A stretch of DNA of 64,000 nucleotides from Methylophilus sp. 14. Its GTDB lineage: Bacteria > Pseudomonadota > Gammaproteobacteria > Burkholderiales > Methylophilaceae. A program made the translations under genes and the position numbers. The stretch spans positions 402,856 to 466,855 of the forward strand of contig NZ_JADKYS010000003.1 of the NCBI RefSeq assembly GCF_015354345.1, given 5' to 3'. The notes under the pieces are model-generated. The model was not told the origin of the DNA, ran no database searches, and saw only the letters and a list, made by a program, of their open reading frames with translations. Of the stretch, positions 1 to 64,000 are shown piece by piece. How positions within the stretch are numbered: the stretch's first letter is position 1; each line of letters opens with the position of its first letter.

Positions 1-725
1 TTGCGCAAAGCAATCTCAATCTCCATGCCACTGTCAGCATAGTTACCCAAAATCTCTACAATCTTGCCCATCGGGCTGGAATGCGAAGAGGGATACTCCG
101 TCAATTCGACAGTCACAATCTGCCCGACCTGCGCGTCCATATCCAGGTGATAAGGAATCAGCACATCCTGGCTGATACGCTTGTCTTCAGCAGCGACGAT
201 CGTCACGCCCTGTGCGCGAATCACGCGACCGACCAATGTCTTGTTGGCACGCTCCAGCACCTCAACCAGCTTGCCTTCTGGGCGACCCTTACGGTCCACG
301 CCCGCCAGTCGCACCATGGCACGGTCACCATGCATGACCATGGTCATTTCTTTGGGGCCGAGGAAAATATCTTCAGGATTCTTGGTTTTATCGTCAGGGA
401 CTAAAAAACCATAACCATCGGTATGGCCAAACACGGTGCCTGCAATCAGGTGAATCTTATCCGGCAGGCAAAATGCACCCTTACGGTTACGCATGAGCTG
501 GCCATCGCGCTCCATGGCACCCAGCCTGCGGTTAAAAATGTCTCGCTCATCATGGCTGATGTCGAGCAACACATAAATCTGGTCAGCACTCAGGGGCACC
601 CCCTGATCTGACAACAACTGCAACACCAACTCGCGACTTGGCAATGGTGTTTGGTATAACTCAGCTTCACGCTGGGCCTGCGGGTCATTTGCACGCAGGG
701 ATTTTTTCGTTTTTCTGGTTGACAA
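1..725 (-). CDS. rnr: Ribonuclease R, N-terminal part (runs off the window)
   Basis: The reverse strand gives 241 codons of the N-terminus of a 3'-5' exoribonuclease of the RNase II/R family, which degrades structured RNA and takes part in rRNA and mRNA turnover. A basic start is followed by an RNase R-type winged helix at about residues 28-90 and the first cold-shock/OB domain from about residue 95 (a GTVFGHTDGYGF stretch). The catalytic RNB domain lies outside the window. I start it at TTG 725 because AAAGGAAG sits eight bases upstream and no ATG is in frame there. It diverges from the tRNA-Leu gene, and rlmB often follows rnr. The family is clear from the domain order; function rests on homology. 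Confidence 0.9.
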   Translation of the reverse strand, partial: MSTRKTKKSLRANDPQAQREAELYQTPLPSRELVLQLLSDQGVPLSADQIYVLLDISHDERDIFNRRLGAMERDGQLMRNRKGAFCLPDKIHLIAGTVFGHTDGYGFLVPDDKTKNPEDIFLGPKEMTMVMHGDRAMVRLAGVDRKGRPEGKLVEVLERANKTLVGRVIRAQGVTIVAAEDKRISQDVLIPYHLDMDAQVGQIVTVELTEYPSSHSSPMGKIVEILGNYADSGMEIEIALR

Positions 726-760
726 TATTTATTCTTCCTTTAAAATGCACAGCTTCTTTA

Positions 761-845
761 GCCCAGATGGCGAAATTGGTAGACGCGCTAGTTTCAGGTA
801 CTAGTGTTTAACGACGTGGAGGTTCGAGTCCTCTTCTGGGCACCA
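761..845 (+). tRNA. tRNA-Leu (anticodon CAG)
   Basis: An 85-base cloverleaf with encoded CCA. The acceptor GCCCAGA pairs with TCTGGGC. The D-arm carries GGTAGACGC. The anticodon arm CTAGT-TTCAGGT-ACTAG gives anticodon CAG. A long variable arm, as expected for tRNA-Leu, precedes the T-arm with GGTTCGAGTCC. It is divergent from rnr. No integrase or repeated 3' tRNA end was seen beside it. Confidence 0.95.
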
Positions 846-1385
846 TCAAGCAGCTTTTCAGCTGCGCCAAATCTAGATTCCCAAGCACTCAATTTGTTTC
901 GTTTTTGAATAATTGCTTTTGCTTCTTGTTGAATCATCATGGTCACAGTTTAACATCTTTCATGTTTGAGGCTGATTAAACTTTAACTCTACTGCAAACA
1001 CACATTGCACAGACCTCGGTGTCTTCTTCGTGCTGACTATCTATCACGCCTGTAACACATATCGGCAAATGACCTTTGTCACAAATACGCCCACGCTTTA
1101 ACCACGCTTTCTAGCATGACTCGATGCCAATCAATTTGATCTTTTTAGCCATCGCGTGAAATGCAGATATTCATAGCCCTCCAAAATTAACTTGTATTAA
1201 TTTAAGTTTATATTTAACATTAATTAACACTTTGAATAAGCATCGAAGTGGGTCCCGTCAGCAGTGCACTCATTTAATCAGGCGCAAATGACGTTTCAAG
1301 GTAATTCAGGGCGCAATCACAACCGTGGCGAAACACTAAAACGGTCAGCAAACTGAGTTCATGTTAACTTTTGAAGAGGTAAAAT
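846..1385. other. AT-rich non-coding stretch between tRNA-Leu and a small peptide gene
   Basis: No convincing gene of more than 50 codons was found here. On the minus strand a 48-codon frame runs from ATG at 940 into the tRNA gene (stop at 794). It looks amphipathic but has no good ribosome site, so it may be a relic. The section 1180-1240 is very AT-rich and may hold the promoter of the peptide gene at 1386. No clear -35/-10 pair could be chosen. Confidence 0.5.
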
Positions 1386-1628
1386 ATGGCTATCAATCAG
1401 CTTTCCCAACCTGAAATACAAACCATTTCTGGCGGCTCACAGTTTTTCCCAGGCTATCCGTACAACCCATTTGTCATGGGCAGCGTATTTAGCGTTTTTA
1501 ATCAACCCGGCATTAACTATGGGCCAATCTCATGGTACAACCCAGGTTGTGCACCAGCACCAAGCCCATGCACGCCTCCCCCACCGCCACCATGTGGGTC
1601 ATGCTCACCAAGCAATCATGACCACTAA
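1386..1628 (+). CDS. Small peptide with double-glycine leader (bacteriocin/RiPP-precursor-like)
   Basis: An 80-residue protein whose first 17 residues end in LSQPEIQTISGG. This matches the double-glycine leader pattern LSxxE[L/I]xxIxGG that is cut by C39 peptidase-containing ABC transporters. The predicted 63-residue mature part is aromatic and Gly/Pro-rich at first, then carries four Cys in a proline-rich tail (a run of six Pro) and ends SNHDH. The ribosome site GAGGT lies five bases before ATG. No maturation enzyme, immunity gene or C39 transporter is in the window. A strong palindromic terminator follows at 1732-1760. The leader match is direct; a bacteriocin, pheromone or metal-binding exported peptide is inference. 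The core was not recognised. Confidence 0.6.
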   Translation: MAINQLSQPEIQTISGGSQFFPGYPYNPFVMGSVFSVFNQPGINYGPISWYNPGCAPAPSPCTPPPPPPCGSCSPSNHDH

Positions 1629-1731
1629 ACCCATGACCACTAAATTAAGTCACAAAACGTCAATCATCCATGCATAGTTACCATTGAGATATTGACAGCC
1701 ATTAATTGAGTAGAAAATCACTTGTTAAAAC

Positions 1732-1760
1732 AAAAAGCCCCTGAATTCAGGGGCTTTTTT
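1732..1760. terminator. Bidirectional rho-independent terminator
   Basis: A perfect palindrome GCCCCTGAATTCAGGGGC is flanked by five A on the left and six T on the right. It lies between the small peptide gene (+) and the PEP-CTERM gene (-), so it can end both transcripts. Confidence 0.85.
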
Positions 1761-1791
1761 ATATCACTGCTTTTTATATGACCTGGCCGAA

Positions 1792-2745
1792 CTACAGGCG
1801 ACGGCGTGAAAGCCCCATGAGCGCACCCAAGCCTAGCAGCATCATTAAGGAGGAAGAAGCTTCTGGCACCGGCGTGACAGTGGCTGATGCATAAGAATGC
1901 CCAACGGTAATGCACAAATCGGTCGTGGCTGAAAGATTAGCAAGCCCTAACAAGCCTAATGAATTTATGCCAATCTCGTCCAGCGTAATTTGCAGGGCAT
2001 TGGTTTCCACAGCACAACTAAATGTTGCGCCATTGCAGTTACTGGCCACGATACCATCGGCCCAATACTTACTCTCGTTGGCGAACACTGAAGCGCGGCC
2101 CAACGGTCCCAAATCCAGATAGACACCACCTGTAGCCGCCGCTGCCAGATCAATCGAATGGCCTAAAATACTCAGGTTGGCGCCGACAAAAGTGCTGTTA
2201 CCACTGGCTGTAAACAAGCCTGAGCTTTCATTCACCGTCACGGTTGAAGTGGAGTCGATGAGATCGGCCTGCAATGCCAACGCTGTTGATACACTCACAT
2301 TCAGATGCTCAACACTGCCGGTGCCAATAGCGCTGTTGGAGCCAGGCACAGGATTGTTTTCAAGATATGCGCCAGAACCTGAAAATGTGGCAGAGCCCAC
2401 TTGGGTTGGCGTCAGTAGTGCCAGGATAGGATTCAAGCTGGATAACACGCCTGTGCCGGTCCCACTGGCGCTCAAGCCAAGATTCAGTGTTGAGTTTGTT
2501 TGCCTTGGAATCGGCGTACCCGCACTCGCTACGCTGATGTCACCGAGCGCAGTAGGCGTTTTAACTTCAACCGATGCAGTGCCTACGGTGACTGAGCCAA
2601 GCAATTTTGCGTTCACCTGGGCACTTAAATCCAGGTACAAACCATAACCATCTGCAGCATCAGCGCTGACCTTGACTGCTGCGGCTGAAGCAACATTACT
2701 AAAAGCAAATAAAATGGCTGATGCCATCAGGGAATGCTTTATCAT
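1792..2745 (-). CDS. PEP-CTERM sorting-domain exported protein
   Basis: A 317-residue protein with an N-terminal signal peptide (basic start, hydrophobic run, AAA cleavage region) and a C-terminal PEP-CTERM signal at residues 293-317: VPE, then a hydrophobic helix, then SRRRL. Such proteins are recognised by the exosortase EpsH/XrtA and are usually linked to exopolysaccharide or biofilm. The middle is Ser/Thr/Gly/Ala-rich and likely beta-structured, with no enzyme motif. The start is at ATG 2745 because AGGAG lies seven bases upstream; an upstream in-frame start at 2763 lacks a site. No exosortase gene was seen in the window. The specific role is unknown. Confidence 0.85.
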   Translation of the reverse strand: MIKHSLMASAILFAFSNVASAAAVKVSADAADGYGLYLDLSAQVNAKLLGSVTVGTASVEVKTPTALGDISVASAGTPIPRQTNSTLNLGLSASGTGTGVLSSLNPILALLTPTQVGSATFSGSGAYLENNPVPGSNSAIGTGSVEHLNVSVSTALALQADLIDSTSTVTVNESSGLFTASGNSTFVGANLSILGHSIDLAAAATGGVYLDLGPLGRASVFANESKYWADGIVASNCNGATFSCAVETNALQITLDEIGINSLGLLGLANLSATTDLCITVGHSYASATVTPVPEASSSLMMLLGLGALMGLSRRRL

Positions 2746-3236
2746 CAATACTCTCCTAAACAAAAATAAAAATAAACGTCAATACAAATATTAACATTTG
2801 TTTGAACTATTGTTTACATTTTTTATCAAAAATCAGAGGATTAAATGCTCTGGTGTTGATGAACACCACAAATACCTGGTTAGCCCCCTTAAACTGAGAC
2901 TGATTGATCTGTCATGAGCAAACGCTTAGGTGACAGAGCAACCAGTGACAGCATATGGCGAATGAGGGTTAAAAAGTGTCTATATCCCCCCCTTAACAAC
3001 ACACCACGCGAGCAATTGACCAAGCCAAAGTTGTAGATGAAAAAACAAGCATGCTATGTTGACAATGTTGTAAAAATACGGGCATTGAGTCAAGCTTACG
3101 CGCGAAGGTCAAAAAACGCACATCTGATTAAAACGATTGATATTCAGTGACTTAGCATTTTTACCAAGACCCAATCCACTGGGTTATCCACAGATTTTGT
3201 GGACACGCGCGGGCATTGTCATCATACAAAAAACAT
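2746..3236. other. Gene-poor intergenic stretch with one DnaA-box-like hairpin
   Basis: No open frame here has a ribosome site. The region upstream of the PEP-CTERM gene is AT-rich and must hold its promoter. At 3184-3192 there is a TTATCCACA sequence (DnaA-box consensus) that overlaps an inverted repeat TCCACA-N5-TGTGGA (3187-3203). A single box does not make an origin. Confidence 0.4.
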
Positions 3237-3270
3237 AAAAAAAGCTGTGTATTTCTACACAGCTTTTTTT
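3237..3270 (-). terminator. Rho-independent terminator of the small periplasmic protein gene
   Basis: Hairpin AAAGCTGTGTA/TACACAGCTTT with A-rich left and T-rich right flanks. It sits 15 bases beyond the stop of the leftward gene at 3285-3653. Confidence 0.8.
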
Positions 3271-3284
3271 ATCACGCGCACTTA

Positions 3285-3653
3285 TTAACGGTTATTGAAA
3301 AAGCCGATATTCATCACGCGATCATTGACAAAAGTCACTTCAGTCTCTTTGTAGGTATTTTTATTGTCGTACTTCACCAGGTTTTTGTAATACCACATCT
3401 CGACTTGTACTGGCTTGGAATTGTCTTGTTGCTTACCCATGCTACCAATAATGTTATTGGCATTGCTTGGCTTGACTGACTGCTGCTTTTTAAATGGCTG
3501 ACCTAGCTTTTCGATGACAAGTTTTTTGGACTTGCCACTAAATCCGCTAATAAACTCGTCTTCGCTGTAGGTTTTACCAGCAACAGCAGCGGTGGCTGCA
3601 AACAGCAATGAGGTGGCGACCATTGCAGCTGAAATCTTTGCGTATAACTTCAT
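3285..3653 (-). CDS. Small secreted protein, BamE/SmpA-like fold suspected
   Basis: A 122-residue protein with a clear signal peptide (basic start, then an Ala/Leu-rich run ending AVAG). The mature part has two features common in BamE/SmpA-like domains: a helix reading SKKLVIEKLGQP, and later strands around VEMWYYKN and VTFVNDRVMNIGFF. It lacks a lipobox Cys, so it should be soluble periplasmic rather than an outer-membrane lipoprotein like BamE. It stands alone with its own terminator. Fold assignment is by pattern only and the function is unknown. Confidence 0.7.
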   Translation of the reverse strand: MKLYAKISAAMVATSLLFAATAAVAGKTYSEDEFISGFSGKSKKLVIEKLGQPFKKQQSVKPSNANNIIGSMGKQQDNSKPVQVEMWYYKNLVKYDNKNTYKETEVTFVNDRVMNIGFFNNR

Positions 3654-3799
3654 GTTTTAATTCCTGTTATCCAAAATCCAACGTATTAAATATTCAAACC
3701 AAGTAACGATATCGTTCTCAATGAGTATTGTTGCGTGAAAGTATAACTGTTTATCACACCATTCGGTTGACCTGCCGCGACATCATCATTAGGACAGGT

Positions 3800-4567
3800 C
3801 TATGCAATCTCAAGTTGCATGCCGTCATAGCCGACTTGCACATTGGCGGGCACACGCGCCTGTAATGCCTGATATTCCAGCTCGTGTGTCATGTGTATCA
3901 AAACATTGCGTTTGGCGCCGATGCGCGCAATCAAGGCCAGGGATTGCTCGACGCAGACATGGGTCGGATGCGGCTGTTCGCGCAAACAATCAATCAGCAA
4001 TACATCCACGCCCTGCAACAAGGCATAAGAGCTTTCCGGAATCTCAGACACATCGGTCATATACACCAGATTGCCAATACGGTAGGCGTAAATACGAATT
4101 TTGCCATGCATAACGGGTATAGGTGTCACCCATTGCCCAGCTGCTTCAAATGGTGCCTCGACCACATGTGCGGCCAAAACGGGTAAGTCCCAATATTGCG
4201 GAATGGGGTCGCGCAAGGTGTAACCAAACTTTTCCTGGATATGCGCAATGGACTCAGGAGAGCTATATAGCTGAATCTGGCTACGATTAATCTGGCAAAA
4301 CGCTCGCAGATCGTCAATGCCATGCAAATGGTCCGCGTGCGTGTGGGTATACAGCACCGCATCGACACGGCGCATGTTTTCCCGCAAGGCCTGTTGACGT
4401 AAATCCGGGGAAGTATCAATCAGGATGACGCGGCCATCCTCCAGCGTCACCATGCTGGAGCAGCGCGTGCGCTTGTTACGGGTATCTGTTGAACGACACG
4501 TGGCACATGTACAACCCACAGCAGGCGTGCCTGCGCTGGAGCCTACGCCTAAAATGGTTAATTGCAT
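3800..4567 (-). CDS. MBL-fold metallohydrolase, PhnP-like
   Basis: A 255-residue metallo-beta-lactamase-fold enzyme. THTHADH is the metal-binding signature, followed by later conserved His and Asp residues. The N-terminal Cys cluster GCTCATC...RTRC resembles the structural zinc site of PhnP, the phosphoribosyl cyclic phosphate phosphodiesterase. There are no C-P lyase genes nearby, so a phosphonate role is not supported; such stand-alone homologues likely act on cyclic phosphodiesters. The ATG overlaps the end of tatD by ten bases, indicating translational coupling at the 3' end of the pabC-tatD operon. Confidence 0.8.
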   Translation of the reverse strand: MQLTILGVGSSAGTPAVGCTCATCRSTDTRNKRTRCSSMVTLEDGRVILIDTSPDLRQQALRENMRRVDAVLYTHTHADHLHGIDDLRAFCQINRSQIQLYSSPESIAHIQEKFGYTLRDPIPQYWDLPVLAAHVVEAPFEAAGQWVTPIPVMHGKIRIYAYRIGNLVYMTDVSEIPESSYALLQGVDVLLIDCLREQPHPTHVCVEQSLALIARIGAKRNVLIHMTHELEYQALQARVPANVQVGYDGMQLEIA

Positions 4568-5334
4568 GGCTGCGCGTGTTTGAACAGAGTGAAGAAGTTG
4601 GCCGTGGTAGCGTCTACCACCTGCTGCAATGGCACATCACGCAAACGCGCAACCTCTTCGGCCACATGGCGCACATAGGCTGGCTGATTGGTTTTGCCAC
4701 GGAAAGGGATAGGCGCCAGGTAGGGGGAATCCGTCTCGACCAGCATTTTATCCAGAGGCACTTTTTGCGCCACGTCTTTTAAGGCTTGCGCATTCTTAAA
4801 GGTCACGATGCCCGAAAACGAGATATAAAAGCCCATGGCGATTGCAGCCTGCGCCACTTCCCAGCTTTCGGTAAAGCAATGCATCACCCCGCCTACCTCG
4901 GCTGCGCCCTCTTCCTGCATGATGCGCAAGGTATCTTCGGCTGCATTGCGGGTATGGATAATCAGCGGCTTACCGGTCGCTTTCGCCGCGCGGATGTGGG
5001 TACGGAAACGTTCGCGCTGCCATTCAAGATCGCCAGTGAGGCGGAAATAATCCAGGCCGGTTTCGCCAATGGCAACCACGCGGCCATGATCGGCCAAACT
5101 CACCAGTCCATCGACAGTGGGCTCCTTGATATCTTCGTAATCAGGATGCACGCCGACTGAGGCGTAAATATTCGGGTATTGCTCGGCGATCGCCAGCACT
5201 TCGGGAAACTTGTCCAGCGTGACTGACACACACAAGGCATGCCCGACCTGATGACTGCGCATGCTCTCAAGCACCTGGTCCATATTCTGCACCAGTTCGG
5301 GAAAATTAAGATGGCAATGCGAATCAACTAACAT
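4558..5334 (-). CDS. tatD: TatD family metal-dependent hydrolase
   Basis: A 258-residue TIM-barrel hydrolase with the family landmarks: the N-terminal DSHCHL metal site, GETGLDYF in the middle, IHTRNA, and the C-terminal ETDSPYLAP. TatD proteins are 3'-5' DNases/RNases linked to DNA repair and quality control. I take ATG 5334 rather than the upstream in-frame TTG 5346, because the family starts directly with the metal-binding strand. It is 39 bases downstream of pilZ and overlaps the MBL hydrolase. Confidence 0.9.
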   Translation of the reverse strand: MLVDSHCHLNFPELVQNMDQVLESMRSHQVGHALCVSVTLDKFPEVLAIAEQYPNIYASVGVHPDYEDIKEPTVDGLVSLADHGRVVAIGETGLDYFRLTGDLEWQRERFRTHIRAAKATGKPLIIHTRNAAEDTLRIMQEEGAAEVGGVMHCFTESWEVAQAAIAMGFYISFSGIVTFKNAQALKDVAQKVPLDKMLVETDSPYLAPIPFRGKTNQPAYVRHVAEEVARLRDVPLQQVVDATTANFFTLFKHAQPCN

Positions 5335-5373
5335 GTTTTCAACCAAAACTCATTCAAAGCTGTTAAATAGGTG

Positions 5374-5736
5374 CTATATCGTATTTGAAGGGCGGCTGGA
5401 TTTGAGTGCAGCGCCAAGAATCGTCTCAATGCGTTTCTTCGCCTCCGCACCACCATCCTTGTCGGTAAACTGGATGCCTATGCCTTGTGGCTTGTTATTC
5501 GCTGCCTGCGGCGTAATCCAGATGACTTTCCCTACGACCTTGAGCTTATTCGGGTCATTGAGCAAAGTCAGCAACATAAAAATCTCTTCGCCCATTTTAA
5601 ACGGCTTGCTGGTCGGAATAAACAAACCGCCGCCTTTGACAAAAGGCATATAAGCCGCAAACAAGGCTGCTTTTTCGCGAATCGCCAGCGACAAAACACC
5701 TGGTTTTGCGGCGGCGGGTGGTAGTGTGTCTGTCAT
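5374..5736 (-). CDS. pilZ: PilZ domain protein (type IV pilus type)
   Basis: A 120-residue PilZ protein of the short kind found downstream of holB, needed for type IV pilus assembly and twitching. The core VKGGGLFIPT...MGEEIFMLLTL...VVGKVIWITPQ...GIGIQF matches the fold. The N-terminal RxxxR c-di-GMP-binding motif is absent, as is usual for the canonical PilZ, so it probably works by protein contacts (PilB/FimX in other species) and not as a c-di-GMP receptor. It is inside the pabC-to-tatD operon. No pilus structural genes are in this window. Confidence 0.85.
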   Translation of the reverse strand: MTDTLPPAAAKPGVLSLAIREKAALFAAYMPFVKGGGLFIPTSKPFKMGEEIFMLLTLLNDPNKLKVVGKVIWITPQAANNKPQGIGIQFTDKDGGAEAKKRIETILGAALKSSRPSNTI

Positions 5737-5785
5737 TGCCCAAGCTCCAGAATATTTACCTGATTAGCCATCAAACAAGCTGGCC

Positions 5786-6778
5786 CTAAGCAAACATTTT
5801 TTTGTATTGCAATAATAACTGCTCCAGCTGTAACTCCTGATTGAGTGGATGCTGTGCCGTTATTCTAAAACGATTTAACTGTTGTTGAAACGCCAGTAAG
5901 CGCGACATATTGACCGCACCGGCCAAAGCCTGCAATGGGGCGGCCTCACTGGGATGATACCGCAATGGCTGCTGATGGCTGGATAGCCAGACATCCAGCA
6001 ACCATTTCTGCAACACCTGGATGGCCTGCTCCATGCCCTGCTTGATCAGCACCGGCACCGCGGCGGCAACGTCTATGCTTGCCCCGCCTGCCAGGTGCGG
6101 ACGGAATTGCTGGTACCAGGCATGCCAGTCAAACTCATCCTGCTGTATGGTAGTGGGCGCTCCGCCGCTGTAATGCCAGACCCATTCCGGGTTGGCCACA
6201 GACTGGGTTTGTAACCACTGCAAGCCCTGCTCTCGGCTGGGCACTGGCATTTCCACCTGCATGCAGCGGCTTAAAATCGTGGGTAACAAAGCCTGGCGCT
6301 GGTGCGACACCAGTAAAAACTGGGTACGCTGCGGCGGCTCTTCCAGGAGTTTTAGTAACGCATTGGAGGCCGCCACATTCATCGCTTCCAGTGGATGAAT
6401 CAGCACCACACGAATACCATCCACGCGATGCGACGTCAGCGATAAATAGTCATGCAAGGCGCGAATCTGGTCGATAAGGATTTGCTGGCGTTTGCGTGTC
6501 TTTTTCTTGCCACTCTCTGCGCTGTCGTCATCCTCGGGCGTGATTTCCCTGAAATCGGGATGCGCACCTTCTGCTAACCAGTGGCAGGACTCGCACTCAC
6601 CGCAGGCAAAACCCTGTTGTGGCCGCAAACACAGCAAGGCCGCGGCCATCGTCTGCGCAAAATGCAATTTGCCGATGCCGGTTTTACCATGCAGCAACAA
6701 GGCATGATGGCGCGTCTCTCCCGCTTGCATCCAGTGCGAGAATAGCGACTCTTGCCAGGGATAAATCTTATTAATCAT
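5786..6778 (-). CDS. holB: DNA polymerase III subunit delta' (clamp loader)
   Basis: A 330-residue AAA+ clamp-loader subunit. A P-loop-like HGKTGIGKLHF lies near residue 30. Four Cys in the zinc module (LLCLRP...ACGECESCHW) follow, then the LLKLLEEPP and SRCMQ sensor motifs of the delta' family. Within the polymerase III holoenzyme it opens and loads the beta clamp. The ATG overlaps the tmk stop (ATGA), so the two are translationally coupled. The order tmk-holB-pilZ-tatD is the standard proteobacterial one. Confidence 0.93.
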   Translation of the reverse strand: MINKIYPWQESLFSHWMQAGETRHHALLLHGKTGIGKLHFAQTMAAALLCLRPQQGFACGECESCHWLAEGAHPDFREITPEDDDSAESGKKKTRKRQQILIDQIRALHDYLSLTSHRVDGIRVVLIHPLEAMNVAASNALLKLLEEPPQRTQFLLVSHQRQALLPTILSRCMQVEMPVPSREQGLQWLQTQSVANPEWVWHYSGGAPTTIQQDEFDWHAWYQQFRPHLAGGASIDVAAAVPVLIKQGMEQAIQVLQKWLLDVWLSSHQQPLRYHPSEAAPLQALAGAVNMSRLLAFQQQLNRFRITAQHPLNQELQLEQLLLQYKKMFA

Positions 6779-7380
6779 ATGGATGAAATGATTTCTTCAA
6801 CTGACTTCTTCACTTCTTCAAGTGAGCGATGGGCATCAATCACGCGGAACCGTTGCGGAAACTCAGCCGCCCTGGCCAGGTATTGCGCACGTAATCGGGC
6901 AAAAAATTCTGCGCCTTGCGCTTCAAATTTGTCTGGCGTCCGTGCCCCAGCCAGGCGCTGTAAACTCACCTCGACTGGCACATCAAATAACAAAGTGATA
7001 TCCGGTTGCAAACTGCCCTGCACCCACTGCTCTAATTGCTGCATCTTGTGTAAAGGCAGACCTCGTGCACCACACTGATAAGCATAAGAGGCATCAGTGA
7101 AACGGTCTGAGACCACAATCGCGTCGCGCTGCAATGCGGGCAAAATCACTTGCTGCAGATGCTCGGCACGCGCAGCAAACATCAGCAAAGACTCCGTTTC
7201 CACATGCATTTCCCTGTGCAACAGGATTTCACGCAACTCCTCGCCCAAAAGCGTGCCACCTGGCTCACGTGTAGAGACTATTTCACGGCCACGGCTGGCC
7301 AGCATTTGCAGTATGGTCGGAATATGCGTGCTTTTGCCCGCACCATCCATGCCTTCCAGCGTAATAAACAAGCCCGCCAT
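6775..7380 (-). CDS. tmk: Thymidylate kinase
   Basis: A 201-residue kinase converting dTMP to dTDP. It shows the P-loop EGMDGAGKST, the DR motif (VVSDRFTDASYAYQ) and TREPGGT for substrate binding. Length is typical. It lies between mltG and holB, overlapping holB by four bases, and 30 bases separate it from mltG. Confidence 0.95.
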   Translation of the reverse strand: MAGLFITLEGMDGAGKSTHIPTILQMLASRGREIVSTREPGGTLLGEELREILLHREMHVETESLLMFAARAEHLQQVILPALQRDAIVVSDRFTDASYAYQCGARGLPLHKMQQLEQWVQGSLQPDITLLFDVPVEVSLQRLAGARTPDKFEAQGAEFFARLRAQYLARAAEFPQRFRVIDAHRSLEEVKKSVEEIISSI

Positions 7381-7410
7381 TATTCAAGGTTCCCCATATG
7401 TATATGATGT

Positions 7411-8418
7411 TTAGTGTTTTTTTAACTGATAGGCGCGCACGGCCTGGTTATGCGCCTCTAGCGAGCTGGTAAACACATGCCTGCCCTGACCGTTAGCTAC
7501 AAAATATAGCGCATTGGTTTTGGCCGGATGCAAGGCGGCTTGTATCGATGCCAGCCCTGGCAACGCAATCGGCGTAGGCGGCAAGCCACTACGTGTATAG
7601 GTGTTGTAAGGCGTATCAGTGAGCAGGTCTTTTTTAGTGATATTGCCCTGGTAACGCGTGCCCATGCCGTAAATCACAGTAGGATCCGTCTGCAAACGCA
7701 TGCCTTTACGCAGGCGGTTAATGAACACACCGGCAATTTGCGGGCGCTCTTCTTCCACCCCGGTTTCTTTTTCGACGATGGAGGCCATCACCAGCGCCTC
7801 GTACATGGAGCGATAAGGCAAGCCAGTATCACGCGTCTCCCAGGCGGCAGACAAATGCTGGGCCATTTTCTGGTAAGCCCGTTTATACAAGTCGGCATCA
7901 CTGCTCTGCGCATCCAGAAAATAAGTATCCGGAAAAAACCAGCCCTCTGGATGTATGGGTTGCCCACTCACTTGCTGCATCAACTCACTATCAGACAGCA
8001 TCAGGGTGTCATGACGGATGCCAGGCATTTGCGCCAGCTTTTGCCTAAAGTCAGCAAATGTCTTGCCTTCGATTAATTGCAGCTTAAACTGGTCAAATGT
8101 GCCGTGTTTGAGGATGTCGATGAGCGACATCACCTGCAGTGGCGTATTCAAAGCATAATCACCGGCTTGTAATTGACTGCCACTACCTGTCAGTTTCACC
8201 GTGAGCAAAAAGCTATACGGCTCCGTCAGCACGCCTGCGGCGACCAGTTGATCGGCAATGCCGCGCACGCTGGCCCCGGCCGGAATCTGTAAACCGATGG
8301 TTTCTGATGCCATGGGCAATGGCCTGATCATGAAAATCACCACCCACACTGCCAATGCCACCGCGCCCAGCATCAGCGCGGCGACACCGTATTTCACACA
8401 CTGCTTAATGAACAACAT
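7411..8418 (-). CDS. mltG: Endolytic murein transglycosylase MltG (YceG)
   Basis: A 335-residue inner-membrane lytic transglycosylase that cuts nascent peptidoglycan glycan strands. It has one N-terminal membrane helix (residues 9-31), a LysM-like region (IPAGASVRGIADQL), and the YceG core with SIVEKETG, whose Glu at 216/218 fits the catalytic position, followed by NRLRKGMRLQTDPTVIYGMG. It starts inside the 3' end of pabC (14-base overlap), so both are coupled. Confidence 0.93.
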   Translation of the reverse strand: MLFIKQCVKYGVAALMLGAVALAVWVVIFMIRPLPMASETIGLQIPAGASVRGIADQLVAAGVLTEPYSFLLTVKLTGSGSQLQAGDYALNTPLQVMSLIDILKHGTFDQFKLQLIEGKTFADFRQKLAQMPGIRHDTLMLSDSELMQQVSGQPIHPEGWFFPDTYFLDAQSSDADLYKRAYQKMAQHLSAAWETRDTGLPYRSMYEALVMASIVEKETGVEEERPQIAGVFINRLRKGMRLQTDPTVIYGMGTRYQGNITKKDLLTDTPYNTYTRSGLPPTPIALPGLASIQAALHPAKTNALYFVANGQGRHVFTSSLEAHNQAVRAYQLKKH

Positions 8419-9244
8419 AGTTTAAATGCGCTCTTAATTCTTTCGCCCAGTCATTGCTGGCAATCACCTGCTCGTCAATCTGTGTCACCTGCAATACGCC
8501 ATAAACACTATTGGCAACCACCACCGCATCAGCGGCCAGCAGGTTTTCCATAAACAAATTGGTTGAGACCACCGCCTGGCCCTGCGTTTTATACCAATCG
8601 AGTATTTTTTGCCGCATCACGCCTGCCACGCCGCAATGCTCAAGCGCGGGCGTCATTACCAGGCCGTCTTTGTGAATAAATAGATTGCCACTGACCGCTT
8701 CAATCACGTGGGCATCATAATCACGCAAGACGCCATCAAAAAAACGCGGGTCTTTCAGCTCAGCGCGTGCCAGCACATTTTCCAGACGGTTAAGATGTTT
8801 GATACCCGCCAGCAAGGGCTGAGAAGCTAATCGCGTCTGACAGGTGTATAAGGCAACCCCAACATCGTAAATAGCAGGCGGATACACCGGCAATTCGCTA
8901 AGTATTAAGACCCGTGTTGGCTCACAAATCGCCGGTGGCGCATAACCACGGGCGCCATCGCCACGGGTGATGATAACTTTGACGATACCAGACGACAAGT
9001 CAGCATCCTCTGCGGATGCCATGAGGTGTTTAAATTCCTGCATCAGCAGTTCTGCCGAGGGGCAGACAATGTGAATTTTGCTGCAATCTGCCACCAGCGT
9101 CTGGTAGTGCAACGGCCAATCTTGCAACTCACCATTGAGCAATCGCATGGTACGAAAAATGCCATCGCCATAAGCAAAACCGCGATTGGTCGGCGCAACG
9201 CCTGAGACCAATTTACCATTGACACAATAGCGGACGGAGGACAT
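8405..9244 (-). CDS. pabC: Aminodeoxychorismate lyase
   Basis: A 279-residue fold-type IV PLP enzyme making 4-aminobenzoate and pyruvate from aminodeoxychorismate in folate synthesis. The PLP lysine is K149 in GIKHLNRLENVLAR. RGFAYGDGIFRTMR at the N-terminus and EAVSGNLF near residue 205 are family signatures. An in-frame start at 9337 would add 31 residues foreign to the family, so ATG 9244 is used; no good ribosome site is visible. It opens the mltG-tmk-holB-pilZ-tatD operon. fabF, which often precedes pabC, is absent here. A branched-chain or D-amino acid aminotransferase is less likely given the context. Confidence 0.88.
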   Translation of the reverse strand: MSSVRYCVNGKLVSGVAPTNRGFAYGDGIFRTMRLLNGELQDWPLHYQTLVADCSKIHIVCPSAELLMQEFKHLMASAEDADLSSGIVKVIITRGDGARGYAPPAICEPTRVLILSELPVYPPAIYDVGVALYTCQTRLASQPLLAGIKHLNRLENVLARAELKDPRFFDGVLRDYDAHVIEAVSGNLFIHKDGLVMTPALEHCGVAGVMRQKILDWYKTQGQAVVSTNLFMENLLAADAVVVANSVYGVLQVTQIDEQVIASNDWAKELRAHLNYVVH

Positions 9245-9372
9245 GTGATAGCAGAGAAACGAGTGATGTCTAACAAGGCTGAAACCATACCATAAATCGC
9301 CCCTGGACGACGTGCTATCTGACGAAAAACCAGTCACGAGTCACGGCCTAAACCCTGAAATAAGGGATTTTT

Positions 9373-9399
9373 TAAAGTTTATTGCACTCATGCCGTTAA
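9373..9399 (+). promoter_or_regulatory. Sigma-28 (FliA) promoter, near consensus
   Basis: TAAAGTTT (9373-9380), an 11-base spacer, then GCCGTTAA (9392-9399). The flagellar sigma-28 consensus is TAAAGTTT-N11-GCCGATAA, so only one of 16 specified bases differs. It lies 47 bases before the unknown gene at 9447. Confidence 0.75.
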
Positions 9400-9446
9400 C
9401 AAGATCAGCGGTAATGTATCCCTATTCTTTTTAACGAGGCATGGTC

Positions 9447-9893
9447 ATGTCAGTTTCTAACATTCAAAGCAACGTCTCGGCATTGTTAAACAAAGCCTAC
9501 AATACCGAAGCCAATGCAACGACTTCAGGCGACGCCATCAGTACAACCACTAAAGACACACAGTCCGGCAACGACAGCAGCCCTAACGCATCAGCCAGTG
9601 CGCAGGTCACCCTAGGCAACACTGGCACGGCGCCTGAAACATACACGGCCAAAGGCTTAATGCAGCAATTACGTCAATACCAGTTAAGCAATGCGTCGCT
9701 GATATTTGGCAACGGCGATGACGCTAGTGATGACAGCACAGGTTTGACCGGCTTAATGGGTGCATCGTCTAGCAATGCATTAGAGAACATGAGTGATGAC
9801 TGGGTCAACACCATCAGTGAAAGCCCAGGCAAAGCGTCCGTCATGGTCGAAAGCAGTAAAAGTAATTCTTTAAACACGATCTTTGGCAGTTAA
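9447..9893 (+). CDS. Unknown Ser/Thr/Asn-rich protein, probable flagellar-regulon member
   Basis: A 148-residue protein rich in Ser, Thr, Asn and Gly, with no Cys, no signal peptide and no membrane helix. The N-terminus (SVSNIQSNVSALLNKAY) is an amphipathic helix preceded by a low-charge start, and a central helix reads KGLMQQLRQYQLSNASLIFG. ATG 9447 is preferred over 9441 because GAGG lies seven bases before it. A near-perfect sigma-28 promoter sits upstream and a strong terminator downstream, so it is a single-gene late-flagellar-class unit. The composition and lack of a Sec signal fit a protein exported through the flagellar apparatus, but this is inference. I do not recognise the family. 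Confidence 0.7.
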   Translation: MSVSNIQSNVSALLNKAYNTEANATTSGDAISTTTKDTQSGNDSSPNASASAQVTLGNTGTAPETYTAKGLMQQLRQYQLSNASLIFGNGDDASDDSTGLTGLMGASSSNALENMSDDWVNTISESPGKASVMVESSKSNSLNTIFGS

Positions 9894-9944
9894 GTCTTGG
9901 AGATGCGTCTGTAAAAAGCCTCATCAACGATTCATGTTTCCATC

Positions 9945-9977
9945 AATAAAGCCCGGTTCGCCGGGCTTTATTATTTT
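9945..9977 (+). terminator. Rho-independent terminator
   Basis: A 12-base perfect stem AATAAAGCCCGG/CCGGGCTTTATT closed by a TTCG tetraloop and followed by a T-rich tail. It separates the sigma-28-driven gene from the TIR-like gene. Confidence 0.88.
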
Positions 9978-10004
9978 TGTGGCAAGCGATGCACGCCACA
10001 TATA

Positions 10005-10038
10005 CAATTGTTAAATAATGATAACAACCTAACAATTG
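10005..10038. repeat. Inverted repeat just upstream of the TIR-like gene
   Basis: Perfect 9-base arms CAATTGTTA (10005-10013) and TAACAATTG (10030-10038) with a 16-base AT-rich spacer. The right arm ends one base before the AAGGAA ribosome site. It could be an operator or an mRNA hairpin next to the site of translation start. Confidence 0.6.
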
Positions 10039-10051
10039 AAGGAACGCTGTG

Positions 10052-10837
10052 ATGAAACCAAAAATCTTTATAGGATCTTCGCGTGAAGGTCTCGACATTG
10101 CCAATGCAATACACGCCAATCTAACCCGCGATGCCGAATGTACCGTATGGAGCAATGGCGTATTTCAAATTTCCGGCACGACGATCTACAGCCTGATCAA
10201 TGCCCTGCGCAACTCGGATTTTGGTGTATTTGTATTTAGCCCGGATGACCTGACCATAATGCGCGGCCAGCAGAACCCGGTGGTACGTGACAATGTGATT
10301 TTTGAATTAGGCCTGTTTATCGGCCGCCTGGGGGTTGAACGCTGTTTCTTTATTACCCCTGACCATGTCGCAGACTTGCGGCTCCCCACCGACCTCATGG
10401 GCATTATGCCTGGCCAATACGAAGCAAACCGCCACGACAAAAACTGGCTGGCAGCCACCAATCCGGTCTGCATGCAAATCCGCGCCAAACTCATGGAGCT
10501 TAAATCGTTTCAGGATGCCACAGTGAATACTCCGGTAGTGACTGCAACAACCATGGCCTCAAGCCCCGTCCAGGAAGTTAAGCAGGAAGTTAAGCAGGAA
10601 GTTAAGCAGGAAGTTAAGCATGATCTCTCACATGATCACGCCGCCCCCGACCAACACTTAGGGCTGGAGCCGCATGGCAAAGCATACGCGCTGACCGGCA
10701 ATACGCATAAACATAAAGAAGCCATTAAACAAGCCGGGGCCAGTTGGAACAAGGGCTTGAAAAAGTGGATTATTCGCGGCAGTGACAAAGCCAAATTTGA
10801 ACGCCTGATTGCTAGCGTGAATAGCAGCGCATCTTAA
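10052..10837 (+). CDS. TIR-like (CAP12/PF10137-type) protein with repeat linker and C-terminal module
   Basis: A 261-residue protein in three parts. Residues 1-150 form a TIR-like nucleotide-binding domain: KIFIGSSREG at the start and the hallmark NVIFELGLFIGRLG, whose E85 matches the catalytic Glu of TIR NADases. Residues 174-189 are four QEVK repeats encoded by perfect 12-base repeats, followed by a His/Asp-rich stretch. Residues 205-255 form a small domain with a GASWNKGLKKW core, like modules attached to nucleic-acid proteins. TIR domains of this type occur as effectors of CBASS-like defence, but no cyclase or other defence gene is adjacent. Start ATG 10052: AAGGAA lies seven bases upstream. 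A stand-alone NADase or sensor is inferred. Confidence 0.8.
   Translation: MKPKIFIGSSREGLDIANAIHANLTRDAECTVWSNGVFQISGTTIYSLINALRNSDFGVFVFSPDDLTIMRGQQNPVVRDNVIFELGLFIGRLGVERCFFITPDHVADLRLPTDLMGIMPGQYEANRHDKNWLAATNPVCMQIRAKLMELKSFQDATVNTPVVTATTMASSPVQEVKQEVKQEVKQEVKHDLSHDHAAPDQHLGLEPHGKAYALTGNTHKHKEAIKQAGASWNKGLKKWIIRGSDKAKFERLIASVNSSAS
10571..10618 (+). repeat. Four perfect 12-base tandem repeats (QEVK linker)
   Basis: CAGGAAGTTAAG occurs four times head to tail within the TIR-like gene. The unit is a multiple of three, so slippage would change linker length without breaking the frame. Confidence 0.95.
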
Positions 10838-10863
10838 GTGCCTATGCCTGTGTTAGAACGCTG

Positions 10864-11358
10864 TTACGCTTTGACAAACTGACCGCGCGCTTTGCCACTG
10901 AGACACTGCAGCAAATCTGCAGACTGTAATGCCAGGGCATAGCCTAGCACGCCACTGCCTATCACCACGGTGTCATAACTGGCCACACTGTCATCCACTA
11001 ACACCGTGAGTCTTTCAGGCAGCGCAATCGGTGGCACAGCGCCGACGACATAGCCGGTGGCTTCCGACACTTCGTCATATTCCGCCATACGGCATTTGCG
11101 CTCACCAAGCTGGGCCCGTAATAATGCCCAGTCGGCACGGCCGCCACCAGCCACTGCCAACAGGCAGAAACCACTATTTTCGCCTTTGAACACCACACTG
11201 CGCACCACGGATTGCGGATCCAAGCCTTGCGCAGACAATAGTTCTTCCAGATGGCGTATGGGTTTCTTATCCTCACTGAGAGGAATCTCAATCACTTGAA
11301 ATGGGATCTGTTGCTGGACAAGAAAGTGAGTTACTGGAGAGCTTACAGGCATGGTCAC
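10864..11358 (-). CDS. YbaK/EbsC-type aminoacyl-tRNA deacylase
   Basis: About 164 residues with the YbaK/ProX editing fold. It has LEELLSAQGLDPQSVVRSVVFKG near the start, the strand LLAVAGGGRADWALL, and the VGAVPPIALPERLTVLVDDS segment matching the GGvsPfG region of the family. Such enzymes hydrolyse mischarged tRNAs (for example Cys-tRNA-Pro) in trans. Start is uncertain: GTG 11358 has AAGGA eight bases upstream, ATG 11352 is two codons later. It stands alone, convergent with the TIR-like gene. Confidence 0.8.
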   Translation of the reverse strand: MTMPVSSPVTHFLVQQQIPFQVIEIPLSEDKKPIRHLEELLSAQGLDPQSVVRSVVFKGENSGFCLLAVAGGGRADWALLRAQLGERKCRMAEYDEVSEATGYVVGAVPPIALPERLTVLVDDSVASYDTVVIGSGVLGYALALQSADLLQCLSGKARGQFVKA

Positions 11359-11404
11359 GGCCAAATTCCTTACGTAATAAAAAACTTAAAGTTTTTTATT
11401 TAAT

Positions 11405-11758
11405 CTATTGATATTCTGTATATTTCGCATTACTACCCTTGCATTTATCAGCAGGGTATTTTTGCGCATTCAGTGTGATTTTGGAATTGGTGGCGGCAAT
11501 TAAATCAATGCCACACACCTCAGCAATCCGCATCAGGTAAACAAAGGTATCTGCCAACTCCTGGCCCACTTTTTCTTTGGTTTCAGCATCCAGCTGACGG
11601 CTATCAGCCTCAGTCATCCATTGAAAATGTTCAACCACCTCAGCGGCTTCTACAATCATGGCCATGGCTAGATTCTTGGGGGAATGAAACTGTGCCCAAT
11701 CGCGCTCCTCTACAAAGGCGTTCACACGTGCGCGCAATGCATCAATGCTATCTGTCAT
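11405..11758 (-). CDS. MazG-like nucleotide pyrophosphohydrolase
   Basis: A 117-residue all-alpha NTP pyrophosphatase. The metal-binding EAAEVVEHF (ExxE) at about residue 38-46 and the later GQELADTFVYLMRI (ExxD) are the family signature. The closest group is the RS21-C6/dCTP pyrophosphatase type that clears non-canonical dNTPs. ATG 11758 is chosen because AGGTGGA lies upstream; a start six codons earlier lacks a site. It lies next to a 94-base inverted repeat and is not obviously in an operon. Confidence 0.85.
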   Translation of the reverse strand: MTDSIDALRARVNAFVEERDWAQFHSPKNLAMAMIVEAAEVVEHFQWMTEADSRQLDAETKEKVGQELADTFVYLMRIAEVCGIDLIAATNSKITLNAQKYPADKCKGSNAKYTEYQ

Positions 11759-11806
11759 CTGTATTCCACCTGTCATTACTTAGCGTACATTCAATAAAAA
11801 CATTTT

Positions 11807-11900
11807 TGCCGCCGATGAACGCCAATACACGCCGATGATCAACAAAAAAGCGTCTGATTGAGAGGCTTGTATCTGCGTTTATCCGCGTTCATCGGCGGCA
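11807..11900. repeat. Imperfect inverted repeat that overlaps the end of a methyltransferase gene
   Basis: The left arm at 11807-11836 and the reverse complement of 11871-11900 agree at 26 of 30 bases, the first 16 perfectly (TGCCGCCGATGAACGC). The loop is 34 bases. The right arm contains the stop codon (TAA at 11879-11881) and last codons of the rlmL-like gene. Elements with a GATGAACGC core are scattered in many proteobacterial genomes. No second copy was seen in this window. Confidence 0.8.
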
Positions 11901-13054
11901 GGTTGTTCTGGCTTGTCTTTACGATTGCTACCTGCCACCATTTTAATTTCAAACAAACGGCACTCCAAGGGTCCGTTATACAGCAGCGTTTTCTTGCTTG
12001 GGCTTAAGCGCATGAGTTTAGGCATACGCAAATCGTTGGTGAGGAAGTAAGTATTCCAGCCGGAGAACTTCTGCTTGAGCGCCGCTGCCATGTGTGGATA
12101 TAACTCAGCCAGCGTATCGTCTTCACCGATGCGCACACCATAAGGGGGATTGGCAACCAGCACACCACTGTCTGCTGGCGGTAAGACCTGGGTAAACTCC
12201 CAATGCGTGAGCTGCACCGCGTCCAGCCAGCCAGCCATTTCCAGGTTTTGCTTGGTCACGCGCACCGCGCGCAAATCCATGTCCGAACCATAAATGCCCT
12301 GGAAGCTTACTGGTTTAACTGCTTTGGCCGCGGCGTTACGCACTTTTCTGAAGGTGTCAGATTCAAAGTTTTTGAGTTTCTCGAAGCCAAAGTTGCGGTT
12401 CAGGCCTGGCGCAATATTCAGCGCAATCATGACCGCTTCCAGTAAAAAGGTGCCGCTGCCACACATCGGGTCCAGCAGTGCCTGACCAGGTTGCCAGCCA
12501 GTGAGTTTTAAAATACCTGCTGCCAGGTTTTCACGCAGTGGCGCCTCAATGCTGTTTTTGCGGTTGCCGCGCTGATATAAAGGATTGCCAGAAGTATCTA
12601 CATATAATTGGTAGCTGTCAGCGGTCAGATAGACATGCACACGCACGCCTGGCTCGCGTGTGTCGATATTCGGGCGGCTGCCCACACTTTGGCGGAAGCG
12701 GTCGCAGATCGCATCTTTGACCCGCAGGGTAATAAATTCCAGGCTTTTCAAAGGACTACGCACGGCGGTGACTTTCACCATCATGCTGTGTTTGACATCA
12801 AACCAGTTCGGCCAGTTGATTTTGAGTGCGCCCTGGTAAATGTCGTCTTCTTTGAGATATTTACCGCGACCGACCTGCATCAGGATGCGCGTCGCTACGC
12901 GTGAATGCAGGTTGGCGTGATAGCACACAGACAGTTCACCGCTAAAGCTGGCGCCGCCTTCGGTGGCTTTGATGTCACGCGCCCCGCCCTGCTTGAGTTC
13001 TTCAACAAGGATAGCTTCCAGGCCACGTGGGCAGGTAGCGAAATATTGATTCAT
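11879..13054 (-). CDS. rlmL: THUMP-domain 23S rRNA (guanine-N2) methyltransferase, RlmL-like
   Basis: A 391-residue SAM-dependent RNA methyltransferase. A ferredoxin-like/THUMP region covers about residues 1-155, and a Rossmann methyltransferase carries LLDPMCGSGTFLLEA near residue 195 and the catalytic NPPYG at 302-306. It corresponds to the RlmL half of E. coli RlmKL (methylates G2445); the RlmK half is absent. The start ATG 13054 has GGTGG eight bases upstream and lies four bases past the stop of the aminopropyltransferase-like gene, suggesting one operon. The final codons lie in a repeat arm, giving an AADERG tail that is probably acquired. Confidence 0.85.
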   Translation of the reverse strand: MNQYFATCPRGLEAILVEELKQGGARDIKATEGGASFSGELSVCYHANLHSRVATRILMQVGRGKYLKEDDIYQGALKINWPNWFDVKHSMMVKVTAVRSPLKSLEFITLRVKDAICDRFRQSVGSRPNIDTREPGVRVHVYLTADSYQLYVDTSGNPLYQRGNRKNSIEAPLRENLAAGILKLTGWQPGQALLDPMCGSGTFLLEAVMIALNIAPGLNRNFGFEKLKNFESDTFRKVRNAAAKAVKPVSFQGIYGSDMDLRAVRVTKQNLEMAGWLDAVQLTHWEFTQVLPPADSGVLVANPPYGVRIGEDDTLAELYPHMAAALKQKFSGWNTYFLTNDLRMPKLMRLSPSKKTLLYNGPLECRLFEIKMVAGSNRKDKPEQPAADERG

Positions 13055-13058
13055 GAAA

Positions 13059-13850
13059 TTAGCCACCGAGTGTGAACTCCTTACCGTTGTTCGGATTCGC
13101 GCCTTGCAGGCGGTCTATCAGGTCGAGAAAATTAATATTGTGTGTTTGCATGGCTTCTTGAGCACGTTTGCGCAAGGTGGCCAGGTCTGGCATCGCCAAT
13201 GCGGATTTAAACCCAAACACGATGATATTGCCTGGTTTACCCGTTGGCATCATTAATACGCGCTGCTCAAAAGTTTGCTCCATGCGCTGCATGTAAATAT
13301 CAAACTTCTTGTCTGAGCCCCACAGGTTAATGGTAAACAATCCATCTGGCGTCAGCGCATCGGCACAATCATCAAAGAATGACTGGGTACAAAAATCCGG
13401 CGGCAAACCATTGCTGCCGAAAGCATCCATCATCAGCCAGTCACAAGCGCCGGGGTGCTGCTGGATATGAGCAATGCCATCGCCCTCAATAATCTGCAAA
13501 CGCTCGTCATCGTCTGGCACAAAAAAATGACTACGCGCCACCTGAATCACCTGTGGATTGAGCTCAATCACGGTTTGCTGGATTTGCGGGCAGTATTTCC
13601 ACACGTATTTGGCAATCGAGCCGCCGCCTAAGCCGACCAGTGTTAATTGGCGGCTATCAGGTTTGAATAACAGGCTGCTCAATACGCCCCATGAGTAAGC
13701 CAACACCAGTGCATAAGGGTCTTTGACCTTCATGCTGCTCTGTATGGTCGGCGAACCCAGATGCATGGAACGCACACCGTCGGTCTCGGTGACTTCCACC
13801 ATCTCAAAGTCAGACACGGCTTTGTGGATTTTACGGTTAAATTTAAACAT
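13059..13850 (-). CDS. Spermidine synthase-like protein
   Basis: A 263-residue Rossmann-fold protein of the spermine/spermidine synthase superfamily. It shows the SAM-like nucleotide loop LVGLGGGSIAK, the acidic strand end VIELNPQV, and EGDGIAHIQ and MMDAFGS in the positions of family motifs. The classical catalytic Asp motif of SpeE is weakly conserved (MMDAFG), so true aminopropyl transfer is uncertain. Its ATG overlaps the stop of the upstream RNase gene by one base (TAATG) and it is followed at once by rlmL, so it may act on an RNA- or polyamine-related substrate. The function is not settled. Confidence 0.75.
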   Translation of the reverse strand: MFKFNRKIHKAVSDFEMVEVTETDGVRSMHLGSPTIQSSMKVKDPYALVLAYSWGVLSSLLFKPDSRQLTLVGLGGGSIAKYVWKYCPQIQQTVIELNPQVIQVARSHFFVPDDDERLQIIEGDGIAHIQQHPGACDWLMMDAFGSNGLPPDFCTQSFFDDCADALTPDGLFTINLWGSDKKFDIYMQRMEQTFEQRVLMMPTGKPGNIIVFGFKSALAMPDLATLRKRAQEAMQTHNINFLDLIDRLQGANPNNGKEFTLGG

Positions 13851-15766
13851 TATGCGCTTTCTGTCACGTCAGGCTGGGCATCCTCGGTCGCGGTAGTTGT
13901 CAGCGACTCTTCGTCGCCAGCAGCGCTTACCTCTTCAATCACGCCGAGGAACTTGCATTCCAGCTCCATGAGTAAAGTATCTACTTTCTGTATCGCCAGC
14001 CGTACTTTACTGCCTGGCTTGGTCGCCGGCAAACTGTGTACCTTGGTCATATAAGGCAACTGTTCCAGCCGCACCAGGTTTTCGCGCCACACGGTGGCCT
14101 CTATTTCAGTGATGTTTTCCTGGATCAGGTATTGCAGGCACCAGTAACGCTCCATGCGGGTCTGGAACTCGTTATAGGCATTATAAGTCTGGTCAAAATT
14201 GCGCATATGGCCGACGATTTCATCGCCGTTTGCCGCGTAAACTGGTGGCTGCAAGGTCAACACGCTGATCAGTTGGCGCTGGTTAATCAAGTCGACCGCC
14301 CGACGCAATGGTGAGGTACACCAGGCGTATTGCGCCACGCCCAGGCCCTGATGGCCTTCGGCCTTGGTCGTCATATAGACCTTGCCGCCATTTTGAGCCC
14401 GGTAAATCCCCGGCACATCGTGCTCAGCCAGCAACAAGCCCCACTGGCTATTGGCGGCAATCATAAGCTCGGCCACCAGTTTGTCCATCGGCGAACCGCG
14501 CTGGCGATTCACAATATCGACGATGCCATCGGTGACATAAAAGTTGTAGTCCACCGGCTGTGGCCGGGTCGGGTCATATTTGCCACGGGCTTTTTCCAGG
14601 CTTTCGGCAAAATGGAACAAAAACACCAGTGATGACCACAGCGGATGACCGCTATCTTTAGTCAAAGTGGTTTCATTGAAATAAGGTTCCAGCGTATCGT
14701 GACGCAAATTTTCCGCAATCTGCACACGCTCCAAACAGCTATGCTGGTGCACGATGCTGAAATCAGGCGCCACTTCCAGATACAGCGATAAAGCAGGCTT
14801 GGTTTCACCTGCATCCAGGCTGAATGGCCGAATGGCGACTTCAGGCAACATGGTGATTTTATGCCCCGGCATATACACCGTAGACAAACGCTTCATCACC
14901 TCATTATCCAGCGCCTCGTGTGGCGCCACACCCAACGCCGGTGCGGCAATATGGATACCGACTTGCGTATTGCCATTGGCCAGGGCCGTCACGGACAAAG
15001 CATCATCAATCTCAGTCGTGGTGCTGTCATCAATACTAAACGCCTGCACGGCTGATAATGGCAATGCGTCAGGCATCTCAGCCAATGAAAATGCCGGGAA
15101 CGCCGTGCCGTGCGCAAAATACTCACGTAAAAATGCGCCCAGGTGATAATCATGCACGGAAGGGATCGCCCCCGCTGCGTGCAACACTTGCACGGGCAAT
15201 TGTTTCAGTTCGGCAGCCGCCTGCTCCAGCGCTTTCCACTCCAGGCTATTTTTATCAGGCGCATATAACAATGCATCCAGCCTGGCAGCAAAACTCTCTG
15301 GCAAAGCCTGCACTTTGAGTTGCGCCACCATTTGCGCCATGAGTTCGGCTTGCTGGCGTTTCTTCTCCAGGCCAGTCAGGGCGGCTTTCAGGGTATCTTC
15401 CGGCGCGGCTTTATAGCGGCCTTTGCCTTTGCGGTAAAAATACATGGGCGCCGCGTGCAGCTTGAGCGCAATCGCAGCGGCCTGCTGACGGCTCGGTTTG
15501 CCGCCGTAATACTCTTGCGCCAAGTCCTCAAAAGCAAACTCCGGCTCACCACAGCACTCCCACAAGAAGTCGGTATCCAGGGTATCAGACTCTGCCTGTG
15601 CTGCTTCGAGAAAGCCGGACAAGCTGCCGTCAAAGCGCATTAATACATTGGCCGCTTTGATTTTGCTGCGTTTGCCGGTGCTAGCCTCAACTTGCAAGCT
15701 GCTATCGGCCTCAGACATGATGGAAGCGACTTTAAAGCCACCGTCTTCTTCGTAAAAAACATTCAT
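13850..15766 (-). CDS. RNB-domain ribonuclease II family protein
   Basis: A 638-residue RNase II-like protein. The RNB catalytic domain starts near residue 245 (IDDSTTTEIDDALSV, with the metal-binding Asp residues). It continues through GSPMDKLVAELMIAANS and ends with CTSPLRRAVDLINQRQL, the classical signature. The N-terminal part lacks a clear twin cold-shock module and differs from E. coli Rnb. It is distinct from rnr at the window start, so the genome has at least two RNB enzymes. It heads a tightly coupled operon with the spermidine-synthase-like and rlmL genes. Confidence 0.85.
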   Translation of the reverse strand: MNVFYEEDGGFKVASIMSEADSSLQVEASTGKRSKIKAANVLMRFDGSLSGFLEAAQAESDTLDTDFLWECCGEPEFAFEDLAQEYYGGKPSRQQAAAIALKLHAAPMYFYRKGKGRYKAAPEDTLKAALTGLEKKRQQAELMAQMVAQLKVQALPESFAARLDALLYAPDKNSLEWKALEQAAAELKQLPVQVLHAAGAIPSVHDYHLGAFLREYFAHGTAFPAFSLAEMPDALPLSAVQAFSIDDSTTTEIDDALSVTALANGNTQVGIHIAAPALGVAPHEALDNEVMKRLSTVYMPGHKITMLPEVAIRPFSLDAGETKPALSLYLEVAPDFSIVHQHSCLERVQIAENLRHDTLEPYFNETTLTKDSGHPLWSSLVFLFHFAESLEKARGKYDPTRPQPVDYNFYVTDGIVDIVNRQRGSPMDKLVAELMIAANSQWGLLLAEHDVPGIYRAQNGGKVYMTTKAEGHQGLGVAQYAWCTSPLRRAVDLINQRQLISVLTLQPPVYAANGDEIVGHMRNFDQTYNAYNEFQTRMERYWCLQYLIQENITEIEATVWRENLVRLEQLPYMTKVHSLPATKPGSKVRLAIQKVDTLLMELECKFLGVIEEVSAAGDEESLTTTATEDAQPDVTESA

Positions 15767-15885
15767 GTGGGGAAATTAAACGTGTGGAAATCACACTTGA
15801 GCGTATTAAAACGCTATTTTACCCGAGAAGGCCGCAGTTTTTTGGCAAGCACTGAACTTTAGCCAAGGATAATGACTAAAATAGC

Positions 15886-17475
15886 ATGATGAAGCCCCTG
15901 ACCTTTGACAACCGTTTTACCCGCGAACTTCCCGGCGACCCGATCTCAGACAATTACACCAGGCAAGTCAGCGACTGTTTGTGGTCGCCTGTACAACCAA
16001 CCCCGGTCAACAACCCGCAATTACTGGCCTATAGCCCTGAAGTCGCCGAACTGCTGGGATTTTCTGCCGCGGACATGCAAGACCGCGACCTGATCCAGAC
16101 GTTGGGCGGCAATGGCATCCTGGATGGCATGTTCACTTATGCCACCCGTTACGGTGGGCACCAGTTTGGGCACTGGGCCGGGCAACTCGGTGATGGCCGT
16201 GCCATTTACCTGGGTGAACTCATCCACGCGGGCAAACGCTTTGAGCTGCAACTCAAAGGCGCGGGCGAAACGCCTTACTCGCGTTCGGCAGATGGCCGCG
16301 CAGTGCTGCGTTCCAGCCTGCGCGAGTTTTTATGCTCCGAAGCCATGCATCACCTGGGTGTGCCGACCACGCGCGCGTTAAGCCTGGTCACTACCGGCAA
16401 CCAGGTGGTACGCGATATGTTCTACAACGGCAATCCGCAGCTCGAACCCGGCGCCATTGTCTGCCGTGTTGCACCATCATTCACGCGCTTTGGCCATTTT
16501 GAAATCCTCGCCAGCCGCAACGAATTACCGTTATTAAAACGCCTGATCGGCTTGACGCTGGATCGCGACTTTGCCGACTGGTGGCCGACCACCGGCCTGG
16601 CGTTGGACATTAACGACCCTTCTGCCGAGCTGATTGAAGCCTGGTTTGAAGAAGTGTGTTCGCGCACAGCCATCATGATCGCGCACTGGATGCGCGTGGG
16701 TTTTGTGCATGGTGTGATGAATACCGACAATATGTCCATCCTCGGCCTGACCATTGATTATGGCCCGTATGGCTGGGTGGATAACTTTGACCCGGGCTGG
16801 ACGCCAAACACCACCGACGCGCAAGGCCGTCGCTACTGTTTTGGCCGCCAACCGGATATCGCGCGCTGGAACCTTGAGCGCCTGGCCGAAGCATTGGGCA
16901 CCCTGCTACCGGAAACGCAAGGCCTGGCGGATGGCCTGACCACTTATGACCAGACCTATATACGCGCCCTGACCTCCAGCCTGGCTGGCAAGTTTGGATT
17001 CGACCACTGGCAAGACGGCGATGGTGAACTGATTAACCATATTTTTGAGTTGATGCAACGCGCTGAAGTCGACCAGACACTGTTTTTCACCCAATTGGCG
17101 AAACTGGATATTGCGCAACCGCAACTGGCAACGCTGACAGACGCTTTTTACACCGAGCAAGGACAACAACAGTTTGGCGCCGATATCCAGTCCTGGCTGC
17201 ACAATTACAGCCAACGCCTGCAACAGTCGGGAATTTCCCCTGAGCAACGTTTGCAAAAAATGGCAGCAGCCAACCCGATTTATGTACTGCGTAACTATCT
17301 GGCGCAAGAAGCCATTGATCTGGCAACGGAAGGCGACAACTCGCGCCTGCTGACGTTATTGGAAGTGTTACGCCACCCCTATACCGAGCAGGCTGGCATG
17401 GCCGCCTTTGCGCAAAAGCGCCCGGACTGGGCGCGGCAAAAGGCCGGTTGCTCGATGTTGTCGTGTAGTTCATAA
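15886..17475 (+). CDS. selO: Protein adenylyltransferase SelO (YdiU, UPF0061)
   Basis: A 529-residue pseudokinase-fold enzyme that transfers AMP to protein Ser/Thr/Tyr in redox stress. Signatures are GGHQFGHWAGQLGDGRA, LKGAGETPYSR, HGVMNTDNMSI (D281) and TIDYGPYGW (D291). The C-terminus ends MLSCSS, the place of the conserved Cys (Sec in animals). Two ATGs in tandem (15886, 15889) could start it, and no clear ribosome site is visible. zur follows 8 bases later, so they may be cotranscribed. Confidence 0.93.
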   Translation: MMKPLTFDNRFTRELPGDPISDNYTRQVSDCLWSPVQPTPVNNPQLLAYSPEVAELLGFSAADMQDRDLIQTLGGNGILDGMFTYATRYGGHQFGHWAGQLGDGRAIYLGELIHAGKRFELQLKGAGETPYSRSADGRAVLRSSLREFLCSEAMHHLGVPTTRALSLVTTGNQVVRDMFYNGNPQLEPGAIVCRVAPSFTRFGHFEILASRNELPLLKRLIGLTLDRDFADWWPTTGLALDINDPSAELIEAWFEEVCSRTAIMIAHWMRVGFVHGVMNTDNMSILGLTIDYGPYGWVDNFDPGWTPNTTDAQGRRYCFGRQPDIARWNLERLAEALGTLLPETQGLADGLTTYDQTYIRALTSSLAGKFGFDHWQDGDGELINHIFELMQRAEVDQTLFFTQLAKLDIAQPQLATLTDAFYTEQGQQQFGADIQSWLHNYSQRLQQSGISPEQRLQKMAAANPIYVLRNYLAQEAIDLATEGDNSRLLTLLEVLRHPYTEQAGMAAFAQKRPDWARQKAGCSMLSCSS

Positions 17476-17483
17476 TTTGGGCC

Positions 17484-17966
17484 ATGCAAACTGCTGAACA
17501 ATTGATCACCGAGGCTGGCCTGCGCCCGACTAAAGCGCGCTTGGCCGTGCTGAGCGTGATGATCAACTCTCACACAGCCTTGAGTCATACAGAGATTTTG
17601 TCCGCCCTGCACGGCGTGAAAGAAATTGACCGGGTAACGGTTTACAGGGTGCTGGACTGGCTACAGGAAAACGCACTCATACATAAAATTTCCACCGATG
17701 ACCGTGCCTGGAAGTTCCAGCTCAATGCTCCCAAACGCAGCTACAAAGCAGCTGACGGAACAAGTCATTCAGCCTTGCTCACTCCTTCTGGCCTGCCCAG
17801 CAACCATGGCCATGCCCACCTGCACTGCCAGCAGTGCGGAACCGTATTGTGCATACACGAACTGGCCGCACATATTCCTGCAGGGATTTTCCAGACTTAT
17901 CAGGTCTCGCACATTGAGATCAGCCTAAAAGGCATTTGCCCGGACTGCCAGCAAGCCGCGGCTTAA
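17484..17966 (+). CDS. zur: Fur-family regulator, probably Zur
   Basis: A 160-residue Fur-family repressor: a winged helix at residues 1-80 with VTVYRVLDWL as recognition region, then a C-terminal domain with HGHAHLHCQQC (C115, C118) and CPDC (C152, C155) for the structural zinc. I call it Zur because of the genes that follow: a Cys-poor dksA, a CobW/ZigA GTPase and DUF1826, all typical Zur targets. Fur cannot be excluded by sequence alone. It starts 8 bases after selO. Palindromes downstream (18021-18090) are candidate operators. Confidence 0.85.
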   Translation: MQTAEQLITEAGLRPTKARLAVLSVMINSHTALSHTEILSALHGVKEIDRVTVYRVLDWLQENALIHKISTDDRAWKFQLNAPKRSYKAADGTSHSALLTPSGLPSNHGHAHLHCQQCGTVLCIHELAAHIPAGIFQTYQVSHIEISLKGICPDCQQAAA

Positions 17967-18020
17967 TTTCCTCAGCGGACGCTTCATCAAGCGACTTTGA
18001 TCTACCCATGTCAGCCCACC

Positions 18021-18037
18021 TTGCAACATAGTTGCAA
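18021..18037. promoter_or_regulatory. Candidate Zur box 1 (perfect palindrome)
   Basis: TTGCAACATAGTTGCAA is a perfect 7-3-7 palindrome about 57 bases before the dksA2-type start. Its size and symmetry fit a Fur-family dimer site; assignment to Zur rests on the neighbourhood. Confidence 0.6.
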
Positions 18038-18058
18038 AATGTATCTTTCAAGACTAAA

Positions 18059-18090
18059 ATGCAACTAAATTGCAATGCAACAAAGTTGCC
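18059..18090. promoter_or_regulatory. Candidate Zur boxes 2 and 3 (tandem imperfect palindromes)
   Basis: TGCAAC-TAA-ATTGCA (18060-18074) and TGCAAC-AAA-GTTGC (18076-18089) repeat the core of box 1, with centres 16 bases apart. Box 3 ends four bases before the start codon, a place where bound repressor would block transcription. Confidence 0.55.
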
Positions 18091-18093
18091 ATC

Positions 18094-18498
18094 ATGCTCA
18101 CCGAATCCGAACTACTCTCCATGCCTGCAGAGGCTTACATGAACGCGGCGCAACTCGCATTCTTTCAGCACTTGCTGGAAAAGCAGCGCCAGGCTTTGCA
18201 TGACAACATGCGACTGACCAGTAGTCATCTGCACGAACAGGAAGAGACGCCAGACCCGGCAGATCGCGCCTCACAAGAGGAATCACATGGCCTGGAACTT
18301 AGAACACGTGAGCGCGAACGCAAACATTTAAAAAGCATTGCTGCAGCCTTATTACGCATACGTGATGGCCTTTATGGCTATTGCGAAGAAACAGGCGAGC
18401 CGATTGGCCTGCCGCGATTGTTAGCCAGGCCGACGACTAAACTCTGCCTGGAAGCACAAGAGCGCCATGAGCGTCGCGAACGTCAATTCAATCATTAA
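18094..18498 (+). CDS. DksA paralogue lacking the four-Cys zinc site (DksA2-type)
   Basis: A 134-residue DksA-family RNA polymerase secondary-channel regulator. The coiled-coil tip residues are kept (D54, D57, A59 in DPADRASQE), as are the YGYCEETGEPIG and RLLARPTTKLCLEAQ regions. The zinc finger has only one Cys of each CxxC pair (C97/T100 and C118/A121). This is the pattern of Pseudomonas DksA2, which replaces zinc-requiring DksA in zinc starvation. A frame from TTG 18070 would run through the palindromes; ATG 18094 is preferred, ATG 18121 remains possible. It sits between zur and the CobW GTPase, behind three candidate Zur boxes. Confidence 0.88.
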   Translation: MLTESELLSMPAEAYMNAAQLAFFQHLLEKQRQALHDNMRLTSSHLHEQEETPDPADRASQEESHGLELRTRERERKHLKSIAAALLRIRDGLYGYCEETGEPIGLPRLLARPTTKLCLEAQERHERRERQFNH

Positions 18499-18510
18499 AG
18501 GATCATGACT

Positions 18511-19743
18511 ATGAACAAACTCCCTGTGACCGTCCTCTCTGGCTTTCTCGGCGCGGGCAAAACCACCTTGCTTAACCATGTGCTCAACAACCGCGAAGGC
18601 AAGCGTGTGGCGGTGATTGTCAATGATATGTCAGAAGTGAATATCGACGCCCAACTGGTGCGCGACGGCGGTGCACAGTTGTCGCGCCAGGAAGAAAAAC
18701 TAGTCGAGATGAGCAATGGCTGCATTTGCTGCACCTTGCGTGAAGACCTGCTGATTGAAATCACCCGCCTGGCCAAAGAAAACCGTTTTGATTACCTGCT
18801 GATTGAAACCACCGGTATTTCCGAGCCCTTGCCGATTGCCGAAACCTTTACCTTTGCAGATGAAGATGGCGTCTCGCTGGCCGATGTTGCCCAACTAGAC
18901 ACCATGGTCACCGTGGTCGATGGCTACAATTTTCTTAAAGATTACAGTTCACAAGACCTGCTGGGTGACCGCGGCCTGTCGCTGGGAGAAGAAGATGAGC
19001 GCACGATTGTCGACTTGCTGGTCGAACAAATTGAGTTTTGTGATGTGCTGGTGCTCAATAAAACCGACCTGTTAACCCTGGAGGAAATCGGCAGACTGGA
19101 AAGCATGCTTAAAACGCTGAATCCACGGGCTCAGATCATTCATAGCAGTTTTGGCAAAGTGCCTTTGCACCGTATTATGAATACAGGCTTATTCGACTTT
19201 GAGCAGGCTGCCGAAGCGCCGGGCTGGTTACAGGAACTGCGTGGCGAGCATGTGCCAGAGAGTGAGGAATATGGCATCTCGAGTTTTGTTTACCGCGCCC
19301 GCAAGCCCTTTCACCCGCAACGCCTTTGGCAGTGGTTGAATACGGAATGGTCTGGTGTGGTGCGCTCCAAAGGCCGTTACTGGATCGCCTCACGACCGGA
19401 ATTTTGTGCCACCTGGTCGCAAGCCGGGGCCGTGACCCGCACCGAGCTGGCAGGCATGTGGTGGGTGGCGACGCCCAAAGTGTACTGGCCGCAAGACCGT
19501 GAAAGCCTGCAGCATATTCATGAGCGCTGGCAGGAGCCATTTGGTGATCGCCAACAAGAGCTGGTCATCATAGGCATGGCCATGGATAAAGCCGCACTGA
19601 CCGCAACATTTGACGCCTGCCTGCTAACTGATGTGGAAATGGCATTAGGCATGGATGCCTGGCGCACTTTTGCGGACCCGTTTCCACAATGGTCAGTGAA
19701 TCTGCACACCGAGGCCGAAGAATCAACCGAAGAGATGGCCTAA
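18511..19743 (+). CDS. CobW/ZigA-type GTPase zinc metallochaperone
   Basis: A 410-residue G3E GTPase. [12 protein letters not shown] is the P-loop, CICC at residues 71-74 the metal-binding CxCC, then IETTGISEP and the LNKTDLL base-recognition motif. The CobW C-terminal domain ([16 protein letters not shown]) follows. Members under Zur control deliver zinc to essential enzymes when zinc is scarce. I start at ATG 18511, with AAGGA eight bases before it, rather than 18505. It follows dksA2 by 12 bases and precedes DUF1826 by 3 bases, so it is the middle of a zinc-sparing operon. Confidence 0.9.
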
Positions 19744-19746
19744 GCC

Positions 19747-20421
19747 ATGCTAGAAAGCGTATCTACAGGAGGACAGCATAGGCCGCCAACCCACATCATG
19801 CCTGATTTCAATCCCATGGAGTTGCTGTCAATTTTTGAAAACAAGCGGCAAATTCAGGTCATAGAGCGACCGCCAAATAGCGAGATTTCCAGCTACTTGC
19901 AACAAGTCTCCGCAAGGCTGGGCAACGGATTCAGGCATATACTCAGGCCTGCCGACGCGCACCTGGAAGCATTAGAAAAGGCCTTACGCCTTCCTGAAGC
20001 AAGCGGTAAAGCAGCATTGCTGGCAGAGATCTCTTTGTTAGTTAACTTGTATGCTGACCTGCTGGATTGTCCGCAGGTGGCCATCCGGCTTGAAGTGTTA
20101 CAGCATGCGATGTGCCCCAAATTTCATATTGATCGTACCGGCATCCGTCTGCTCTGTACCTATGTCGGCCCGGGCACCGAGTGGCTGGAAGAGCACTTTT
20201 GCCACAGAGAGGCGTTAACACGCACACATGCCTCACTTGAGGCTTTTCACGCCGATCTGATTTTGCATCCCCAGGGCGTACGCCAGGCAGCACAACATGC
20301 GCTTGTCCTGTTAAAAGGCAGCCGCTGGCAAGGCAATGGTCATGCCGGTGTGATACATCGCTCGCCAGAGATTGCGCCAGGAAGCACCCGCGTCATCCTG
20401 GCACTGGACGCGATGTGGTAA
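19747..20421 (+). CDS. DUF1826 family protein
   Basis: A 224-residue protein with the DUF1826 core: MCPKFHIDRTGIRLLCTYVGPGTEWL around residues 120-150, containing a conserved Cys, His and Asp that could hold a metal. A GSRWQGN...GVIHRSPEI segment near the end is also family-like. DUF1826 genes are regularly found with CobW GTPases and Zur, so a role in zinc limitation is inferred; the reaction is unknown. It starts three bases after the GTPase gene. The first 17-23 residues look non-conserved and a start at ATG 19798 (MPDFNP) or 19816 (MELLS) is possible. Confidence 0.75.
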   Translation: MLESVSTGGQHRPPTHIMPDFNPMELLSIFENKRQIQVIERPPNSEISSYLQQVSARLGNGFRHILRPADAHLEALEKALRLPEASGKAALLAEISLLVNLYADLLDCPQVAIRLEVLQHAMCPKFHIDRTGIRLLCTYVGPGTEWLEEHFCHREALTRTHASLEAFHADLILHPQGVRQAAQHALVLLKGSRWQGNGHAGVIHRSPEIAPGSTRVILALDAMW

Positions 20422-20512
20422 GTTGGCAGGATTATCGCCGCAGGCGAGAACAAACAATCGTTGCGACATTGATAACCGTTATTTATTTTTATATTCACAG
20501 GGAAGAGTCTCC

Positions 20513-22612
20513 ATGATGCAGCAAAAAAGGATTGCCCGCCTGCTGGCAATCATGCTGTTGCCGGTCGCACACGTGTATGCCGAAGACAGCGCCGAATTGC
20601 CAAAAACCAACAAAAAAAATAACTATCAAAAAGAGGCAGCCGCAGCCAGCGTAGAACTCGATAGCGTCGTGGTGTTCGGCAAAAAAGAACAGGCAACGAC
20701 AACAGATAAGGGGCTGGCGGGCTCGGTTGATGTGATTACCCGCGAAGAACTCGAATATGAGCATGTGACGGATACGCTGGAGCTTTTTAGCAAAACACCT
20801 GGTGTGGTACTGTCACGCTATAGCCAGGGTATTGTAAACACCGAAGTCTCTATCAGGGGTTTTAGTGGTGACGGCGAGACACCAAACGCAAAAGTGCTGG
20901 TGGACGGTATTCCCTCGAATTTGTTTTCAGGCTTGAGCGAACTGGATTACCTGTTCCCAACCAACATTCAAAGTGTACAGGTATTCAAGGGCACCAGCGA
21001 CGCTACTACCGGACTATTTGCGACAGCAGGCAACTACAAGGTGGAAACGCGTAAGGATGCTGGCAAGCAATTGCAGTTTGGCTACGGCAGTTTTCAAACC
21101 CGCGAAATGCAGGGCTACTATGGCGAAAAGCAAGGCGATTTTACGCAAAACTATGCTATCGGGTATCGCAAGGGCAATGGCTTCCGCGACCACACCGAGA
21201 ATGAAAAAATGGCCTTGTCCGGCCGCTGGCAAATGGATTTTGAACAATCCAGCCTAGCTTTAAGTGCAAAGTATGGCAAATACAACGCCCCTGAGGCGCC
21301 GGGCTACATGTCAAAACAACAGGCGCGCGAAGATAGAAAAGGCGTGGCACCCAACGCGCTGAATGATAGTGGTGAAAAAGAATTCAAGCATTTGAGCCTG
21401 CATTATGACTATTTCTTCAGCAACGACTTGGATTTAAGCTTAAAGACTTATTGGCAGAATTTTGACCGAGAACGTAACGTACGTTTTATTGGCTCACCCG
21501 GCGTTGAGAACAGACAGGATAATCAAACCTCCACAGGCTTGATTGCCAGATTAAACTGGAAAATCAATCCGCAGTGGGCCTTTGAAACCGGCTACGATAT
21601 TGAGCATCAGGAGGTCGATCAATTCAACCAGCGCGTCAATGCAGTTGGCGTGAATGTCATCCGCTTAAGCGCTGACTACAACTTTACTGCCCAAGGCATC
21701 TATGCAAAAGTTGAGAATACCCCTGTGGACTGGTTACGCTGGAACTTTGCTTTACGGGCAGACCGACTCGATGCAAAAGCCAATGATCCCATTATTATCG
21801 GCACCAACGCTAATCCAACCAGGCTGATTCCAACCGATTTGTATAGTGATTCGTCTATCGTACAACCAAAATTTAATATATTTGCCAATCTGACAGAACA
21901 ACATAGGCTCTTTGCCAGTGCAGGCCGCAGTTTTCAAACGCCCACCAGTTTTAATTTAAATCAGTATAACGCCGCAGCTGGCGCCAACTTTGGTAGCAGA
22001 ACCAATATCAAGGTGGCCATCAACGATGGCTGGGAACTTGGTCTTAAAAGTAGCTGGATACCAGCATTAAACACGCGTGTTTCTTACTGGCAACAACAGG
22101 CCAAAAACGAATTTATTACGATAGATAATATCCGTCAGCCTATTGGAGAAACACTCAGACAAGGCCTGGATGCCAGCTTTGATTACAAGCTTAATGACGC
22201 ACTCAGCTTTTGGGGCAATGTTTCCAGAGTCTCTGCCAAGATTGAAGAACCCAATGCGCTGAACCCGGAGTTCAAAGGCAACCATATTCGCAGCATCCCC
22301 TCTTATACGGCCTCACTGGGTGTGCAATTCATGCCAAACGCAGACTGGATTGCACGTCTTCATGTAGACAGCCAGGGAGACTACTATATTAATGAAAGTA
22401 ATCGTGGTGGCCAATATGGCGGCTACACGCTCACCCATGCCAATATTGATTACAAAACCAGTTGGGGCCGCATCAGCCTGTTAGCGAATAATATTTTTGA
22501 CCGTTATTATGAGTATGTATTCGACTTCAACTCCAACGGCAGCACCGGCGGTGTCAACTTCGCACCTGGTGCTGGCCGCAATTTCATGTTGACCGCCACC
22601 CTGGATTACTAA
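20513..22612 (+). CDS. TonB-dependent outer-membrane receptor
   Basis: A 699-residue receptor: signal peptide (ends VYAED), TonB-box-like VELDSVVVFG, plug domain with GLAGSVDVITREEL, SIRGFSG and VLVDGIPSN, then a 22-strand-type barrel ending LTATLDY. The ORF continues upstream but the signal peptide starts at the tandem ATG 20513/20516. Its stop overlaps the ABC ATPase start (TAATG), which ties it to an ABC-2 exporter, not to a binding-protein importer. It follows a zinc block by 91 bases, so the ligand may be a metal complex; PQQ is another candidate given pqqA downstream. The ligand cannot be read from sequence. Confidence 0.9.
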   Translation: MMQQKRIARLLAIMLLPVAHVYAEDSAELPKTNKKNNYQKEAAAASVELDSVVVFGKKEQATTTDKGLAGSVDVITREELEYEHVTDTLELFSKTPGVVLSRYSQGIVNTEVSIRGFSGDGETPNAKVLVDGIPSNLFSGLSELDYLFPTNIQSVQVFKGTSDATTGLFATAGNYKVETRKDAGKQLQFGYGSFQTREMQGYYGEKQGDFTQNYAIGYRKGNGFRDHTENEKMALSGRWQMDFEQSSLALSAKYGKYNAPEAPGYMSKQQAREDRKGVAPNALNDSGEKEFKHLSLHYDYFFSNDLDLSLKTYWQNFDRERNVRFIGSPGVENRQDNQTSTGLIARLNWKINPQWAFETGYDIEHQEVDQFNQRVNAVGVNVIRLSADYNFTAQGIYAKVENTPVDWLRWNFALRADRLDAKANDPIIIGTNANPTRLIPTDLYSDSSIVQPKFNIFANLTEQHRLFASAGRSFQTPTSFNLNQYNAAAGANFGSRTNIKVAINDGWELGLKSSWIPALNTRVSYWQQQAKNEFITIDNIRQPIGETLRQGLDASFDYKLNDALSFWGNVSRVSAKIEEPNALNPEFKGNHIRSIPSYTASLGVQFMPNADWIARLHVDSQGDYYINESNRGGQYGGYTLTHANIDYKTSWGRISLLANNIFDRYYEYVFDFNSNGSTGGVNFAPGAGRNFMLTATLDY

Positions 22613-23325
22613 TGACACCCTTACTCACCGTAAATCAGTTGAGCCTGCAATTCGCAGGACGCCCTATCTTGAATGCACTTAATCTAACCGTAGAAACGGG
22701 ACAGGTTGTCTCGGTATTGGGCAGCAATGGTGCCGGGAAATCCACCCTGCTCAAAAGCATTCTTGGCTTGCATGATGGGCGCGTCACGCAAACAGGGGCA
22801 ATACACATCGCAGGCATAGACCTCGTGCAGGCACGCCAGCAAGCACTCTCACAACTGGCCTATGTGCCAGAACAACCCGCTGTGTATGGCCACCTGTCTG
22901 CGATTGAAAACATTCGTTACTTTTTGAGCTTGGGGGCCGTTAGCCAAACATTGGATATCACCACTTGTTTGAGCATGGCAGGCTTGCCGGAACAAGCCTG
23001 GCAACGACCCTGTAGTGATTACTCCAAAGGCATGAAACAAAAAGTGATGTTAGCGCTGGCACTGGCGAAACAAGCCAGATTATTGCTGCTGGATGAGCCA
23101 AATTCTGGCCTTGATCCACAGGCGACCGAAGAGCTAAACCAGTTAATCCTGCAATGCAAACAGCAGGGCATGGGTGTATTGGTGGTCACGCATGATGTGC
23201 TGTCGGCCATGGCGTTTTCTGACCGTTTGCTGATGCTGGCCAACGGCCAGCTCTCACCCGTCAACCTGGACCAGCAGGCACTCACCTTAGATAACCTCAA
23301 GCGACTTTACCAGGGGCAGCTATGA
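22612..23325 (+). CDS. ABC transporter ATP-binding protein (ABC-2 exporter type)
   Basis: A 237-residue nucleotide-binding subunit. Walker A GSNGAGKST is near residue 40, Walker B LLLLDEPNSGLD follows, and the signature region is DYSKGMKQK in place of LSGGQ, as in ABC-2 exporters of the CcmA/NatA type. It overlaps the TonB receptor by one base and the first permease by four (ATGA), so all are translationally coupled. Confidence 0.92.
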   Translation: MTPLLTVNQLSLQFAGRPILNALNLTVETGQVVSVLGSNGAGKSTLLKSILGLHDGRVTQTGAIHIAGIDLVQARQQALSQLAYVPEQPAVYGHLSAIENIRYFLSLGAVSQTLDITTCLSMAGLPEQAWQRPCSDYSKGMKQKVMLALALAKQARLLLLDEPNSGLDPQATEELNQLILQCKQQGMGVLVVTHDVLSAMAFSDRLLMLANGQLSPVNLDQQALTLDNLKRLYQGQL

Positions 23326-24731
23326 ATCTCACGCCACTCTGGACCATCGCCTGCAACGAATGGCGGCGCTTGTGGCATGCCCGTGTGCCTGCCTTGCTGT
23401 TGACTGTGCTGGTGACGCTGTGGCTCATCGCCGCCCTCGCCGCGCACCATCACTGGCAAGACCATGCGCGCACCGTGGCAGAGGTCACGCAGCGCAGCCA
23501 GCAGGACTGGCAATCACAACCAGCCCGCCATCCGCACCGGGTATCGCACTATGGTGACTTTGTTGCCAAACCGCTGCATCCGCTCAGCGTCATCGAGCCT
23601 GGCATTCTCGACCAGTCTGGCCACCTGGTGTATCTGGAGGCACATCGCTTAAACAGTGCCAACTTCAACCCCGCCACCGAAGCCACCAGCCTGGGGCGGT
23701 TTCCACTCATGACGCCCGCTATGATTGTGCAATGGTGGATGCCGCTGTTTTTGATCATGATGGCGTATCACACCGTCACCGCAGAAAAAGTCACCGGCAC
23801 ACTGGCCTTTATGCGTGGCAACGGCACCCCTGGCTGGCAGATTGCCGTTGGCAAATGGCTGGCCTTGTTTTTGCCATTGCTGCTGTTGTTAGCCATACAA
23901 GCTGTGCTGACATGGCTCTGGAGCAGAGGCAGTGACCAATTGGCGCTCAGGCTGACAGCCATGTTATTGGCACAAATTTTCTATATCGCAGGCTGGTGTT
24001 TGCTGGTGGTAGCGGTTTCCTGGCATAGCCGCCAGCTGCATGGTGCTTTGCTCACTTTGCTGCTGTGCTGGGTATGTATCTGCATCATTTTTCCACGCGG
24101 ACTGGCCAACCTGGCGCAGGTATTACACCCTACCCAGCCACGCGCAGAAGCTGAATACCATGCCGAGGTCAAACTGAAAACAATAGGCGATAGCCACAAT
24201 CCGAATGACCCGCATTTTGCTGCATTCAAAGCCAGCCTGCTTAAACAATATGCAGTCACGCGCATTGAAGACTTGCCCGTCAACTACAACGGCTTGCTGA
24301 TGCAAGAAGGTGAACGGCTGACCACCGAGGTGTATCGCGAACAGCAAGCCTTGCATGACCAGCAACTGGCCAGACAAAATGCCAGCATACGCCTATGGTG
24401 CTGGCTCACACCGGCACTGGCGCTGCAATACGTGCAGATGGCCAGCAGCGGCAACGATTTGGCGCATCATCAGGCATTTATCAGCCAGGCAGAAAACCGC
24501 CGCTACCAGTTGATTGAATACCTCAACAGCATTCATAGCCACAAAGTCGTACACGCTGACGACAAGAATACGCGTGTGTCGGCTGAGTTTTGGCAGCAGG
24601 CACCACGCCCGGCGGTGACGCTGGCACCTATGAGCGTGAGCCAGCCCAGCCTGCAAGCCAGCTTTCTTATCCTGCTGGGCTGGCTATTGCTTCCCGGCGC
24701 ATTTCTTTTCAAGGTCAGCCAACGCATATGA
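23322..24731 (+). CDS. ABC-2 permease, DUF3526-like (first of two)
   Basis: A 469-residue inner-membrane protein. One helix near residues 23-42 precedes a long periplasmic section (about 45-135), then come helices around 140-160, 185-205, 215-240, 245-265 and near the C-terminus, and a large second loop. IVQWWMPLFLIMMAYHTVTAEKVTGTL is typical of DUF3526/ABC-2 permeases. It shares layout with the next gene, so they probably form a heterodimer with the ATPase. The substrate is unknown. Confidence 0.85.
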   Translation: MNLTPLWTIACNEWRRLWHARVPALLLTVLVTLWLIAALAAHHHWQDHARTVAEVTQRSQQDWQSQPARHPHRVSHYGDFVAKPLHPLSVIEPGILDQSGHLVYLEAHRLNSANFNPATEATSLGRFPLMTPAMIVQWWMPLFLIMMAYHTVTAEKVTGTLAFMRGNGTPGWQIAVGKWLALFLPLLLLLAIQAVLTWLWSRGSDQLALRLTAMLLAQIFYIAGWCLLVVAVSWHSRQLHGALLTLLLCWVCICIIFPRGLANLAQVLHPTQPRAEAEYHAEVKLKTIGDSHNPNDPHFAAFKASLLKQYAVTRIEDLPVNYNGLLMQEGERLTTEVYREQQALHDQQLARQNASIRLWCWLTPALALQYVQMASSGNDLAHHQAFISQAENRRYQLIEYLNSIHSHKVVHADDKNTRVSAEFWQQAPRPAVTLAPMSVSQPSLQASFLILLGWLLLPGAFLFKVSQRI

Positions 24732-25996
24732 AACACGAATTCAAGCTGTTATTAAAACAGCGCAGCATGGTCGCCCTGCTGTTACTCAGCTTAGCGCTTA
24801 CCGCGTTAAGCCTTCTCAATGGCTGGCAAAATATCCAGCATATTCAGGCACAAATCAGCCATGCCCAGCATGAAGAAGCGCAACGCAAACAGGACTTTGT
24901 GCATCTTCACCAGCATGAAGGTAGTCTGGATGCCGGTGAAGTCGGTTACTACGTGTTTCATCACGCCTACCATCAGCCTGCCGAATGGAGTTTTATTGCG
25001 CTGGGCAACCGGCTGGTGACGCCATACGTACAGCGTATCCGCCTGCTCGGCCTGCAAGGGCAGCTGTACGATGGTGAGTCGCATCACCCGGAATATGTCA
25101 TGCTCGGTAGTTTTGATTATGCGTTCTGGCTGGTATTTTTTTCACCCCTGCTGTGCATTGCCCTGCTGCACGACCTTAAGGCCAGCGAGCATCAGGCGCA
25201 AAGATTGCTGTTTTTGCAAAGCCTGGCGACTTCTCCTAAGCACTTCTGGTTTAAGCGCGCGCTCACCCGGGCACTGCTGATTACCGCCACCTTTACACTG
25301 CCGGTGCTACTCTTTGCGGTAATCCACACACTGTCTGTGTTGCCGTTACTGCAGGTGCTGGCCATCAGCCTGCTGTATATCCTGTTTTGGACTATCCTCT
25401 GCGCGGCGTTCAGCCTGCGTGCCCGCGCACTCAACGCCAGCTTTAATGCACTGGCATTGGCAAGTGCCTGGTTGCTATGCTGCGTCGTCTTGCCTAACCT
25501 GGCCCAGCTTTGGCTACACCAGCAGTTTCCGTTACAAGATGGCAGCCAGATTGCCCTGCAACACCGACAACTGGTGCATGGCGCCTGGGATTTACCCAAA
25601 GCCGACACCCTGGAGCCGTTTTATGCCTTGTATCCGCAATGGCAACATTCAGCGCCCGTCACCGACCGTTTTCACTGGAAGTGGTATTTCGCTTTCCAGC
25701 ACATGGCGGATGTGCGCTTGCAAGCGCAAGTCACGGCCAGAGAACAAAGCCTGTTGCAGCGTGACCAGGCCACTCAGCAGTTAGGCCTGCTGTTGCCCAG
25801 TATATGGGTGCAACGCAGTCTCGAAAATGTAGCGCAAAGCAATGTCACCCACCTGCTGGCGCATCGTCAACACATCACCGCGTTTCATAGCCAGCTGCGG
25901 CATGCCATCTACCCCGCACTGTTCGATGAAAAACCGTTCACCGTGGAAGCCTTCAGGCAATTGCCTGTGTTTGACAGCCAGCATACCCATGAATAA
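24728..25996 (+). CDS. ABC-2 permease, DUF3526-like (second of two)
   Basis: A 422-residue paralogue of the preceding permease: an N-terminal helix (about 17-33), a large periplasmic loop, then a block of helices (ALLHDLKASEHQAQRLLF marks the cytoplasmic end of the second). ATG 24728 overlaps the stop of the first permease (ATGA). The open frame extends upstream but only into the other gene. A terminator follows two bases after the stop. Confidence 0.85.
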   Translation: MKHEFKLLLKQRSMVALLLLSLALTALSLLNGWQNIQHIQAQISHAQHEEAQRKQDFVHLHQHEGSLDAGEVGYYVFHHAYHQPAEWSFIALGNRLVTPYVQRIRLLGLQGQLYDGESHHPEYVMLGSFDYAFWLVFFSPLLCIALLHDLKASEHQAQRLLFLQSLATSPKHFWFKRALTRALLITATFTLPVLLFAVIHTLSVLPLLQVLAISLLYILFWTILCAAFSLRARALNASFNALALASAWLLCCVVLPNLAQLWLHQQFPLQDGSQIALQHRQLVHGAWDLPKADTLEPFYALYPQWQHSAPVTDRFHWKWYFAFQHMADVRLQAQVTAREQSLLQRDQATQQLGLLLPSIWVQRSLENVAQSNVTHLLAHRQHITAFHSQLRHAIYPALFDEKPFTVEAFRQLPVFDSQHTHE

Positions 25997-25997
25997 T

Positions 25998-26033
25998 CGG
26001 CCGTGATTCTAAGTAAAATCATGAGCCGTTTTT
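25998..26033 (+). terminator. Terminator after the TonB/ABC-2 operon
   Basis: CGGCCGTGATT pairs with AATCATGAGCCG (one bulged A, one G-T pair), followed by TTTTT. It separates the transporter operon from pqqA, so pqqA should have its own promoter. Confidence 0.7.
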
Positions 26034-26134
26034 ACGGATTGGCTTCAGGCCGTTTTTGAAACACGTGCGTATAGTGAGAGTCATACCAGCATATCAATCA
26101 TGATGTACTTCACAAACAACGTAAGGAGATCATT

Positions 26135-26206
26135 ATGTGGACTAAACCAGCTGCGACTGAAATGCGTTTTGGCTTTGAAGTGACGATGTACGTCATGAAC
26201 AAATAA
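26135..26206 (+). CDS. pqqA: PQQ precursor peptide PqqA (stand-alone copy)
   Basis: A 23-residue peptide, [20 protein letters not shown] followed by MNK, with Glu15 and Tyr19 in the ExxxY arrangement that the radical-SAM enzyme PqqE crosslinks to make pyrroloquinoline quinone. The N-terminal MW-KPA also matches known PqqA. AAGGAG lies seven bases before ATG. A terminator on each side makes it a one-gene unit; no pqqBCDE is in the window. PQQ is the cofactor of methanol and glucose dehydrogenases, which fits a methylotroph. Several methylotrophs carry extra pqqA copies, and this is likely one of them. Confidence 0.93.
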
Positions 26207-26235
26207 TCAGTCTTATCTATTCAGATAGATTGAAT

Positions 26236-26265
26236 AAAAAACCGCCGTATTCCGGCGGTTTTTTT
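26236..26265 (+). terminator. Terminator of pqqA
   Basis: A stem ACCGCCG/CGGCGGT preceded by A-rich and followed by T-rich sequence. It may serve both pqqA and the leftward chemoreceptor gene that ends at 26290. Confidence 0.85.
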
Positions 26266-26289
26266 ATTGATTGAGATCACCTTGCCGCC

Positions 26290-29200
26290 TTAAAACTGTG
26301 CCCATTCGCTATTATCAGTGCCAGTTCGCAATCCGGCAGTCTGTGAGCCGCTGCCATGAGCCCCCTGCTTGCTCGCATGCGTATGCAGATGGTGCACAGT
26401 GGAGCGTTTGCCTGCATGCACGTCGTTTGCCAGCTGGAACACACTGACTGCATCGACCAGGCTTTCGGCCTGATCCACCAGGGATTCAGAAGCAGCCGCG
26501 GCCTCTTCAACCAAAGCAGCATTTTGCTGGGTCACTTCATCCATGGTCATCACGGCCTGATTCACCTGATTGATACCGGTACTTTGCTCAACTGAGGCAG
26601 CCGCAATCTCGCTCATGATATCCGTCACCTGCTGCACCGAAGCCACCACCTCGTGCATGGTTTTACCCGCTTGCGACACCAATTCGCTACCGCGGGCGGT
26701 TTTTGCCGCAGAATCGTCAATCAGCACTTTAATTTCCTTGGCGGCCGAGGCAGAGCGCTGGGCCAGGTTTCTCACTTCGGCAGCCACCACAGAGAATCCG
26801 CGCCCCTGCTCGCCTGCTCTGGCGGCTTCGACGGCTGCATTCAAGGCAAGAATGTTAGTTTGGAATGCAATGCCATCAATCACCGAAATAATATCTTCAA
26901 TGCGTTTTGCACTGTCATTGATGGCGCTCATGGTATCCACCACCTCACCCACCACCACGCCACCTCTGGAAGCAACCTCGGAGGCATTCATCGCCAGTTG
27001 GCTAGCCTGCTTGGCGTTATCAGCGTTTTGCTTCACGGTAGACGCTAACTCTTCCATGCTGGCGGCGGTTTCTTCAAGGCTAGAGGCTTGCTGCTCAGTA
27101 CGGCTGGAAAGGTCATTATTGCCGCCAGAAATTTCCGTCGCAGCCGTATTAATGGTCACCGTGGCTTCGCGTACCTGCAAAATCACTTCGCTCATTTTGT
27201 CGACCAGCGCGTTCACGCCTTCACACAAGGCGGCAATATCACCGCTTTTGCCTTCTAGCGATACTCGGCTCGTTAAATCCCCCGCTTTGGCGCCTTCAAT
27301 CATCGCTTTGGTCTCTTGAACCGCGCGGGCCAGTGCTTCTGCACTTTCATGTTGCTCGGTGATGTCGGTGGCATATTTCACCACTTTAAACGGCTTGCCA
27401 TTCATATCCAGAATCGGGTTGTAAATGGCTTGCATCCAGACCACGCCCCCCCCTTTTTTAATGCGTTTGACTTGCCCGACCTGTGCCTCGCCATGCCGTA
27501 AGGCCTCCCAAAAGGCTTTGTAATCGTGACTAGCGCGATAAGCAGCATCGACAAACATGCTGTGATTTTTGCCGACAATCTCAGCTTCTGTGTAGCCGGA
27601 TAATTGCAAAAACAAGTCGTTTGCCGAAGTGATGGTGCCATCGAGCTCAAACGCAATCACGCCTTGTGTTTTGTGAATACCAGAAATCTGACCGGCATTG
27701 TCCGCCGCAATCAACTTGGACTCAGTGATGTCCATGGTGTAATTCACAATTTTGCAGGGTTTGCCCTTTAAATCATAAATCGGGTTATAAGAAGCCTGTA
27801 TCCAGACTTCACGGCCACCCTTGGCAATGCGTTTATATTGCCCCATATCAGAGCCGCCATTGACCAGCCTGCTCCACAAAGTTTTGTAGGCCTCGCTACC
27901 AGCAAAGCCTGGCTCCAGCACTTTGCTCACATGTTGCCCGACCAGTTCATGCTCTTGATAACCCAGCATCTGCAGATACGTTTGATTGACCTTGAGTACC
28001 GTACCATCCAAGCCTAATTCAATCACGCCTTGTGATTTGCCAATGGCGGTAATCTGGCCCTCAAAGTCAGCGTTCCTGAGTTTTTGCGCGGTAATGTCGG
28101 CGGCATATTTCACCACTTTATAAGGCTTGCCATTCGCATCTAAAATCGGGTTATAGGTCGCATCCAGCCAAATTTCCTGACCTTGCTTGCCTAAACGCAA
28201 AAATTCACCAGCGATAGATTCTCCGCGTCTCAGGCGTTGCCAGAACGCGTCATACTCGCCACTGCTGACAAACGCCGGTTCAACCAGTTGACGGTGCGAC
28301 AGGCCGACCAGCGCATTACGCGTGTAACCCAGCACCTCCAGAAAAATATCATTGACCGCAAGAATCTTGCCTTCCAGGTCAAACTCTATCGAGCCGGTAG
28401 AACGGTTAATCGCCGCCAGCTGATTTTCAAACAAAGCGGCCTGCTCGCGGGTTTCTATCGCTGATTCTTTGAGCGAATTTTCATTCACACTCAGCAAGGT
28501 CTGCATTTTCTTTAGCGCTTGCAGCACCTCGCTGAGCTCATTGCTACCGCGTGCGTCAATATAGGTGCTGTAGTTGCCCGTGGTGATTTCTTTCACCGCA
28601 TTCAGCGTTTGCGCCAGCGGCTGGGTAACAGAGCGTGCAATGATCATCGCCAACGCGAGCAACACAGGTAAGGCCAGGCCCAACCCGGCAAAAGACATAG
28701 CTAGCGATTGTGCGTGATTGGCCACATCCAACCCGGTTTGCACGGCCAGCAATGCAAATGCCGTGGCCGCCAGGCCCACCAGGCGTTGCTTGACGGTAAT
28801 CGCACCCAGCCTATTTTTTAATTTATTCACCCAGGACACGGTGACCACTTTACCATCGACAATCGCCAGGCCCTTGGCATTGCCTGCATTGAATAGCGCA
28901 TAGGCAGCAGAAGCCTCTTCAATTTGTGCGCGCGTTGGTTTTCGGCGCGCCGATAAGTAACCCACCACTTGGTTGTTTTCTGTCACCGGCGTGGCATTCG
29001 CCACCACCCAATAAAAGTCGCCATGCTTGGTGCGGTTTTTCACCAACCCTGTCCATGGCTTACCGGCTTTCAAGCTGCGCCACATATCAGCAAAGGCGGC
29101 AGCGGGCATATCCGGGTGGCGCACAATATTATGGCTGCTACCAACCAGCTCAGCTTCGCTAAAGCCGCTGACTTGAATAAAATCCTTGTTGGCATAAGTA

Positions 29201-29292
29201 ATCACGCCCTTGAGATCTGTTCTCGTCAGCATAAACTGGGCATCATCAAACTGGACTTCTGTGGCAGTGACTGGCAAATTTAATTTCATCAT
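26290..29292 (-). CDS. Methyl-accepting chemotaxis protein with four PAS domains
   Basis: A 1000-residue chemoreceptor. An Aer-like PAS domain is at residues 10-118. Two membrane helices (171-190, 196-219) with almost no periplasmic loop and a HAMP follow. Three further PAS domains (290-405, 412-528, 534-648) are spaced by about 121 residues and alike, so they arose by duplication. A second HAMP-like region leads to the MCP signalling hairpin ([21 protein letters not shown]). The end, EWAQF, fits the xWxxF CheR-binding tail. Cytoplasmic PAS sensing, probably of redox or oxygen, is inferred, and an FNR-like site lies upstream. Tandem ATGs at 29292 and 29289 are possible starts. It overlaps a 55-codon frame (TAATG). 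Confidence 0.92.
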
Positions 29293-29459
29293 TAATCGCT
29301 TTCTATCCCTGAGTCATTGAGACAATTTAATTTAATAATAAAGACTGCTTGAACCTCTGCTTCTCCCAGCTGGATAGCCGTCACGTTTGACACAAAATCA
29401 CGTTGGCTGATATCCGTTTTTTCTGTTAGAAATGTCAGAATTTGTCTTACAAAAAACAT
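29292..29459 (-). CDS. Possible 55-residue leader peptide coupled to the chemoreceptor
   Basis: An open frame from ATG 29459 whose TAA overlaps the chemoreceptor ATG (TAATG). It has no recognisable domain and only a weak ribosome site. It lies just downstream of a predicted start site (about 29470). It may be chance; the overlap is the only support. Confidence 0.2.
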
Positions 29460-29733
29460 GACTTTTATTTTTAAATACAATAACTTAATTAATAAATAAC
29501 ATATTGAGGTAGATCAATAAATCCACTGAATCATCGCCCAAACGGACACTCAAGCCGTCTGGCTGATATTTGTGGATGCAGGAACCTAATGCCATGGAAG
29601 CTTACTAACCACGCATCATCGGCAATTCATCGTGACCAGCCAATATCAAGTCACTAGCGAATATCAAGCCCGAAAGCATTTTGGCTTTATAATCGTGTTG
29701 AAATGTTGTTATGTTGTTTTTATGGAGTCTCGC
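29460..29733. other. Divergent promoter region of chemoreceptor and coiled-coil protein
   Basis: No gene was seen. It contains an AT-rich patch at 29463-29505, an FNR/Anr-like site at 29504-29517, and the start region of the rightward gene at 29734. The rest shows no clear motif. Confidence 0.5.
29477..29517 (-). promoter_or_regulatory. FNR/Anr-like site upstream of the chemoreceptor
   Basis: TTGAGGTAGATCAA (29504-29517) differs from TTGAT-N4-ATCAA at one base. On the minus strand a TATTGT -10 at 29482-29477 would start transcription near 29470, putting the site centre at about -41, a normal activator position. Confidence 0.45.
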
Positions 29734-30048
29734 ATGCGTTTACAAGCCCTTTCTGTTCTACTCTTGATCGCCACACTGAGCCAGCCAGTGTTTGCCCGCA
29801 ATATCAGTAATGAGCAAGCCGAAGCGGCTAAAGCACGGGATGCGGTGGGCGATGCCATGAGCAAGCTCAGTGACCTTGAGCAAAAAATCAAATCCCAGGA
29901 AGCCCTGCTTGCACAGGAACAAGCGAAGTTACAGCAATATCAAGCTGACAAAGTGCAGACAGAAAAAGACCTGGAAACCAAAAAGTCTATTTTTGAGCAA
30001 AAATCCAAAGTGCTGGATGACGCCTGGAAACAGCGCAACGACTATTAG
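29734..30048 (+). CDS. Periplasmic coiled-coil protein
   Basis: A 104-residue protein: signal peptide ending VFARN, then a nearly continuous heptad-rich helix from about residue 28 to the end, full of Glu, Lys, Gln and Ala. It has no Cys and no lipobox. ATG 29734 has GGAG seven bases upstream (ATGGAG). It lies between the chemoreceptor promoter region and ompW. The function is unknown; it could be a small envelope-stress or chaperone-like helix bundle. Confidence 0.7.
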   Translation: MRLQALSVLLLIATLSQPVFARNISNEQAEAAKARDAVGDAMSKLSDLEQKIKSQEALLAQEQAKLQQYQADKVQTEKDLETKKSIFEQKSKVLDDAWKQRNDY

Positions 30049-30143
30049 TTTTAGCAGAACATTCCCACGCGGATAGCCACGCAGCCCTATCCGCATCCTC
30101 ATCACCCCTTAGGTGTACATGCGCGGCACAAAGCCGTGCTGAG

Positions 30144-30185
30144 TTGATTTGGGTCAATACCAGGTTTGGCGAGCAAACCTACAAT
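30144..30185 (+). promoter_or_regulatory. FNR/Anr-type class II promoter of ompW
   Basis: TTGATTTGGGTCAA (30144-30157) matches TTGAT-N4-ATCAA at all but one base. A TACAAT -10 lies at 30180-30185, giving a start near 30192 and a site centre at about -41.5, the standard class II activation distance. E. coli ompW is known to be FNR-controlled. Confidence 0.65.
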
Positions 30186-30221
30186 GGCCCTAAATTCAAT
30201 GCACCTAATGGAGTGATCACA

Positions 30222-30923
30222 ATGAAAAAAACCGCAATCAGTTTTATGTTGGCCGCCTTGTTGCCTGCCACCAACACCTACGCCGAACAAGGCGACTGGG
30301 TTGTTCGCCTGCGTGCAACCAATGTCAGCCCCAATGAAAGCAGCCGCCTTGGCAGCACAGTGAACAAAGCGGTAGGCGCCAATGTGATGACGCCTAGTGC
30401 TGACCTGAAAGTCGACAGCAACACCATCCCTGAATTGGATATTAGTTACTACTGGACCAAAAACATTGCCACCGAGCTGATTCTGGCGCTGGGCAGTAAA
30501 CATGATGTCAAAATCAGCGGCGACAGCGCGGGTGTGGTTGGTAACCAGCATTTGGGTAGTATTGATGCACTGCCACCGACACTCACCGTGCAATGGCACT
30601 TTAATCCAGACCAGACCATAGACCCGTACGTAGGCGCGGGCTTGAACGCAACATTTATGCTGGACCGTAACCTGCGCTTTACTTCTGGCGCGACTGCAGG
30701 CGAAAAAATCAAAATTGACCGCAGTAGCTTTGGCCCTGCCCTGCAAGCGGGTGTAGACATCAACCTGAAAGATGGCTGGTTATTGAACGCGGATGTGAAA
30801 TACGTCTGGATGGATACCGACGTTGAAATGAAAAGTGCAACCACTGGCAACCGCTGGGCAAAAATCGACTCCCTGGACATTAACCCTTGGGTGATCAGCT
30901 TAGGCGTCGGCAAACGCTTCTAA
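30222..30923 (+). CDS. ompW: OmpW family outer-membrane protein
   Basis: A 233-residue eight-stranded barrel with signal peptide (ends NTYAEQ), the family start GDWVVRLRATNVSPNESS, YYWTKNIATELIL in the middle, and the final SLGVGKRF with C-terminal Phe for Bam assembly. OmpW takes small hydrophobic molecules across the outer membrane. ATG 30222 has GGAG upstream and starts the signal peptide; a longer frame from 30144 overlaps the promoter. A terminator follows at 30974. Confidence 0.92.
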   Translation: MKKTAISFMLAALLPATNTYAEQGDWVVRLRATNVSPNESSRLGSTVNKAVGANVMTPSADLKVDSNTIPELDISYYWTKNIATELILALGSKHDVKISGDSAGVVGNQHLGSIDALPPTLTVQWHFNPDQTIDPYVGAGLNATFMLDRNLRFTSGATAGEKIKIDRSSFGPALQAGVDINLKDGWLLNADVKYVWMDTDVEMKSATTGNRWAKIDSLDINPWVISLGVGKRF

Positions 30924-30973
30924 ACCAGATATTTTGTAAAGTCTCTTCCCTGGGGCATTAATGCGCTCCATTC

Positions 30974-31008
30974 ACCTCTGACGCCACCCCAGTGTCAGAG
31001 GTTTTTTT
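30974..31008. terminator. Terminator between ompW and methyltransferase gene
   Basis: ACCTCTGAC pairs with GTCAGAGGT across a 10-base loop and is followed by seven T. It ends ompW; its position 19 bases beyond the stop of the leftward gene may serve both. Confidence 0.85.
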
Positions 31009-31026
31009 ATATCTAACGCAAAATGG

Positions 31027-31884
31027 CTATTGAAAATTAAAGCGCGCTGAGAGGCTGGTCAAATTCAGTTGTTCCAGCAGTTGTTGCCCGCGCTCGCGTG
31101 CACTGCGTTTGCGCTGGCCGGTATATTTGGCAATGATGAGCTCATTTTTCATTGAGTGTTCCCATCCCACCAGTTCCGTCACCGTCACCTGATAACCATG
31201 CGCTTCCAGCTCCAGGCAGCGCAATACGTTGGTCACCTGGCTGCCAAACTCACGCGTATGGATAGGATGCCGCCACAATTCACTGAGAAACGTCTGGGCC
31301 AGCGTTTCTGCCTTGTGCTGACGCATGACCTCCGCCACTTCTGCCTGGCAGCAAGGCACCAGCACCATAAATTGCGCCTGCTTTTGCAAACCGAACTGGA
31401 TGGCATCATCTGTCGCCGTATTACAGGCATGCAAGGCCGTCACAATATCGACCTTTGCAGGCAGTTGCTGCGACTGCATGGCCTCAGCCACGGTTAAATG
31501 CTCAAACTGCATGCGGTCAAAGCCGCACTCTTGTGCCAGCTGGCGCGACTTTTCAATCAGCTCACCGCGGCTTTCAATACCAATCACCTGTCCGCCCGCA
31601 TGCTGCTTGAGCAACAAGTCGTAGAGAATAAACCCCAGATAAGACTTGCCTGCCCCATGGTCTACCAGTACTGGCTGCGTCTGCTTGTCCATCACGGCCT
31701 GCATCAGCGGCTCGATAAAATTCACTAGGTGGTAGACCTGCTTGAGTTTACGGCGACTATCCTGATTGAGTTTGCCGTCGCGCGTCAGAATATGCAGCGC
31801 CTGCAATAACGGCAAGGATTGGCCGGGTTTGACTTCGGGGGGTAATGGGGGTTTGACCTGGGGAGGCAATTGAGTTTTGACCAT
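31027..31884 (-). CDS. SAM-dependent methyltransferase, Methyltransf_32/TRM13-like
   Basis: A 285-residue class I methyltransferase. LVDHGAGKSYLGFIL is the SAM loop, VIGIESRGELIEKS the acidic strand, then TALHACNTATDDAIQFGL and VPCCQAEV, which are characteristic of the family with a Cys pair after the catalytic strand. The N-terminal proline-rich section (about residues 1-20) is unusual. It is monocistronic. The substrate (tRNA or protein) is unknown. Confidence 0.75.
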   Translation of the reverse strand: MVKTQLPPQVKPPLPPEVKPGQSLPLLQALHILTRDGKLNQDSRRKLKQVYHLVNFIEPLMQAVMDKQTQPVLVDHGAGKSYLGFILYDLLLKQHAGGQVIGIESRGELIEKSRQLAQECGFDRMQFEHLTVAEAMQSQQLPAKVDIVTALHACNTATDDAIQFGLQKQAQFMVLVPCCQAEVAEVMRQHKAETLAQTFLSELWRHPIHTREFGSQVTNVLRCLELEAHGYQVTVTELVGWEHSMKNELIIAKYTGQRKRSARERGQQLLEQLNLTSLSARFNFQ

Positions 31885-32108
31885 GTGTCATGCTGCATTA
31901 AAATATAAGCTGTCAGTTTAACAGCAATGGCTGCGGTTGCCATGACTGCCAACCTTCGGGAACTCTCGGCATGGTTCAGGCATCTTGACTATAAGCAGTC
32001 GATAGACAATGGCCATCAAGCCGGCTATCACCGCTGCAGCGACGCACATGCGCGCTGTTTCAATTCGCTGCATTCAGCGCTGTTGTTCAATCGTATCAGG
32101 GAGTATGT

Positions 32109-33176
32109 ATGTCACATGATTCTGCCGGCATGGCTTTTTTTAATTTACGCAGAAAAATAAAGCCTGCTTTTTCACTGCTGGCGATTTATGCACTTTTCGC
32201 CAACGCAGCCTTCGCGGATACGGTATGGCTAAAAAATGGTGACAAAATCACCGGTACCATAGGCGTCAAAGTGTCTAACAAGCTCACGGTCAAAACCAGC
32301 TACGCCGATGAAGTAAAAATCAACTGGAATGATATTCACAGCATAGATGCTGACAAACCGATGCTGATGCAACTGATGGATGGCAGCATCGTCAATGGCC
32401 GACTGGTGCATTCAGACGAAGGTCAGGTCATTCTCGATGAAGAAACCAGCACGCCGCTGGTCGATACCGAGCTCGATGAAATACATTACATCAACCCGAC
32501 GCGCGACCTGATTGGCGAAGGCTATGTCTGGACCGGCAACCTGAGCCTGGGCGGCGCTTTTAACAATGGCAACAGTACCAACCGCAACATGCAATTTAAC
32601 GGCGAGTCGGTGTTACGCGGCCTGGATAATCGTTATACGGTACAAGGCTATTACTACTGGGCAGAAGATAACGACCAGCAAACACAAAACAACGCGCGCG
32701 TGCGCGGCCAGTATGACCACTTTTTCACCAAAAAATGGTTTAGCTACCTCAACACCATTCAGGAAAAAGACCGTTTCCGGGATATCAAACTACGCAGCAC
32801 CTACGGTGTAGGGTCGGGTTACCAGATTTTTGAAGGTGAAAAGCTTAACCTGTCCGTCGAAGGCGGTGTGTCGCTGATTAAACAGGACTATTATGAAGAG
32901 AGCGATGACAGCCATGCCGCATTGCGCTGGGCCGTGAACTATAACCAATACCTGTTTGACTCTTTTGTACAGGCATTCCATCGCCACGAAGTGCTATACA
33001 CGCCTAGAGATCCCTCACAAATCCTGGTCTATAGCTCAACCGGCCTGCGCTTTCCGTTTATTTTTGGCTTGAGCGCCTCGACGCAAGTTGACTACAACTA
33101 TGACAGCCGCCCGGTGGATGACCGTGTCAAAGGCGATACGCGTGCACTGTTTACACTGGGTTATAGCTGGAAATAG
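32109..33176 (+). CDS. DUF481 outer-membrane protein
   Basis: A 355-residue protein with a signal peptide after about 10 extra residues (ends AFADTVW). A small strand domain (VWLKNGDKITGTIG...GSIVNGRLV, about 37-115) leads to a DUF481 beta-barrel from about residue 140 to the end, GYSWK. DUF481 proteins (E. coli YdiY type) are salt-induced barrels of unknown role. GGGAG lies upstream of ATG 32109; a later ATG in the signal (codon 8) is possible. It is not in an operon with its neighbours. Confidence 0.85.
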   Translation: MSHDSAGMAFFNLRRKIKPAFSLLAIYALFANAAFADTVWLKNGDKITGTIGVKVSNKLTVKTSYADEVKINWNDIHSIDADKPMLMQLMDGSIVNGRLVHSDEGQVILDEETSTPLVDTELDEIHYINPTRDLIGEGYVWTGNLSLGGAFNNGNSTNRNMQFNGESVLRGLDNRYTVQGYYYWAEDNDQQTQNNARVRGQYDHFFTKKWFSYLNTIQEKDRFRDIKLRSTYGVGSGYQIFEGEKLNLSVEGGVSLIKQDYYEESDDSHAALRWAVNYNQYLFDSFVQAFHRHEVLYTPRDPSQILVYSSTGLRFPFIFGLSASTQVDYNYDSRPVDDRVKGDTRALFTLGYSWK

Positions 33177-33347
33177 CAAGGAGATCGCTGCCACCTGTAA
33201 GGAGTGGCTGCTTAAATGTTAAAATAAGCACTTCATTGTTTTAACTGTCTTTGAATCTCGTTTAAAGAGCATCATGGCAAAACACAATGCGGGGTACGGC
33301 AAGGGACATTGATACCGTATTTTTTGAGTTGAAGATGGAGCAAAAAT

Positions 33348-34289
33348 ATGGCGATACAATGGTTTCCGGGGCACATGACTTCTGCCCGCAAAAAGGCAGA
33401 AGAAACACTGGAGCATATCGACGTCGTGATTGAAGTGCTGGACGCACGCGTCCCCGCTGCCAGCCACAACCCCATGATTGAGGAAATGCGCAACTTTCGC
33501 CAGCGCCCTAACCTCAAGATCCTCAACAAAGCCGACCTGGCGGATCCGCAAGTCACCCAGGCCTGGTTGAATTACTTTAACAAACAACCCAATACCAAAG
33601 CGGTTGCGCTGTCGTGTAAAAAGCCTGGCGATGCAAAAAAAATCCCGGGCTTATGCCGCCAACTAGCGTCACATCGTGGCACGCCATTAAAACCGTTGCG
33701 CATGATGATCATGGGCATTCCCAACGTTGGCAAATCCACGCTGATGAACGCCCTGCTTAACCGCCGCGCGGCCAAAGTGGGCGATGAACCCGCCGTGACC
33801 AAAAGCCAGCAACGCTTTGATTTAAATGATAGCCAGAACATTACCGACACGCCGGGCATGATGTGGCCAAAAATTGAGCATGAATCTGACGGCTACCTGC
33901 TAGCGGCCAGCCACGCCATTGGCCGTAACGCCGTGATTGATGAAGATGTGGCCGAGTTTCTGGGCAACCTGCTATTAAAACAGTACCCCGCGTTGATGAA
34001 TACGCGCTACAAACTGGACGTGATGAAGCTGGATGTCGCTACCATGGATGGCATAGACCTGCTGCAAGCCATTGCCAAGCGCCGCACTTACAAACGTAAT
34101 GATGGCGAATGGGATATGGAGCGCACCGCCATGGCTTTGCTCACTGACTACCGTAGTGGTGCCATTGGCCGTATCAGCCTTGAGTCGCCACAAAGCCGGG
34201 CTGAGATGCTGGCGCTGGCCGCAGAACAGGCCGCGGCGGCGAAAAAAGCTAAAGAAGACCAGGCGACGCCTGAGCCAGATAGCGTATAA
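33348..34289 (+). CDS. ylqF: YlqF/RbgA-type ribosome-assembly GTPase
   Basis: A 313-residue circularly permuted GTPase: MAIQWFPGHMTSARK at the start, G4 LNKADLAD near residue 62, then P-loop GIPNVGKSTLMNALL near residue 123 and G3 DTPGMMWP. This order (G4 before G1) defines the YlqF/RbgA family acting in late 50S assembly. The C-terminal tail is Ala/Lys-rich. GGAG lies 9 bases before ATG. It is convergent with the diguanylate cyclase gene, with only 16 bases between stops. Confidence 0.9.
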   Translation: MAIQWFPGHMTSARKKAEETLEHIDVVIEVLDARVPAASHNPMIEEMRNFRQRPNLKILNKADLADPQVTQAWLNYFNKQPNTKAVALSCKKPGDAKKIPGLCRQLASHRGTPLKPLRMMIMGIPNVGKSTLMNALLNRRAAKVGDEPAVTKSQQRFDLNDSQNITDTPGMMWPKIEHESDGYLLAASHAIGRNAVIDEDVAEFLGNLLLKQYPALMNTRYKLDVMKLDVATMDGIDLLQAIAKRRTYKRNDGEWDMERTAMALLTDYRSGAIGRISLESPQSRAEMLALAAEQAAAAKKAKEDQATPEPDSV

Positions 34290-34305
34290 CCGTTTACGAA
34301 AATAC

Positions 34306-35571
34306 TCAGGCGATCAGGCTGGCATGCCGCTTGGCAGGTTTACCCGCCTCGGGTGGTTGATTGAGTAGCTGATCAATATTGCTGGCAATGCGGTTACGGC
34401 CATTCTGCTTGGCTTTATACAGATTCTGGTCCGCCCCGGCAAACAGGCCTTCCAGGCCATAACCGACAGTTTCCGAACTGACAGAGCCAACACTAACCGT
34501 ACACTTGATGGCCTGCGTGTCACTGCTCATGCTTTCCACGCCGGCAATACTGACCGGGGTCACCTCAATAATACGGCGGATACGCTCCGCCAAGATCATT
34601 GCCTCATGTTCGCCGGTGTTAGGCATTAAAATACAAAATTCTTCCCCGCCATAGCGGCCGATCACATCGCCACCACGCAAAGCGGCACGTATGGTGCCCG
34701 CGCACGCTTTCAACACCACATCCCCCACCAGGTGCCCATACACATCATTGACCTTTTTAAAGTAATCCAGGTCGACAATCAGCATGCCCATCGGCAGGCG
34801 AATACGCTGTGACACCGCCTGCATACGTGTCGCGGCTTCTTGCAGGCCACGACGGTTCAACACACCAGTGAGGCCATCCAGCGTGGCGATGGCTTGCAGG
34901 CCAGCCTGCGCACGCACATGCATCACCAGCAACAGCAAACTGCTCACTGTCACCATCACCAGCATGGTGGCGGTCATCATATAAGCATGGATTGTCCAGT
35001 GTGAAAAAGACTGCAAGCTGCCATCATCGCCCAGCACCACTTTCACGGCGACAAACGCCAGCATCAGGCTGATGCCCCCAAACAAGCTGCAACACAGCCA
35101 AAACACATGCGCGACAAAGTCTTTGCCATGCCCGACCAAGCTGCGCGTGCCATAGCCAAACACCCACATCAGCACCAGTGCATTACTGAGTAGTATCCAG
35201 CGTGCTGGCGTATGCGTATTCAGCATCACCGCGTTGCAGGCCAGCAAGGTCGTCACCACCAGCAATGCCCAGTAGCGATACACACGATAGCCCCGAAACA
35301 GGCGGATTCCGTTGATAAACAGGCTGATGCCCAAGGCAATAATGGTGACGGAGGTAGCCACATAAATGCTTTGCGGGCCGTCTATCAAGGAGGTTTGCGC
35401 AATAAAATAGACAGCAAGGCCAAGCGCGAATACCAGCAAACCACGTACCCAGTGCATAATCAGACTACGCTGCTGATGGGCGCCAAAAATCGACAAGACC
35501 AGAACCTGCGTTAAGGTGAGTCCAATTGATGATAGAATGACACTGTTGAGATCAAACACAGGGACGGACAA
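34306..35571 (-). CDS. Membrane diguanylate cyclase (GGDEF)
   Basis: A 421-residue protein with about six to seven membrane helices (residues 10-215) and a C-terminal GGDEF domain: LDGLTGVLNRRGL opens it, RYGGEEFCIL is the active motif, and the I-site-like REIRAALRGG context is weak (RAALRGGDVIG). It should make c-di-GMP from two GTP in response to a membrane signal, with output on motility or adhesion. The best start is TTG 35571, with AGGT some 11 bases upstream. There is no EAL domain. It stands alone between rightward genes. Confidence 0.88.
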   Translation of the reverse strand: MSVPVFDLNSVILSSIGLTLTQVLVLSIFGAHQQRSLIMHWVRGLLVFALGLAVYFIAQTSLIDGPQSIYVATSVTIIALGISLFINGIRLFRGYRVYRYWALLVVTTLLACNAVMLNTHTPARWILLSNALVLMWVFGYGTRSLVGHGKDFVAHVFWLCCSLFGGISLMLAFVAVKVVLGDDGSLQSFSHWTIHAYMMTATMLVMVTVSSLLLLVMHVRAQAGLQAIATLDGLTGVLNRRGLQEAATRMQAVSQRIRLPMGMLIVDLDYFKKVNDVYGHLVGDVVLKACAGTIRAALRGGDVIGRYGGEEFCILMPNTGEHEAMILAERIRRIIEVTPVSIAGVESMSSDTQAIKCTVSVGSVSSETVGYGLEGLFAGADQNLYKAKQNGRNRIASNIDQLLNQPPEAGKPAKRHASLIA

Positions 35572-35699
35572 AGTTTGTTTACCTGAAAAACATAATACTA
35601 TGGTGTTCGACTATACCCATATAAATGAAGGGGTTAAATAGTCCATACAGGCTAATTCCTACTCTGCTTTTGTTGTTTAGCACAAACCCCTGAAGTCCC

Positions 35700-37727
35700 A
35701 TGCAGCATCTACTTAACCCTCCACAGCGCGAAGCAATTCACTACCTTGACGGCCCTCTATTAGTGTTAGCCGGTGCCGGTAGTGGTAAAACACGTGTCAT
35801 CACGCAAAAAATTGCCTACCTGATTAACCAGGCGGGCTATAAAGGCACACAGATTGCCGCCATCACCTTTACCAACAAGGCTGCGCGCGAAATGCAGGAG
35901 CGCGTCACACCACTGCTGGAAGGCAAAAGTGGCAAAGGCCTGACCGTAACCACGTTTCACTCGCTGGGCCTGCAGATCCTGCGTCAGGAAGCCGCCCTGC
36001 TCGGCTATAAACCACAATTCTCCATTCTCGACGCCTCAGACAGCTTTAAAATCCTGAGTGACATCCTCGCTACGACTGACAAGCAACTGCTGCGCAAAAC
36101 TCAATGGCAAATTTCCAGCTGGAAAAACGCGTTTGTCAGCCCTGACCAGGCAAAAGCGCTGGCGGATGAAGAAATGGCGCATGCCGCGGCCCGCGTTTAC
36201 CAGCTTTATCAGCAAACCCTGCGTGCCTATCAGGCCGTCGACTTTGACGACCTGATCAAGGTCCCGGTTGAACTGTTTGACCAGCACAGCGAGATGCTGG
36301 AAAAATGGCAACGCAAATTGCACTACCTGCTGATTGACGAATACCAGGACACCAACGCCTGCCAATACAAGCTGATCAAACAACTCACCGGTCTGCGCGG
36401 GCAATTTACCGCCGTGGGCGATGATGACCAGGCGATTTACGGCTGGCGTGGCGCCGACGTAGAAAACCTGCGCCAGCTCACTACCGACTTTTCAAAACTC
36501 AAAGTCATCAAGTTGGAGCAAAACTACCGCTCTACCGTGCGTATCTTGCGCGCCGCCAACCAGGTGATTGCCAACAACCCGAAACTGTTTGAGAAAAAAC
36601 TGTGGAGTGAGCTGGGGACTGGTGAGCTGTTGCATGTCACCGCCACACAAAGCGAAGAACACGAAGCCGAAACCGTGGTCATGAAACTGCAAGCGCACAA
36701 ATTCGAGCATCGCACCACTTATAAAGATTATGCGATTCTCTATCGCAGTAACCACCAAGCGCGCATCATCGAAAAGTTTTTGCGCAACCACAAAATTCCC
36801 TACACCATTTCTGGCGGCTCTTCGTTTTTTGATAAAGCCGAAATCAAGGACATCATCAGCTACCTGCGCCTAGTCGCGAACGAAGATGACGATCCTGCGT
36901 TCATCCGTGCTGCGACCACGCCTAAAAAAGGCATAGGCAACACCACGCTAGAGCGTCTGGGTGAATACGCCAGCGCGCATAAAATGTCGCTATTTGCCGC
37001 TGCATTTGAAGGCGGTTTCCAACACGATATTGGCGCCAAACAGCTCGAAGACCTGCTCACCTTCTGCCGCTATATCCAGACACTACAAGGCCGTGCCGTC
37101 AAAGACCCGGCCAACGAAGTGCTCAATGACCTGCTGACCGCCATCCAGTACGAAACCTATTTGTATGACGGCGAAGAAGCACGTGCGGCTGAAACACGCT
37201 GGGGCAACGTCATCGAATTTGTCTCCTGGCTCAGCAAAAAAGGCGAAGGCTCCACAGAATACGGCAATGAGTCCGAAGGCAAAAACCTGCTCGAACTCAC
37301 GCAAATGGTGTCGCTTATCACCATGCTAGAAGGCCGTGAAGACAGCGAACCCGACGCCGTCAAACTCTCCACCCTGCACGCTTCCAAAGGCCTGGAGTAC
37401 GGCCACGTGTTTTTAATCGGCTGTGAAGAAGGCATTTTGCCGCACACCAACTCGATTGACGCTGATCAAATCGAAGAAGAACGCCGCCTCATGTATGTCG
37501 GCATCACGCGTGCGCAAAAATCGCTCAACATCACCTGGTGCAAAAAACGCAAACGCGCCGGAGAAATGCAAGCCTGCGAACCCAGCCGTTTTATCGCCGA
37601 ACTACCCAAAGACGATGTTAAACACTTTGGCAATCCTTTTAACGGGCCAGATCAGGTGCTGAGTAAAGATTATGGCAAGAGCAAGATGGCGAATATTAAG
37701 GCGATGCTGGCGAGTAAACCGACATAA
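35700..37727 (+). CDS. rep: ATP-dependent DNA helicase Rep
   Basis: A 675-residue superfamily 1A helicase. The motifs in order are GAGSGKT (I), AITFTNKAAREMQERV (Ia), LIDEYQDTN (II), GDDDQAIYGWRGA (III), LEQNYRS (IV), STLHASKGLEY (V) and MYVGITRAQ (VI). Rep works at forks to strip proteins and restart replication. The length is that of Rep rather than UvrD (about 720). No clear ribosome site. A short gap precedes the glycan cluster, but no terminator was recognised between them. Confidence 0.93.
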   Translation: MQHLLNPPQREAIHYLDGPLLVLAGAGSGKTRVITQKIAYLINQAGYKGTQIAAITFTNKAAREMQERVTPLLEGKSGKGLTVTTFHSLGLQILRQEAALLGYKPQFSILDASDSFKILSDILATTDKQLLRKTQWQISSWKNAFVSPDQAKALADEEMAHAAARVYQLYQQTLRAYQAVDFDDLIKVPVELFDQHSEMLEKWQRKLHYLLIDEYQDTNACQYKLIKQLTGLRGQFTAVGDDDQAIYGWRGADVENLRQLTTDFSKLKVIKLEQNYRSTVRILRAANQVIANNPKLFEKKLWSELGTGELLHVTATQSEEHEAETVVMKLQAHKFEHRTTYKDYAILYRSNHQARIIEKFLRNHKIPYTISGGSSFFDKAEIKDIISYLRLVANEDDDPAFIRAATTPKKGIGNTTLERLGEYASAHKMSLFAAAFEGGFQHDIGAKQLEDLLTFCRYIQTLQGRAVKDPANEVLNDLLTAIQYETYLYDGEEARAAETRWGNVIEFVSWLSKKGEGSTEYGNESEGKNLLELTQMVSLITMLEGREDSEPDAVKLSTLHASKGLEYGHVFLIGCEEGILPHTNSIDADQIEEERRLMYVGITRAQKSLNITWCKKRKRAGEMQACEPSRFIAELPKDDVKHFGNPFNGPDQVLSKDYGKSKMANIKAMLASKPT

Positions 37728-37765
37728 TACTTAGCGCTCTCCTCATGCTGGCTAAATCTAGCCCA

Positions 37766-37774
37766 TGCTATAAT
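37766..37774 (+). promoter_or_regulatory. Extended -10 promoter of the glycan cluster
   Basis: TGCTATAAT, an extended -10 with perfect TATAAT (37769-37774), lies 32 bases before gmd. The -35 (TGCTGG at 37746) is poor, as is common with TGn promoters. It is the only good candidate before a 15 kb run of genes. Confidence 0.55.
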
Positions 37775-37805
37775 CCGAACACTTTTTAACTCTGCAATTC
37801 ATAAT

Positions 37806-38891
37806 ATGTCACAAAAAGTCGCGTTAATTACCGGCATCACTGGTCAAGATGGTGCCTACCTAGCTGAGCTGTTACTTGGCAAAGGCTACATTGTGCATGG
37901 GGTTAAGCGTAGATCTTCGTTGTTTAACACTGACAGAATTGACCATCTTTACCAAGATCCGCATATTGAGCATCACAATTTCATCCTGCACTACGGCGAC
38001 CTGACAGACTCTACTAATCTGATCAGAATCATTCAACAGGTTCAGCCAGATGAAATTTACAACCTGGCAGCCATGAGTCACGTTGCCGTGAGTTTTGAAA
38101 CACCAGAATACACTGCAAATGCAGATGGCATTGGCACACTGCGTATTCTGGAGGCCATTCGTATTCTAGGCTTGGAGAAAAAAACCCGTTTTTACCAGGC
38201 ATCAACCTCTGAGCTGTATGGTCTGGTACAAGAAACACCACAAAAAGAGACCACCCCATTTTATCCACGCAGCCCTTATGCCGTGGCTAAAATGTACGCT
38301 TACTGGATTACAGTTAACTACCGCGAAGCCTATGGCATATACGCCTGCAACGGCATTCTGTTCAACCACGAAAGCCCGATTCGCGGTGAAACATTTGTCA
38401 CCCGCAAAATCACGCGGGCGCTGGCCAGGATCAAACTTAACCTGCAAGATTGCTTGTACCTTGGCAACTTAGACTCTTTGCGAGACTGGGGCCACGCCAA
38501 AGACTATGTTGAAATGCAGTGGCTGATGTTACAGCAAGAGCAGGCTGAAGACTTCGTCATTGCCACCGGCAAGCAATACAGTGTGCGTGATTTCGTCAAT
38601 GCAGCAGCCAAGGAATTAGACATCACCGTCACATGGCAAGGCAACGGTGTAGAGGAAAAAGGTTACTGGGGTGACAAATGTATTGTGCAAGTTGACCCGC
38701 GTTATTTCAGACCCACTGAAGTAGACACGCTACTGGGTGACCCTACCAAAGCGAAAGAGAAACTGGGCTGGGTGCCCAAAACCAGCTTTGAAGACTTGGT
38801 TGCTGAAATGGTACGTGAAGATTACAAATCTGCGCAACGAGATGAACTCATCAAGCAACACGGCTATCAAGCCATGGATTATCACGAGTAG
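37806..38891 (+). CDS. gmd: GDP-mannose 4,6-dehydratase
   Basis: A 361-residue extended [19 protein letters not shown] at the NAD(P) site, [12 protein letters not shown] for the Ser/Thr, [15 protein letters not shown] for catalytic Tyr/Lys, and [14 protein letters not shown] for substrate binding. It makes GDP-4-keto-6-deoxymannose, which fcl (3 bases later) turns into GDP-L-fucose. First gene of the glycan cluster. The base composition is still that of the core genome. Confidence 0.95.
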
Positions 38892-38894
38892 TCT

Positions 38895-39866
38895 ATGGAT
38901 AAGAATGCCAAAATCTACGTTGCTGGTCATCGAGGCCTTGTTGGTTCAGCGATCGTTAAAGCGTTGTTAGCGCAAGGCTACACCAATCTGGTGGTGCGTA
39001 CCCATGCGGAACTTGATCTGACTTCAGAGCAAGCAGTCATGGCGTTTTTTGCGCAAGAAAAGCCTGAATACGTATTTTTAGCTGCAGCCAAGGTGGGCGG
39101 CATTCACGCCAATAACACCTACCCCGCTGAATTTATCCATGAAAACCTGGCTATTCAGACCAACGTCATACATCAGTCATATGTAAATGGCGTCAAGCGC
39201 CTGCTTTTTTTAGGCTCTAGCTGCATTTATCCCAAAAATGCACCTCAACCAATTAAAGAAGAACACTTGCTTACTGGCCCTCTTGAGCCAACAAACCGTC
39301 CCTATGCATTAGCCAAAATTGCGGGCATAGAGATGTGCTGGAGTTATAACCGCCAATATGGCACACAATTTTTGGCTGCCATGCCAACCAATCTTTATGG
39401 GCCTGGCGATAACTACCACCCAGAAAACAGTCATGTCATACCTGCGCTTATTCGAAAGTTCCATGAGGGAAAAACGAATAATATTAAACAGGTTGAGATT
39501 TGGGGCACTGGTAAACCAAGAAGAGAGTTTCTTTACAGTGAAGATATGGCAACAGCATGTTTGGAACTGATGACTATGCCAAAAACTAAACTAAATTTTC
39601 TATTGACGAGAGATATTCCTCCCTTAGTAAATATTGGTTATGGCAGCGATATAACAATTAGTGAGCTTGCAGAGTTAATTAAGAAATACACTTCTTTCGA
39701 TGGTCATGTTGTGTATAACACTTCCAAACCAGATGGCACCTCTAATAAACTGATGGACTCAACGTTAGCTCATACACTCGGATGGAGGCCATTAATTTCC
39801 ATCGAAGAGGGTCTTCAGTTGACTATCCAAGACTTTCTATTGAAATATGCAAAAGAAATTCATTAG
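38895..39866 (+). CDS. fcl: GDP-L-fucose synthase
   Basis: A 323-residue epimerase/reductase: VAGHRGLVGSAIVKAL (NADP site), GSSCIYPKNAPQP, PYALAKIAGIEMCWSYNRQY (catalytic Tyr and Lys) and GPGDNYHPENSHVIPALIRK. With gmd it makes GDP-fucose for surface glycan. G+C drops within this gene: sampled 60-base lines give 25/60 at 39181 and 21/60 at 39661, against 29/60 in gmd at 38461. The 3' part belongs to the AT-rich island. Confidence 0.94.
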   Translation: MDKNAKIYVAGHRGLVGSAIVKALLAQGYTNLVVRTHAELDLTSEQAVMAFFAQEKPEYVFLAAAKVGGIHANNTYPAEFIHENLAIQTNVIHQSYVNGVKRLLFLGSSCIYPKNAPQPIKEEHLLTGPLEPTNRPYALAKIAGIEMCWSYNRQYGTQFLAAMPTNLYGPGDNYHPENSHVIPALIRKFHEGKTNNIKQVEIWGTGKPRREFLYSEDMATACLELMTMPKTKLNFLLTRDIPPLVNIGYGSDITISELAELIKKYTSFDGHVVYNTSKPDGTSNKLMDSTLAHTLGWRPLISIEEGLQLTIQDFLLKYAKEIH

Positions 39867-39929
39867 AAAGTTCCAGCACATCAAAGACAATTACTACAAT
39901 TATCAATTACAAACTGAGATTAATTACTC

Positions 39930-41762
39930 GTGAAACAACAACAGATATACATCATTGCTGAAATTGGTATCAATCATGACGGGGAATTCTCAAAAGCCCT
40001 AGATTTAATTAAAGCTGCTAAGAAAGCTGGTGTTGATGGTATTAAATTTCAGTATCGCAACCTAAAAAATGCTTATGCCGAGGGCTCAAGACAAATTGGT
40101 GACGAGATTCTACTCAAAGAAATCACAAAAAACTATCTATCTCCTGAAGATATTTTGAAGCTTGTAGCAATAAGTCATGATCTAAAATTAGAAGCAGGAA
40201 TTAGCTTTTTTGATGATGCAGATATTGATGATTTTGGAGAAAATGTTCACTCATTTGATTTTTTCAAATCTCCATCTGTTGAGCTCAACAACACTCAACT
40301 AATCAATCGAATGCTAGGATTTGGCAAACCCGTCTATATTTCAGTAGGCTGCCACTATGAGAGCGAGATTGATCAGGCTTTCTCTGAATTAAAAAGTGAC
40401 AACTGGGTAGCGCTGCATTGCGTATCAAATTATCCAGTTTCACTAACAAATGCAAGACTGGGCTATCTTGACCATATGAAAACCAAATGGTCAAGGCCGT
40501 TTGGTTATTCAAGCCATGATGAAAATTGGGAGGTCTGCTTAATCGCCATGAGCATGGGAGCAACCATTATTGAACGCCACATAACTCTTGATAAAACAGC
40601 AGAGGGACTGGATCATACAACAAGCTCAACCTTAGACGAATTCATAAAAATAACGGCATTTGCAGAGAGCATGCAATTACTAATGTCGGGAAACATACCT
40701 AGAGTTCCGAATCAGGGAGAAATGCTGAATCTTCAGAATCTTGGACGATCGTTTTATACAAAACACGCAATTAAAACTGGCGATGTTGTCCGAGATGAAG
40801 ATTTAATACTTCGCTCTCCTCGAGTTGGACTCGGTAGAATTGAAATATCAAAACACCTTGGTAAACCAGCGATTAAAGATTTGGAGCCTGGTGAAGTTAT
40901 AAATGGTTCTACATTTATCAAACCATCATTGGCATCTGAAAGTGCTCTTGCATTCGCTCGAGAAAAGAAAATTTCAATTCCAGTCAGACTTCATGACTTC
41001 AAAAGATTTGAAAGTAAGTTTCCAATCGGGGCATACGAATTTCATTTGTCATTTGGTGAAGTGCTAAGTGATCTTAATCAACAATCTTACTCCAGTGCCA
41101 ATAGATATAGTATTCACCTACCGGACTATATTAGCTCTACAGCACTGATGGATCCATTCTCAAGTGATGAGAACCAGGCAATTCAAAGTTACAACATACT
41201 AAATCGTACAGTTAACTTTGCAAAAAAACTCCAGGATTCAACAGGAACTGAAGTGCCAATTGTGGGAAGTTTCTCTCTTGTCCATGAAGGCCTCGATCAA
41301 TTTTATGAGCAACACTCTGCGTTGCTAAACAAATTTAGAGACCAAGGTGTATCAATACTTCCACAATGGCTGCCTCCAATAGCTTGGTACTTTGGAGGTT
41401 CAGTTAAACTAAATGTCATGAATGAATTGAAAGACATCAGTTATATTAAAAAGTACCAATTACCTATATGTATGGATATTTGCCACCTCTGTATGGGTGA
41501 TAGCCTTTGGAACTTTAATGCATCAGAAGTCGTAAAAGAATTATCCCCATACATAAAGCATATTCATATTGCTGATGCACAGGGTATTGACGGTGAGGGT
41601 TTGCATTTTGGTGAAGGCGATAAAAAGAACATGTTGGCTCTGCGAAATTCCTTCGAGATTGACTGCATGAAAGTTATTGAGGTATGGCAAGGCCACCTTG
41701 ATGATGGCGCCGGTTTTAGTAAAGCCATTGCAAGTATAGAAAAACTATTTAAGCATGAATAA
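39930..41762 (+). CDS. NeuB-family nonulosonate synthase fused to a TIM-barrel isomerase-like domain
   Basis: A 610-residue two-enzyme protein. Residues 1-255 form the NeuB barrel (AEIGINHDGEF, K39 in GIKFQ, H196 in YSSHD, H217 in IERHITL, then GLDH), which condenses a sugar with phosphoenolpyruvate. Residues 270-330 are the SAF domain (TKHAIKTGDVVRDEDL). Residues 345-610 resemble a xylose isomerase/endonuclease IV-type barrel with D515 and H519 (CMDICH), H544 and H546 (HIHIAD) as likely metal ligands. Known NeuB, LegI or PseI proteins are about 340-390 residues, so the second half is an addition. The start is GTG 39930. It overlaps the next gene by eight bases. The sugar product is unknown. 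Confidence 0.88.
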   Translation: MKQQQIYIIAEIGINHDGEFSKALDLIKAAKKAGVDGIKFQYRNLKNAYAEGSRQIGDEILLKEITKNYLSPEDILKLVAISHDLKLEAGISFFDDADIDDFGENVHSFDFFKSPSVELNNTQLINRMLGFGKPVYISVGCHYESEIDQAFSELKSDNWVALHCVSNYPVSLTNARLGYLDHMKTKWSRPFGYSSHDENWEVCLIAMSMGATIIERHITLDKTAEGLDHTTSSTLDEFIKITAFAESMQLLMSGNIPRVPNQGEMLNLQNLGRSFYTKHAIKTGDVVRDEDLILRSPRVGLGRIEISKHLGKPAIKDLEPGEVINGSTFIKPSLASESALAFAREKKISIPVRLHDFKRFESKFPIGAYEFHLSFGEVLSDLNQQSYSSANRYSIHLPDYISSTALMDPFSSDENQAIQSYNILNRTVNFAKKLQDSTGTEVPIVGSFSLVHEGLDQFYEQHSALLNKFRDQGVSILPQWLPPIAWYFGGSVKLNVMNELKDISYIKKYQLPICMDICHLCMGDSLWNFNASEVVKELSPYIKHIHIADAQGIDGEGLHFGEGDKKNMLALRNSFEIDCMKVIEVWQGHLDDGAGFSKAIASIEKLFKHE

Positions 41763-42795
41763 GAAAATTGCACTTATTTTGGGAGTTACCGGGCAAGATG
41801 GTGCTTATTTAGCATCACATCTCCTTAAACAGGGTTTCCAAGTATTCGGTGGGTACAGACGAGGGTCAGGAACGAAAGTATGGCGTTTAGAACACTTAGA
41901 TGTCCTAAAACACATCCATCTCGTAAATATTAATATTGACGAACCGTACCACTTAATCGAAACCTTTCAGAGCATCATGCCGGATTACATTTTTCATGTT
42001 GCCGGTGAGAGCTTTGTAGCAGATTCATTTACCCATCCTTTGACAACAATTGAGACAAACACAATCGGAACTTTAAATATTCTTGAAGCTGTAAGGCTTT
42101 TAGCAAAAAAAACTAGAGTTTTCTTTGCTTCCAGCTCCGAGGTGTTTGGTGAAAGCAATGACAGTATTCTATTAGATGAAAAAAGTCCTTTTTTGCCTTC
42201 TAATCCATATGCGATTTCTAAAATGACTGCCCAGCATCTAGTCAAAATGTATAGAGACAGATACGGAATATTTGCAACAAACGGCATTTTATTTAATCAT
42301 GAAGGCCCGTTACGCACTGGTAGCTTCGTAACTCGAAAAATCACATTTAATTTAGCTCGAATAGCATTAAATGGAGGTGAGCCTATCGAGCTGGGCTCAT
42401 TAGATGCTAGTAGAGACTGGGGATCGGCCGAAGACTATACATATGCAATGACCCTAACGCTTAAGGCAGAAAAGCCAGATGACTTTGTTTTTGCAACAGG
42501 CAAACTTACGTCCGTTCGAGAGTTTCTTAAAATAGCCTCACAAGAGGTGGGGTTTGATCCCCAATTTGAAGGGAATGGCAGTTCAGAAGTATGCTTTAAT
42601 AAGTCAACAGGGCAAGAAATAGCTGTTGTTTCTGAAAGATATTTCAGACCTTTTGACACCACAGCAAGGACAGGAAATCCTAATAAACTAAAATTGGAAA
42701 CTGGGTGGGCCGGATCAAAACCAATTGAGAAAATTATCCAAGAAATGATTGAAACTGACCTTTCAAGATGGAAGAATGGAATTAAAAACGTGTAA
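41755..42795 (+). CDS. Gmd-like GDP-sugar 4,6-dehydratase (second copy, divergent)
   Basis: A 346-residue SDR close to Gmd: [53 protein letters not shown] and RDWGSAEDYTYAM. It is AT-rich and clearly different from the gmd at 37806. Two enzymes in one cluster suggests a different substrate. In Campylobacter legionaminic acid synthesis a Gmd homologue (LegB) acts on GDP-GlcNAc, so this could prepare a GDP-sugar for the adjacent NeuB fusion. GDP-mannose use for rhamnose or perosamine is an alternative. Confidence 0.88.
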   Translation: MNKKIALILGVTGQDGAYLASHLLKQGFQVFGGYRRGSGTKVWRLEHLDVLKHIHLVNINIDEPYHLIETFQSIMPDYIFHVAGESFVADSFTHPLTTIETNTIGTLNILEAVRLLAKKTRVFFASSSEVFGESNDSILLDEKSPFLPSNPYAISKMTAQHLVKMYRDRYGIFATNGILFNHEGPLRTGSFVTRKITFNLARIALNGGEPIELGSLDASRDWGSAEDYTYAMTLTLKAEKPDDFVFATGKLTSVREFLKIASQEVGFDPQFEGNGSSEVCFNKSTGQEIAVVSERYFRPFDTTARTGNPNKLKLETGWAGSKPIEKIIQEMIETDLSRWKNGIKNV

Positions 42796-42914
42796 TTCCA
42801 ATAAACATAAATAGTGATATAAGATGTTTTTTGCTGAAGCTCTCAATTGCAGTCTTTAAGAAGCTAAAAATCGCTACTCGCGTTTTCACAACTCCCAAAC
42901 CAAAATCTCTACAA

Positions 42915-43601
42915 ATGAACATTGCGTTTATACCTTTAAGATCAGGCAGTAAGTCAATACCTAACAAAAATATCAAACTTTTTTGTGGGAAGCCATTGGT
43001 ATTTTGGTCTCTTTATGCTCTGCAAAATGCAAAAGGTGTTGATCAAATAATTGTTGCCATAGACTGCAAACACTATGAGAGCATTATCAATTCGTTTCGT
43101 TTGCCAAAAGTATCGTGCTATTGGAGAAATGCTGAAAACAGTCAGGATTCGTCAAGCACAGAATCAGTAATGCTGGAATATATAAACCACGCTAAACTCA
43201 ACGGCGAAGATACGTTCATCCTGGCACAAGCGACCTCCCCCTTTATACGATCAGTTGATATTGATCGTGCACTAGATCAATTAGATAAAAGTAATGCTAG
43301 CAGCTTGTTATCATGCGTTCTAACGAAGCGCTTTTTTTGGGATAACAATGGAACTCCAATTAACTATGACTTTAATATGCGTCCTAGAAGACAGGACTTT
43401 GATGGCATGTATATGGAGAATGGGGCTTTTTATATAAATAAAGTTGCAAATATCATTAACTATCAAAACCGCCTAACCAAACCAATAACTATTTTTGAGA
43501 TGCCAGAATACTCTGCCGTTGATATTGATGAAGAAACAGATTGGATAGTTGCTGAATCCCTAATGAACAACTTATTACTAAAAGGGGATGGATTTGCTTG
43601 A
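42915..43601 (+). CDS. CMP-nonulosonate cytidylyltransferase (NeuA/LegF-like)
   Basis: A 228-residue nucleotidyltransferase with IPLRSGSKSIPNKNIKLFCGKPLV at the N-terminus, close to the RGGSKxIPxKN pattern of NeuA-type enzymes, then LAQATSPFIRS and ENGAFYI, also typical. It activates the ulosonic acid as CMP-sugar. The upstream extension to 42831 is ignored because the family starts at this Met; no ribosome site is visible. The gap of 119 bases before it shows nothing. It overlaps the methyltransferase by 14 bases. Confidence 0.88.
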   Translation: MNIAFIPLRSGSKSIPNKNIKLFCGKPLVFWSLYALQNAKGVDQIIVAIDCKHYESIINSFRLPKVSCYWRNAENSQDSSSTESVMLEYINHAKLNGEDTFILAQATSPFIRSVDIDRALDQLDKSNASSLLSCVLTKRFFWDNNGTPINYDFNMRPRRQDFDGMYMENGAFYINKVANIINYQNRLTKPITIFEMPEYSAVDIDEETDWIVAESLMNNLLLKGDGFA

Positions 43602-44655
43602 ACAATTAGTAAGTTACCCATTATGGGATGATGATGGGAAAGCCGCGTTAAAATTAAATAAGACTCAAAGAGAGGCCATAAAGGTCTTTATAAATAAAGT
43701 AAATACTGGAACATATAAATACGTTAAAAACCCTTGCCTGTGTGGCATTGACGATGAGTTCACGGATGTTTTAATCGCCCAAAAAGATAGATACGGAATT
43801 CCATGTAAAAATGTGCTTTGCATGAATTGTGGATTAATTCGAATAAAAGACAGACTAGATGATGATTCTACTGCAGCCTTTTATAAGAATGACTACAGAA
43901 ACATTTATGTCGGTTTAGATATTGCTACACAAGACTTCTTCAACAGCCAAATGCGGCGAGGCGAACAGTTTTATAGCTTAATTTCCCAGCATATTAATAT
44001 CTCTCAAATAAAAACAGTATTTGAGGTTGGTTGTGGTGCGGGTGGCATATTGAACGCTTTCAAGCAAGCTGGCCATCTAGTTTCAGGTTGTGACTTTGGA
44101 GAAAAGTACTTAGCTTTTGGTAGGTTGAATGGGCTGACTCTTTATCAAGGAGAACTATCAACTCAAAATACAGCTGAGCAAAGCCAAGACTTAATCATCT
44201 TATCTCATGTAATGGAGCATTTTAATACCCCCATAGAGTCACTAATAAATATCACGAAATTTATCAAACCAGAGGGCTATCTATTTATTGAGGTTCCTGG
44301 CATTTTCAATATACCAAAAGCGTATGAGAATCCATTGATGTATTTTCAAAACGCACATGTGTATAACTTTCACGCTAACTTTCTGAAAACGCTCTTCAAA
44401 AGTATGGGACTTGAGGTGATACTTAGTAATGAAACGTGCTCCTTGTTACTAAAAAAACCTAAAGACTGGTCAGTTCCAAACATAGGTCGTTTTTTGAAGG
44501 CAAGTCATAGCTCATGTGCAGAAAAGGTAGCAATAAGCTTAAAGAAATACTACTTGCAACACATGCTTAAAATAAATCCCACCGTTTATAGAAAGTTATT
44601 TAGTTTTCTGTTAAGAAAAACAGGTATTAAAGATATTATCTCCACTAAAAAATAA
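43588..44655 (+). CDS. SAM methyltransferase with N-terminal zinc motif
   Basis: A 355-residue protein. A Cys cluster (PCLCG near residue 49, then LCMNCGLIRI near residue 79) forms a zinc knot. A class I methyltransferase domain follows with VFEVGCGAGGILNAF, HLVSGCDFGEKYL and SHVMEHFNTP. This layout is seen in sugar C- or O-methyltransferases of surface-glycan clusters. It probably decorates a sugar made here. The stop overlaps the flippase ATG (TAATG). Confidence 0.85.
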   Translation: MDLLEQLVSYPLWDDDGKAALKLNKTQREAIKVFINKVNTGTYKYVKNPCLCGIDDEFTDVLIAQKDRYGIPCKNVLCMNCGLIRIKDRLDDDSTAAFYKNDYRNIYVGLDIATQDFFNSQMRRGEQFYSLISQHINISQIKTVFEVGCGAGGILNAFKQAGHLVSGCDFGEKYLAFGRLNGLTLYQGELSTQNTAEQSQDLIILSHVMEHFNTPIESLINITKFIKPEGYLFIEVPGIFNIPKAYENPLMYFQNAHVYNFHANFLKTLFKSMGLEVILSNETCSLLLKKPKDWSVPNIGRFLKASHSSCAEKVAISLKKYYLQHMLKINPTVYRKLFSFLLRKTGIKDIISTKK

Positions 44656-45884
44656 TGCGAAGAATAATTGCTCAAAACTTAACAATAACAATTGTTGCAA
44701 AACTGCTTTCATTAGTCTCTTTTATTTACATAGCAAGGGTTTTAACGAAAAATGAATACGGTACTTTCGTTTATGTATCAATGCTTATTTCGCTACTACC
44801 AATCTCTCAACTTGGTACTATGCATGGTGCATTAGTTTTACTCCCCAAGTACCTTGCTACAAAAGAAAAGGAATCCGGAGACTTTTTTCAAACATTCAAT
44901 CAAAGCTCACATGTCTTACATACTCTTTCATTACTATCACTATTTTTAATTGAAACATCATTCAGAACACATTTAATACTAATCATCTTCGTTCATTTAT
45001 TTTTGAGTAAGTATAGCGAGAACATACTTCTTTACCTGAACGCCTTACATGAATTCAAAAAGGCCAATATTCTAAAGTTGGTTGATCAGGTTATAAGGCC
45101 CATAATTGTAATCACGCTGTTCATCAAATTTAATGATATTGAATCAATCTTTATCGGACATTTGATCACAAGTTTTTTTCTACTCCTACTTTCAATCTAT
45201 TTTAAAAGACCAACGCTATCCCTGATTAAAATTGAGAAGTCCTCTAATTACTTAATTGAAACACTCAAGGTTGGCCTTCCTATATATATAGTATGGGTGA
45301 TTGACCTATTATTCAGGAGTTCTGACAAGTGGTTTATTTCGCAATATTATGCAATCCAACACTTAGCCTCATATGGATTTGTTTCCGCCTTAGCCATGAA
45401 TATTTGGCTTTTAGCACTGAGCTACCTAGGACCTTATTCTCAGAAACTTTACACATTTATCGCTAAAAGTGACTTTAAAGGTGCAGGCAACCTAATTGAT
45501 GACGTCAACAAAAAACTTTATGTGTTAGTTCTTTCCATTTCCATACTTGCAATTCTTTTTTATCCAATCATGGTCAATCTAGTGATTCACAAATACTACG
45601 ATACCCATTTAACATTTTCTTTGCTGGTAATCGCTTCTGCATTATTGAGCATCAACAATATGTATATTTACTACATGATTAGTAATAATTTAAGTCACGT
45701 TCTTATTAAGTATCAAACCATCATTCTAATAATTCAAATAATCTTGAACTTCTATATATCATTTAATCATCTCGATGTTAGTTACTTTGCTTATGCCACC
45801 ATTTTATCTTTAGGCATTTACTCACTCTTAGTTCGCAGATTTTATAAGCATGACATTTCATTGAAAGTGATAGGTAATTCGTGA
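44655..45884 (+). CDS. wzx: Polysaccharide flippase (Wzx/MATE-like)
   Basis: A 409-residue membrane protein with about 12 hydrophobic helices, starting with NLTITIVAKLLSLVSFIYIARVLTKNEYGTF, which has the usual signature of Wzx oligosaccharide flippases (NxTxxxxxxLxxFxxxxxxARxLxxxxYG). It would translocate the lipid-linked glycan to the periplasmic side. AT-rich; one sampled line at 45001 is 20/60 G+C. No Wzy polymerase was found near it. Confidence 0.87.
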   Translation: MRRIIAQNLTITIVAKLLSLVSFIYIARVLTKNEYGTFVYVSMLISLLPISQLGTMHGALVLLPKYLATKEKESGDFFQTFNQSSHVLHTLSLLSLFLIETSFRTHLILIIFVHLFLSKYSENILLYLNALHEFKKANILKLVDQVIRPIIVITLFIKFNDIESIFIGHLITSFFLLLLSIYFKRPTLSLIKIEKSSNYLIETLKVGLPIYIVWVIDLLFRSSDKWFISQYYAIQHLASYGFVSALAMNIWLLALSYLGPYSQKLYTFIAKSDFKGAGNLIDDVNKKLYVLVLSISILAILFYPIMVNLVIHKYYDTHLTFSLLVIASALLSINNMYIYYMISNNLSHVLIKYQTIILIIQIILNFYISFNHLDVSYFAYATILSLGIYSLLVRRFYKHDISLKVIGNS

Positions 45885-46738
45885 AATTATTTTTAAAAAA
45901 TTTCATTCCTCCGATAGCGCTAATGCTGTTGAGAGATACGAGAATTTACAAAGAATTCATTAAATACAAATATCTAACTAAGAGAAATGGCTTATTTAAA
46001 AACGTACACAAGGGTAAAAGATGCTTTATTCTCGGTAGCGGTCCATCGATAAAAAAACAAAATCTACTTCCATTAAAAAATGAAATTGTGTTCGGATTAA
46101 ACAATTTCTTTGTGCATGAAGATTTTGAGGAAATCTTTAGTGGTGACAAGCCTAAGTATTATGTGACAGCACCAATACACCCACCTCAGACTGAAAATGA
46201 ATGGCTAGATTGGTTTACAGAAATGGAGAAATCAGTTCCCCAAAATGTGAAAATGTTTTTTGGTTTAAACAATTATAAAAAAAATTGCTTACACATTTTT
46301 AGCAAACATAATCTATTCCAAAAACACAGTCTTTATTGGTATTTTTCTGGTAAAAACTATAATGAAACAAAATCTATAAAGCATGGCATGGATTTGAGAG
46401 GTGTCATATTTAGTGGCGAAACTGTTAGCGTTTACGCCATAATGATTGCAATATATATGGGGTTCGATGAAATATATTTGCTAGGAATGGATCACGATTA
46501 CTTTCTTTATGAAAGTGAAAAAGATATGCGCATGTACAGTGATGCCAAACACCAGAAGAATGAGATAAAACGCACTTTTGGAGAAGACTTTTACATTCAG
46601 GAGTTTCTGAGACAGTATCAAATATTCATGAAGTACCAAGGTTTTGCCAAAACCACGAAATCCAAAATATTTAATGCTTCTGCTGGAGGTATATTAAAGG
46701 TATTTCCTAGAGTCTCCTTTTCGGAGCTTTTTAAATGA
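45881..46738 (+). CDS. DUF115-like / sialyltransferase-like protein
   Basis: A 285-residue protein with [20 protein letters not shown] near residue 46 and a downstream [29 protein letters not shown]. The GxGPSxK start and the GFxEIYLxGxD strand are shared by DUF115 (Maf/MptE-like) proteins, which transfer nonulosonic acids in flagellin glycosylation, and GT42 sialyltransferases. It sits in an AT-rich cluster with a NeuB- and a NeuA-like gene, so use of a CMP-linked sugar as donor is plausible. Which family is right needs a profile search. It overlaps both neighbours by four bases. Confidence 0.7.
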
Positions 46739-47424
46739 ACAAGAAAATACTCAGAAGCCCATTTTTTATTTGGCTTAATAGGCTGCTGAAAAACTCAAAA
46801 CTAGAATTTATCAATAGGGATAAAAAGCTTTCTTTGGGTTACATGTCAGTATGCACAAACATAAAGTTTGGTTTCTATAATAAGACATACGCAAACGTAC
46901 ATCTAACGAATGTTGAAATAGGCGACTTTACATATATCGCTGAGAATTCAAAGATATCAAATTGTAAAATTGGTAAATACTGTAGTATCGGCCCTGATGT
47001 AATGATTGGACTAGGCAAACATCCATCTCGAATGTTCGTTTCTAGCCACCCAGTTTTTTACTCAACAAACAACCAGACTGGTATCACGTTTACAAAAGAA
47101 TGTCGTTTTAATGAATATGAACCAATAAATATAGGTCATGATGTGTGGGTCGGAGCTAGGGCCATCATTTTAGATGGAGTATCTATTGGTCATGGGGCAA
47201 TTATTGCTGCTGCTGCAGTAGTTACAAAAGATGTAGCCCCCTACTCTATAGTTGGTGGGAACCCGGCCAAGGAAATACGTAAAAGATTCGATGGCTCTCA
47301 GATTGACTTTTTAATTCAATTTAAATGGTGGGAAAAAAATATTGAATGGGTTCAAAATAACTACCAACACTTTAATGATATTAATAAGTTCATATCCCAA
47401 CACACACAAAAAGATTTGAAATAG
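46735..47424 (+). CDS. Hexapeptide O-acetyltransferase (CatB-like)
   Basis: A 229-residue left-handed beta-helix protein with repeated hexads ([44 protein letters not shown]) and the typical finish [27 protein letters not shown]. It probably acetylates a sugar of the glycan. AT-rich and coupled to the DUF115 gene by ATGA. Confidence 0.88.
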
Positions 47425-47447
47425 ATTCGCCTCAGAAAGACATTCTT

Positions 47448-48302
47448 TTGACTAATAATTGCACGATAACTTTTTCAATCATTATTGCGACATTCAATGC
47501 TAGTCTTAGATTGCAAAAATGCATTGACTCTATCAGCTCTCAAACATGCAAAAACTATGAGTTAATCATCATTGATGGTGGCTCTACTGATAACACGCTT
47601 GAGATTATTCGGCACAACCAATCTTTAATTAGTCACTGGATCTCTGAAAAAGATCATGGAATTTATGATGCATGGAATAAAGGTTTAGATATTGCTAATG
47701 GTGAGTGGGTTTTATTCCTTGGCGCAGACGACTTTCTTTGGAGTTCAGACTCACTCGAAAAAATAGTATCAACACTAATAAAGATGCCAGATTTGAATGA
47801 GGAGAGAGTGGTTTATGCTCAGGTAATGCTGGTTAATCAAAACAACGAAAATATTCTTTTGGCGGGCAAACCATGGGAGCAGTCAATAGCTAAATTGCAG
47901 CATGGAATGCCAATACCTCATCAAGGTACTTTACATCACAAAAAATTGTTTATTGAATACGGTAAATTCGATTATAGCTATAGAATTGCCGGAGACTATG
48001 AGTTGCTTTTAAGATACTTTAAAACCAATAAGGCTACCTTTATACCTAATGTTATCTTGTGTGGAATGGAGCAAGGAGGCATAAGTAGCGACCCGCAGAA
48101 TTCACTATTGTTACTTAAAGAACTTAGAAAAGCGCAAATTAAACATCAACAAAAATTAAGCCTTTTTTGGATTTTAGCCTTAATGAGAGTCTATATTAGA
48201 GCAACGCTATGGAAAATCTTAGGTGAAAAAAGAGCCAAATCTCTTTTAGATATGGGCAGGATAATTATGGGGGAGTCTCCATATTGGACAAAGTTAAAAT
48301 AG
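47448..48302 (+). CDS. Glycosyltransferase family 2 (first)
   Basis: A 284-residue GT-A enzyme: FSIIIATFNASLRLQKCIDSI at the start, IIDGGSTDNTLEII (nucleotide-binding), KDHGIYDAWNKGL and GADDFLW (DxD-like). The GIYDAWNKG motif groups it with WcaA/PssE-type transferases. The start appears to be TTG 47448. It overlaps the next gene by 19 bases. Confidence 0.88.
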   Translation: MTNNCTITFSIIIATFNASLRLQKCIDSISSQTCKNYELIIIDGGSTDNTLEIIRHNQSLISHWISEKDHGIYDAWNKGLDIANGEWVLFLGADDFLWSSDSLEKIVSTLIKMPDLNEERVVYAQVMLVNQNNENILLAGKPWEQSIAKLQHGMPIPHQGTLHHKKLFIEYGKFDYSYRIAGDYELLLRYFKTNKATFIPNVILCGMEQGGISSDPQNSLLLLKELRKAQIKHQQKLSLFWILALMRVYIRATLWKILGEKRAKSLLDMGRIIMGESPYWTKLK

Positions 48303-49117
48303 ACTCTCAATTGAGAGCTGATGTATCAGTGGTCATTCCTTGTTATCGTTGTGCTGACAGCATTGGAAGGGCTTTTGAATCCATACAAAAGCAAACCGTT
48401 CTCCCTACTGAGGTAATACTTGTAGACGATGCCAGTGATGATTTAACCAAAATTAAATTACAAGAAATCATAGATGCAAATCCAGGATTTGCAAAACTGA
48501 TCGCACTGGATAAAAATAAAGGGGCTGCGAATGCTAGGAATGTTGGTTGGAACTCAGCATCTCAACCTTATATTGCTTTGCTTGATTCTGATGATGCCTG
48601 GCATCCACAGAAAATTGAAATTCAATACAACTTTATGAAAGAAAATCCAGATGTCAGCTTATGTGGTCATGAATTAAGAATAGTCAACGCCAATGCTAGC
48701 TTTAATTGGTCACTGGGTAAACAGACTTATAGTTTAATTTCCAAGCTAAGCATTCTGATTAGAAATCCGTTCTGTACACCGTCTGTTATGTTCAATAAAA
48801 ACATAGGATTCCGATTTAACGAAAAAAAGAGGCATGTTGATGATCATTTGTTATGGATGCAAATTGCATTAAGCAATTACAAAGTTATCAGAATAAATAT
48901 ACCTCTAGTTGCAATATTCAAACCGATGTATGGAGCCACAGGTTTAAGCGCTCAAATGTGGGCGATGGAGAAATCCGAGCTAAACAACTATTGGTTACTA
49001 TTTAAGGAAAACAAGATCAACTTTTTAGGGTGTGTCACGTTATTCGTTTTTTCATATCTCAAATTTATAAGAAGACTAATGTTAGTGTTTCTTAGGAAGA
49101 AGCTCTTTGCAAAATAA
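48284..49117 (+). CDS. Glycosyltransferase family 2 (second)
   Basis: A 277-residue GT-A enzyme: VSVVIPCYRCADSIGRAFESI, VDDASDDLTKIKL, KGAANARNVGWNSA and LDSDDAW (DxD-like). The start appears to be TTG 48284, the only start in frame before the conserved strand. It overlaps both neighbours. Confidence 0.88.
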   Translation: MDKVKIDSQLRADVSVVIPCYRCADSIGRAFESIQKQTVLPTEVILVDDASDDLTKIKLQEIIDANPGFAKLIALDKNKGAANARNVGWNSASQPYIALLDSDDAWHPQKIEIQYNFMKENPDVSLCGHELRIVNANASFNWSLGKQTYSLISKLSILIRNPFCTPSVMFNKNIGFRFNEKKRHVDDHLLWMQIALSNYKVIRINIPLVAIFKPMYGATGLSAQMWAMEKSELNNYWLLFKENKINFLGCVTLFVFSYLKFIRRLMLVFLRKKLFAK

Positions 49118-50009
49118 AAAAAATAAAGTTGCTGTGCTGCTTGCGACTTACAACGGCGAAAAACACATCGGCACTCAATTGCAAAGTATCGCTGCACAAA
49201 AGAACGTTGTCGTATCGTTGTTTGTATCTGATGATCAGTCTACCGATAGTACCCAAAGCTTGCTGAACAAAAATTATCTTAAAAACATTACGCTCACTGT
49301 TCTACCCTCTACAAGGTTGGGAGGAGCAGCAGCTAACTTCTTTAGATTACTTCGTATTGTAAATTTCAGCGATGTTGATTACGTTGCTTTCGCAGATCAA
49401 GACGACATTTGGGACTTTAATAAGCTATCAACTGCAATTTTAAAAATTGAAGAAGAAGAGGTAGATGCTTACTCTGGGAACGTGACCGCTTTTTGGCCCA
49501 ATGGAGAAAAGCGTCTGATAAAGAAATCTCAACCGCTAAAACGTTGGGATTTTTTATTCGAATCAGCGGGTCCAGGTTGTACATTCGTTTTAACAAAGAA
49601 TCTCGCTTTGGAAATTCAAAAATTCTTAAATAAGAATGAACAAACTACCTCGTCGATTGATTTGCATGATTGGTTTATCTATGCATTTGCAAGATCCCAT
49701 GGTTATAAATGGTTCATAGATGAACAATCTTTTATGCTTTACAGACAGCACCATGCGAATGCTATGGGCGCTAATATTGGGTTACGTGCAAAAATCAAGC
49801 GAATCAAGCGATTAACCAATGGCTGGTATATTAATCAAATCATATCTCTAGCTGAATTGTTGGAAATGGATCATGGCTTCCCCGTTAAGCAGCTAAAAAG
49901 ATTAAATCTGATCGATAGATTACTTTTAATTTCAAATATTCGTCAGTTCCGCCGCAAATTTTGGGACAGTATTGCTCTTGTCTTAATATTCTTACTGCCT
50001 AAAAAATGA
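49107..50009 (+). CDS. Glycosyltransferase family 2 (third), rhamnosyl-like
   Basis: A 300-residue GT-A enzyme with VAVLLATYNGEKHIGTQLQSI, SDDQSTDST and FADQDDIW; the QDDIW form is common in rhamnosyltransferases of the RgpF/WbbL kind. TTG 49107 has AGGAAG seven bases upstream. It is the last clearly AT-rich gene of the island and overlaps the next gene by four bases. Confidence 0.87.
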   Translation: MQNKKNKVAVLLATYNGEKHIGTQLQSIAAQKNVVVSLFVSDDQSTDSTQSLLNKNYLKNITLTVLPSTRLGGAAANFFRLLRIVNFSDVDYVAFADQDDIWDFNKLSTAILKIEEEEVDAYSGNVTAFWPNGEKRLIKKSQPLKRWDFLFESAGPGCTFVLTKNLALEIQKFLNKNEQTTSSIDLHDWFIYAFARSHGYKWFIDEQSFMLYRQHHANAMGANIGLRAKIKRIKRLTNGWYINQIISLAELLEMDHGFPVKQLKRLNLIDRLLLISNIRQFRRKFWDSIALVLIFLLPKK

Positions 50010-50893
50010 ACATCCTAATTTCTGGTGCAAATGGCTTTATTGGCAGTAGTCTATACTGCTTTCTAATCAATGAAGGGCATACAATTTCCACTATTCCCCG
50101 TCACCCCAGTCCACAAAACTCGGGACATTTGCAATATGACTGCCTCATACACCTAGCAGGCCGTGCACATATATTGCGCGAAACAAGCGAGGACGCTTAC
50201 CACGCATTTAATGAAGCAAACGTTGGATATACACTCAAGGTGGCTGAGTTAGCAAAAAAGCTGGCAATTAAGAGGTTTGTATTTATTAGCTCAATTGGTG
50301 TTAATGGTAAACATTCAGGCTCGCTTCCTTTTACGGAACAGGACATCCCTAAACCTCATAATGATTACGCACGCAGTAAATGGGAGGCTGAGCTAGCATT
50401 AAAAGGATTTTTTGAGGGAACGGAAACTGAGCTGACAATTATCCGTCCACCACTCGTTTATGGCCCCAACCCTAAAGCAAACTTTAAAACATTGGTCTCC
50501 TTGTGTAAATATCCGATCCCGCTGCCATTTGGAGCCATCCATAACAAACGGAGCTTGGTTGGTATTGATAATTTGTGTCATTTTATTAGTCTGTGTTGCC
50601 AACACTCTGAAGCGGCTGATCAGACGTTTCTCATTTCCGACGATCAGGATGTCTCTTTAACCGAACTGATTACGACCATTAGAAAAGCGCTCAATCAACC
50701 TGCATGGTTACTACCTGTTCCTAACACTTGGCTGCGTTCTTTTTTTAACTTTTTAGGTAAAGATAATCTGAGTGATCAGCTCCTGGCTAACTTGCAGGTG
50801 GATGTGAGCAAAGCAAAACAATTATTAGGCTGGAAACCCATTCTGCGTCTGGATGAAGGTATTAAAAACGCGGTGATCTCACATGTTGATTAA
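50006..50893 (+). CDS. NAD(P)-dependent sugar 4-reductase/epimerase (WbpV/WreQ-like)
   Basis: A 295-residue SDR: SGANGFIGSSLYCFL (cofactor), FISSIGVNG, YARSKWEAE (catalytic YxxxK) and IIRPPLVYGPNPKAN. This is the pattern of reductases that make UDP-QuiNAc or UDP-FucNAc from the 4-keto sugar supplied by a WbpM-type dehydratase, which is two genes downstream. Substrate is inferred from that context. Confidence 0.83.
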   Translation: MNILISGANGFIGSSLYCFLINEGHTISTIPRHPSPQNSGHLQYDCLIHLAGRAHILRETSEDAYHAFNEANVGYTLKVAELAKKLAIKRFVFISSIGVNGKHSGSLPFTEQDIPKPHNDYARSKWEAELALKGFFEGTETELTIIRPPLVYGPNPKANFKTLVSLCKYPIPLPFGAIHNKRSLVGIDNLCHFISLCCQHSEAADQTFLISDDQDVSLTELITTIRKALNQPAWLLPVPNTWLRSFFNFLGKDNLSDQLLANLQVDVSKAKQLLGWKPILRLDEGIKNAVISHVD

Positions 50894-51458
50894 AAGATTG
50901 TTGGATATTCTATTGACCCTGATTGCGGTGTTATTGCTCAGTCCGCTAGTGCTGATGACCTACCTATTAGTAAAGCTCACTTCAACCGGCCCGGCTTTAT
51001 ACTGGAGTCAACGTATTGGTCAAAACAACCAGCTGTTTAGCATGCCGAAATTCCGCTCAATGCGCGTAGGCACACCGCAAATTGCCACCCATTTAATGAA
51101 TCAACAAAGCAATCCCAATGCTTTTCTCACGCCAGTGGGCAGTTTTATCCGCAAAACCAGCCTGGATGAGTTACCCCAATTATGGAGTGTACTCAAAGGG
51201 GATATGTCGATTGTTGGCCCGCGTCCTGCACTGTTTAACCAAGATGACCTCGTGAGTTTGCGCACAGAGCAAGGCGTGCACACATTGAAACCCGGCATCA
51301 CTGGTTGGGCGCAAATCAATGGAAGGGATGAGATTCCGATCCCGCAGAAAGTGGCTTTAGATGCATATTATCTTGCTAACCAAACAGTGTGGCTGGATTT
51401 AAGGATTATTTTATTAACTGCAATCAAGGTGTTAAGACGTGATAACATCACGCATTGA
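50883..51458 (+). CDS. Undecaprenyl-phosphate sugar transferase (initiating; PglC/WreU-like)
   Basis: A 191-residue monotopic phosphoglycosyltransferase. The N-terminal re-entrant hydrophobic helix (LLDILLTLIAVLLLSPLVLMTYLLVKL) and the catalytic region with KFRSMRVGT, RKTSLDELPQLWSVLKGDMSIVGPRPAL and KPGITGWAQINGRD mark the family. It transfers a sugar-1-phosphate to undecaprenyl phosphate and so begins the glycan. It is short, like PglC and WreU, and lacks the long membrane domain of WcaJ. It overlaps the preceding gene by 11 bases. Confidence 0.92.
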   Translation: MLIKRLLDILLTLIAVLLLSPLVLMTYLLVKLTSTGPALYWSQRIGQNNQLFSMPKFRSMRVGTPQIATHLMNQQSNPNAFLTPVGSFIRKTSLDELPQLWSVLKGDMSIVGPRPALFNQDDLVSLRTEQGVHTLKPGITGWAQINGRDEIPIPQKVALDAYYLANQTVWLDLRIILLTAIKVLRRDNITH

Positions 51459-51474
51459 TTATTAAATTGCAACC

Positions 51475-53394
51475 ATGCTTAAATTCCCTGCTAAATTATT
51501 ATCTCTGCTCGCTTTCTTGCATGATGCAATTGTAGTCATCGCTGCCTGGCTGATGGCGTTTGCACTGCGTTTTAATTTCCATATCCCTAATCAATTCGTC
51601 AGTTTTTTCTTTCAAAGCCTGCCAATTATTTTCATTTTCCATAGTATTTGCTTCTACAGTTTTGGTTTGTACAAAGGCGTTTGGCGCTTTGCAAGCCTGC
51701 CTGACTTAAAACGCATCATGCGTGCTGTGGCATTTGCTGCGCTACTGAGTGCCACCTTTGCCTTATTGGTGCACCCTACTATCGTCATTCCGCGCTCTGT
51801 GCTAATTCTCAACCCCATGTTATTGCTATTAGCCATGGGCGGCAGTCGTTTTATCTATCGCGCCTGGAAAGAACGTCGCTTATTTAATGGTATTGCTTTG
51901 CAAGGTAAACCGGTGATAGTGATTGGCGTTGAAGACGCTTCGTTTAACCTGATTAAAGAGCTGAGCAAGAACCCTGAGTGGCGCGTGGTTGCCATGGTTG
52001 ACCCTAGCAATAAGCTAATTGGGCGGGAGATTATGCACACCAAGGTCGAGGGCGGCCTGGAGGATATGGCGCAGATTGCTGCGCGGCATGGTTGCCAGCA
52101 TTGCATGATTGCGATGCCGGGTAGTCGACATGAAAAGCGTCGGCTGGCGGTGGATGCTGCGCGTAAAGTCGAGGGCATGGAGGTATTGACCTTGCCTGCG
52201 ATGTCGGACCTGATCAGTGGCCGAATTAGCCTGTCGCAGATTCGCAAGATTGATGTGGAGGATTTGCTGGGGCGCGATGTGGTGCAGTTAGACACGCATG
52301 GCCTGAGCAGTATGTTGGCGAACAAAGTGGTGCTGGTGTCTGGGGCAGCGGGGTCGATTGGTTCTGAGTTGTGTCGCCAGATTTTAAGTTTTCATCCTAC
52401 ACAGTTAATTTGTCTGGATATTTCTGAATATGCGCTCTACACCCTGCAACAGGAGTTTAGCCAATGGGTGACCGACACGGAGCTGGTGTACCTAGTGGCC
52501 GATGTGAAAAATCAGACGCGCATTCAGCGTATTTTGCAAAGCCATCAACCTGACGTGGTGTTGCATGCGGGCGCTTACAAGCATGTCCCGATGATGGAGC
52601 ATTTTAATGTGGTGGAGGCCTTGCAAAATAACGCCCATGGCACCTACCAGATTGCGGCGGCTTGCCAGGCGGCGGGCGTACCGACCTTTGTGCTGGTTTC
52701 AACCGATAAAGCAGTGAATCCCACTAATGTGATGGGGGCTAGCAAACGGCTGGCCGAGCTGATTTGTCAGGGCTTACAGCATGCAGACAATAGCAGCACA
52801 CGCTTTATCACCGTGCGCTTTGGTAATGTGTTAGGTAGCAGCGGTAGTGTGATTCCTAAATTTCGAGAGCAGATTGCGCACGGCGGGCCACTGACGATTA
52901 CCCACCCAGAAATCACACGTTACTTTATGTCTATCCCCGAGGCGGCGCAATTGGTGCTGCAGGCAGCAACCATGGGCAATGGCGGCGAAGTATTTGTGCT
53001 GGATATGGGCACGCCGGTCAGGATTATCGACCTGGCTCGCGACATGATTAAATTGTCCGGCTTGCAAGAGCAGGATATCCGCATAGAGTTTACCGGCTTG
53101 CGACCAGGCGAAAAACTATATGAAGAACTGCTGGCGGATGATGAAAGCACTTTGCCTACCAGCCATGAAAAATTACGCATTGCACAGGCGCGTAGCGCAG
53201 ATACGCTTTGGTTAACTAATCTGCTGGAGTGGCTGGCAAGCGTGCCGCATTTGCAAGAAGCGCAGATCAAGCAGGACTTACAGCGCTGGGTAGAAGAATA
53301 CCAACCGGATACGCGCCCGGCGCTTGGTGTTTCTTTGCGTGGTGGTGTGTTGTCACTGGATAGCCTGCCCTCACCTTCGCAGCATATACACTGA
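51475..53394 (+). CDS. UDP-sugar 4,6-dehydratase, WbpM/CapD/FlaA1 family
   Basis: A 639-residue membrane-bound dehydratase. Four N-terminal membrane helices (about 10-130), a CoA-binding-like Rossmann region (130-270), then the SDR: VSGAAGSIGSELCRQIL, STDKAVNPTNVMGASKRLAE (S-M-K type catalytic set in which Met replaces Tyr) and RPGEKLYEELL. It makes UDP-2-acetamido-4-keto-2,6-dideoxyhexose for the reductase and initiating transferase. Closes the glycan cluster. Confidence 0.92.
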   Translation: MLKFPAKLLSLLAFLHDAIVVIAAWLMAFALRFNFHIPNQFVSFFFQSLPIIFIFHSICFYSFGLYKGVWRFASLPDLKRIMRAVAFAALLSATFALLVHPTIVIPRSVLILNPMLLLLAMGGSRFIYRAWKERRLFNGIALQGKPVIVIGVEDASFNLIKELSKNPEWRVVAMVDPSNKLIGREIMHTKVEGGLEDMAQIAARHGCQHCMIAMPGSRHEKRRLAVDAARKVEGMEVLTLPAMSDLISGRISLSQIRKIDVEDLLGRDVVQLDTHGLSSMLANKVVLVSGAAGSIGSELCRQILSFHPTQLICLDISEYALYTLQQEFSQWVTDTELVYLVADVKNQTRIQRILQSHQPDVVLHAGAYKHVPMMEHFNVVEALQNNAHGTYQIAAACQAAGVPTFVLVSTDKAVNPTNVMGASKRLAELICQGLQHADNSSTRFITVRFGNVLGSSGSVIPKFREQIAHGGPLTITHPEITRYFMSIPEAAQLVLQAATMGNGGEVFVLDMGTPVRIIDLARDMIKLSGLQEQDIRIEFTGLRPGEKLYEELLADDESTLPTSHEKLRIAQARSADTLWLTNLLEWLASVPHLQEAQIKQDLQRWVEEYQPDTRPALGVSLRGGVLSLDSLPSPSQHIH

Positions 53395-53487
53395 TATATT
53401 GTTGATATTTACCTATTCAGCATATTCTGCGGTTTGATGTCGTTTACAATAGTGCCCCTTCCATTCGCACTGCTTTGAGTACCCTTT

Positions 53488-55395
53488 ATGCCTCATATTA
53501 CGCTTGATAATGCCAGCCTGGCATTTGGCCATCATGCCTTGCTTGCCCAAGCCTCATTTCAGTTAGATCCAGGTGAACGCGTTGGCTTGATTGGCCGCAA
53601 TGGTGCCGGTAAATCCAGTTTACTGAAGGCCATTGCCGGTACCATCAAACTGGATGACGGCACCGTATGGCGGGCACCAAACGTACGCGTGGTCTATGTG
53701 CCGCAAGAGCCTGAACTCGATAATGCGCACACCGTCTTTGAAGCCGTCGCAGAAGGTTTAGGCAGCTTGCAACAAACCATGATTGACTACCATCAAGTCA
53801 CCCATGATATGGGCATGCCAGATGCCAATGTTGAGGCGCTGATGGAGCGCATGCAGGCATTGCAGCATGAAATGGATGCACAGAATGGCTGGGTAGCGCA
53901 ATCACGTGTGGAAACCGTGCTTAGCCGCTTGAAGCTGGATGCAGATGTACTGGTCTCCACGCTTTCTGGTGGCTGGCGTAAACGTGTCGCGCTTGGCCGT
54001 GCGCTCGTGGCAGAACCTGAAGTATTACTACTCGATGAGCCGACTAACCATTTGGACCTGGAAGCCATCGAATGGCTGGAAGATTTGCTATTGGGCTTTA
54101 ATGGCAGTGTGTTGTTTATTACCCATGACCGCCGCTTCTTAGACAAGCTGGCCACACGTATTACTGAACTCGACCGTGGGAACCTGACTGACTTTGTGGG
54201 CAATTTTTCGCAATATCAAATTAAAAAAGAGGAGTTGCTGGCAGTCGAAGAAACCCATGCGGCTAAATTTGATAAGTTTCTGGCACAGGAAGAAGTCTGG
54301 ATCCGCCAGGGCATTAAAGCACGCCGTACCCGTAATGAAGGGCGCGTGAGAAGATTAGAAGCGTTACGTTTAGACCGAGCAGCCAGACGCGAGCGCCAGG
54401 GCGATGTCAAACTCAACCTGGATGCTGGCGAACGTAGTGGCAAACTGGTTGCCGAGCTGGATCAGGTTTATAAATCCTATGGCGACAAAACATTAATCAA
54501 GGGCTTTAGCACACGTATTTTACGTGGCGATAAAATCGGTTTATTAGGGCCCAACGGCATTGGAAAATCGACGCTGTTAAAACTGATCTTAGGTGACATT
54601 GAAGCAGATAGCGGCGACATTCAGCGCGGCACCAAAATCAATGTTGCTTATTTTGACCAGATGCGTGAGCAGTTAGATGAAGAAGCCACATTGGCTGACA
54701 CCATTAGCCCTGGCTCAGACTTTGTTGAAATTGGCAATGAACGTAAACATGTCATCAGTTACCTGGAAGACTTTCTGTTTCCGCCACAACGCTCACGCTC
54801 ACCAGTGAAGTCCCTGTCTGGGGGTGAACGCAACCGTTTGCTGCTAGCGCGCCTGTTTGCACGCCCGGCCAACGTCCTGGTATTAGATGAACCGACCAAT
54901 GACCTGGATATTGATACGCTGGAATTATTGGAGACGCTATTACAGGATTATTCGGGCACCCTTTTTCTTGTCAGCCATGACCGGGCATTTTTGGAAAACA
55001 CCGTCACGCAAGTGATTGCGTTTGAAGGCCAAGGGAAGTTAACCGAGTTTGGTGGTGGTTACGATGACTGGTTAAGATTTACCCAGGATCGTGCCAGCAA
55101 GCCTGCGCCTACGCCCAAAGTACCTGCGGCCGCGCCAGTAGCAAACACACCCACACCTAAGGTCACACCGCGAAAAACATTGAGCTTTAAAGAACAACGT
55201 GAGCTGGAAGCACTACCTGCAGAGATTGAGCAGCTGGAACAAGAACAAGCTGACATCCAGACTCAGTTCGCCCAAGGCGATATTTATAAACAGGCGCCTG
55301 AGCAAGTTAAACAGTTGCAAGACCGACTTGACGACATTGAATTGTTGATCCTTGAAAAACTCGCGCGCTGGGAAGCGTTGGAAAACCTGGCTTAG
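53488..55395 (+). CDS. uup: ABC-F ATPase Uup
   Basis: A 635-residue soluble protein with two ABC domains (GRNGAGKSSLLKA and GPNGIGKSTLLKL as Walker A; TLSGGWRKRVALGRAL and SLSGGERNRLLLARL as signatures). A PtIM linker lies between, and a C-terminal coiled coil (about 570-630) follows an Ala/Pro/Thr linker. Uup binds DNA/ribosomes and limits precise transposon excision. It ends with a bidirectional terminator at 55433. Confidence 0.93.
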   Translation: MPHITLDNASLAFGHHALLAQASFQLDPGERVGLIGRNGAGKSSLLKAIAGTIKLDDGTVWRAPNVRVVYVPQEPELDNAHTVFEAVAEGLGSLQQTMIDYHQVTHDMGMPDANVEALMERMQALQHEMDAQNGWVAQSRVETVLSRLKLDADVLVSTLSGGWRKRVALGRALVAEPEVLLLDEPTNHLDLEAIEWLEDLLLGFNGSVLFITHDRRFLDKLATRITELDRGNLTDFVGNFSQYQIKKEELLAVEETHAAKFDKFLAQEEVWIRQGIKARRTRNEGRVRRLEALRLDRAARRERQGDVKLNLDAGERSGKLVAELDQVYKSYGDKTLIKGFSTRILRGDKIGLLGPNGIGKSTLLKLILGDIEADSGDIQRGTKINVAYFDQMREQLDEEATLADTISPGSDFVEIGNERKHVISYLEDFLFPPQRSRSPVKSLSGGERNRLLLARLFARPANVLVLDEPTNDLDIDTLELLETLLQDYSGTLFLVSHDRAFLENTVTQVIAFEGQGKLTEFGGGYDDWLRFTQDRASKPAPTPKVPAAAPVANTPTPKVTPRKTLSFKEQRELEALPAEIEQLEQEQADIQTQFAQGDIYKQAPEQVKQLQDRLDDIELLILEKLARWEALENLA

Positions 55396-55432
55396 CAATT
55401 TACAGAACCTTGTTATAGAGCCTTAAAAACAC

Positions 55433-55468
55433 AACAGCCGAAGAGACTCTCTTCGGCTGTTATTTTTT
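55433..55468. terminator. Bidirectional terminator between uup and flgN
   Basis: A 13-base perfect stem AACAGCCGAAGAG/CTCTTCGGCTGTT with a three-base loop, followed on + by a T-run. Read leftward it ends flgN. Confidence 0.88.
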
Positions 55469-55485
55469 AATCGTATGAATCGTGT

Positions 55486-55968
55486 TTACACTGAAAAACC
55501 ACTGCGGCTGGCGTTGGCTCTATGGGCTTGACCATTCTTACCATAAAACTGCGGGGCAGAACTCTTGCCGTTCAATGCATCCAGTTTTTCCTGGTTACGT
55601 ATGAAGTTTTTGTTGATCAGAATGCCATTCAGGCGATTCAGTTCTTTGGCTTGTACCAGTTGTTGCTGAAAAGTCACCCAAGCCGAATCAAGCAATGGGC
55701 TAGACTGTGTTTGCAACCAGGCAGACATGCCTTGCTCATTTGGCTCAAAACCGGCAGCGGCCAGTGCGTCATAACGTGAATTAGCGGCTGCACCTAATGC
55801 TTGTAGCAGTTCTACACGTTTATCTACCATGCGCTCAATCACATCGAGGTCAGCACTGATCAACGCGGACTGTTCAGACTGCAAATCATTTAAAAGTTCT
55901 GAAACCAGTGCGGCGTCTTTTTCAAACGTTACTGGAGAAGAAGATAAATGCGTTGCAGTCGCCATCAT
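55486..55968 (-). CDS. flgN: Flagellar export chaperone FlgN
   Basis: A 160-residue largely helical protein that carries hook-associated proteins FlgK/FlgL to the export gate. It has the heptad-like N-terminal helix (VSELLNDLQSEQSALISADLDVIERMVDKR), the middle LLQALGAAANSRYDAL, and the short C-terminal section with LNRLNGILINKNFIRNQEKLDAL. AAAGGG is five bases before ATG 55968. The frame-restored flgM would end two bases upstream. Identified by pattern and context. Confidence 0.88.
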   Translation of the reverse strand: MMATATHLSSSPVTFEKDAALVSELLNDLQSEQSALISADLDVIERMVDKRVELLQALGAAANSRYDALAAAGFEPNEQGMSAWLQTQSSPLLDSAWVTFQQQLVQAKELNRLNGILINKNFIRNQEKLDALNGKSSAPQFYGKNGQAHRANASRSGFSV

Positions 55969-55970
55969 AG

Positions 55971-56298
55971 TCACCCTTTATTATTCGGTTGTATCAAATC
56001 TTTCACGGTTTGCAGCAAACCATCTGCCACTTTGGCCGTATCGACGGAGAAATCACCACGCGCAATCGCCGCTTTGATTTCTTCGACCTTGTTCGTATCT
56101 AAAGACTTCACCAGACGCTAATCCGGCTTCTAATGACTGCAGCTGCACGGAGGCAGAAGATAAAGTCACATTGTCTGAAGAGGCAGTACTAGACGTATTC
56201 GCCGCTTTGTCACTGCCTTTGCTCGCAGACCCTTTGTCCAATGTCGGCTTGTCAACGCCGCCAACACCCAATTTTTTAATAGAATCTGAAATATTCAT
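55971..56298 (-). pseudogene. flgM: Anti-sigma-28 factor FlgM, frame broken before the sigma-binding end
   Basis: ATG 56298 (GAGGT upstream) opens MNISDSIKKLG and continues with the FlgM-type VTLSSASVQLQSLEAGLASGEVF. At 56100 one extra T on the + strand (TTT-A-GAT on the coding strand) shifts the frame, giving a short alien tail that stops at 56053. Dropping that base restores a full FlgM C-terminus (DTNKVEEIKAAIARGDFSVD and on to KDLIQPNNKG) ending at 55971, two bases before flgN. The lost part is the sigma-28-binding half. A sequencing error, a true mutation and programmed shifting are all possible. The sigma-28 promoter upstream is intact. Confidence 0.85.
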
Positions 56299-56367
56299 GC
56301 CGTACCTCTTCTGATTTTGAATTGTTTCAGGGCTGATCAAAGTCAAAACCCTCATTCGTTAACAGTA

Positions 56368-56394
56368 CTATCGGCATAGTTTAAGCGAACTTTA
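56368..56394 (-). promoter_or_regulatory. Sigma-28 (FliA) promoter of flgMN
   Basis: Reverse strand TAAAGTTC (56394-56387), 11-base spacer, GCCGATAG (56375-56368), against TAAAGTTT-N11-GCCGATAA: one mismatch in each half. It lies 70 bases before the flgM start and fits known late-class control of flgMN. Confidence 0.8.
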
Positions 56395-56482
56395 GTGCTT
56401 AATATACTTTTTATCGCATGTTTATAATTTTCAGACATTTTTCAATTAAGCTAGTTTTCAATTAAAAAGGTTGTCCATCTGA

Positions 56483-57244
56483 CTAAAACTGGATGTCTAC
56501 CTTACCGGAAGACTGCGCCACGCCTTTTACAATCTGGCCGCTGCTGACTTTCACATCAACTACCTGGCCAACATTTGCGGTTTGCATGGCGGTGCCATCA
56601 GCCGTAATCACAAAGCCGTCACCACGACTATTTAATTGAACAGTTTGCCCTTGCTTAATCACTGGCACAGACTTAAGTAGCTCAGGTCTTAACACGGTGC
56701 CCAGTGGCAAATTCAATGCTGCCTGCTTACCCGCCAGCATAGAAAGATCGGTAATAATGCCCGCAGGCAATTTACTTAAATCCCCAGACTGCATGACTAC
56801 GTCTGTGGTTTGTACTGGTGAGCCCTGGCTGACCGGCAAGCCAGTGACGGCATATTCTCCCCACACCTGCACATCAGCCTGTACATACAGTGTCCATGGC
56901 TTGGTGTCAGATTGCAGGCAACGCACACCAATATGGGTTTTACCCCACAAACGTGCACCCTGTACGGTAAATCCTTCCATCAATGCACACTCGGCAATCC
57001 GGATACGGCTGTCCAGCGGCTGAATCTCGATATTGACTTTGCCCGGATACCCTTGTGTCTGGCTTTGCACATATTGCATTGCCGTCTGATACAAGCGGCT
57101 GTGCATGTCATTGCCTGCCGTGGCAGCACCCGCTGCATGCTGATTCGCAATCACAGTGCGGTCTGCCGCGTGCGCAGAGCCACTCATCAGCCATAACAGG
57201 CTAACGATAAGCATCATCACAATCTGGGGCTGGAGTTGTTTCAT
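56483..57244 (-). CDS. flgA: Flagellar P-ring assembly chaperone FlgA
   Basis: A 253-residue periplasmic protein with a signal peptide (ends AHAADR), and a SAF-type C-terminal domain from GLPVSQGSPVQTTDVVMQSGDLSKLPAGIITD to GQTVQLNSRGDGFVITADGTAMQ. It helps FlgI fold into the P ring. The frame runs upstream to 57349; ATG 57244 gives the expected signal peptide. It is divergent from flgB. Confidence 0.92.
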   Translation of the reverse strand: MKQLQPQIVMMLIVSLLWLMSGSAHAADRTVIANQHAAGAATAGNDMHSRLYQTAMQYVQSQTQGYPGKVNIEIQPLDSRIRIAECALMEGFTVQGARLWGKTHIGVRCLQSDTKPWTLYVQADVQVWGEYAVTGLPVSQGSPVQTTDVVMQSGDLSKLPAGIITDLSMLAGKQAALNLPLGTVLRPELLKSVPVIKQGQTVQLNSRGDGFVITADGTAMQTANVGQVVDVKVSSGQIVKGVAQSSGKVDIQF

Positions 57245-57422
57245 GTGCCCTATTCTACGCATCACGGGCAAGTTTAATCCCGGAATTAAAGGGGATTTCC
57301 CCCGTTTAATTGAAGAATCATTGCATAAGCCGCGGCGTACACTAGGCATAGCTAGTAAAAGTCATGTGTGAAAGCAGACCTGCTTAATCGGGTTAACGGC
57401 TGCAGATGGCAAAACTTTAGAG

Positions 57423-57446
57423 GTTCGAAAGTAACAGGTTTCGAAC
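57423..57446. repeat. Inverted repeat in the flgB leader
   Basis: GTTCGAAA (57423-57430) and TTTCGAAC (57439-57446), perfect 8-base arms with an 8-base spacer, 34 bases upstream of flgB. A second small stem GGCTT/AAGCC follows, just before the AAAGGA ribosome site. It could be an operator or leader structure. Confidence 0.6.
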
Positions 57447-57480
57447 AGGGCTTGAGAAAAAGCCAGGAAAGGATAAAACG

Positions 57481-57915
57481 ATGATAAACAAACTGGACGC
57501 CGCACTGAATTTCCATCAGACGGCATTGCGCGTGCGCAATCAACGTCAAGAGCTGTTGGCATCGAATATTGCCAACGCAGATACGCCGCAATATAAAGCG
57601 CGTGACATCGACTTTCAGTCTGCCATGAAGGCAGCCTTGCAACCCAATGCCTCGGCTGGTACACCGACAAGCGGTGGCACATTACAACAAACCAATGCGG
57701 GCCATATGAATGGCACAGGTGGCAGTGGCTATGTGAGTGGTGCCAGTGATCCTCTGTTCCGCTCCGTGGTGCAAGGCTCTGCCGATGGCAACACGGTCGA
57801 CATGGATGTAGAGCGTAATGCGTATGTCGATAACGGTATCCGTTATGAGGCCAGCCTGACCATGATAGGCGGCCAGATTAAGAAAATGCTGTCCGCCATT
57901 AACGGCCAGCAATAA
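57481..57915 (+). CDS. flgB: Flagellar basal-body rod protein FlgB
   Basis: A 144-residue proximal rod protein. Its N-terminus LNFHQTALRVRNQRQELLASNIANADTPQYKARDIDF is the family signature, and the C-terminal helix (YVDNGIRYEASLTMIGGQIKKMLSAINGQ) packs in the rod core. The ribosome site AAAGGA is eight bases upstream. It heads the rightward flgBCDEFGHIJ run. Confidence 0.95.
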   Translation: MINKLDAALNFHQTALRVRNQRQELLASNIANADTPQYKARDIDFQSAMKAALQPNASAGTPTSGGTLQQTNAGHMNGTGGSGYVSGASDPLFRSVVQGSADGNTVDMDVERNAYVDNGIRYEASLTMIGGQIKKMLSAINGQQ

Positions 57916-57931
57916 TTAAAGGAGGTCTGTC

Positions 57932-58336
57932 ATGTCTCTGTTTAACGTATTCAAAATTTCCGGCTCAGCCATGAGTGCGCAATCCATGCGCTTGAACACC
58001 GTGGCCAGTAACCTCGCCAACGCCGATAGCGTGGTGAGTTCCGATGGCAAGCCCTACCAGTCCAAACAAGTCGTGTTCAAGGCGGTGCAGGACGCAGCCA
58101 ACAAGAGCAGCACGGTCGAAGTCGAGCGTGTGATTGAAGATACCAAGCCCGGCAAAATGGTCTACGACCCCAAACACCCAATGGCCAATGCCGATGGCTA
58201 CATCACCATGCCTAACGTCAATGTGACTGAAGAAATGGTGAACATGATTTCAGCCTCACGCGCTTATCAAAACAACGTGGAAACCATGAATGCGGCGAAA
58301 ACCATGTTGCTTAAAACACTGAATATCGGTCAATAA
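57932..58336 (+). CDS. flgC: Flagellar basal-body rod protein FlgC
   Basis: A 134-residue rod protein: MSLFNVFKISGSAMSAQSMRLNTVASNLANADS and the end VNVTEEMVNMISASRAYQNNVETMNAAKTMLLKTLNIGQ. AAAGGAGG lies just before the ATG, a strong ribosome site 16 bases after flgB. Confidence 0.95.
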   Translation: MSLFNVFKISGSAMSAQSMRLNTVASNLANADSVVSSDGKPYQSKQVVFKAVQDAANKSSTVEVERVIEDTKPGKMVYDPKHPMANADGYITMPNVNVTEEMVNMISASRAYQNNVETMNAAKTMLLKTLNIGQ

Positions 58337-58356
58337 CCTGCAGAAAGGACTTCAGC

Positions 58357-59025
58357 ATGACCACCGTTAATACCAACAACCAGGTGTCACAGGATTTACT
58401 GAATTCAGTGAACACGCGCAACACCGCCAGCACCACCGATGAAACACAGGACCGTTTCATGACCTTGCTGGTAACGCAGATGAAAAACCAGGACCCGTTG
58501 AACCCGATGGATAACGCCCAGGTGACTAGCCAGATGGCCCAGTTGAATACGGTCACAGGCATCAACAAACTGAATGAAACCATGAGCAGCCTGATCGGCA
58601 GCGTACAGCTTGGCCAGTCTTACCAGGCGACCAGCATGATAGGCCGCAACGTATTAGTAGAAGGCAAAACCCTGACCCATACCGAAACGGGCGGTTATTT
58701 CGGCGTGAATGTGCCGAATGGTGCCGACGGGTTGACGGTTGCCATTAAAAACGGCGCGGGTGCCACCATACGTACCCTCACATTCGGCAAGCAGGATGTC
58801 GGTGTGAACGCCTTAAACTGGGATGGCAAGATGGATGACGGCACAACCGCTCCGAGTGGTGATTACACCTATGAAATCACAGCAAAAACGGGGGATACCA
58901 CAGTGAAGAGCACAGCCCTCAGCCTGGCACAGGTACAAAGCGTGACCACCAGCACCAGTGGCGCGAAACTGAATTTAAGCAATAACACGTCGGTGGCGAT
59001 TGCAGATATTCAAGAGATTTTCTAA
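58357..59025 (+). CDS. flgD: Flagellar hook capping protein FlgD
   Basis: A 222-residue scaffold for hook growth. FMTLLVTQMKNQDPLNPMDNAQVTSQMAQLNTVTGI is the FlgD signature; the C-terminal FlgD Ig/Tudor-like domains follow (LNWDGKMDDGTTAPSGDYTYEI). AGAAAGGA lies upstream. Confidence 0.94.
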   Translation: MTTVNTNNQVSQDLLNSVNTRNTASTTDETQDRFMTLLVTQMKNQDPLNPMDNAQVTSQMAQLNTVTGINKLNETMSSLIGSVQLGQSYQATSMIGRNVLVEGKTLTHTETGGYFGVNVPNGADGLTVAIKNGAGATIRTLTFGKQDVGVNALNWDGKMDDGTTAPSGDYTYEITAKTGDTTVKSTALSLAQVQSVTTSTSGAKLNLSNNTSVAIADIQEIF

Positions 59026-59064
59026 TTCCTACTTAGATTTTAGTCTTTACCAAGGAGAGATAAC

Positions 59065-60276
59065 ATGGCTTTTTCACAAGGCTTAAGTGGTTTAAACGCA
59101 GCATCCAAAGCGCTGGAAGTGATTGGCAACAACGTTTCTAACGCTAACACCGTTGGCTTTAAACAGTCTCGTGCAGAATTTGCTGATGTGTTCGCCGCTT
59201 CATTAAGCGGCGCCGGTGCCACCCAAATCGGTATTGGTACCAAAATTTCTGACGTTGCCCAGCAGTTTACCCAGGGCAATATTACTGCCACCAACAACAC
59301 CCTGGACGTGGCGATTAACGGTGCTGGCTTTTTCCGCCTGAGTAACAATGGCGCAGTGACTTACACCCGTAACGGCCAGTTCCAGATGGACAAAAATGGT
59401 TATATCGTCACCAGTGATGGCAAACGCCTGATGGGTAACAGCGCTGACAACCTGAATGGCTCCAGCCCGGTAGAGATCCAGATCGATACCAGCGACCTGC
59501 AACCAGTGGCGAGTAGTAAAATCACCGGCACCTTGAACCTGAACTCCGCCAGTGCCAACATTGACCAGACAGTGACGCCATTCAGCTCGACTGACCCAAC
59601 CAGCTATACCAACTCCACTGCGATCACGGTATATGACAACCTGGGCAACTCACACAATGTACAAAACTACTATGTGAAAACTGCAGCGAACACCTGGAGC
59701 GTGTATACCACAGTGGATGGCTCGGATGTGACCCCTACGCCTACACCATCCATGGTGTTTAACGCAGGTGGCTATGACTCAACCAACTCCACCGTGTCAC
59801 CGATCAGCTTTACGCCTACCACTGGTGGCGCCACCATGAATATCAGTTTCGACTATTCAACCAGTACTCAGTACGGTTCTTCTTTCAGCGTGAACAAGCT
59901 GAGCCAGGACGGTTACTCTTCTGGCCGTATTGCTAGCTTCACCATTGGTGATGACGGCATTATTCAAGGCCGTTATACCAACGGCCAATCCAAAGATCTG
60001 GGCCGTGTGATTCTGGCTAACTTTGTGAACCCGAACGGTTTGCAATCCCTAGGTGGTAACCAGTGGATGGCGACTTACGAATCTGGCGATGAGCTGATTG
60101 GTGCGCCTGGTAGCAGTACATTAGGTGTATTGCAATCATCCGCAGTCGAAGACTCCAACGTCGACCTGACCGCAGAACTGGTGAACATGATCACTGCACA
60201 ACGCGTCTACCAGGCCAACGCGCAAACCATTAAAACGCAAGATCAGGTCATGCAGACTTTGGTCAACCTGCGTTAA
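59065..60276 (+). CDS. flgE: Flagellar hook protein FlgE
   Basis: A 403-residue hook subunit: AFSQGLSGLNAASKALEVIGNNVSNANTVGFKQSRAEF at the start, a D2 region around residues 140-280, and the end LTAELVNMITAQRVYQANAQTIKTQDQVMQTLVNLR. AAGGAGAG precedes ATG. Length is usual for beta/gammaproteobacteria. Confidence 0.95.
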   Translation: MAFSQGLSGLNAASKALEVIGNNVSNANTVGFKQSRAEFADVFAASLSGAGATQIGIGTKISDVAQQFTQGNITATNNTLDVAINGAGFFRLSNNGAVTYTRNGQFQMDKNGYIVTSDGKRLMGNSADNLNGSSPVEIQIDTSDLQPVASSKITGTLNLNSASANIDQTVTPFSSTDPTSYTNSTAITVYDNLGNSHNVQNYYVKTAANTWSVYTTVDGSDVTPTPTPSMVFNAGGYDSTNSTVSPISFTPTTGGATMNISFDYSTSTQYGSSFSVNKLSQDGYSSGRIASFTIGDDGIIQGRYTNGQSKDLGRVILANFVNPNGLQSLGGNQWMATYESGDELIGAPGSSTLGVLQSSAVEDSNVDLTAELVNMITAQRVYQANAQTIKTQDQVMQTLVNLR

Positions 60277-60312
60277 TAAGGGTTTGATTCACTTCTTGAT
60301 AGGGGCAGCTTT

Positions 60313-61056
60313 ATGGATCGTCTGATATACACTGCAATGACTGGCGCCAAACATATTTTGGAGCAACAGGCGACCACTGCCCACAACCTGGCCAATGCCA
60401 CCACGACCGGCTTTAAAGCCCAGGTGGACAGCTTCCGCGCAGTGCCAATTTTAGGCGATGGTTTGCCTACACGCGCCTTTGTCGTCGATGCCACAGTGGG
60501 CACCGACTACAAGGCTGGCAGTATCCAGCATACCGGCCGCGACCTGGATGTCGCCGTACAAGGCCAGGGCTGGATCGCCGTGCAGCGCGCCGATGGTTCA
60601 GAAGGTTACACCCGCAACGGCTCGCTCAAAATTAATGAGAACGGGCAATTACAAACCGAATCCGGCCTCAATGTAATGGGCGATGCAGGCCCGATCAGCA
60701 TTCCGCCTAACGTGATTGTCAGTATCGGTGGTGATGGCACGATTTCCAGCGTCAACGACTTTACTGCACCAGGCGCGACCACCATTCTGGGCCGGATCAA
60801 ACTGGCGAATCCACCAGAAGCTTCGCTCAAGCGCGCAGATGATGGCTTGTTTGTCACCAGCAATGGGCAGGCAGCGCCACTGGACCCTAACGTAAAAGTG
60901 GCTGGCGGTGCTTTAGAAACCAGCAATGTCAACGTGGTCGAAACCATGGTGAACATGATCAGCCTGGCTCGCCAGTTTGAGATGCAAATGAAAATGCTGG
61001 AAAACGCGCAAAACAACGCTGGAAAAGCCGATCAGCTCTTCAGTATGAATGGCTAA
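60313..61056 (+). CDS. flgF: Flagellar basal-body rod protein FlgF
   Basis: A 247-residue proximal rod protein. MDRLIYTAMTGAKHILEQQATTAHNLANATTTGFKAQ and VDATVGTDYKAGSIQHTGRDLDVAVQGQGWIAV are typical of FlgF rather than FlgG. It ends with the rod/hook helix VETMVNMISLARQFEMQMKML. Confidence 0.95.
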   Translation: MDRLIYTAMTGAKHILEQQATTAHNLANATTTGFKAQVDSFRAVPILGDGLPTRAFVVDATVGTDYKAGSIQHTGRDLDVAVQGQGWIAVQRADGSEGYTRNGSLKINENGQLQTESGLNVMGDAGPISIPPNVIVSIGGDGTISSVNDFTAPGATTILGRIKLANPPEASLKRADDGLFVTSNGQAAPLDPNVKVAGGALETSNVNVVETMVNMISLARQFEMQMKMLENAQNNAGKADQLFSMNG

Positions 61057-61109
61057 GGCTTGCACTAATATTGCAGTATGAAAACGGGTTTAAGCCCAAG
61101 GAGTGAACG

Positions 61110-61892
61110 ATGATACGCTCATTATGGATTTCAAAAACCGGTCTGGATGCACAACAAATGCAGATGGACGTGATTTCAAACAACCTGGCCAACGTCAGCA
61201 CCAGCGGCTTTAAAAAGTCGCGCGCGGTGTTTGAAGACCTGCTCTACCAGAACATTCGCCAGGTAGGCTCACAAAGCTCGCAACAAAGCCAGCTGCCCAG
61301 CGGTTTGCAATTAGGTACCGGTGTAAAACCGGTGGCGACCGAGCGTATTTTCACCCAAGGCAACTTGCAACAAACCAGCAACGATAAAGACGTGGCTATT
61401 CAGGGCCAGGGCTTCTTCCAGATTCTGTTGCCTGATGGCACCACCGCCTACACGCGCGATGGCTCGTTCCAGGTCGATAGCCAGGGCCAACTGGTCACTG
61501 CCAGCGGCTTCCCGGTACAACCGTCAATTACGATTCCAGCCAATGCGCAAAGCTTGTCCATTGGCAGAGATGGTGTGGTCTCAATTACCACCCCTAACTC
61601 AACGGCCACGACCCAGATTGGCCAGATTCAGTTAGCCACATTTATCAACCCGACTGGCTTGCAATCTAAAGGTGAAAACCTGTATGTAGAAACCACCGCA
61701 TCAGGCAACCCGAATACCAATGTACCAGGCACCAATGGTGCGGGTCTGCTTTCACAAGGCTATGTTGAAACCTCCAACGTTAACGTGGTGGAAGAGCTGG
61801 TGAGCATGATTCAAACCCAGCGTGCGTATGAAATTAACAGCAAGGCGATTACAACCTCGGACCAGATGCTGCAAAAACTGTCGCAGATGTAA
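61110..61892 (+). CDS. flgG: Flagellar distal rod protein FlgG
   Basis: A 260-residue rod protein, opening with [47 protein letters not shown] and ending [37 protein letters not shown] lies upstream. It follows flgF by 53 bases. Confidence 0.96.
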
Positions 61893-61914
61893 TCCCTGCT
61901 TGAGGATCACTCAA

Positions 61915-62583
61915 ATGATGAATAGAACGATCATGAGCTTACTACTTTGTTTGGCGTTTTCCCAATTACTGAACGGCTGCTCCATTACGCCTTCAACCAT
62001 TGTGCAAAAACCGGACACGCCACGCGTCGCCATGGCACGCCCAGACGCGCGTACGGCAGGCGCCATTTTCAACAGTGCAGGCTTTCGCCCGCTGTTTGAA
62101 GACCGCCGCCCACGCTATGTAGGTGATATCGTCACTGTTCGTATTGCAGAAAATACCACTGCTAACAAGGCTTCTGATAACGAGCAAACCAAAGATGGCT
62201 CCACAGCCGCTTCTGTGACCGGCCTGTTTGGCCATAACGTGCCTAAAGCCGCCTTTAACGCCAGCTCAGCCCTGTCATTCAAAGACAAAGCAGCGGCAGA
62301 TGCCAGCAATACCTTTAGTGGTTCTGTGACAGCGACCGTGACCGATGTGCTGCCAAATGGCTACCTGGTGATCAGCGGCGAGAAACAGATTGGCTTTGAC
62401 AAGGGCACTGAATATGTCCGCTTCTCAGGCATTGTCAACCCGGACATGATTACCATCGGCAACGAAGTGGTCTCGACCAAAGTGGCTGATGCGCGTATTG
62501 AATACCGCAGCAACAGCAAAATGGATGCCGCTGAAGTGCTGTCCATGTTCTCGCGCTTTTTCCTTAGCATGATTCCATTGTAG
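61915..62583 (+). CDS. flgH: Flagellar L-ring protein FlgH
   Basis: A 222-residue outer-membrane lipoprotein. The lipobox LLNGC is at about residues 17-21, then SLFEDRRPRYVGDIVTVRI-like text (here LFEDRRPRYVGDIVTVRIAENTTANK) and the end SMFSRFFLSMIPL. The frame opens upstream in flgG; ATG 61915 has GAGGA eight bases before it and starts the signal peptide. Confidence 0.95.
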   Translation: MMNRTIMSLLLCLAFSQLLNGCSITPSTIVQKPDTPRVAMARPDARTAGAIFNSAGFRPLFEDRRPRYVGDIVTVRIAENTTANKASDNEQTKDGSTAASVTGLFGHNVPKAAFNASSALSFKDKAAADASNTFSGSVTATVTDVLPNGYLVISGEKQIGFDKGTEYVRFSGIVNPDMITIGNEVVSTKVADARIEYRSNSKMDAAEVLSMFSRFFLSMIPL

Positions 62584-62594
62584 GAGAGTTAATC

Positions 62595-63740
62595 ATGCCC
62601 GCACTGACAAAACCCCTGTTTCACAACGCACAGCGCGGCATACGCGCTGTTGCCTATGGCATGCTGGCCTGCAGCCTGCTGCTGACAACCCCGTTCGCCC
62701 AGGCTGAGCGTATCAAGGATATCAGCAACATTCAGGGCGTGCGTGCCAACCAGTTGATTGGTTATGGCCTGGTCGTTGGCCTGGATGGCACAGGCGACAT
62801 GACCACGCAAACCCCGTTTACCGTGCAAAGTATTATCAGCATGATGAACCAGATGGGTATTACCTTACCGCCTGGCACCAATCTGCAATTGAAAAACGTC
62901 GCGGCAGTCATGGTCACCAGCTCCCTGCCCGCTTTCGCACAACCGGGCCAAACGCTGGATGTGACAGTCTCTTCCATGGGTAACGCCAAGAGCTTGCGCG
63001 GCGGCACCCTGCTGATGACGCCACTTAAAGGTGCCGATGGTCAAATTTACGCGATGGGTCAGGGCAACCTGGTCGTCGGTGGTGTCGGCGCGGCCGCCAA
63101 TGGCAGCCAAACCCAGATCAACCATTTAAGTGTAGGCCGTATTTCTGAGGGCGCCACGGTTGAACGTGCCCTGCCCAACACCCTGCTGCATCAGGATGTG
63201 GTCAAACTCGAATTGAAAGAAAGTGATTTCTCAACCGCCAACAATGTGGTGGAAGCCATTAACAAGAAGTTTGGCCCGATGACCGCACAAGCCGAAAGTG
63301 GCCGCGTGATTCAAGTGCGCCCACCTGAAAGCATGAGCCGCGTCTCGTTTCTGGCCAACCTGGAAACGATTAACGTGGCGCTGGCGGCAACCCCTGCCAA
63401 AATTATCCTCAATGCACGCACGGGTTCAGTGGTCATGAACAAGGCAGTAACGCTGGATAGTTGCGCAGTTTCGCACGGCAACCTGTCTGTGGTGATTAAT
63501 ACTTCACCGGTGATTAGCCAGCCTGGCCCATTCTCCAATGGCCAGACGATTTCCACCGCCGTGTCAGAAATTAACATTAACAAAGAGCCAGGCAAAGTGC
63601 TCAAGCTGAATAACGGCGCAAACTTGTCTGATGTGGTCAAAGCGCTCAACGCCATTGGCACCACACCACAGGACTTACTGGCGATTTTGCAAGCCATGAA
63701 AGCTGCCGGCGCATTGAATGCCGAGCTTGAGGTGATTTAA
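62595..63740 (+). CDS. flgI: Flagellar P-ring protein FlgI
   Basis: A 381-residue periplasmic ring protein. It has a signal peptide ending FAQAERIKDI, then NIQGVRANQLIGYGLVVGLDGTGD, the family signature, and the end LNAIGTTPQDLLAILQAMKAAGALNAELEVI. AGGAGAG is 8 bases upstream of ATG. FlgA at 56483 is its chaperone. Confidence 0.95.
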   Translation: MPALTKPLFHNAQRGIRAVAYGMLACSLLLTTPFAQAERIKDISNIQGVRANQLIGYGLVVGLDGTGDMTTQTPFTVQSIISMMNQMGITLPPGTNLQLKNVAAVMVTSSLPAFAQPGQTLDVTVSSMGNAKSLRGGTLLMTPLKGADGQIYAMGQGNLVVGGVGAAANGSQTQINHLSVGRISEGATVERALPNTLLHQDVVKLELKESDFSTANNVVEAINKKFGPMTAQAESGRVIQVRPPESMSRVSFLANLETINVALAATPAKIILNARTGSVVMNKAVTLDSCAVSHGNLSVVINTSPVISQPGPFSNGQTISTAVSEININKEPGKVLKLNNGANLSDVVKALNAIGTTPQDLLAILQAMKAAGALNAELEVI

Positions 63741-63753
63741 GCGAGAGACGGCG

Positions 63754-64000
63754 ATGCAACCTCGTATCGATCCTACGACGCAAAGTCTGGCCATTGACGG
63801 TAACTCGCTCAATAGCCTGAAGCGTGGCAATACTGACTCGCCCGAATCTATTCGGGCGGTGGCACGCCAGTTTGAAGCTGTGCTGATGAACATGATGCTG
63901 AAAAGCATGCGTGACACCGTGCCGCAAGATGGCATCACCGATAGCGAGCAAGGCAAGATGTTTATGGGCATGCTGGACCAGCAACTGAGTACCAACCTCA
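63754..64000 (+). CDS. flgJ: Flagellar rod-cap/muramidase FlgJ (start only)
   Basis: The first 82 codons of FlgJ: after a variable start, PESIRAVARQFEAVLMNMMLKSMRDTVPQ and GMLDQQLSTNL are the rod-cap domain signature. The C-terminal muramidase domain, if present, is beyond the window. It begins 13 bases after flgI. Confidence 0.92.
   Translation, partial: MQPRIDPTTQSLAIDGNSLNSLKRGNTDSPESIRAVARQFEAVLMNMMLKSMRDTVPQDGITDSEQGKMFMGMLDQQLSTNL

Follow-up and report, generated by a model that had tools for sequence, protein, structure and literature searches.

The double-glycine (GG) leader follows the consensus LSxxE[L/I]xxIxGG; C39 exporters carry signals in other bacteria, and the prochlorosins illustrate that dispersed precursors can use one common exporter. 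Among the systems closest to the peptide described here, which we call P1, are the class II microcins of the microcin V type, whose reported components are a precursor, an immunity gene, a PCAT, an MFP and TolC (PMC9746304) and whose GG leader pattern is that of P1. As these reports have it, microcin exporters generally pair with one specific peptide in nature, although under laboratory conditions that of microcin V proves promiscuous (PMC10231218), while an exporter common to two microcins is known for two pairs (PMC9746304). Synechococcus elongatus EbfG1-4 are likewise described as several GG peptides without known homologues, for whose efficient secretion the C39 transporter PteB is needed and whose role lies in biofilm, not killing (PMC4997328, PMC9981879); the ebfG genes form one operon, whereas the P1-type cargos are dispersed, and the likeness drawn here is one of description. 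The Neisseria Nap island is reported to encode several bacteriocin-like GG peptides devoid of antimicrobial activity, short and cationic, whose genes lie together with those of a C39 peptidase and a FapF-like channel and with an immunity-like gene (PMC11798529), in contrast to the dispersed cargos and distant C39-ABC operon of Methylophilus. Because GG peptides act in biofilm in Synechococcus and are non-antimicrobial in Neisseria, a GG leader alone does not mean bacteriocin. Our literature search found no paper joining Methylophilus with double-glycine leaders, and the papers on Methylophilus and microcins concern other matters, judged by their titles and abstract openings. The export principle is already known; the variant in Methylophilus is a dispersed cargo set without nearby immunity genes, together with the pairing of P1 with a PEP-CTERM gene.

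P1 lies at 1386-1628 on the forward strand of the window, by which we mean the whole 64-kb stretch analysed here, taken from the 3.0-Mb genome (G000) of a methanol-consuming Methylophilus. Its frame opens with ATG and encodes 80 residues, 63 of which remain past Gly17. The leader (MAINQLSQPEIQTISGG, 1386-1436), identified by translation and leader profiles, fits the consensus at all positions (L6, S7, E10, I11, I14, G16 and G17) and is followed, in the predicted mature peptide, by an aromatic/Asn/Gly core (1437-1547; present in 5 of 6 aligned copies) and a Pro-rich tail (CAPAPSPCTPPPPPPCGSCSPSNHDH, 1548-1625; comparable in 4 of 6), whose cysteines, C55, C62, C70 and C73, are spaced CX6CX7CX2C and precede a His/Asp end, NHDH. 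A good ribosome-binding site, GAAGAGG (1373-1379, forward strand), was read six bases 5' of the ATG; among the P1 copies this site is AGAGGT or AAAGGT in five of six and AGAGAT in the first copy of G013. The coordinates, frame, length, leader with Gly-Gly at 16-17, ribosome site and Cys tail are thus as a preliminary description of the locus had given them. The mature form is computed at 63 residues and 6712 Da, with a pI of 5.9 and a charge of -1.4, and is 25% Pro and 16% aromatic, with neither Lys nor Arg. These values bear on the idea that P1 drives self-lysis in the manner of the Neisseria Nap peptides, for which the precedent is that several of those GG peptides do not kill competitors; the Naps, however, are described as cationic peptides of 16-36 residues with a pI of 9-10 (PMC11798529), which P1 resembles neither in length nor in pI nor in its want of Lys and Arg, and we regard self-lysis as very improbable. 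P1 matched no Pfam or NCBIfam family at E<=10, and no relatives were found in plasmids and phages (E<=0.1) or viral contigs; a search of named genomes returned two loci, both Methylophilus. Two solved structures that matched P1 (E 0.32 and 0.71) were taken as chance, and AlphaFold gave no usable model (mean pLDDT 50.7).

Relatives of P1 occur in 4 of 22 Methylophilus genomes (G000, G007, G009 and G013) when 101 genomes are searched, and a profile search of 187 family genomes recovered the same four. Outside the genus, six weak matches (G029, G038 and G072, and from the profile search G135, G184 and G226) were discarded because they all failed to reach the leader and four of them contained stop codons. 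Between the P1 of the source genome and its nearest tailed relative, the tailed copy of G013, the 53 codons of leader and core show dN 0.075 and dS 1.34 (dN/dS about 0.06), with 6 differences at first, 3 at second and 21 at third codon positions, and dN for this region was well under dS in all 10 pairs computed, dS values near or above 1 being unreliable. For the tail, the one pair computed gave dN 0.11 and dS 3.6. Judged by its sequence, P1 is a real gene whose frame is conserved in three other species and which bears the mark of purifying selection.

The copies differ in how they are assembled. G007 and G013 each carry two in tandem, the first consisting of leader and core without the Cys tail and the second tailed; in the second copy of G007 most of the core is lost and a Gly/His spacer gained, giving six His in the mature form, while the tail of G009 contains five Cys, with one Pro fewer. 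Since core and tail of G007 are carried by different copies, the modules are able to reside on separate chains. If P1 were a secreted metal-binding peptide, metallophore-like or metal-buffering, its Cys/His/Asp tail and, in relatives, the Gly-His spacer could supply the ligands, and such a role would draw on the Cys tail with NHDH end in four of six copies, on the six His of the second G007 copy and on the dN and dS of the one tail pair, as well as on genes that we read beyond the PEP-CTERM gene of G013, one outer-membrane-efflux-like and two forming a two-component pair. We nevertheless find it improbable: two genomes have tail-less copies, paired Cys outside the cell are more likely to form disulphides, and a reading of the initial 8 kb of the window showed no metal transporter, so that none is a constant neighbour of P1 across the four species.

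In all four genomes P1 sits between rnr/tRNA-Leu and a PEP-CTERM gene. The upstream border is tRNA-Leu(CAG) (761-845, forward strand, in the window and in relatives), accompanied by an rnr-like gene. An A+T-rich element with TTAAC boxes (1183-1232, forward strand) is conserved 5' of five of six P1 copies and holds a weak sigma-70-like match at 1187-1214, although promoter-like sites in the promoter scan were not in excess over shuffles (4 vs 4.4). On the other side, a palindromic hairpin with A/T flanks (1733-1760), read from the sequence, separates P1 from the PEP-CTERM gene and is likely a two-way terminator; a similar hairpin occurs in G013 and G009, the G007 version is split by an insertion, and the window's hairpin is absent from the output of the terminator scan, which demands a loop of 3-8. 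The insertion in G007 (locus L015, about 6492-7939) is an insertion-sequence-like element with inverted ends by eye, lying outside the reading frames of the second P1 copy and of the PEP-CTERM gene. In G009 alone among the four P1 species, an EamA-type permease-like gene with a His-rich end, recognised by eye, lies between tRNA-Leu and P1 (locus L014, about 6492-7553, reverse strand). Gene content at 846-1791 of the window and at the same site in relatives varies from one Methylophilus species to another, in the manner of a variable insertion site.

The PEP-CTERM surface-protein gene (1792-2763, reverse strand, convergent to P1), assigned by its sorting-motif match, gave matches at E<=1e-8 in four of the 22 Methylophilus genomes, precisely the carriers of P1, and adjoins P1 each time, with the insertion separating the two in G007. 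The region upstream of rnr, surveyed in 16 further genomes of the genus (tRNA-Leu in 15 of them), held neither P1 nor this PEP-CTERM gene; in this survey the stretches of G006 and G015 end early at contig ends, G005 and G018 have no rnr match, and the G008 locus holds a 27-residue PEP-CTERM-like match. AlphaFold gave no usable model of the PEP-CTERM protein (mean pLDDT 32.6). PEP-CTERM proteins have been tied to exopolysaccharide (PMC1569441), and in Aquincola the PEP-CTERM protein PepA is reported to affect flocs, not biofilm (PMC9850573); the neighbour of P1 has the sorting motif of such proteins, whereas P1 itself is no PEP-CTERM protein. Because P1 is strictly paired with this gene, a surface or matrix role suggests itself, one that was absent from the functions listed in the preliminary description (antimicrobial, signal or metal-binding peptide). 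We tentatively propose, while holding it short of probable, that P1 is an extracellular or surface/matrix peptide working with the adjacent PEP-CTERM protein and not a killing peptide; its aromatic core might then serve self-association, and its Cys/Pro/His tail cross-linking or binding. In favour of this we count the pairing, the want of a further well-conserved ORF beside P1, the absence of Lys and Arg with a charge of -1.4, and the separate chains for core and tail in G007. The pairing concerns one linked site in few related genomes, and linkage alone could therefore explain it; the reported action of PepA on flocs and not on biofilm also counts against the proposal.

The exporter lies elsewhere. 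The source genome contains a single C39 domain (PF03412, E<=1), with E 1.1e-36, on a different contig (C10) from the window, and the same search found none in the 64 kb; the preliminary description had noted the absence from the window and placed the exporter elsewhere or shared, and the genome search that it proposed for a C39-peptidase ABC transporter thus returned one. The domain belongs to a 707-residue peptidase-ABC protein encoded between genes for an HlyD-type adaptor and an outer-membrane efflux (TolC-type) protein, and downstream of this run lies a gene for a Gly/Leu-rich GG peptide of 77 residues. The exporter genes passed Pfam cut-offs, and NCBIfam cut-offs were not reached among the matches listed. 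Beyond a porin-like gene upstream of the exporter genes, we noticed by eye a second protein with a PEP-CTERM-like end (G000, L011:5050-5616).

Across the genus, strong C39 domains (>125 bits) are found in 8 of 22 genomes, that of G006 being read as two fragments (66 and 53 bits). All eight retain intact the positions of the Cys, His and Asp that we take to be the catalytic residues of the Methylophilus domain (G006 again as two fragments), and all eight carry the same exporter block with its linked GG peptide, the block spanning two contigs in G006. The C39 catalytic triad serves as a criterion in PMC9746304. Twenty of the 29 C39 rows were weak (20-37 bits) and were not taken as exporters, though 15 of 22 genomes pass the family cut-off; 14 of these 20 loci were set against the C39 domain of the exporter itself and reached a best E of 1.8. 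Thirteen exporter-less genomes were examined at this locus: in three (G021, G014 and G004) the flanking porin and lipoprotein genes adjoin, as at an empty site, and in the remaining ten neither the porin nor exporter parts were found within the short locus covered.

Leader profiles extend the set of candidate cargos. Profile A3 was built from 12 leaders, solely of P1 and the exporter-linked peptides, and A4 from 13; P1 is a row of both, and profile rows match by construction. A3 recovered 11 further peptides at E<=0.1, every one in an exporter genome, and at E 0.9-2.4 gave short chance-like matches also in five exporter-less genomes. The further families are pep3 (MAMHELNAVEVDVVSGG...), pep4/pep5 (MRELT..EV...SGG...) and pep6. 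With A4, 30 matches were obtained at E<=0.5, of which 29 (E<=6.4e-5) fall in all eight exporter genomes (five each in G000 and G013, six in G007, four each in G009 and G020, two each in G003 and G006, and one in G002); the remaining match, in G007 at E 0.49, falls within a frame of 3882 codons and was put down to chance. None of the 14 exporter-less genus genomes gave a match at E<=0.5, and none of the other 165 family genomes did at E<=0.01, leaving 8 of 187 in total. Leader conservation, to which the preliminary description had tied its reading, accordingly extends to three other species for P1 in frame and to the eight exporter genomes, and those only among the 22 of the genus, for the leader type.

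If kinship is ignored, the one-sided chance of 8 of 8 against 0 of 14 is 3e-6, and that for P1 alone (4 of 8 exporter genomes, four others having the exporter without P1, against 0 of 14) is 0.0096. The rnr tree, which covers 20 of 22 genomes, requires four changes for the exporter and two for P1, with only two supported independent pairs, and once kinship is counted the co-occurrence of leader and exporter is modest and phylogenetically weak. Its clearest case is that of the sisters G003, which has the exporter and two GG peptides, and G004, which has an empty site and none.

The source genome encodes five GG-leader peptides, P1 included, at four places. As five peptides in that genome have the leader type and all 29 matches in the genus fall in exporter genomes, P1 is probably one of several dispersed cargos; the word orphan, used of it in the preliminary description, holds for the window and fails for the genome, which has both the same-leader peptides and a C39 exporter. 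We consider it likely, on these sequence comparisons, that P1 is cut and exported by this single C39-ABC transporter and that the transporter is shared. The C39 peptidase would cleave the leader after Gly17, and the cleaved peptide would leave the cell in one step through the HlyD-type adaptor and the TolC-type outer-membrane channel, to be released as a product of 63 residues and 6.7 kDa, probably with two disulphides; the exporter, on its distant contig, would also serve at least four other dispersed GG peptides. Five natural cargos, encoded at four places, thus seem to share a single exporter, and no immunity gene was found beside those examined; the native cargo range of such exporters is therefore directly testable in a methylotroph.

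The same leader and exporter fit class II microcins equally well, since Methylophilus too has a C39-ABC protein with active-site residues, an HlyD-type adaptor and a TolC-type channel. One could therefore envision P1 as a class II microcin-like antibacterial that kills relatives, with microcin-V-type export, a C-terminal disulphide recognition tail and an immunity gene that is unrecognised or unlinked. Besides the match of exporter parts and leader type (components as given in PMC9746304), this reading gains from the report that cysteines in the C-terminal domain mark class IIa (PMC13174018), from the patchy distribution of P1 and the divergence of its tandem copies, and from the other cargos, which are Gly-rich (14-30% Gly), hydrophobic (GRAVY 1.0-1.5) and 51-68 residues long, and of which six were scanned, two giving weak matches to Pfam Bacteriocin_IIc below its cut-off (E 0.13 and 0.25); none of the other cargos is cationic. 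The Methylophilus cargo genes differ from the microcins in standing at four places with no immunity gene found nearby, and P1 differs in having no family match in Pfam or NCBIfam. Besides the P1 frame, no separate well-conserved ORF of 30 or more residues exists between tRNA-Leu and the PEP-CTERM gene: the other weakly matching ORFs near P1 mostly overlap it in other frames, and a 30-residue ORF at 1264, which shows 44% over 25 residues in two genomes, falls within the conserved upstream element. By reading, none was seen beside pep3, pep4 and pep5 in the source genome either, where the neighbours are housekeeping genes. The lipoprotein gene beside the exporter-linked peptide (C-type-lysozyme-inhibitor-like, E 0.0015, below cut-off) was rejected as immunity because it occurs in 21 of 22 genomes, whether or not the exporter is there, and is thus not cognate. 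An antimicrobial role becomes less likely because no immunity gene was found adjoining P1, although one may lie farther away, and the division of core and tail over two chains in G007 is unsuited to a toxin-plus-uptake design. We therefore weakly favour the surface or matrix role over a class II microcin, which we judge possible but doubtful.

More speculatively still, and as an unlikely whole, one microcin-type exporter might serve, in place of a bacteriocin, a set of dispersed, jointly controlled peptides that build the cell surface or adjust it, within which P1 and the PEP-CTERM gene would form a two-gene matrix module: a C39-exported, disulphide-bonded Cys/Pro peptide and an exosortase-sorted protein would assemble outside the cell, core and tail being able to act on separate chains. 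If the pairing is functional, it would link two routes of secretion that tend to be studied separately.

Upstream sequences offer a hint of common control. In the 250 bp preceding the GG peptides of the source genome, TTAAC/GTTAA boxes exceed shuffles at P1, pep3 and pep5, weakly at pep2 (37 of 500 shuffles reach the count) and not at pep4 (304 of 500), and number 19 in all against 5.4 expected (0 of 500 shuffles), for a motif chosen after looking; they may represent common control of the peptide genes. A promoter pattern, TTAACTTGTTT...TTAATTTNAGTT, was rejected as a common regulon, as it occurs in only 2 of 22 genomes, both times upstream of the exporter-linked peptide, and therefore defines none. 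Shared control through these boxes, post hoc as the motif is, together with the reported transport of signals by C39 exporters in other bacteria (PMC7595303), would suit a density or peptide signal sensed by sister cells. A reading of the initial 8 kb of the window, though, showed no sensor kinase or receptor, so that none is a constant neighbour of P1 across the four species; mature forms of 41-68 residues are also long for such signals, and we think it improbable that P1 is one. Lastly, pep4 and pep5 (G000, L125:3543-4153) are tandem GG peptides with similar mature parts that look like a two-peptide pair, and this site has two GG matches each in G007 and G020 and one each in G009 and G013.
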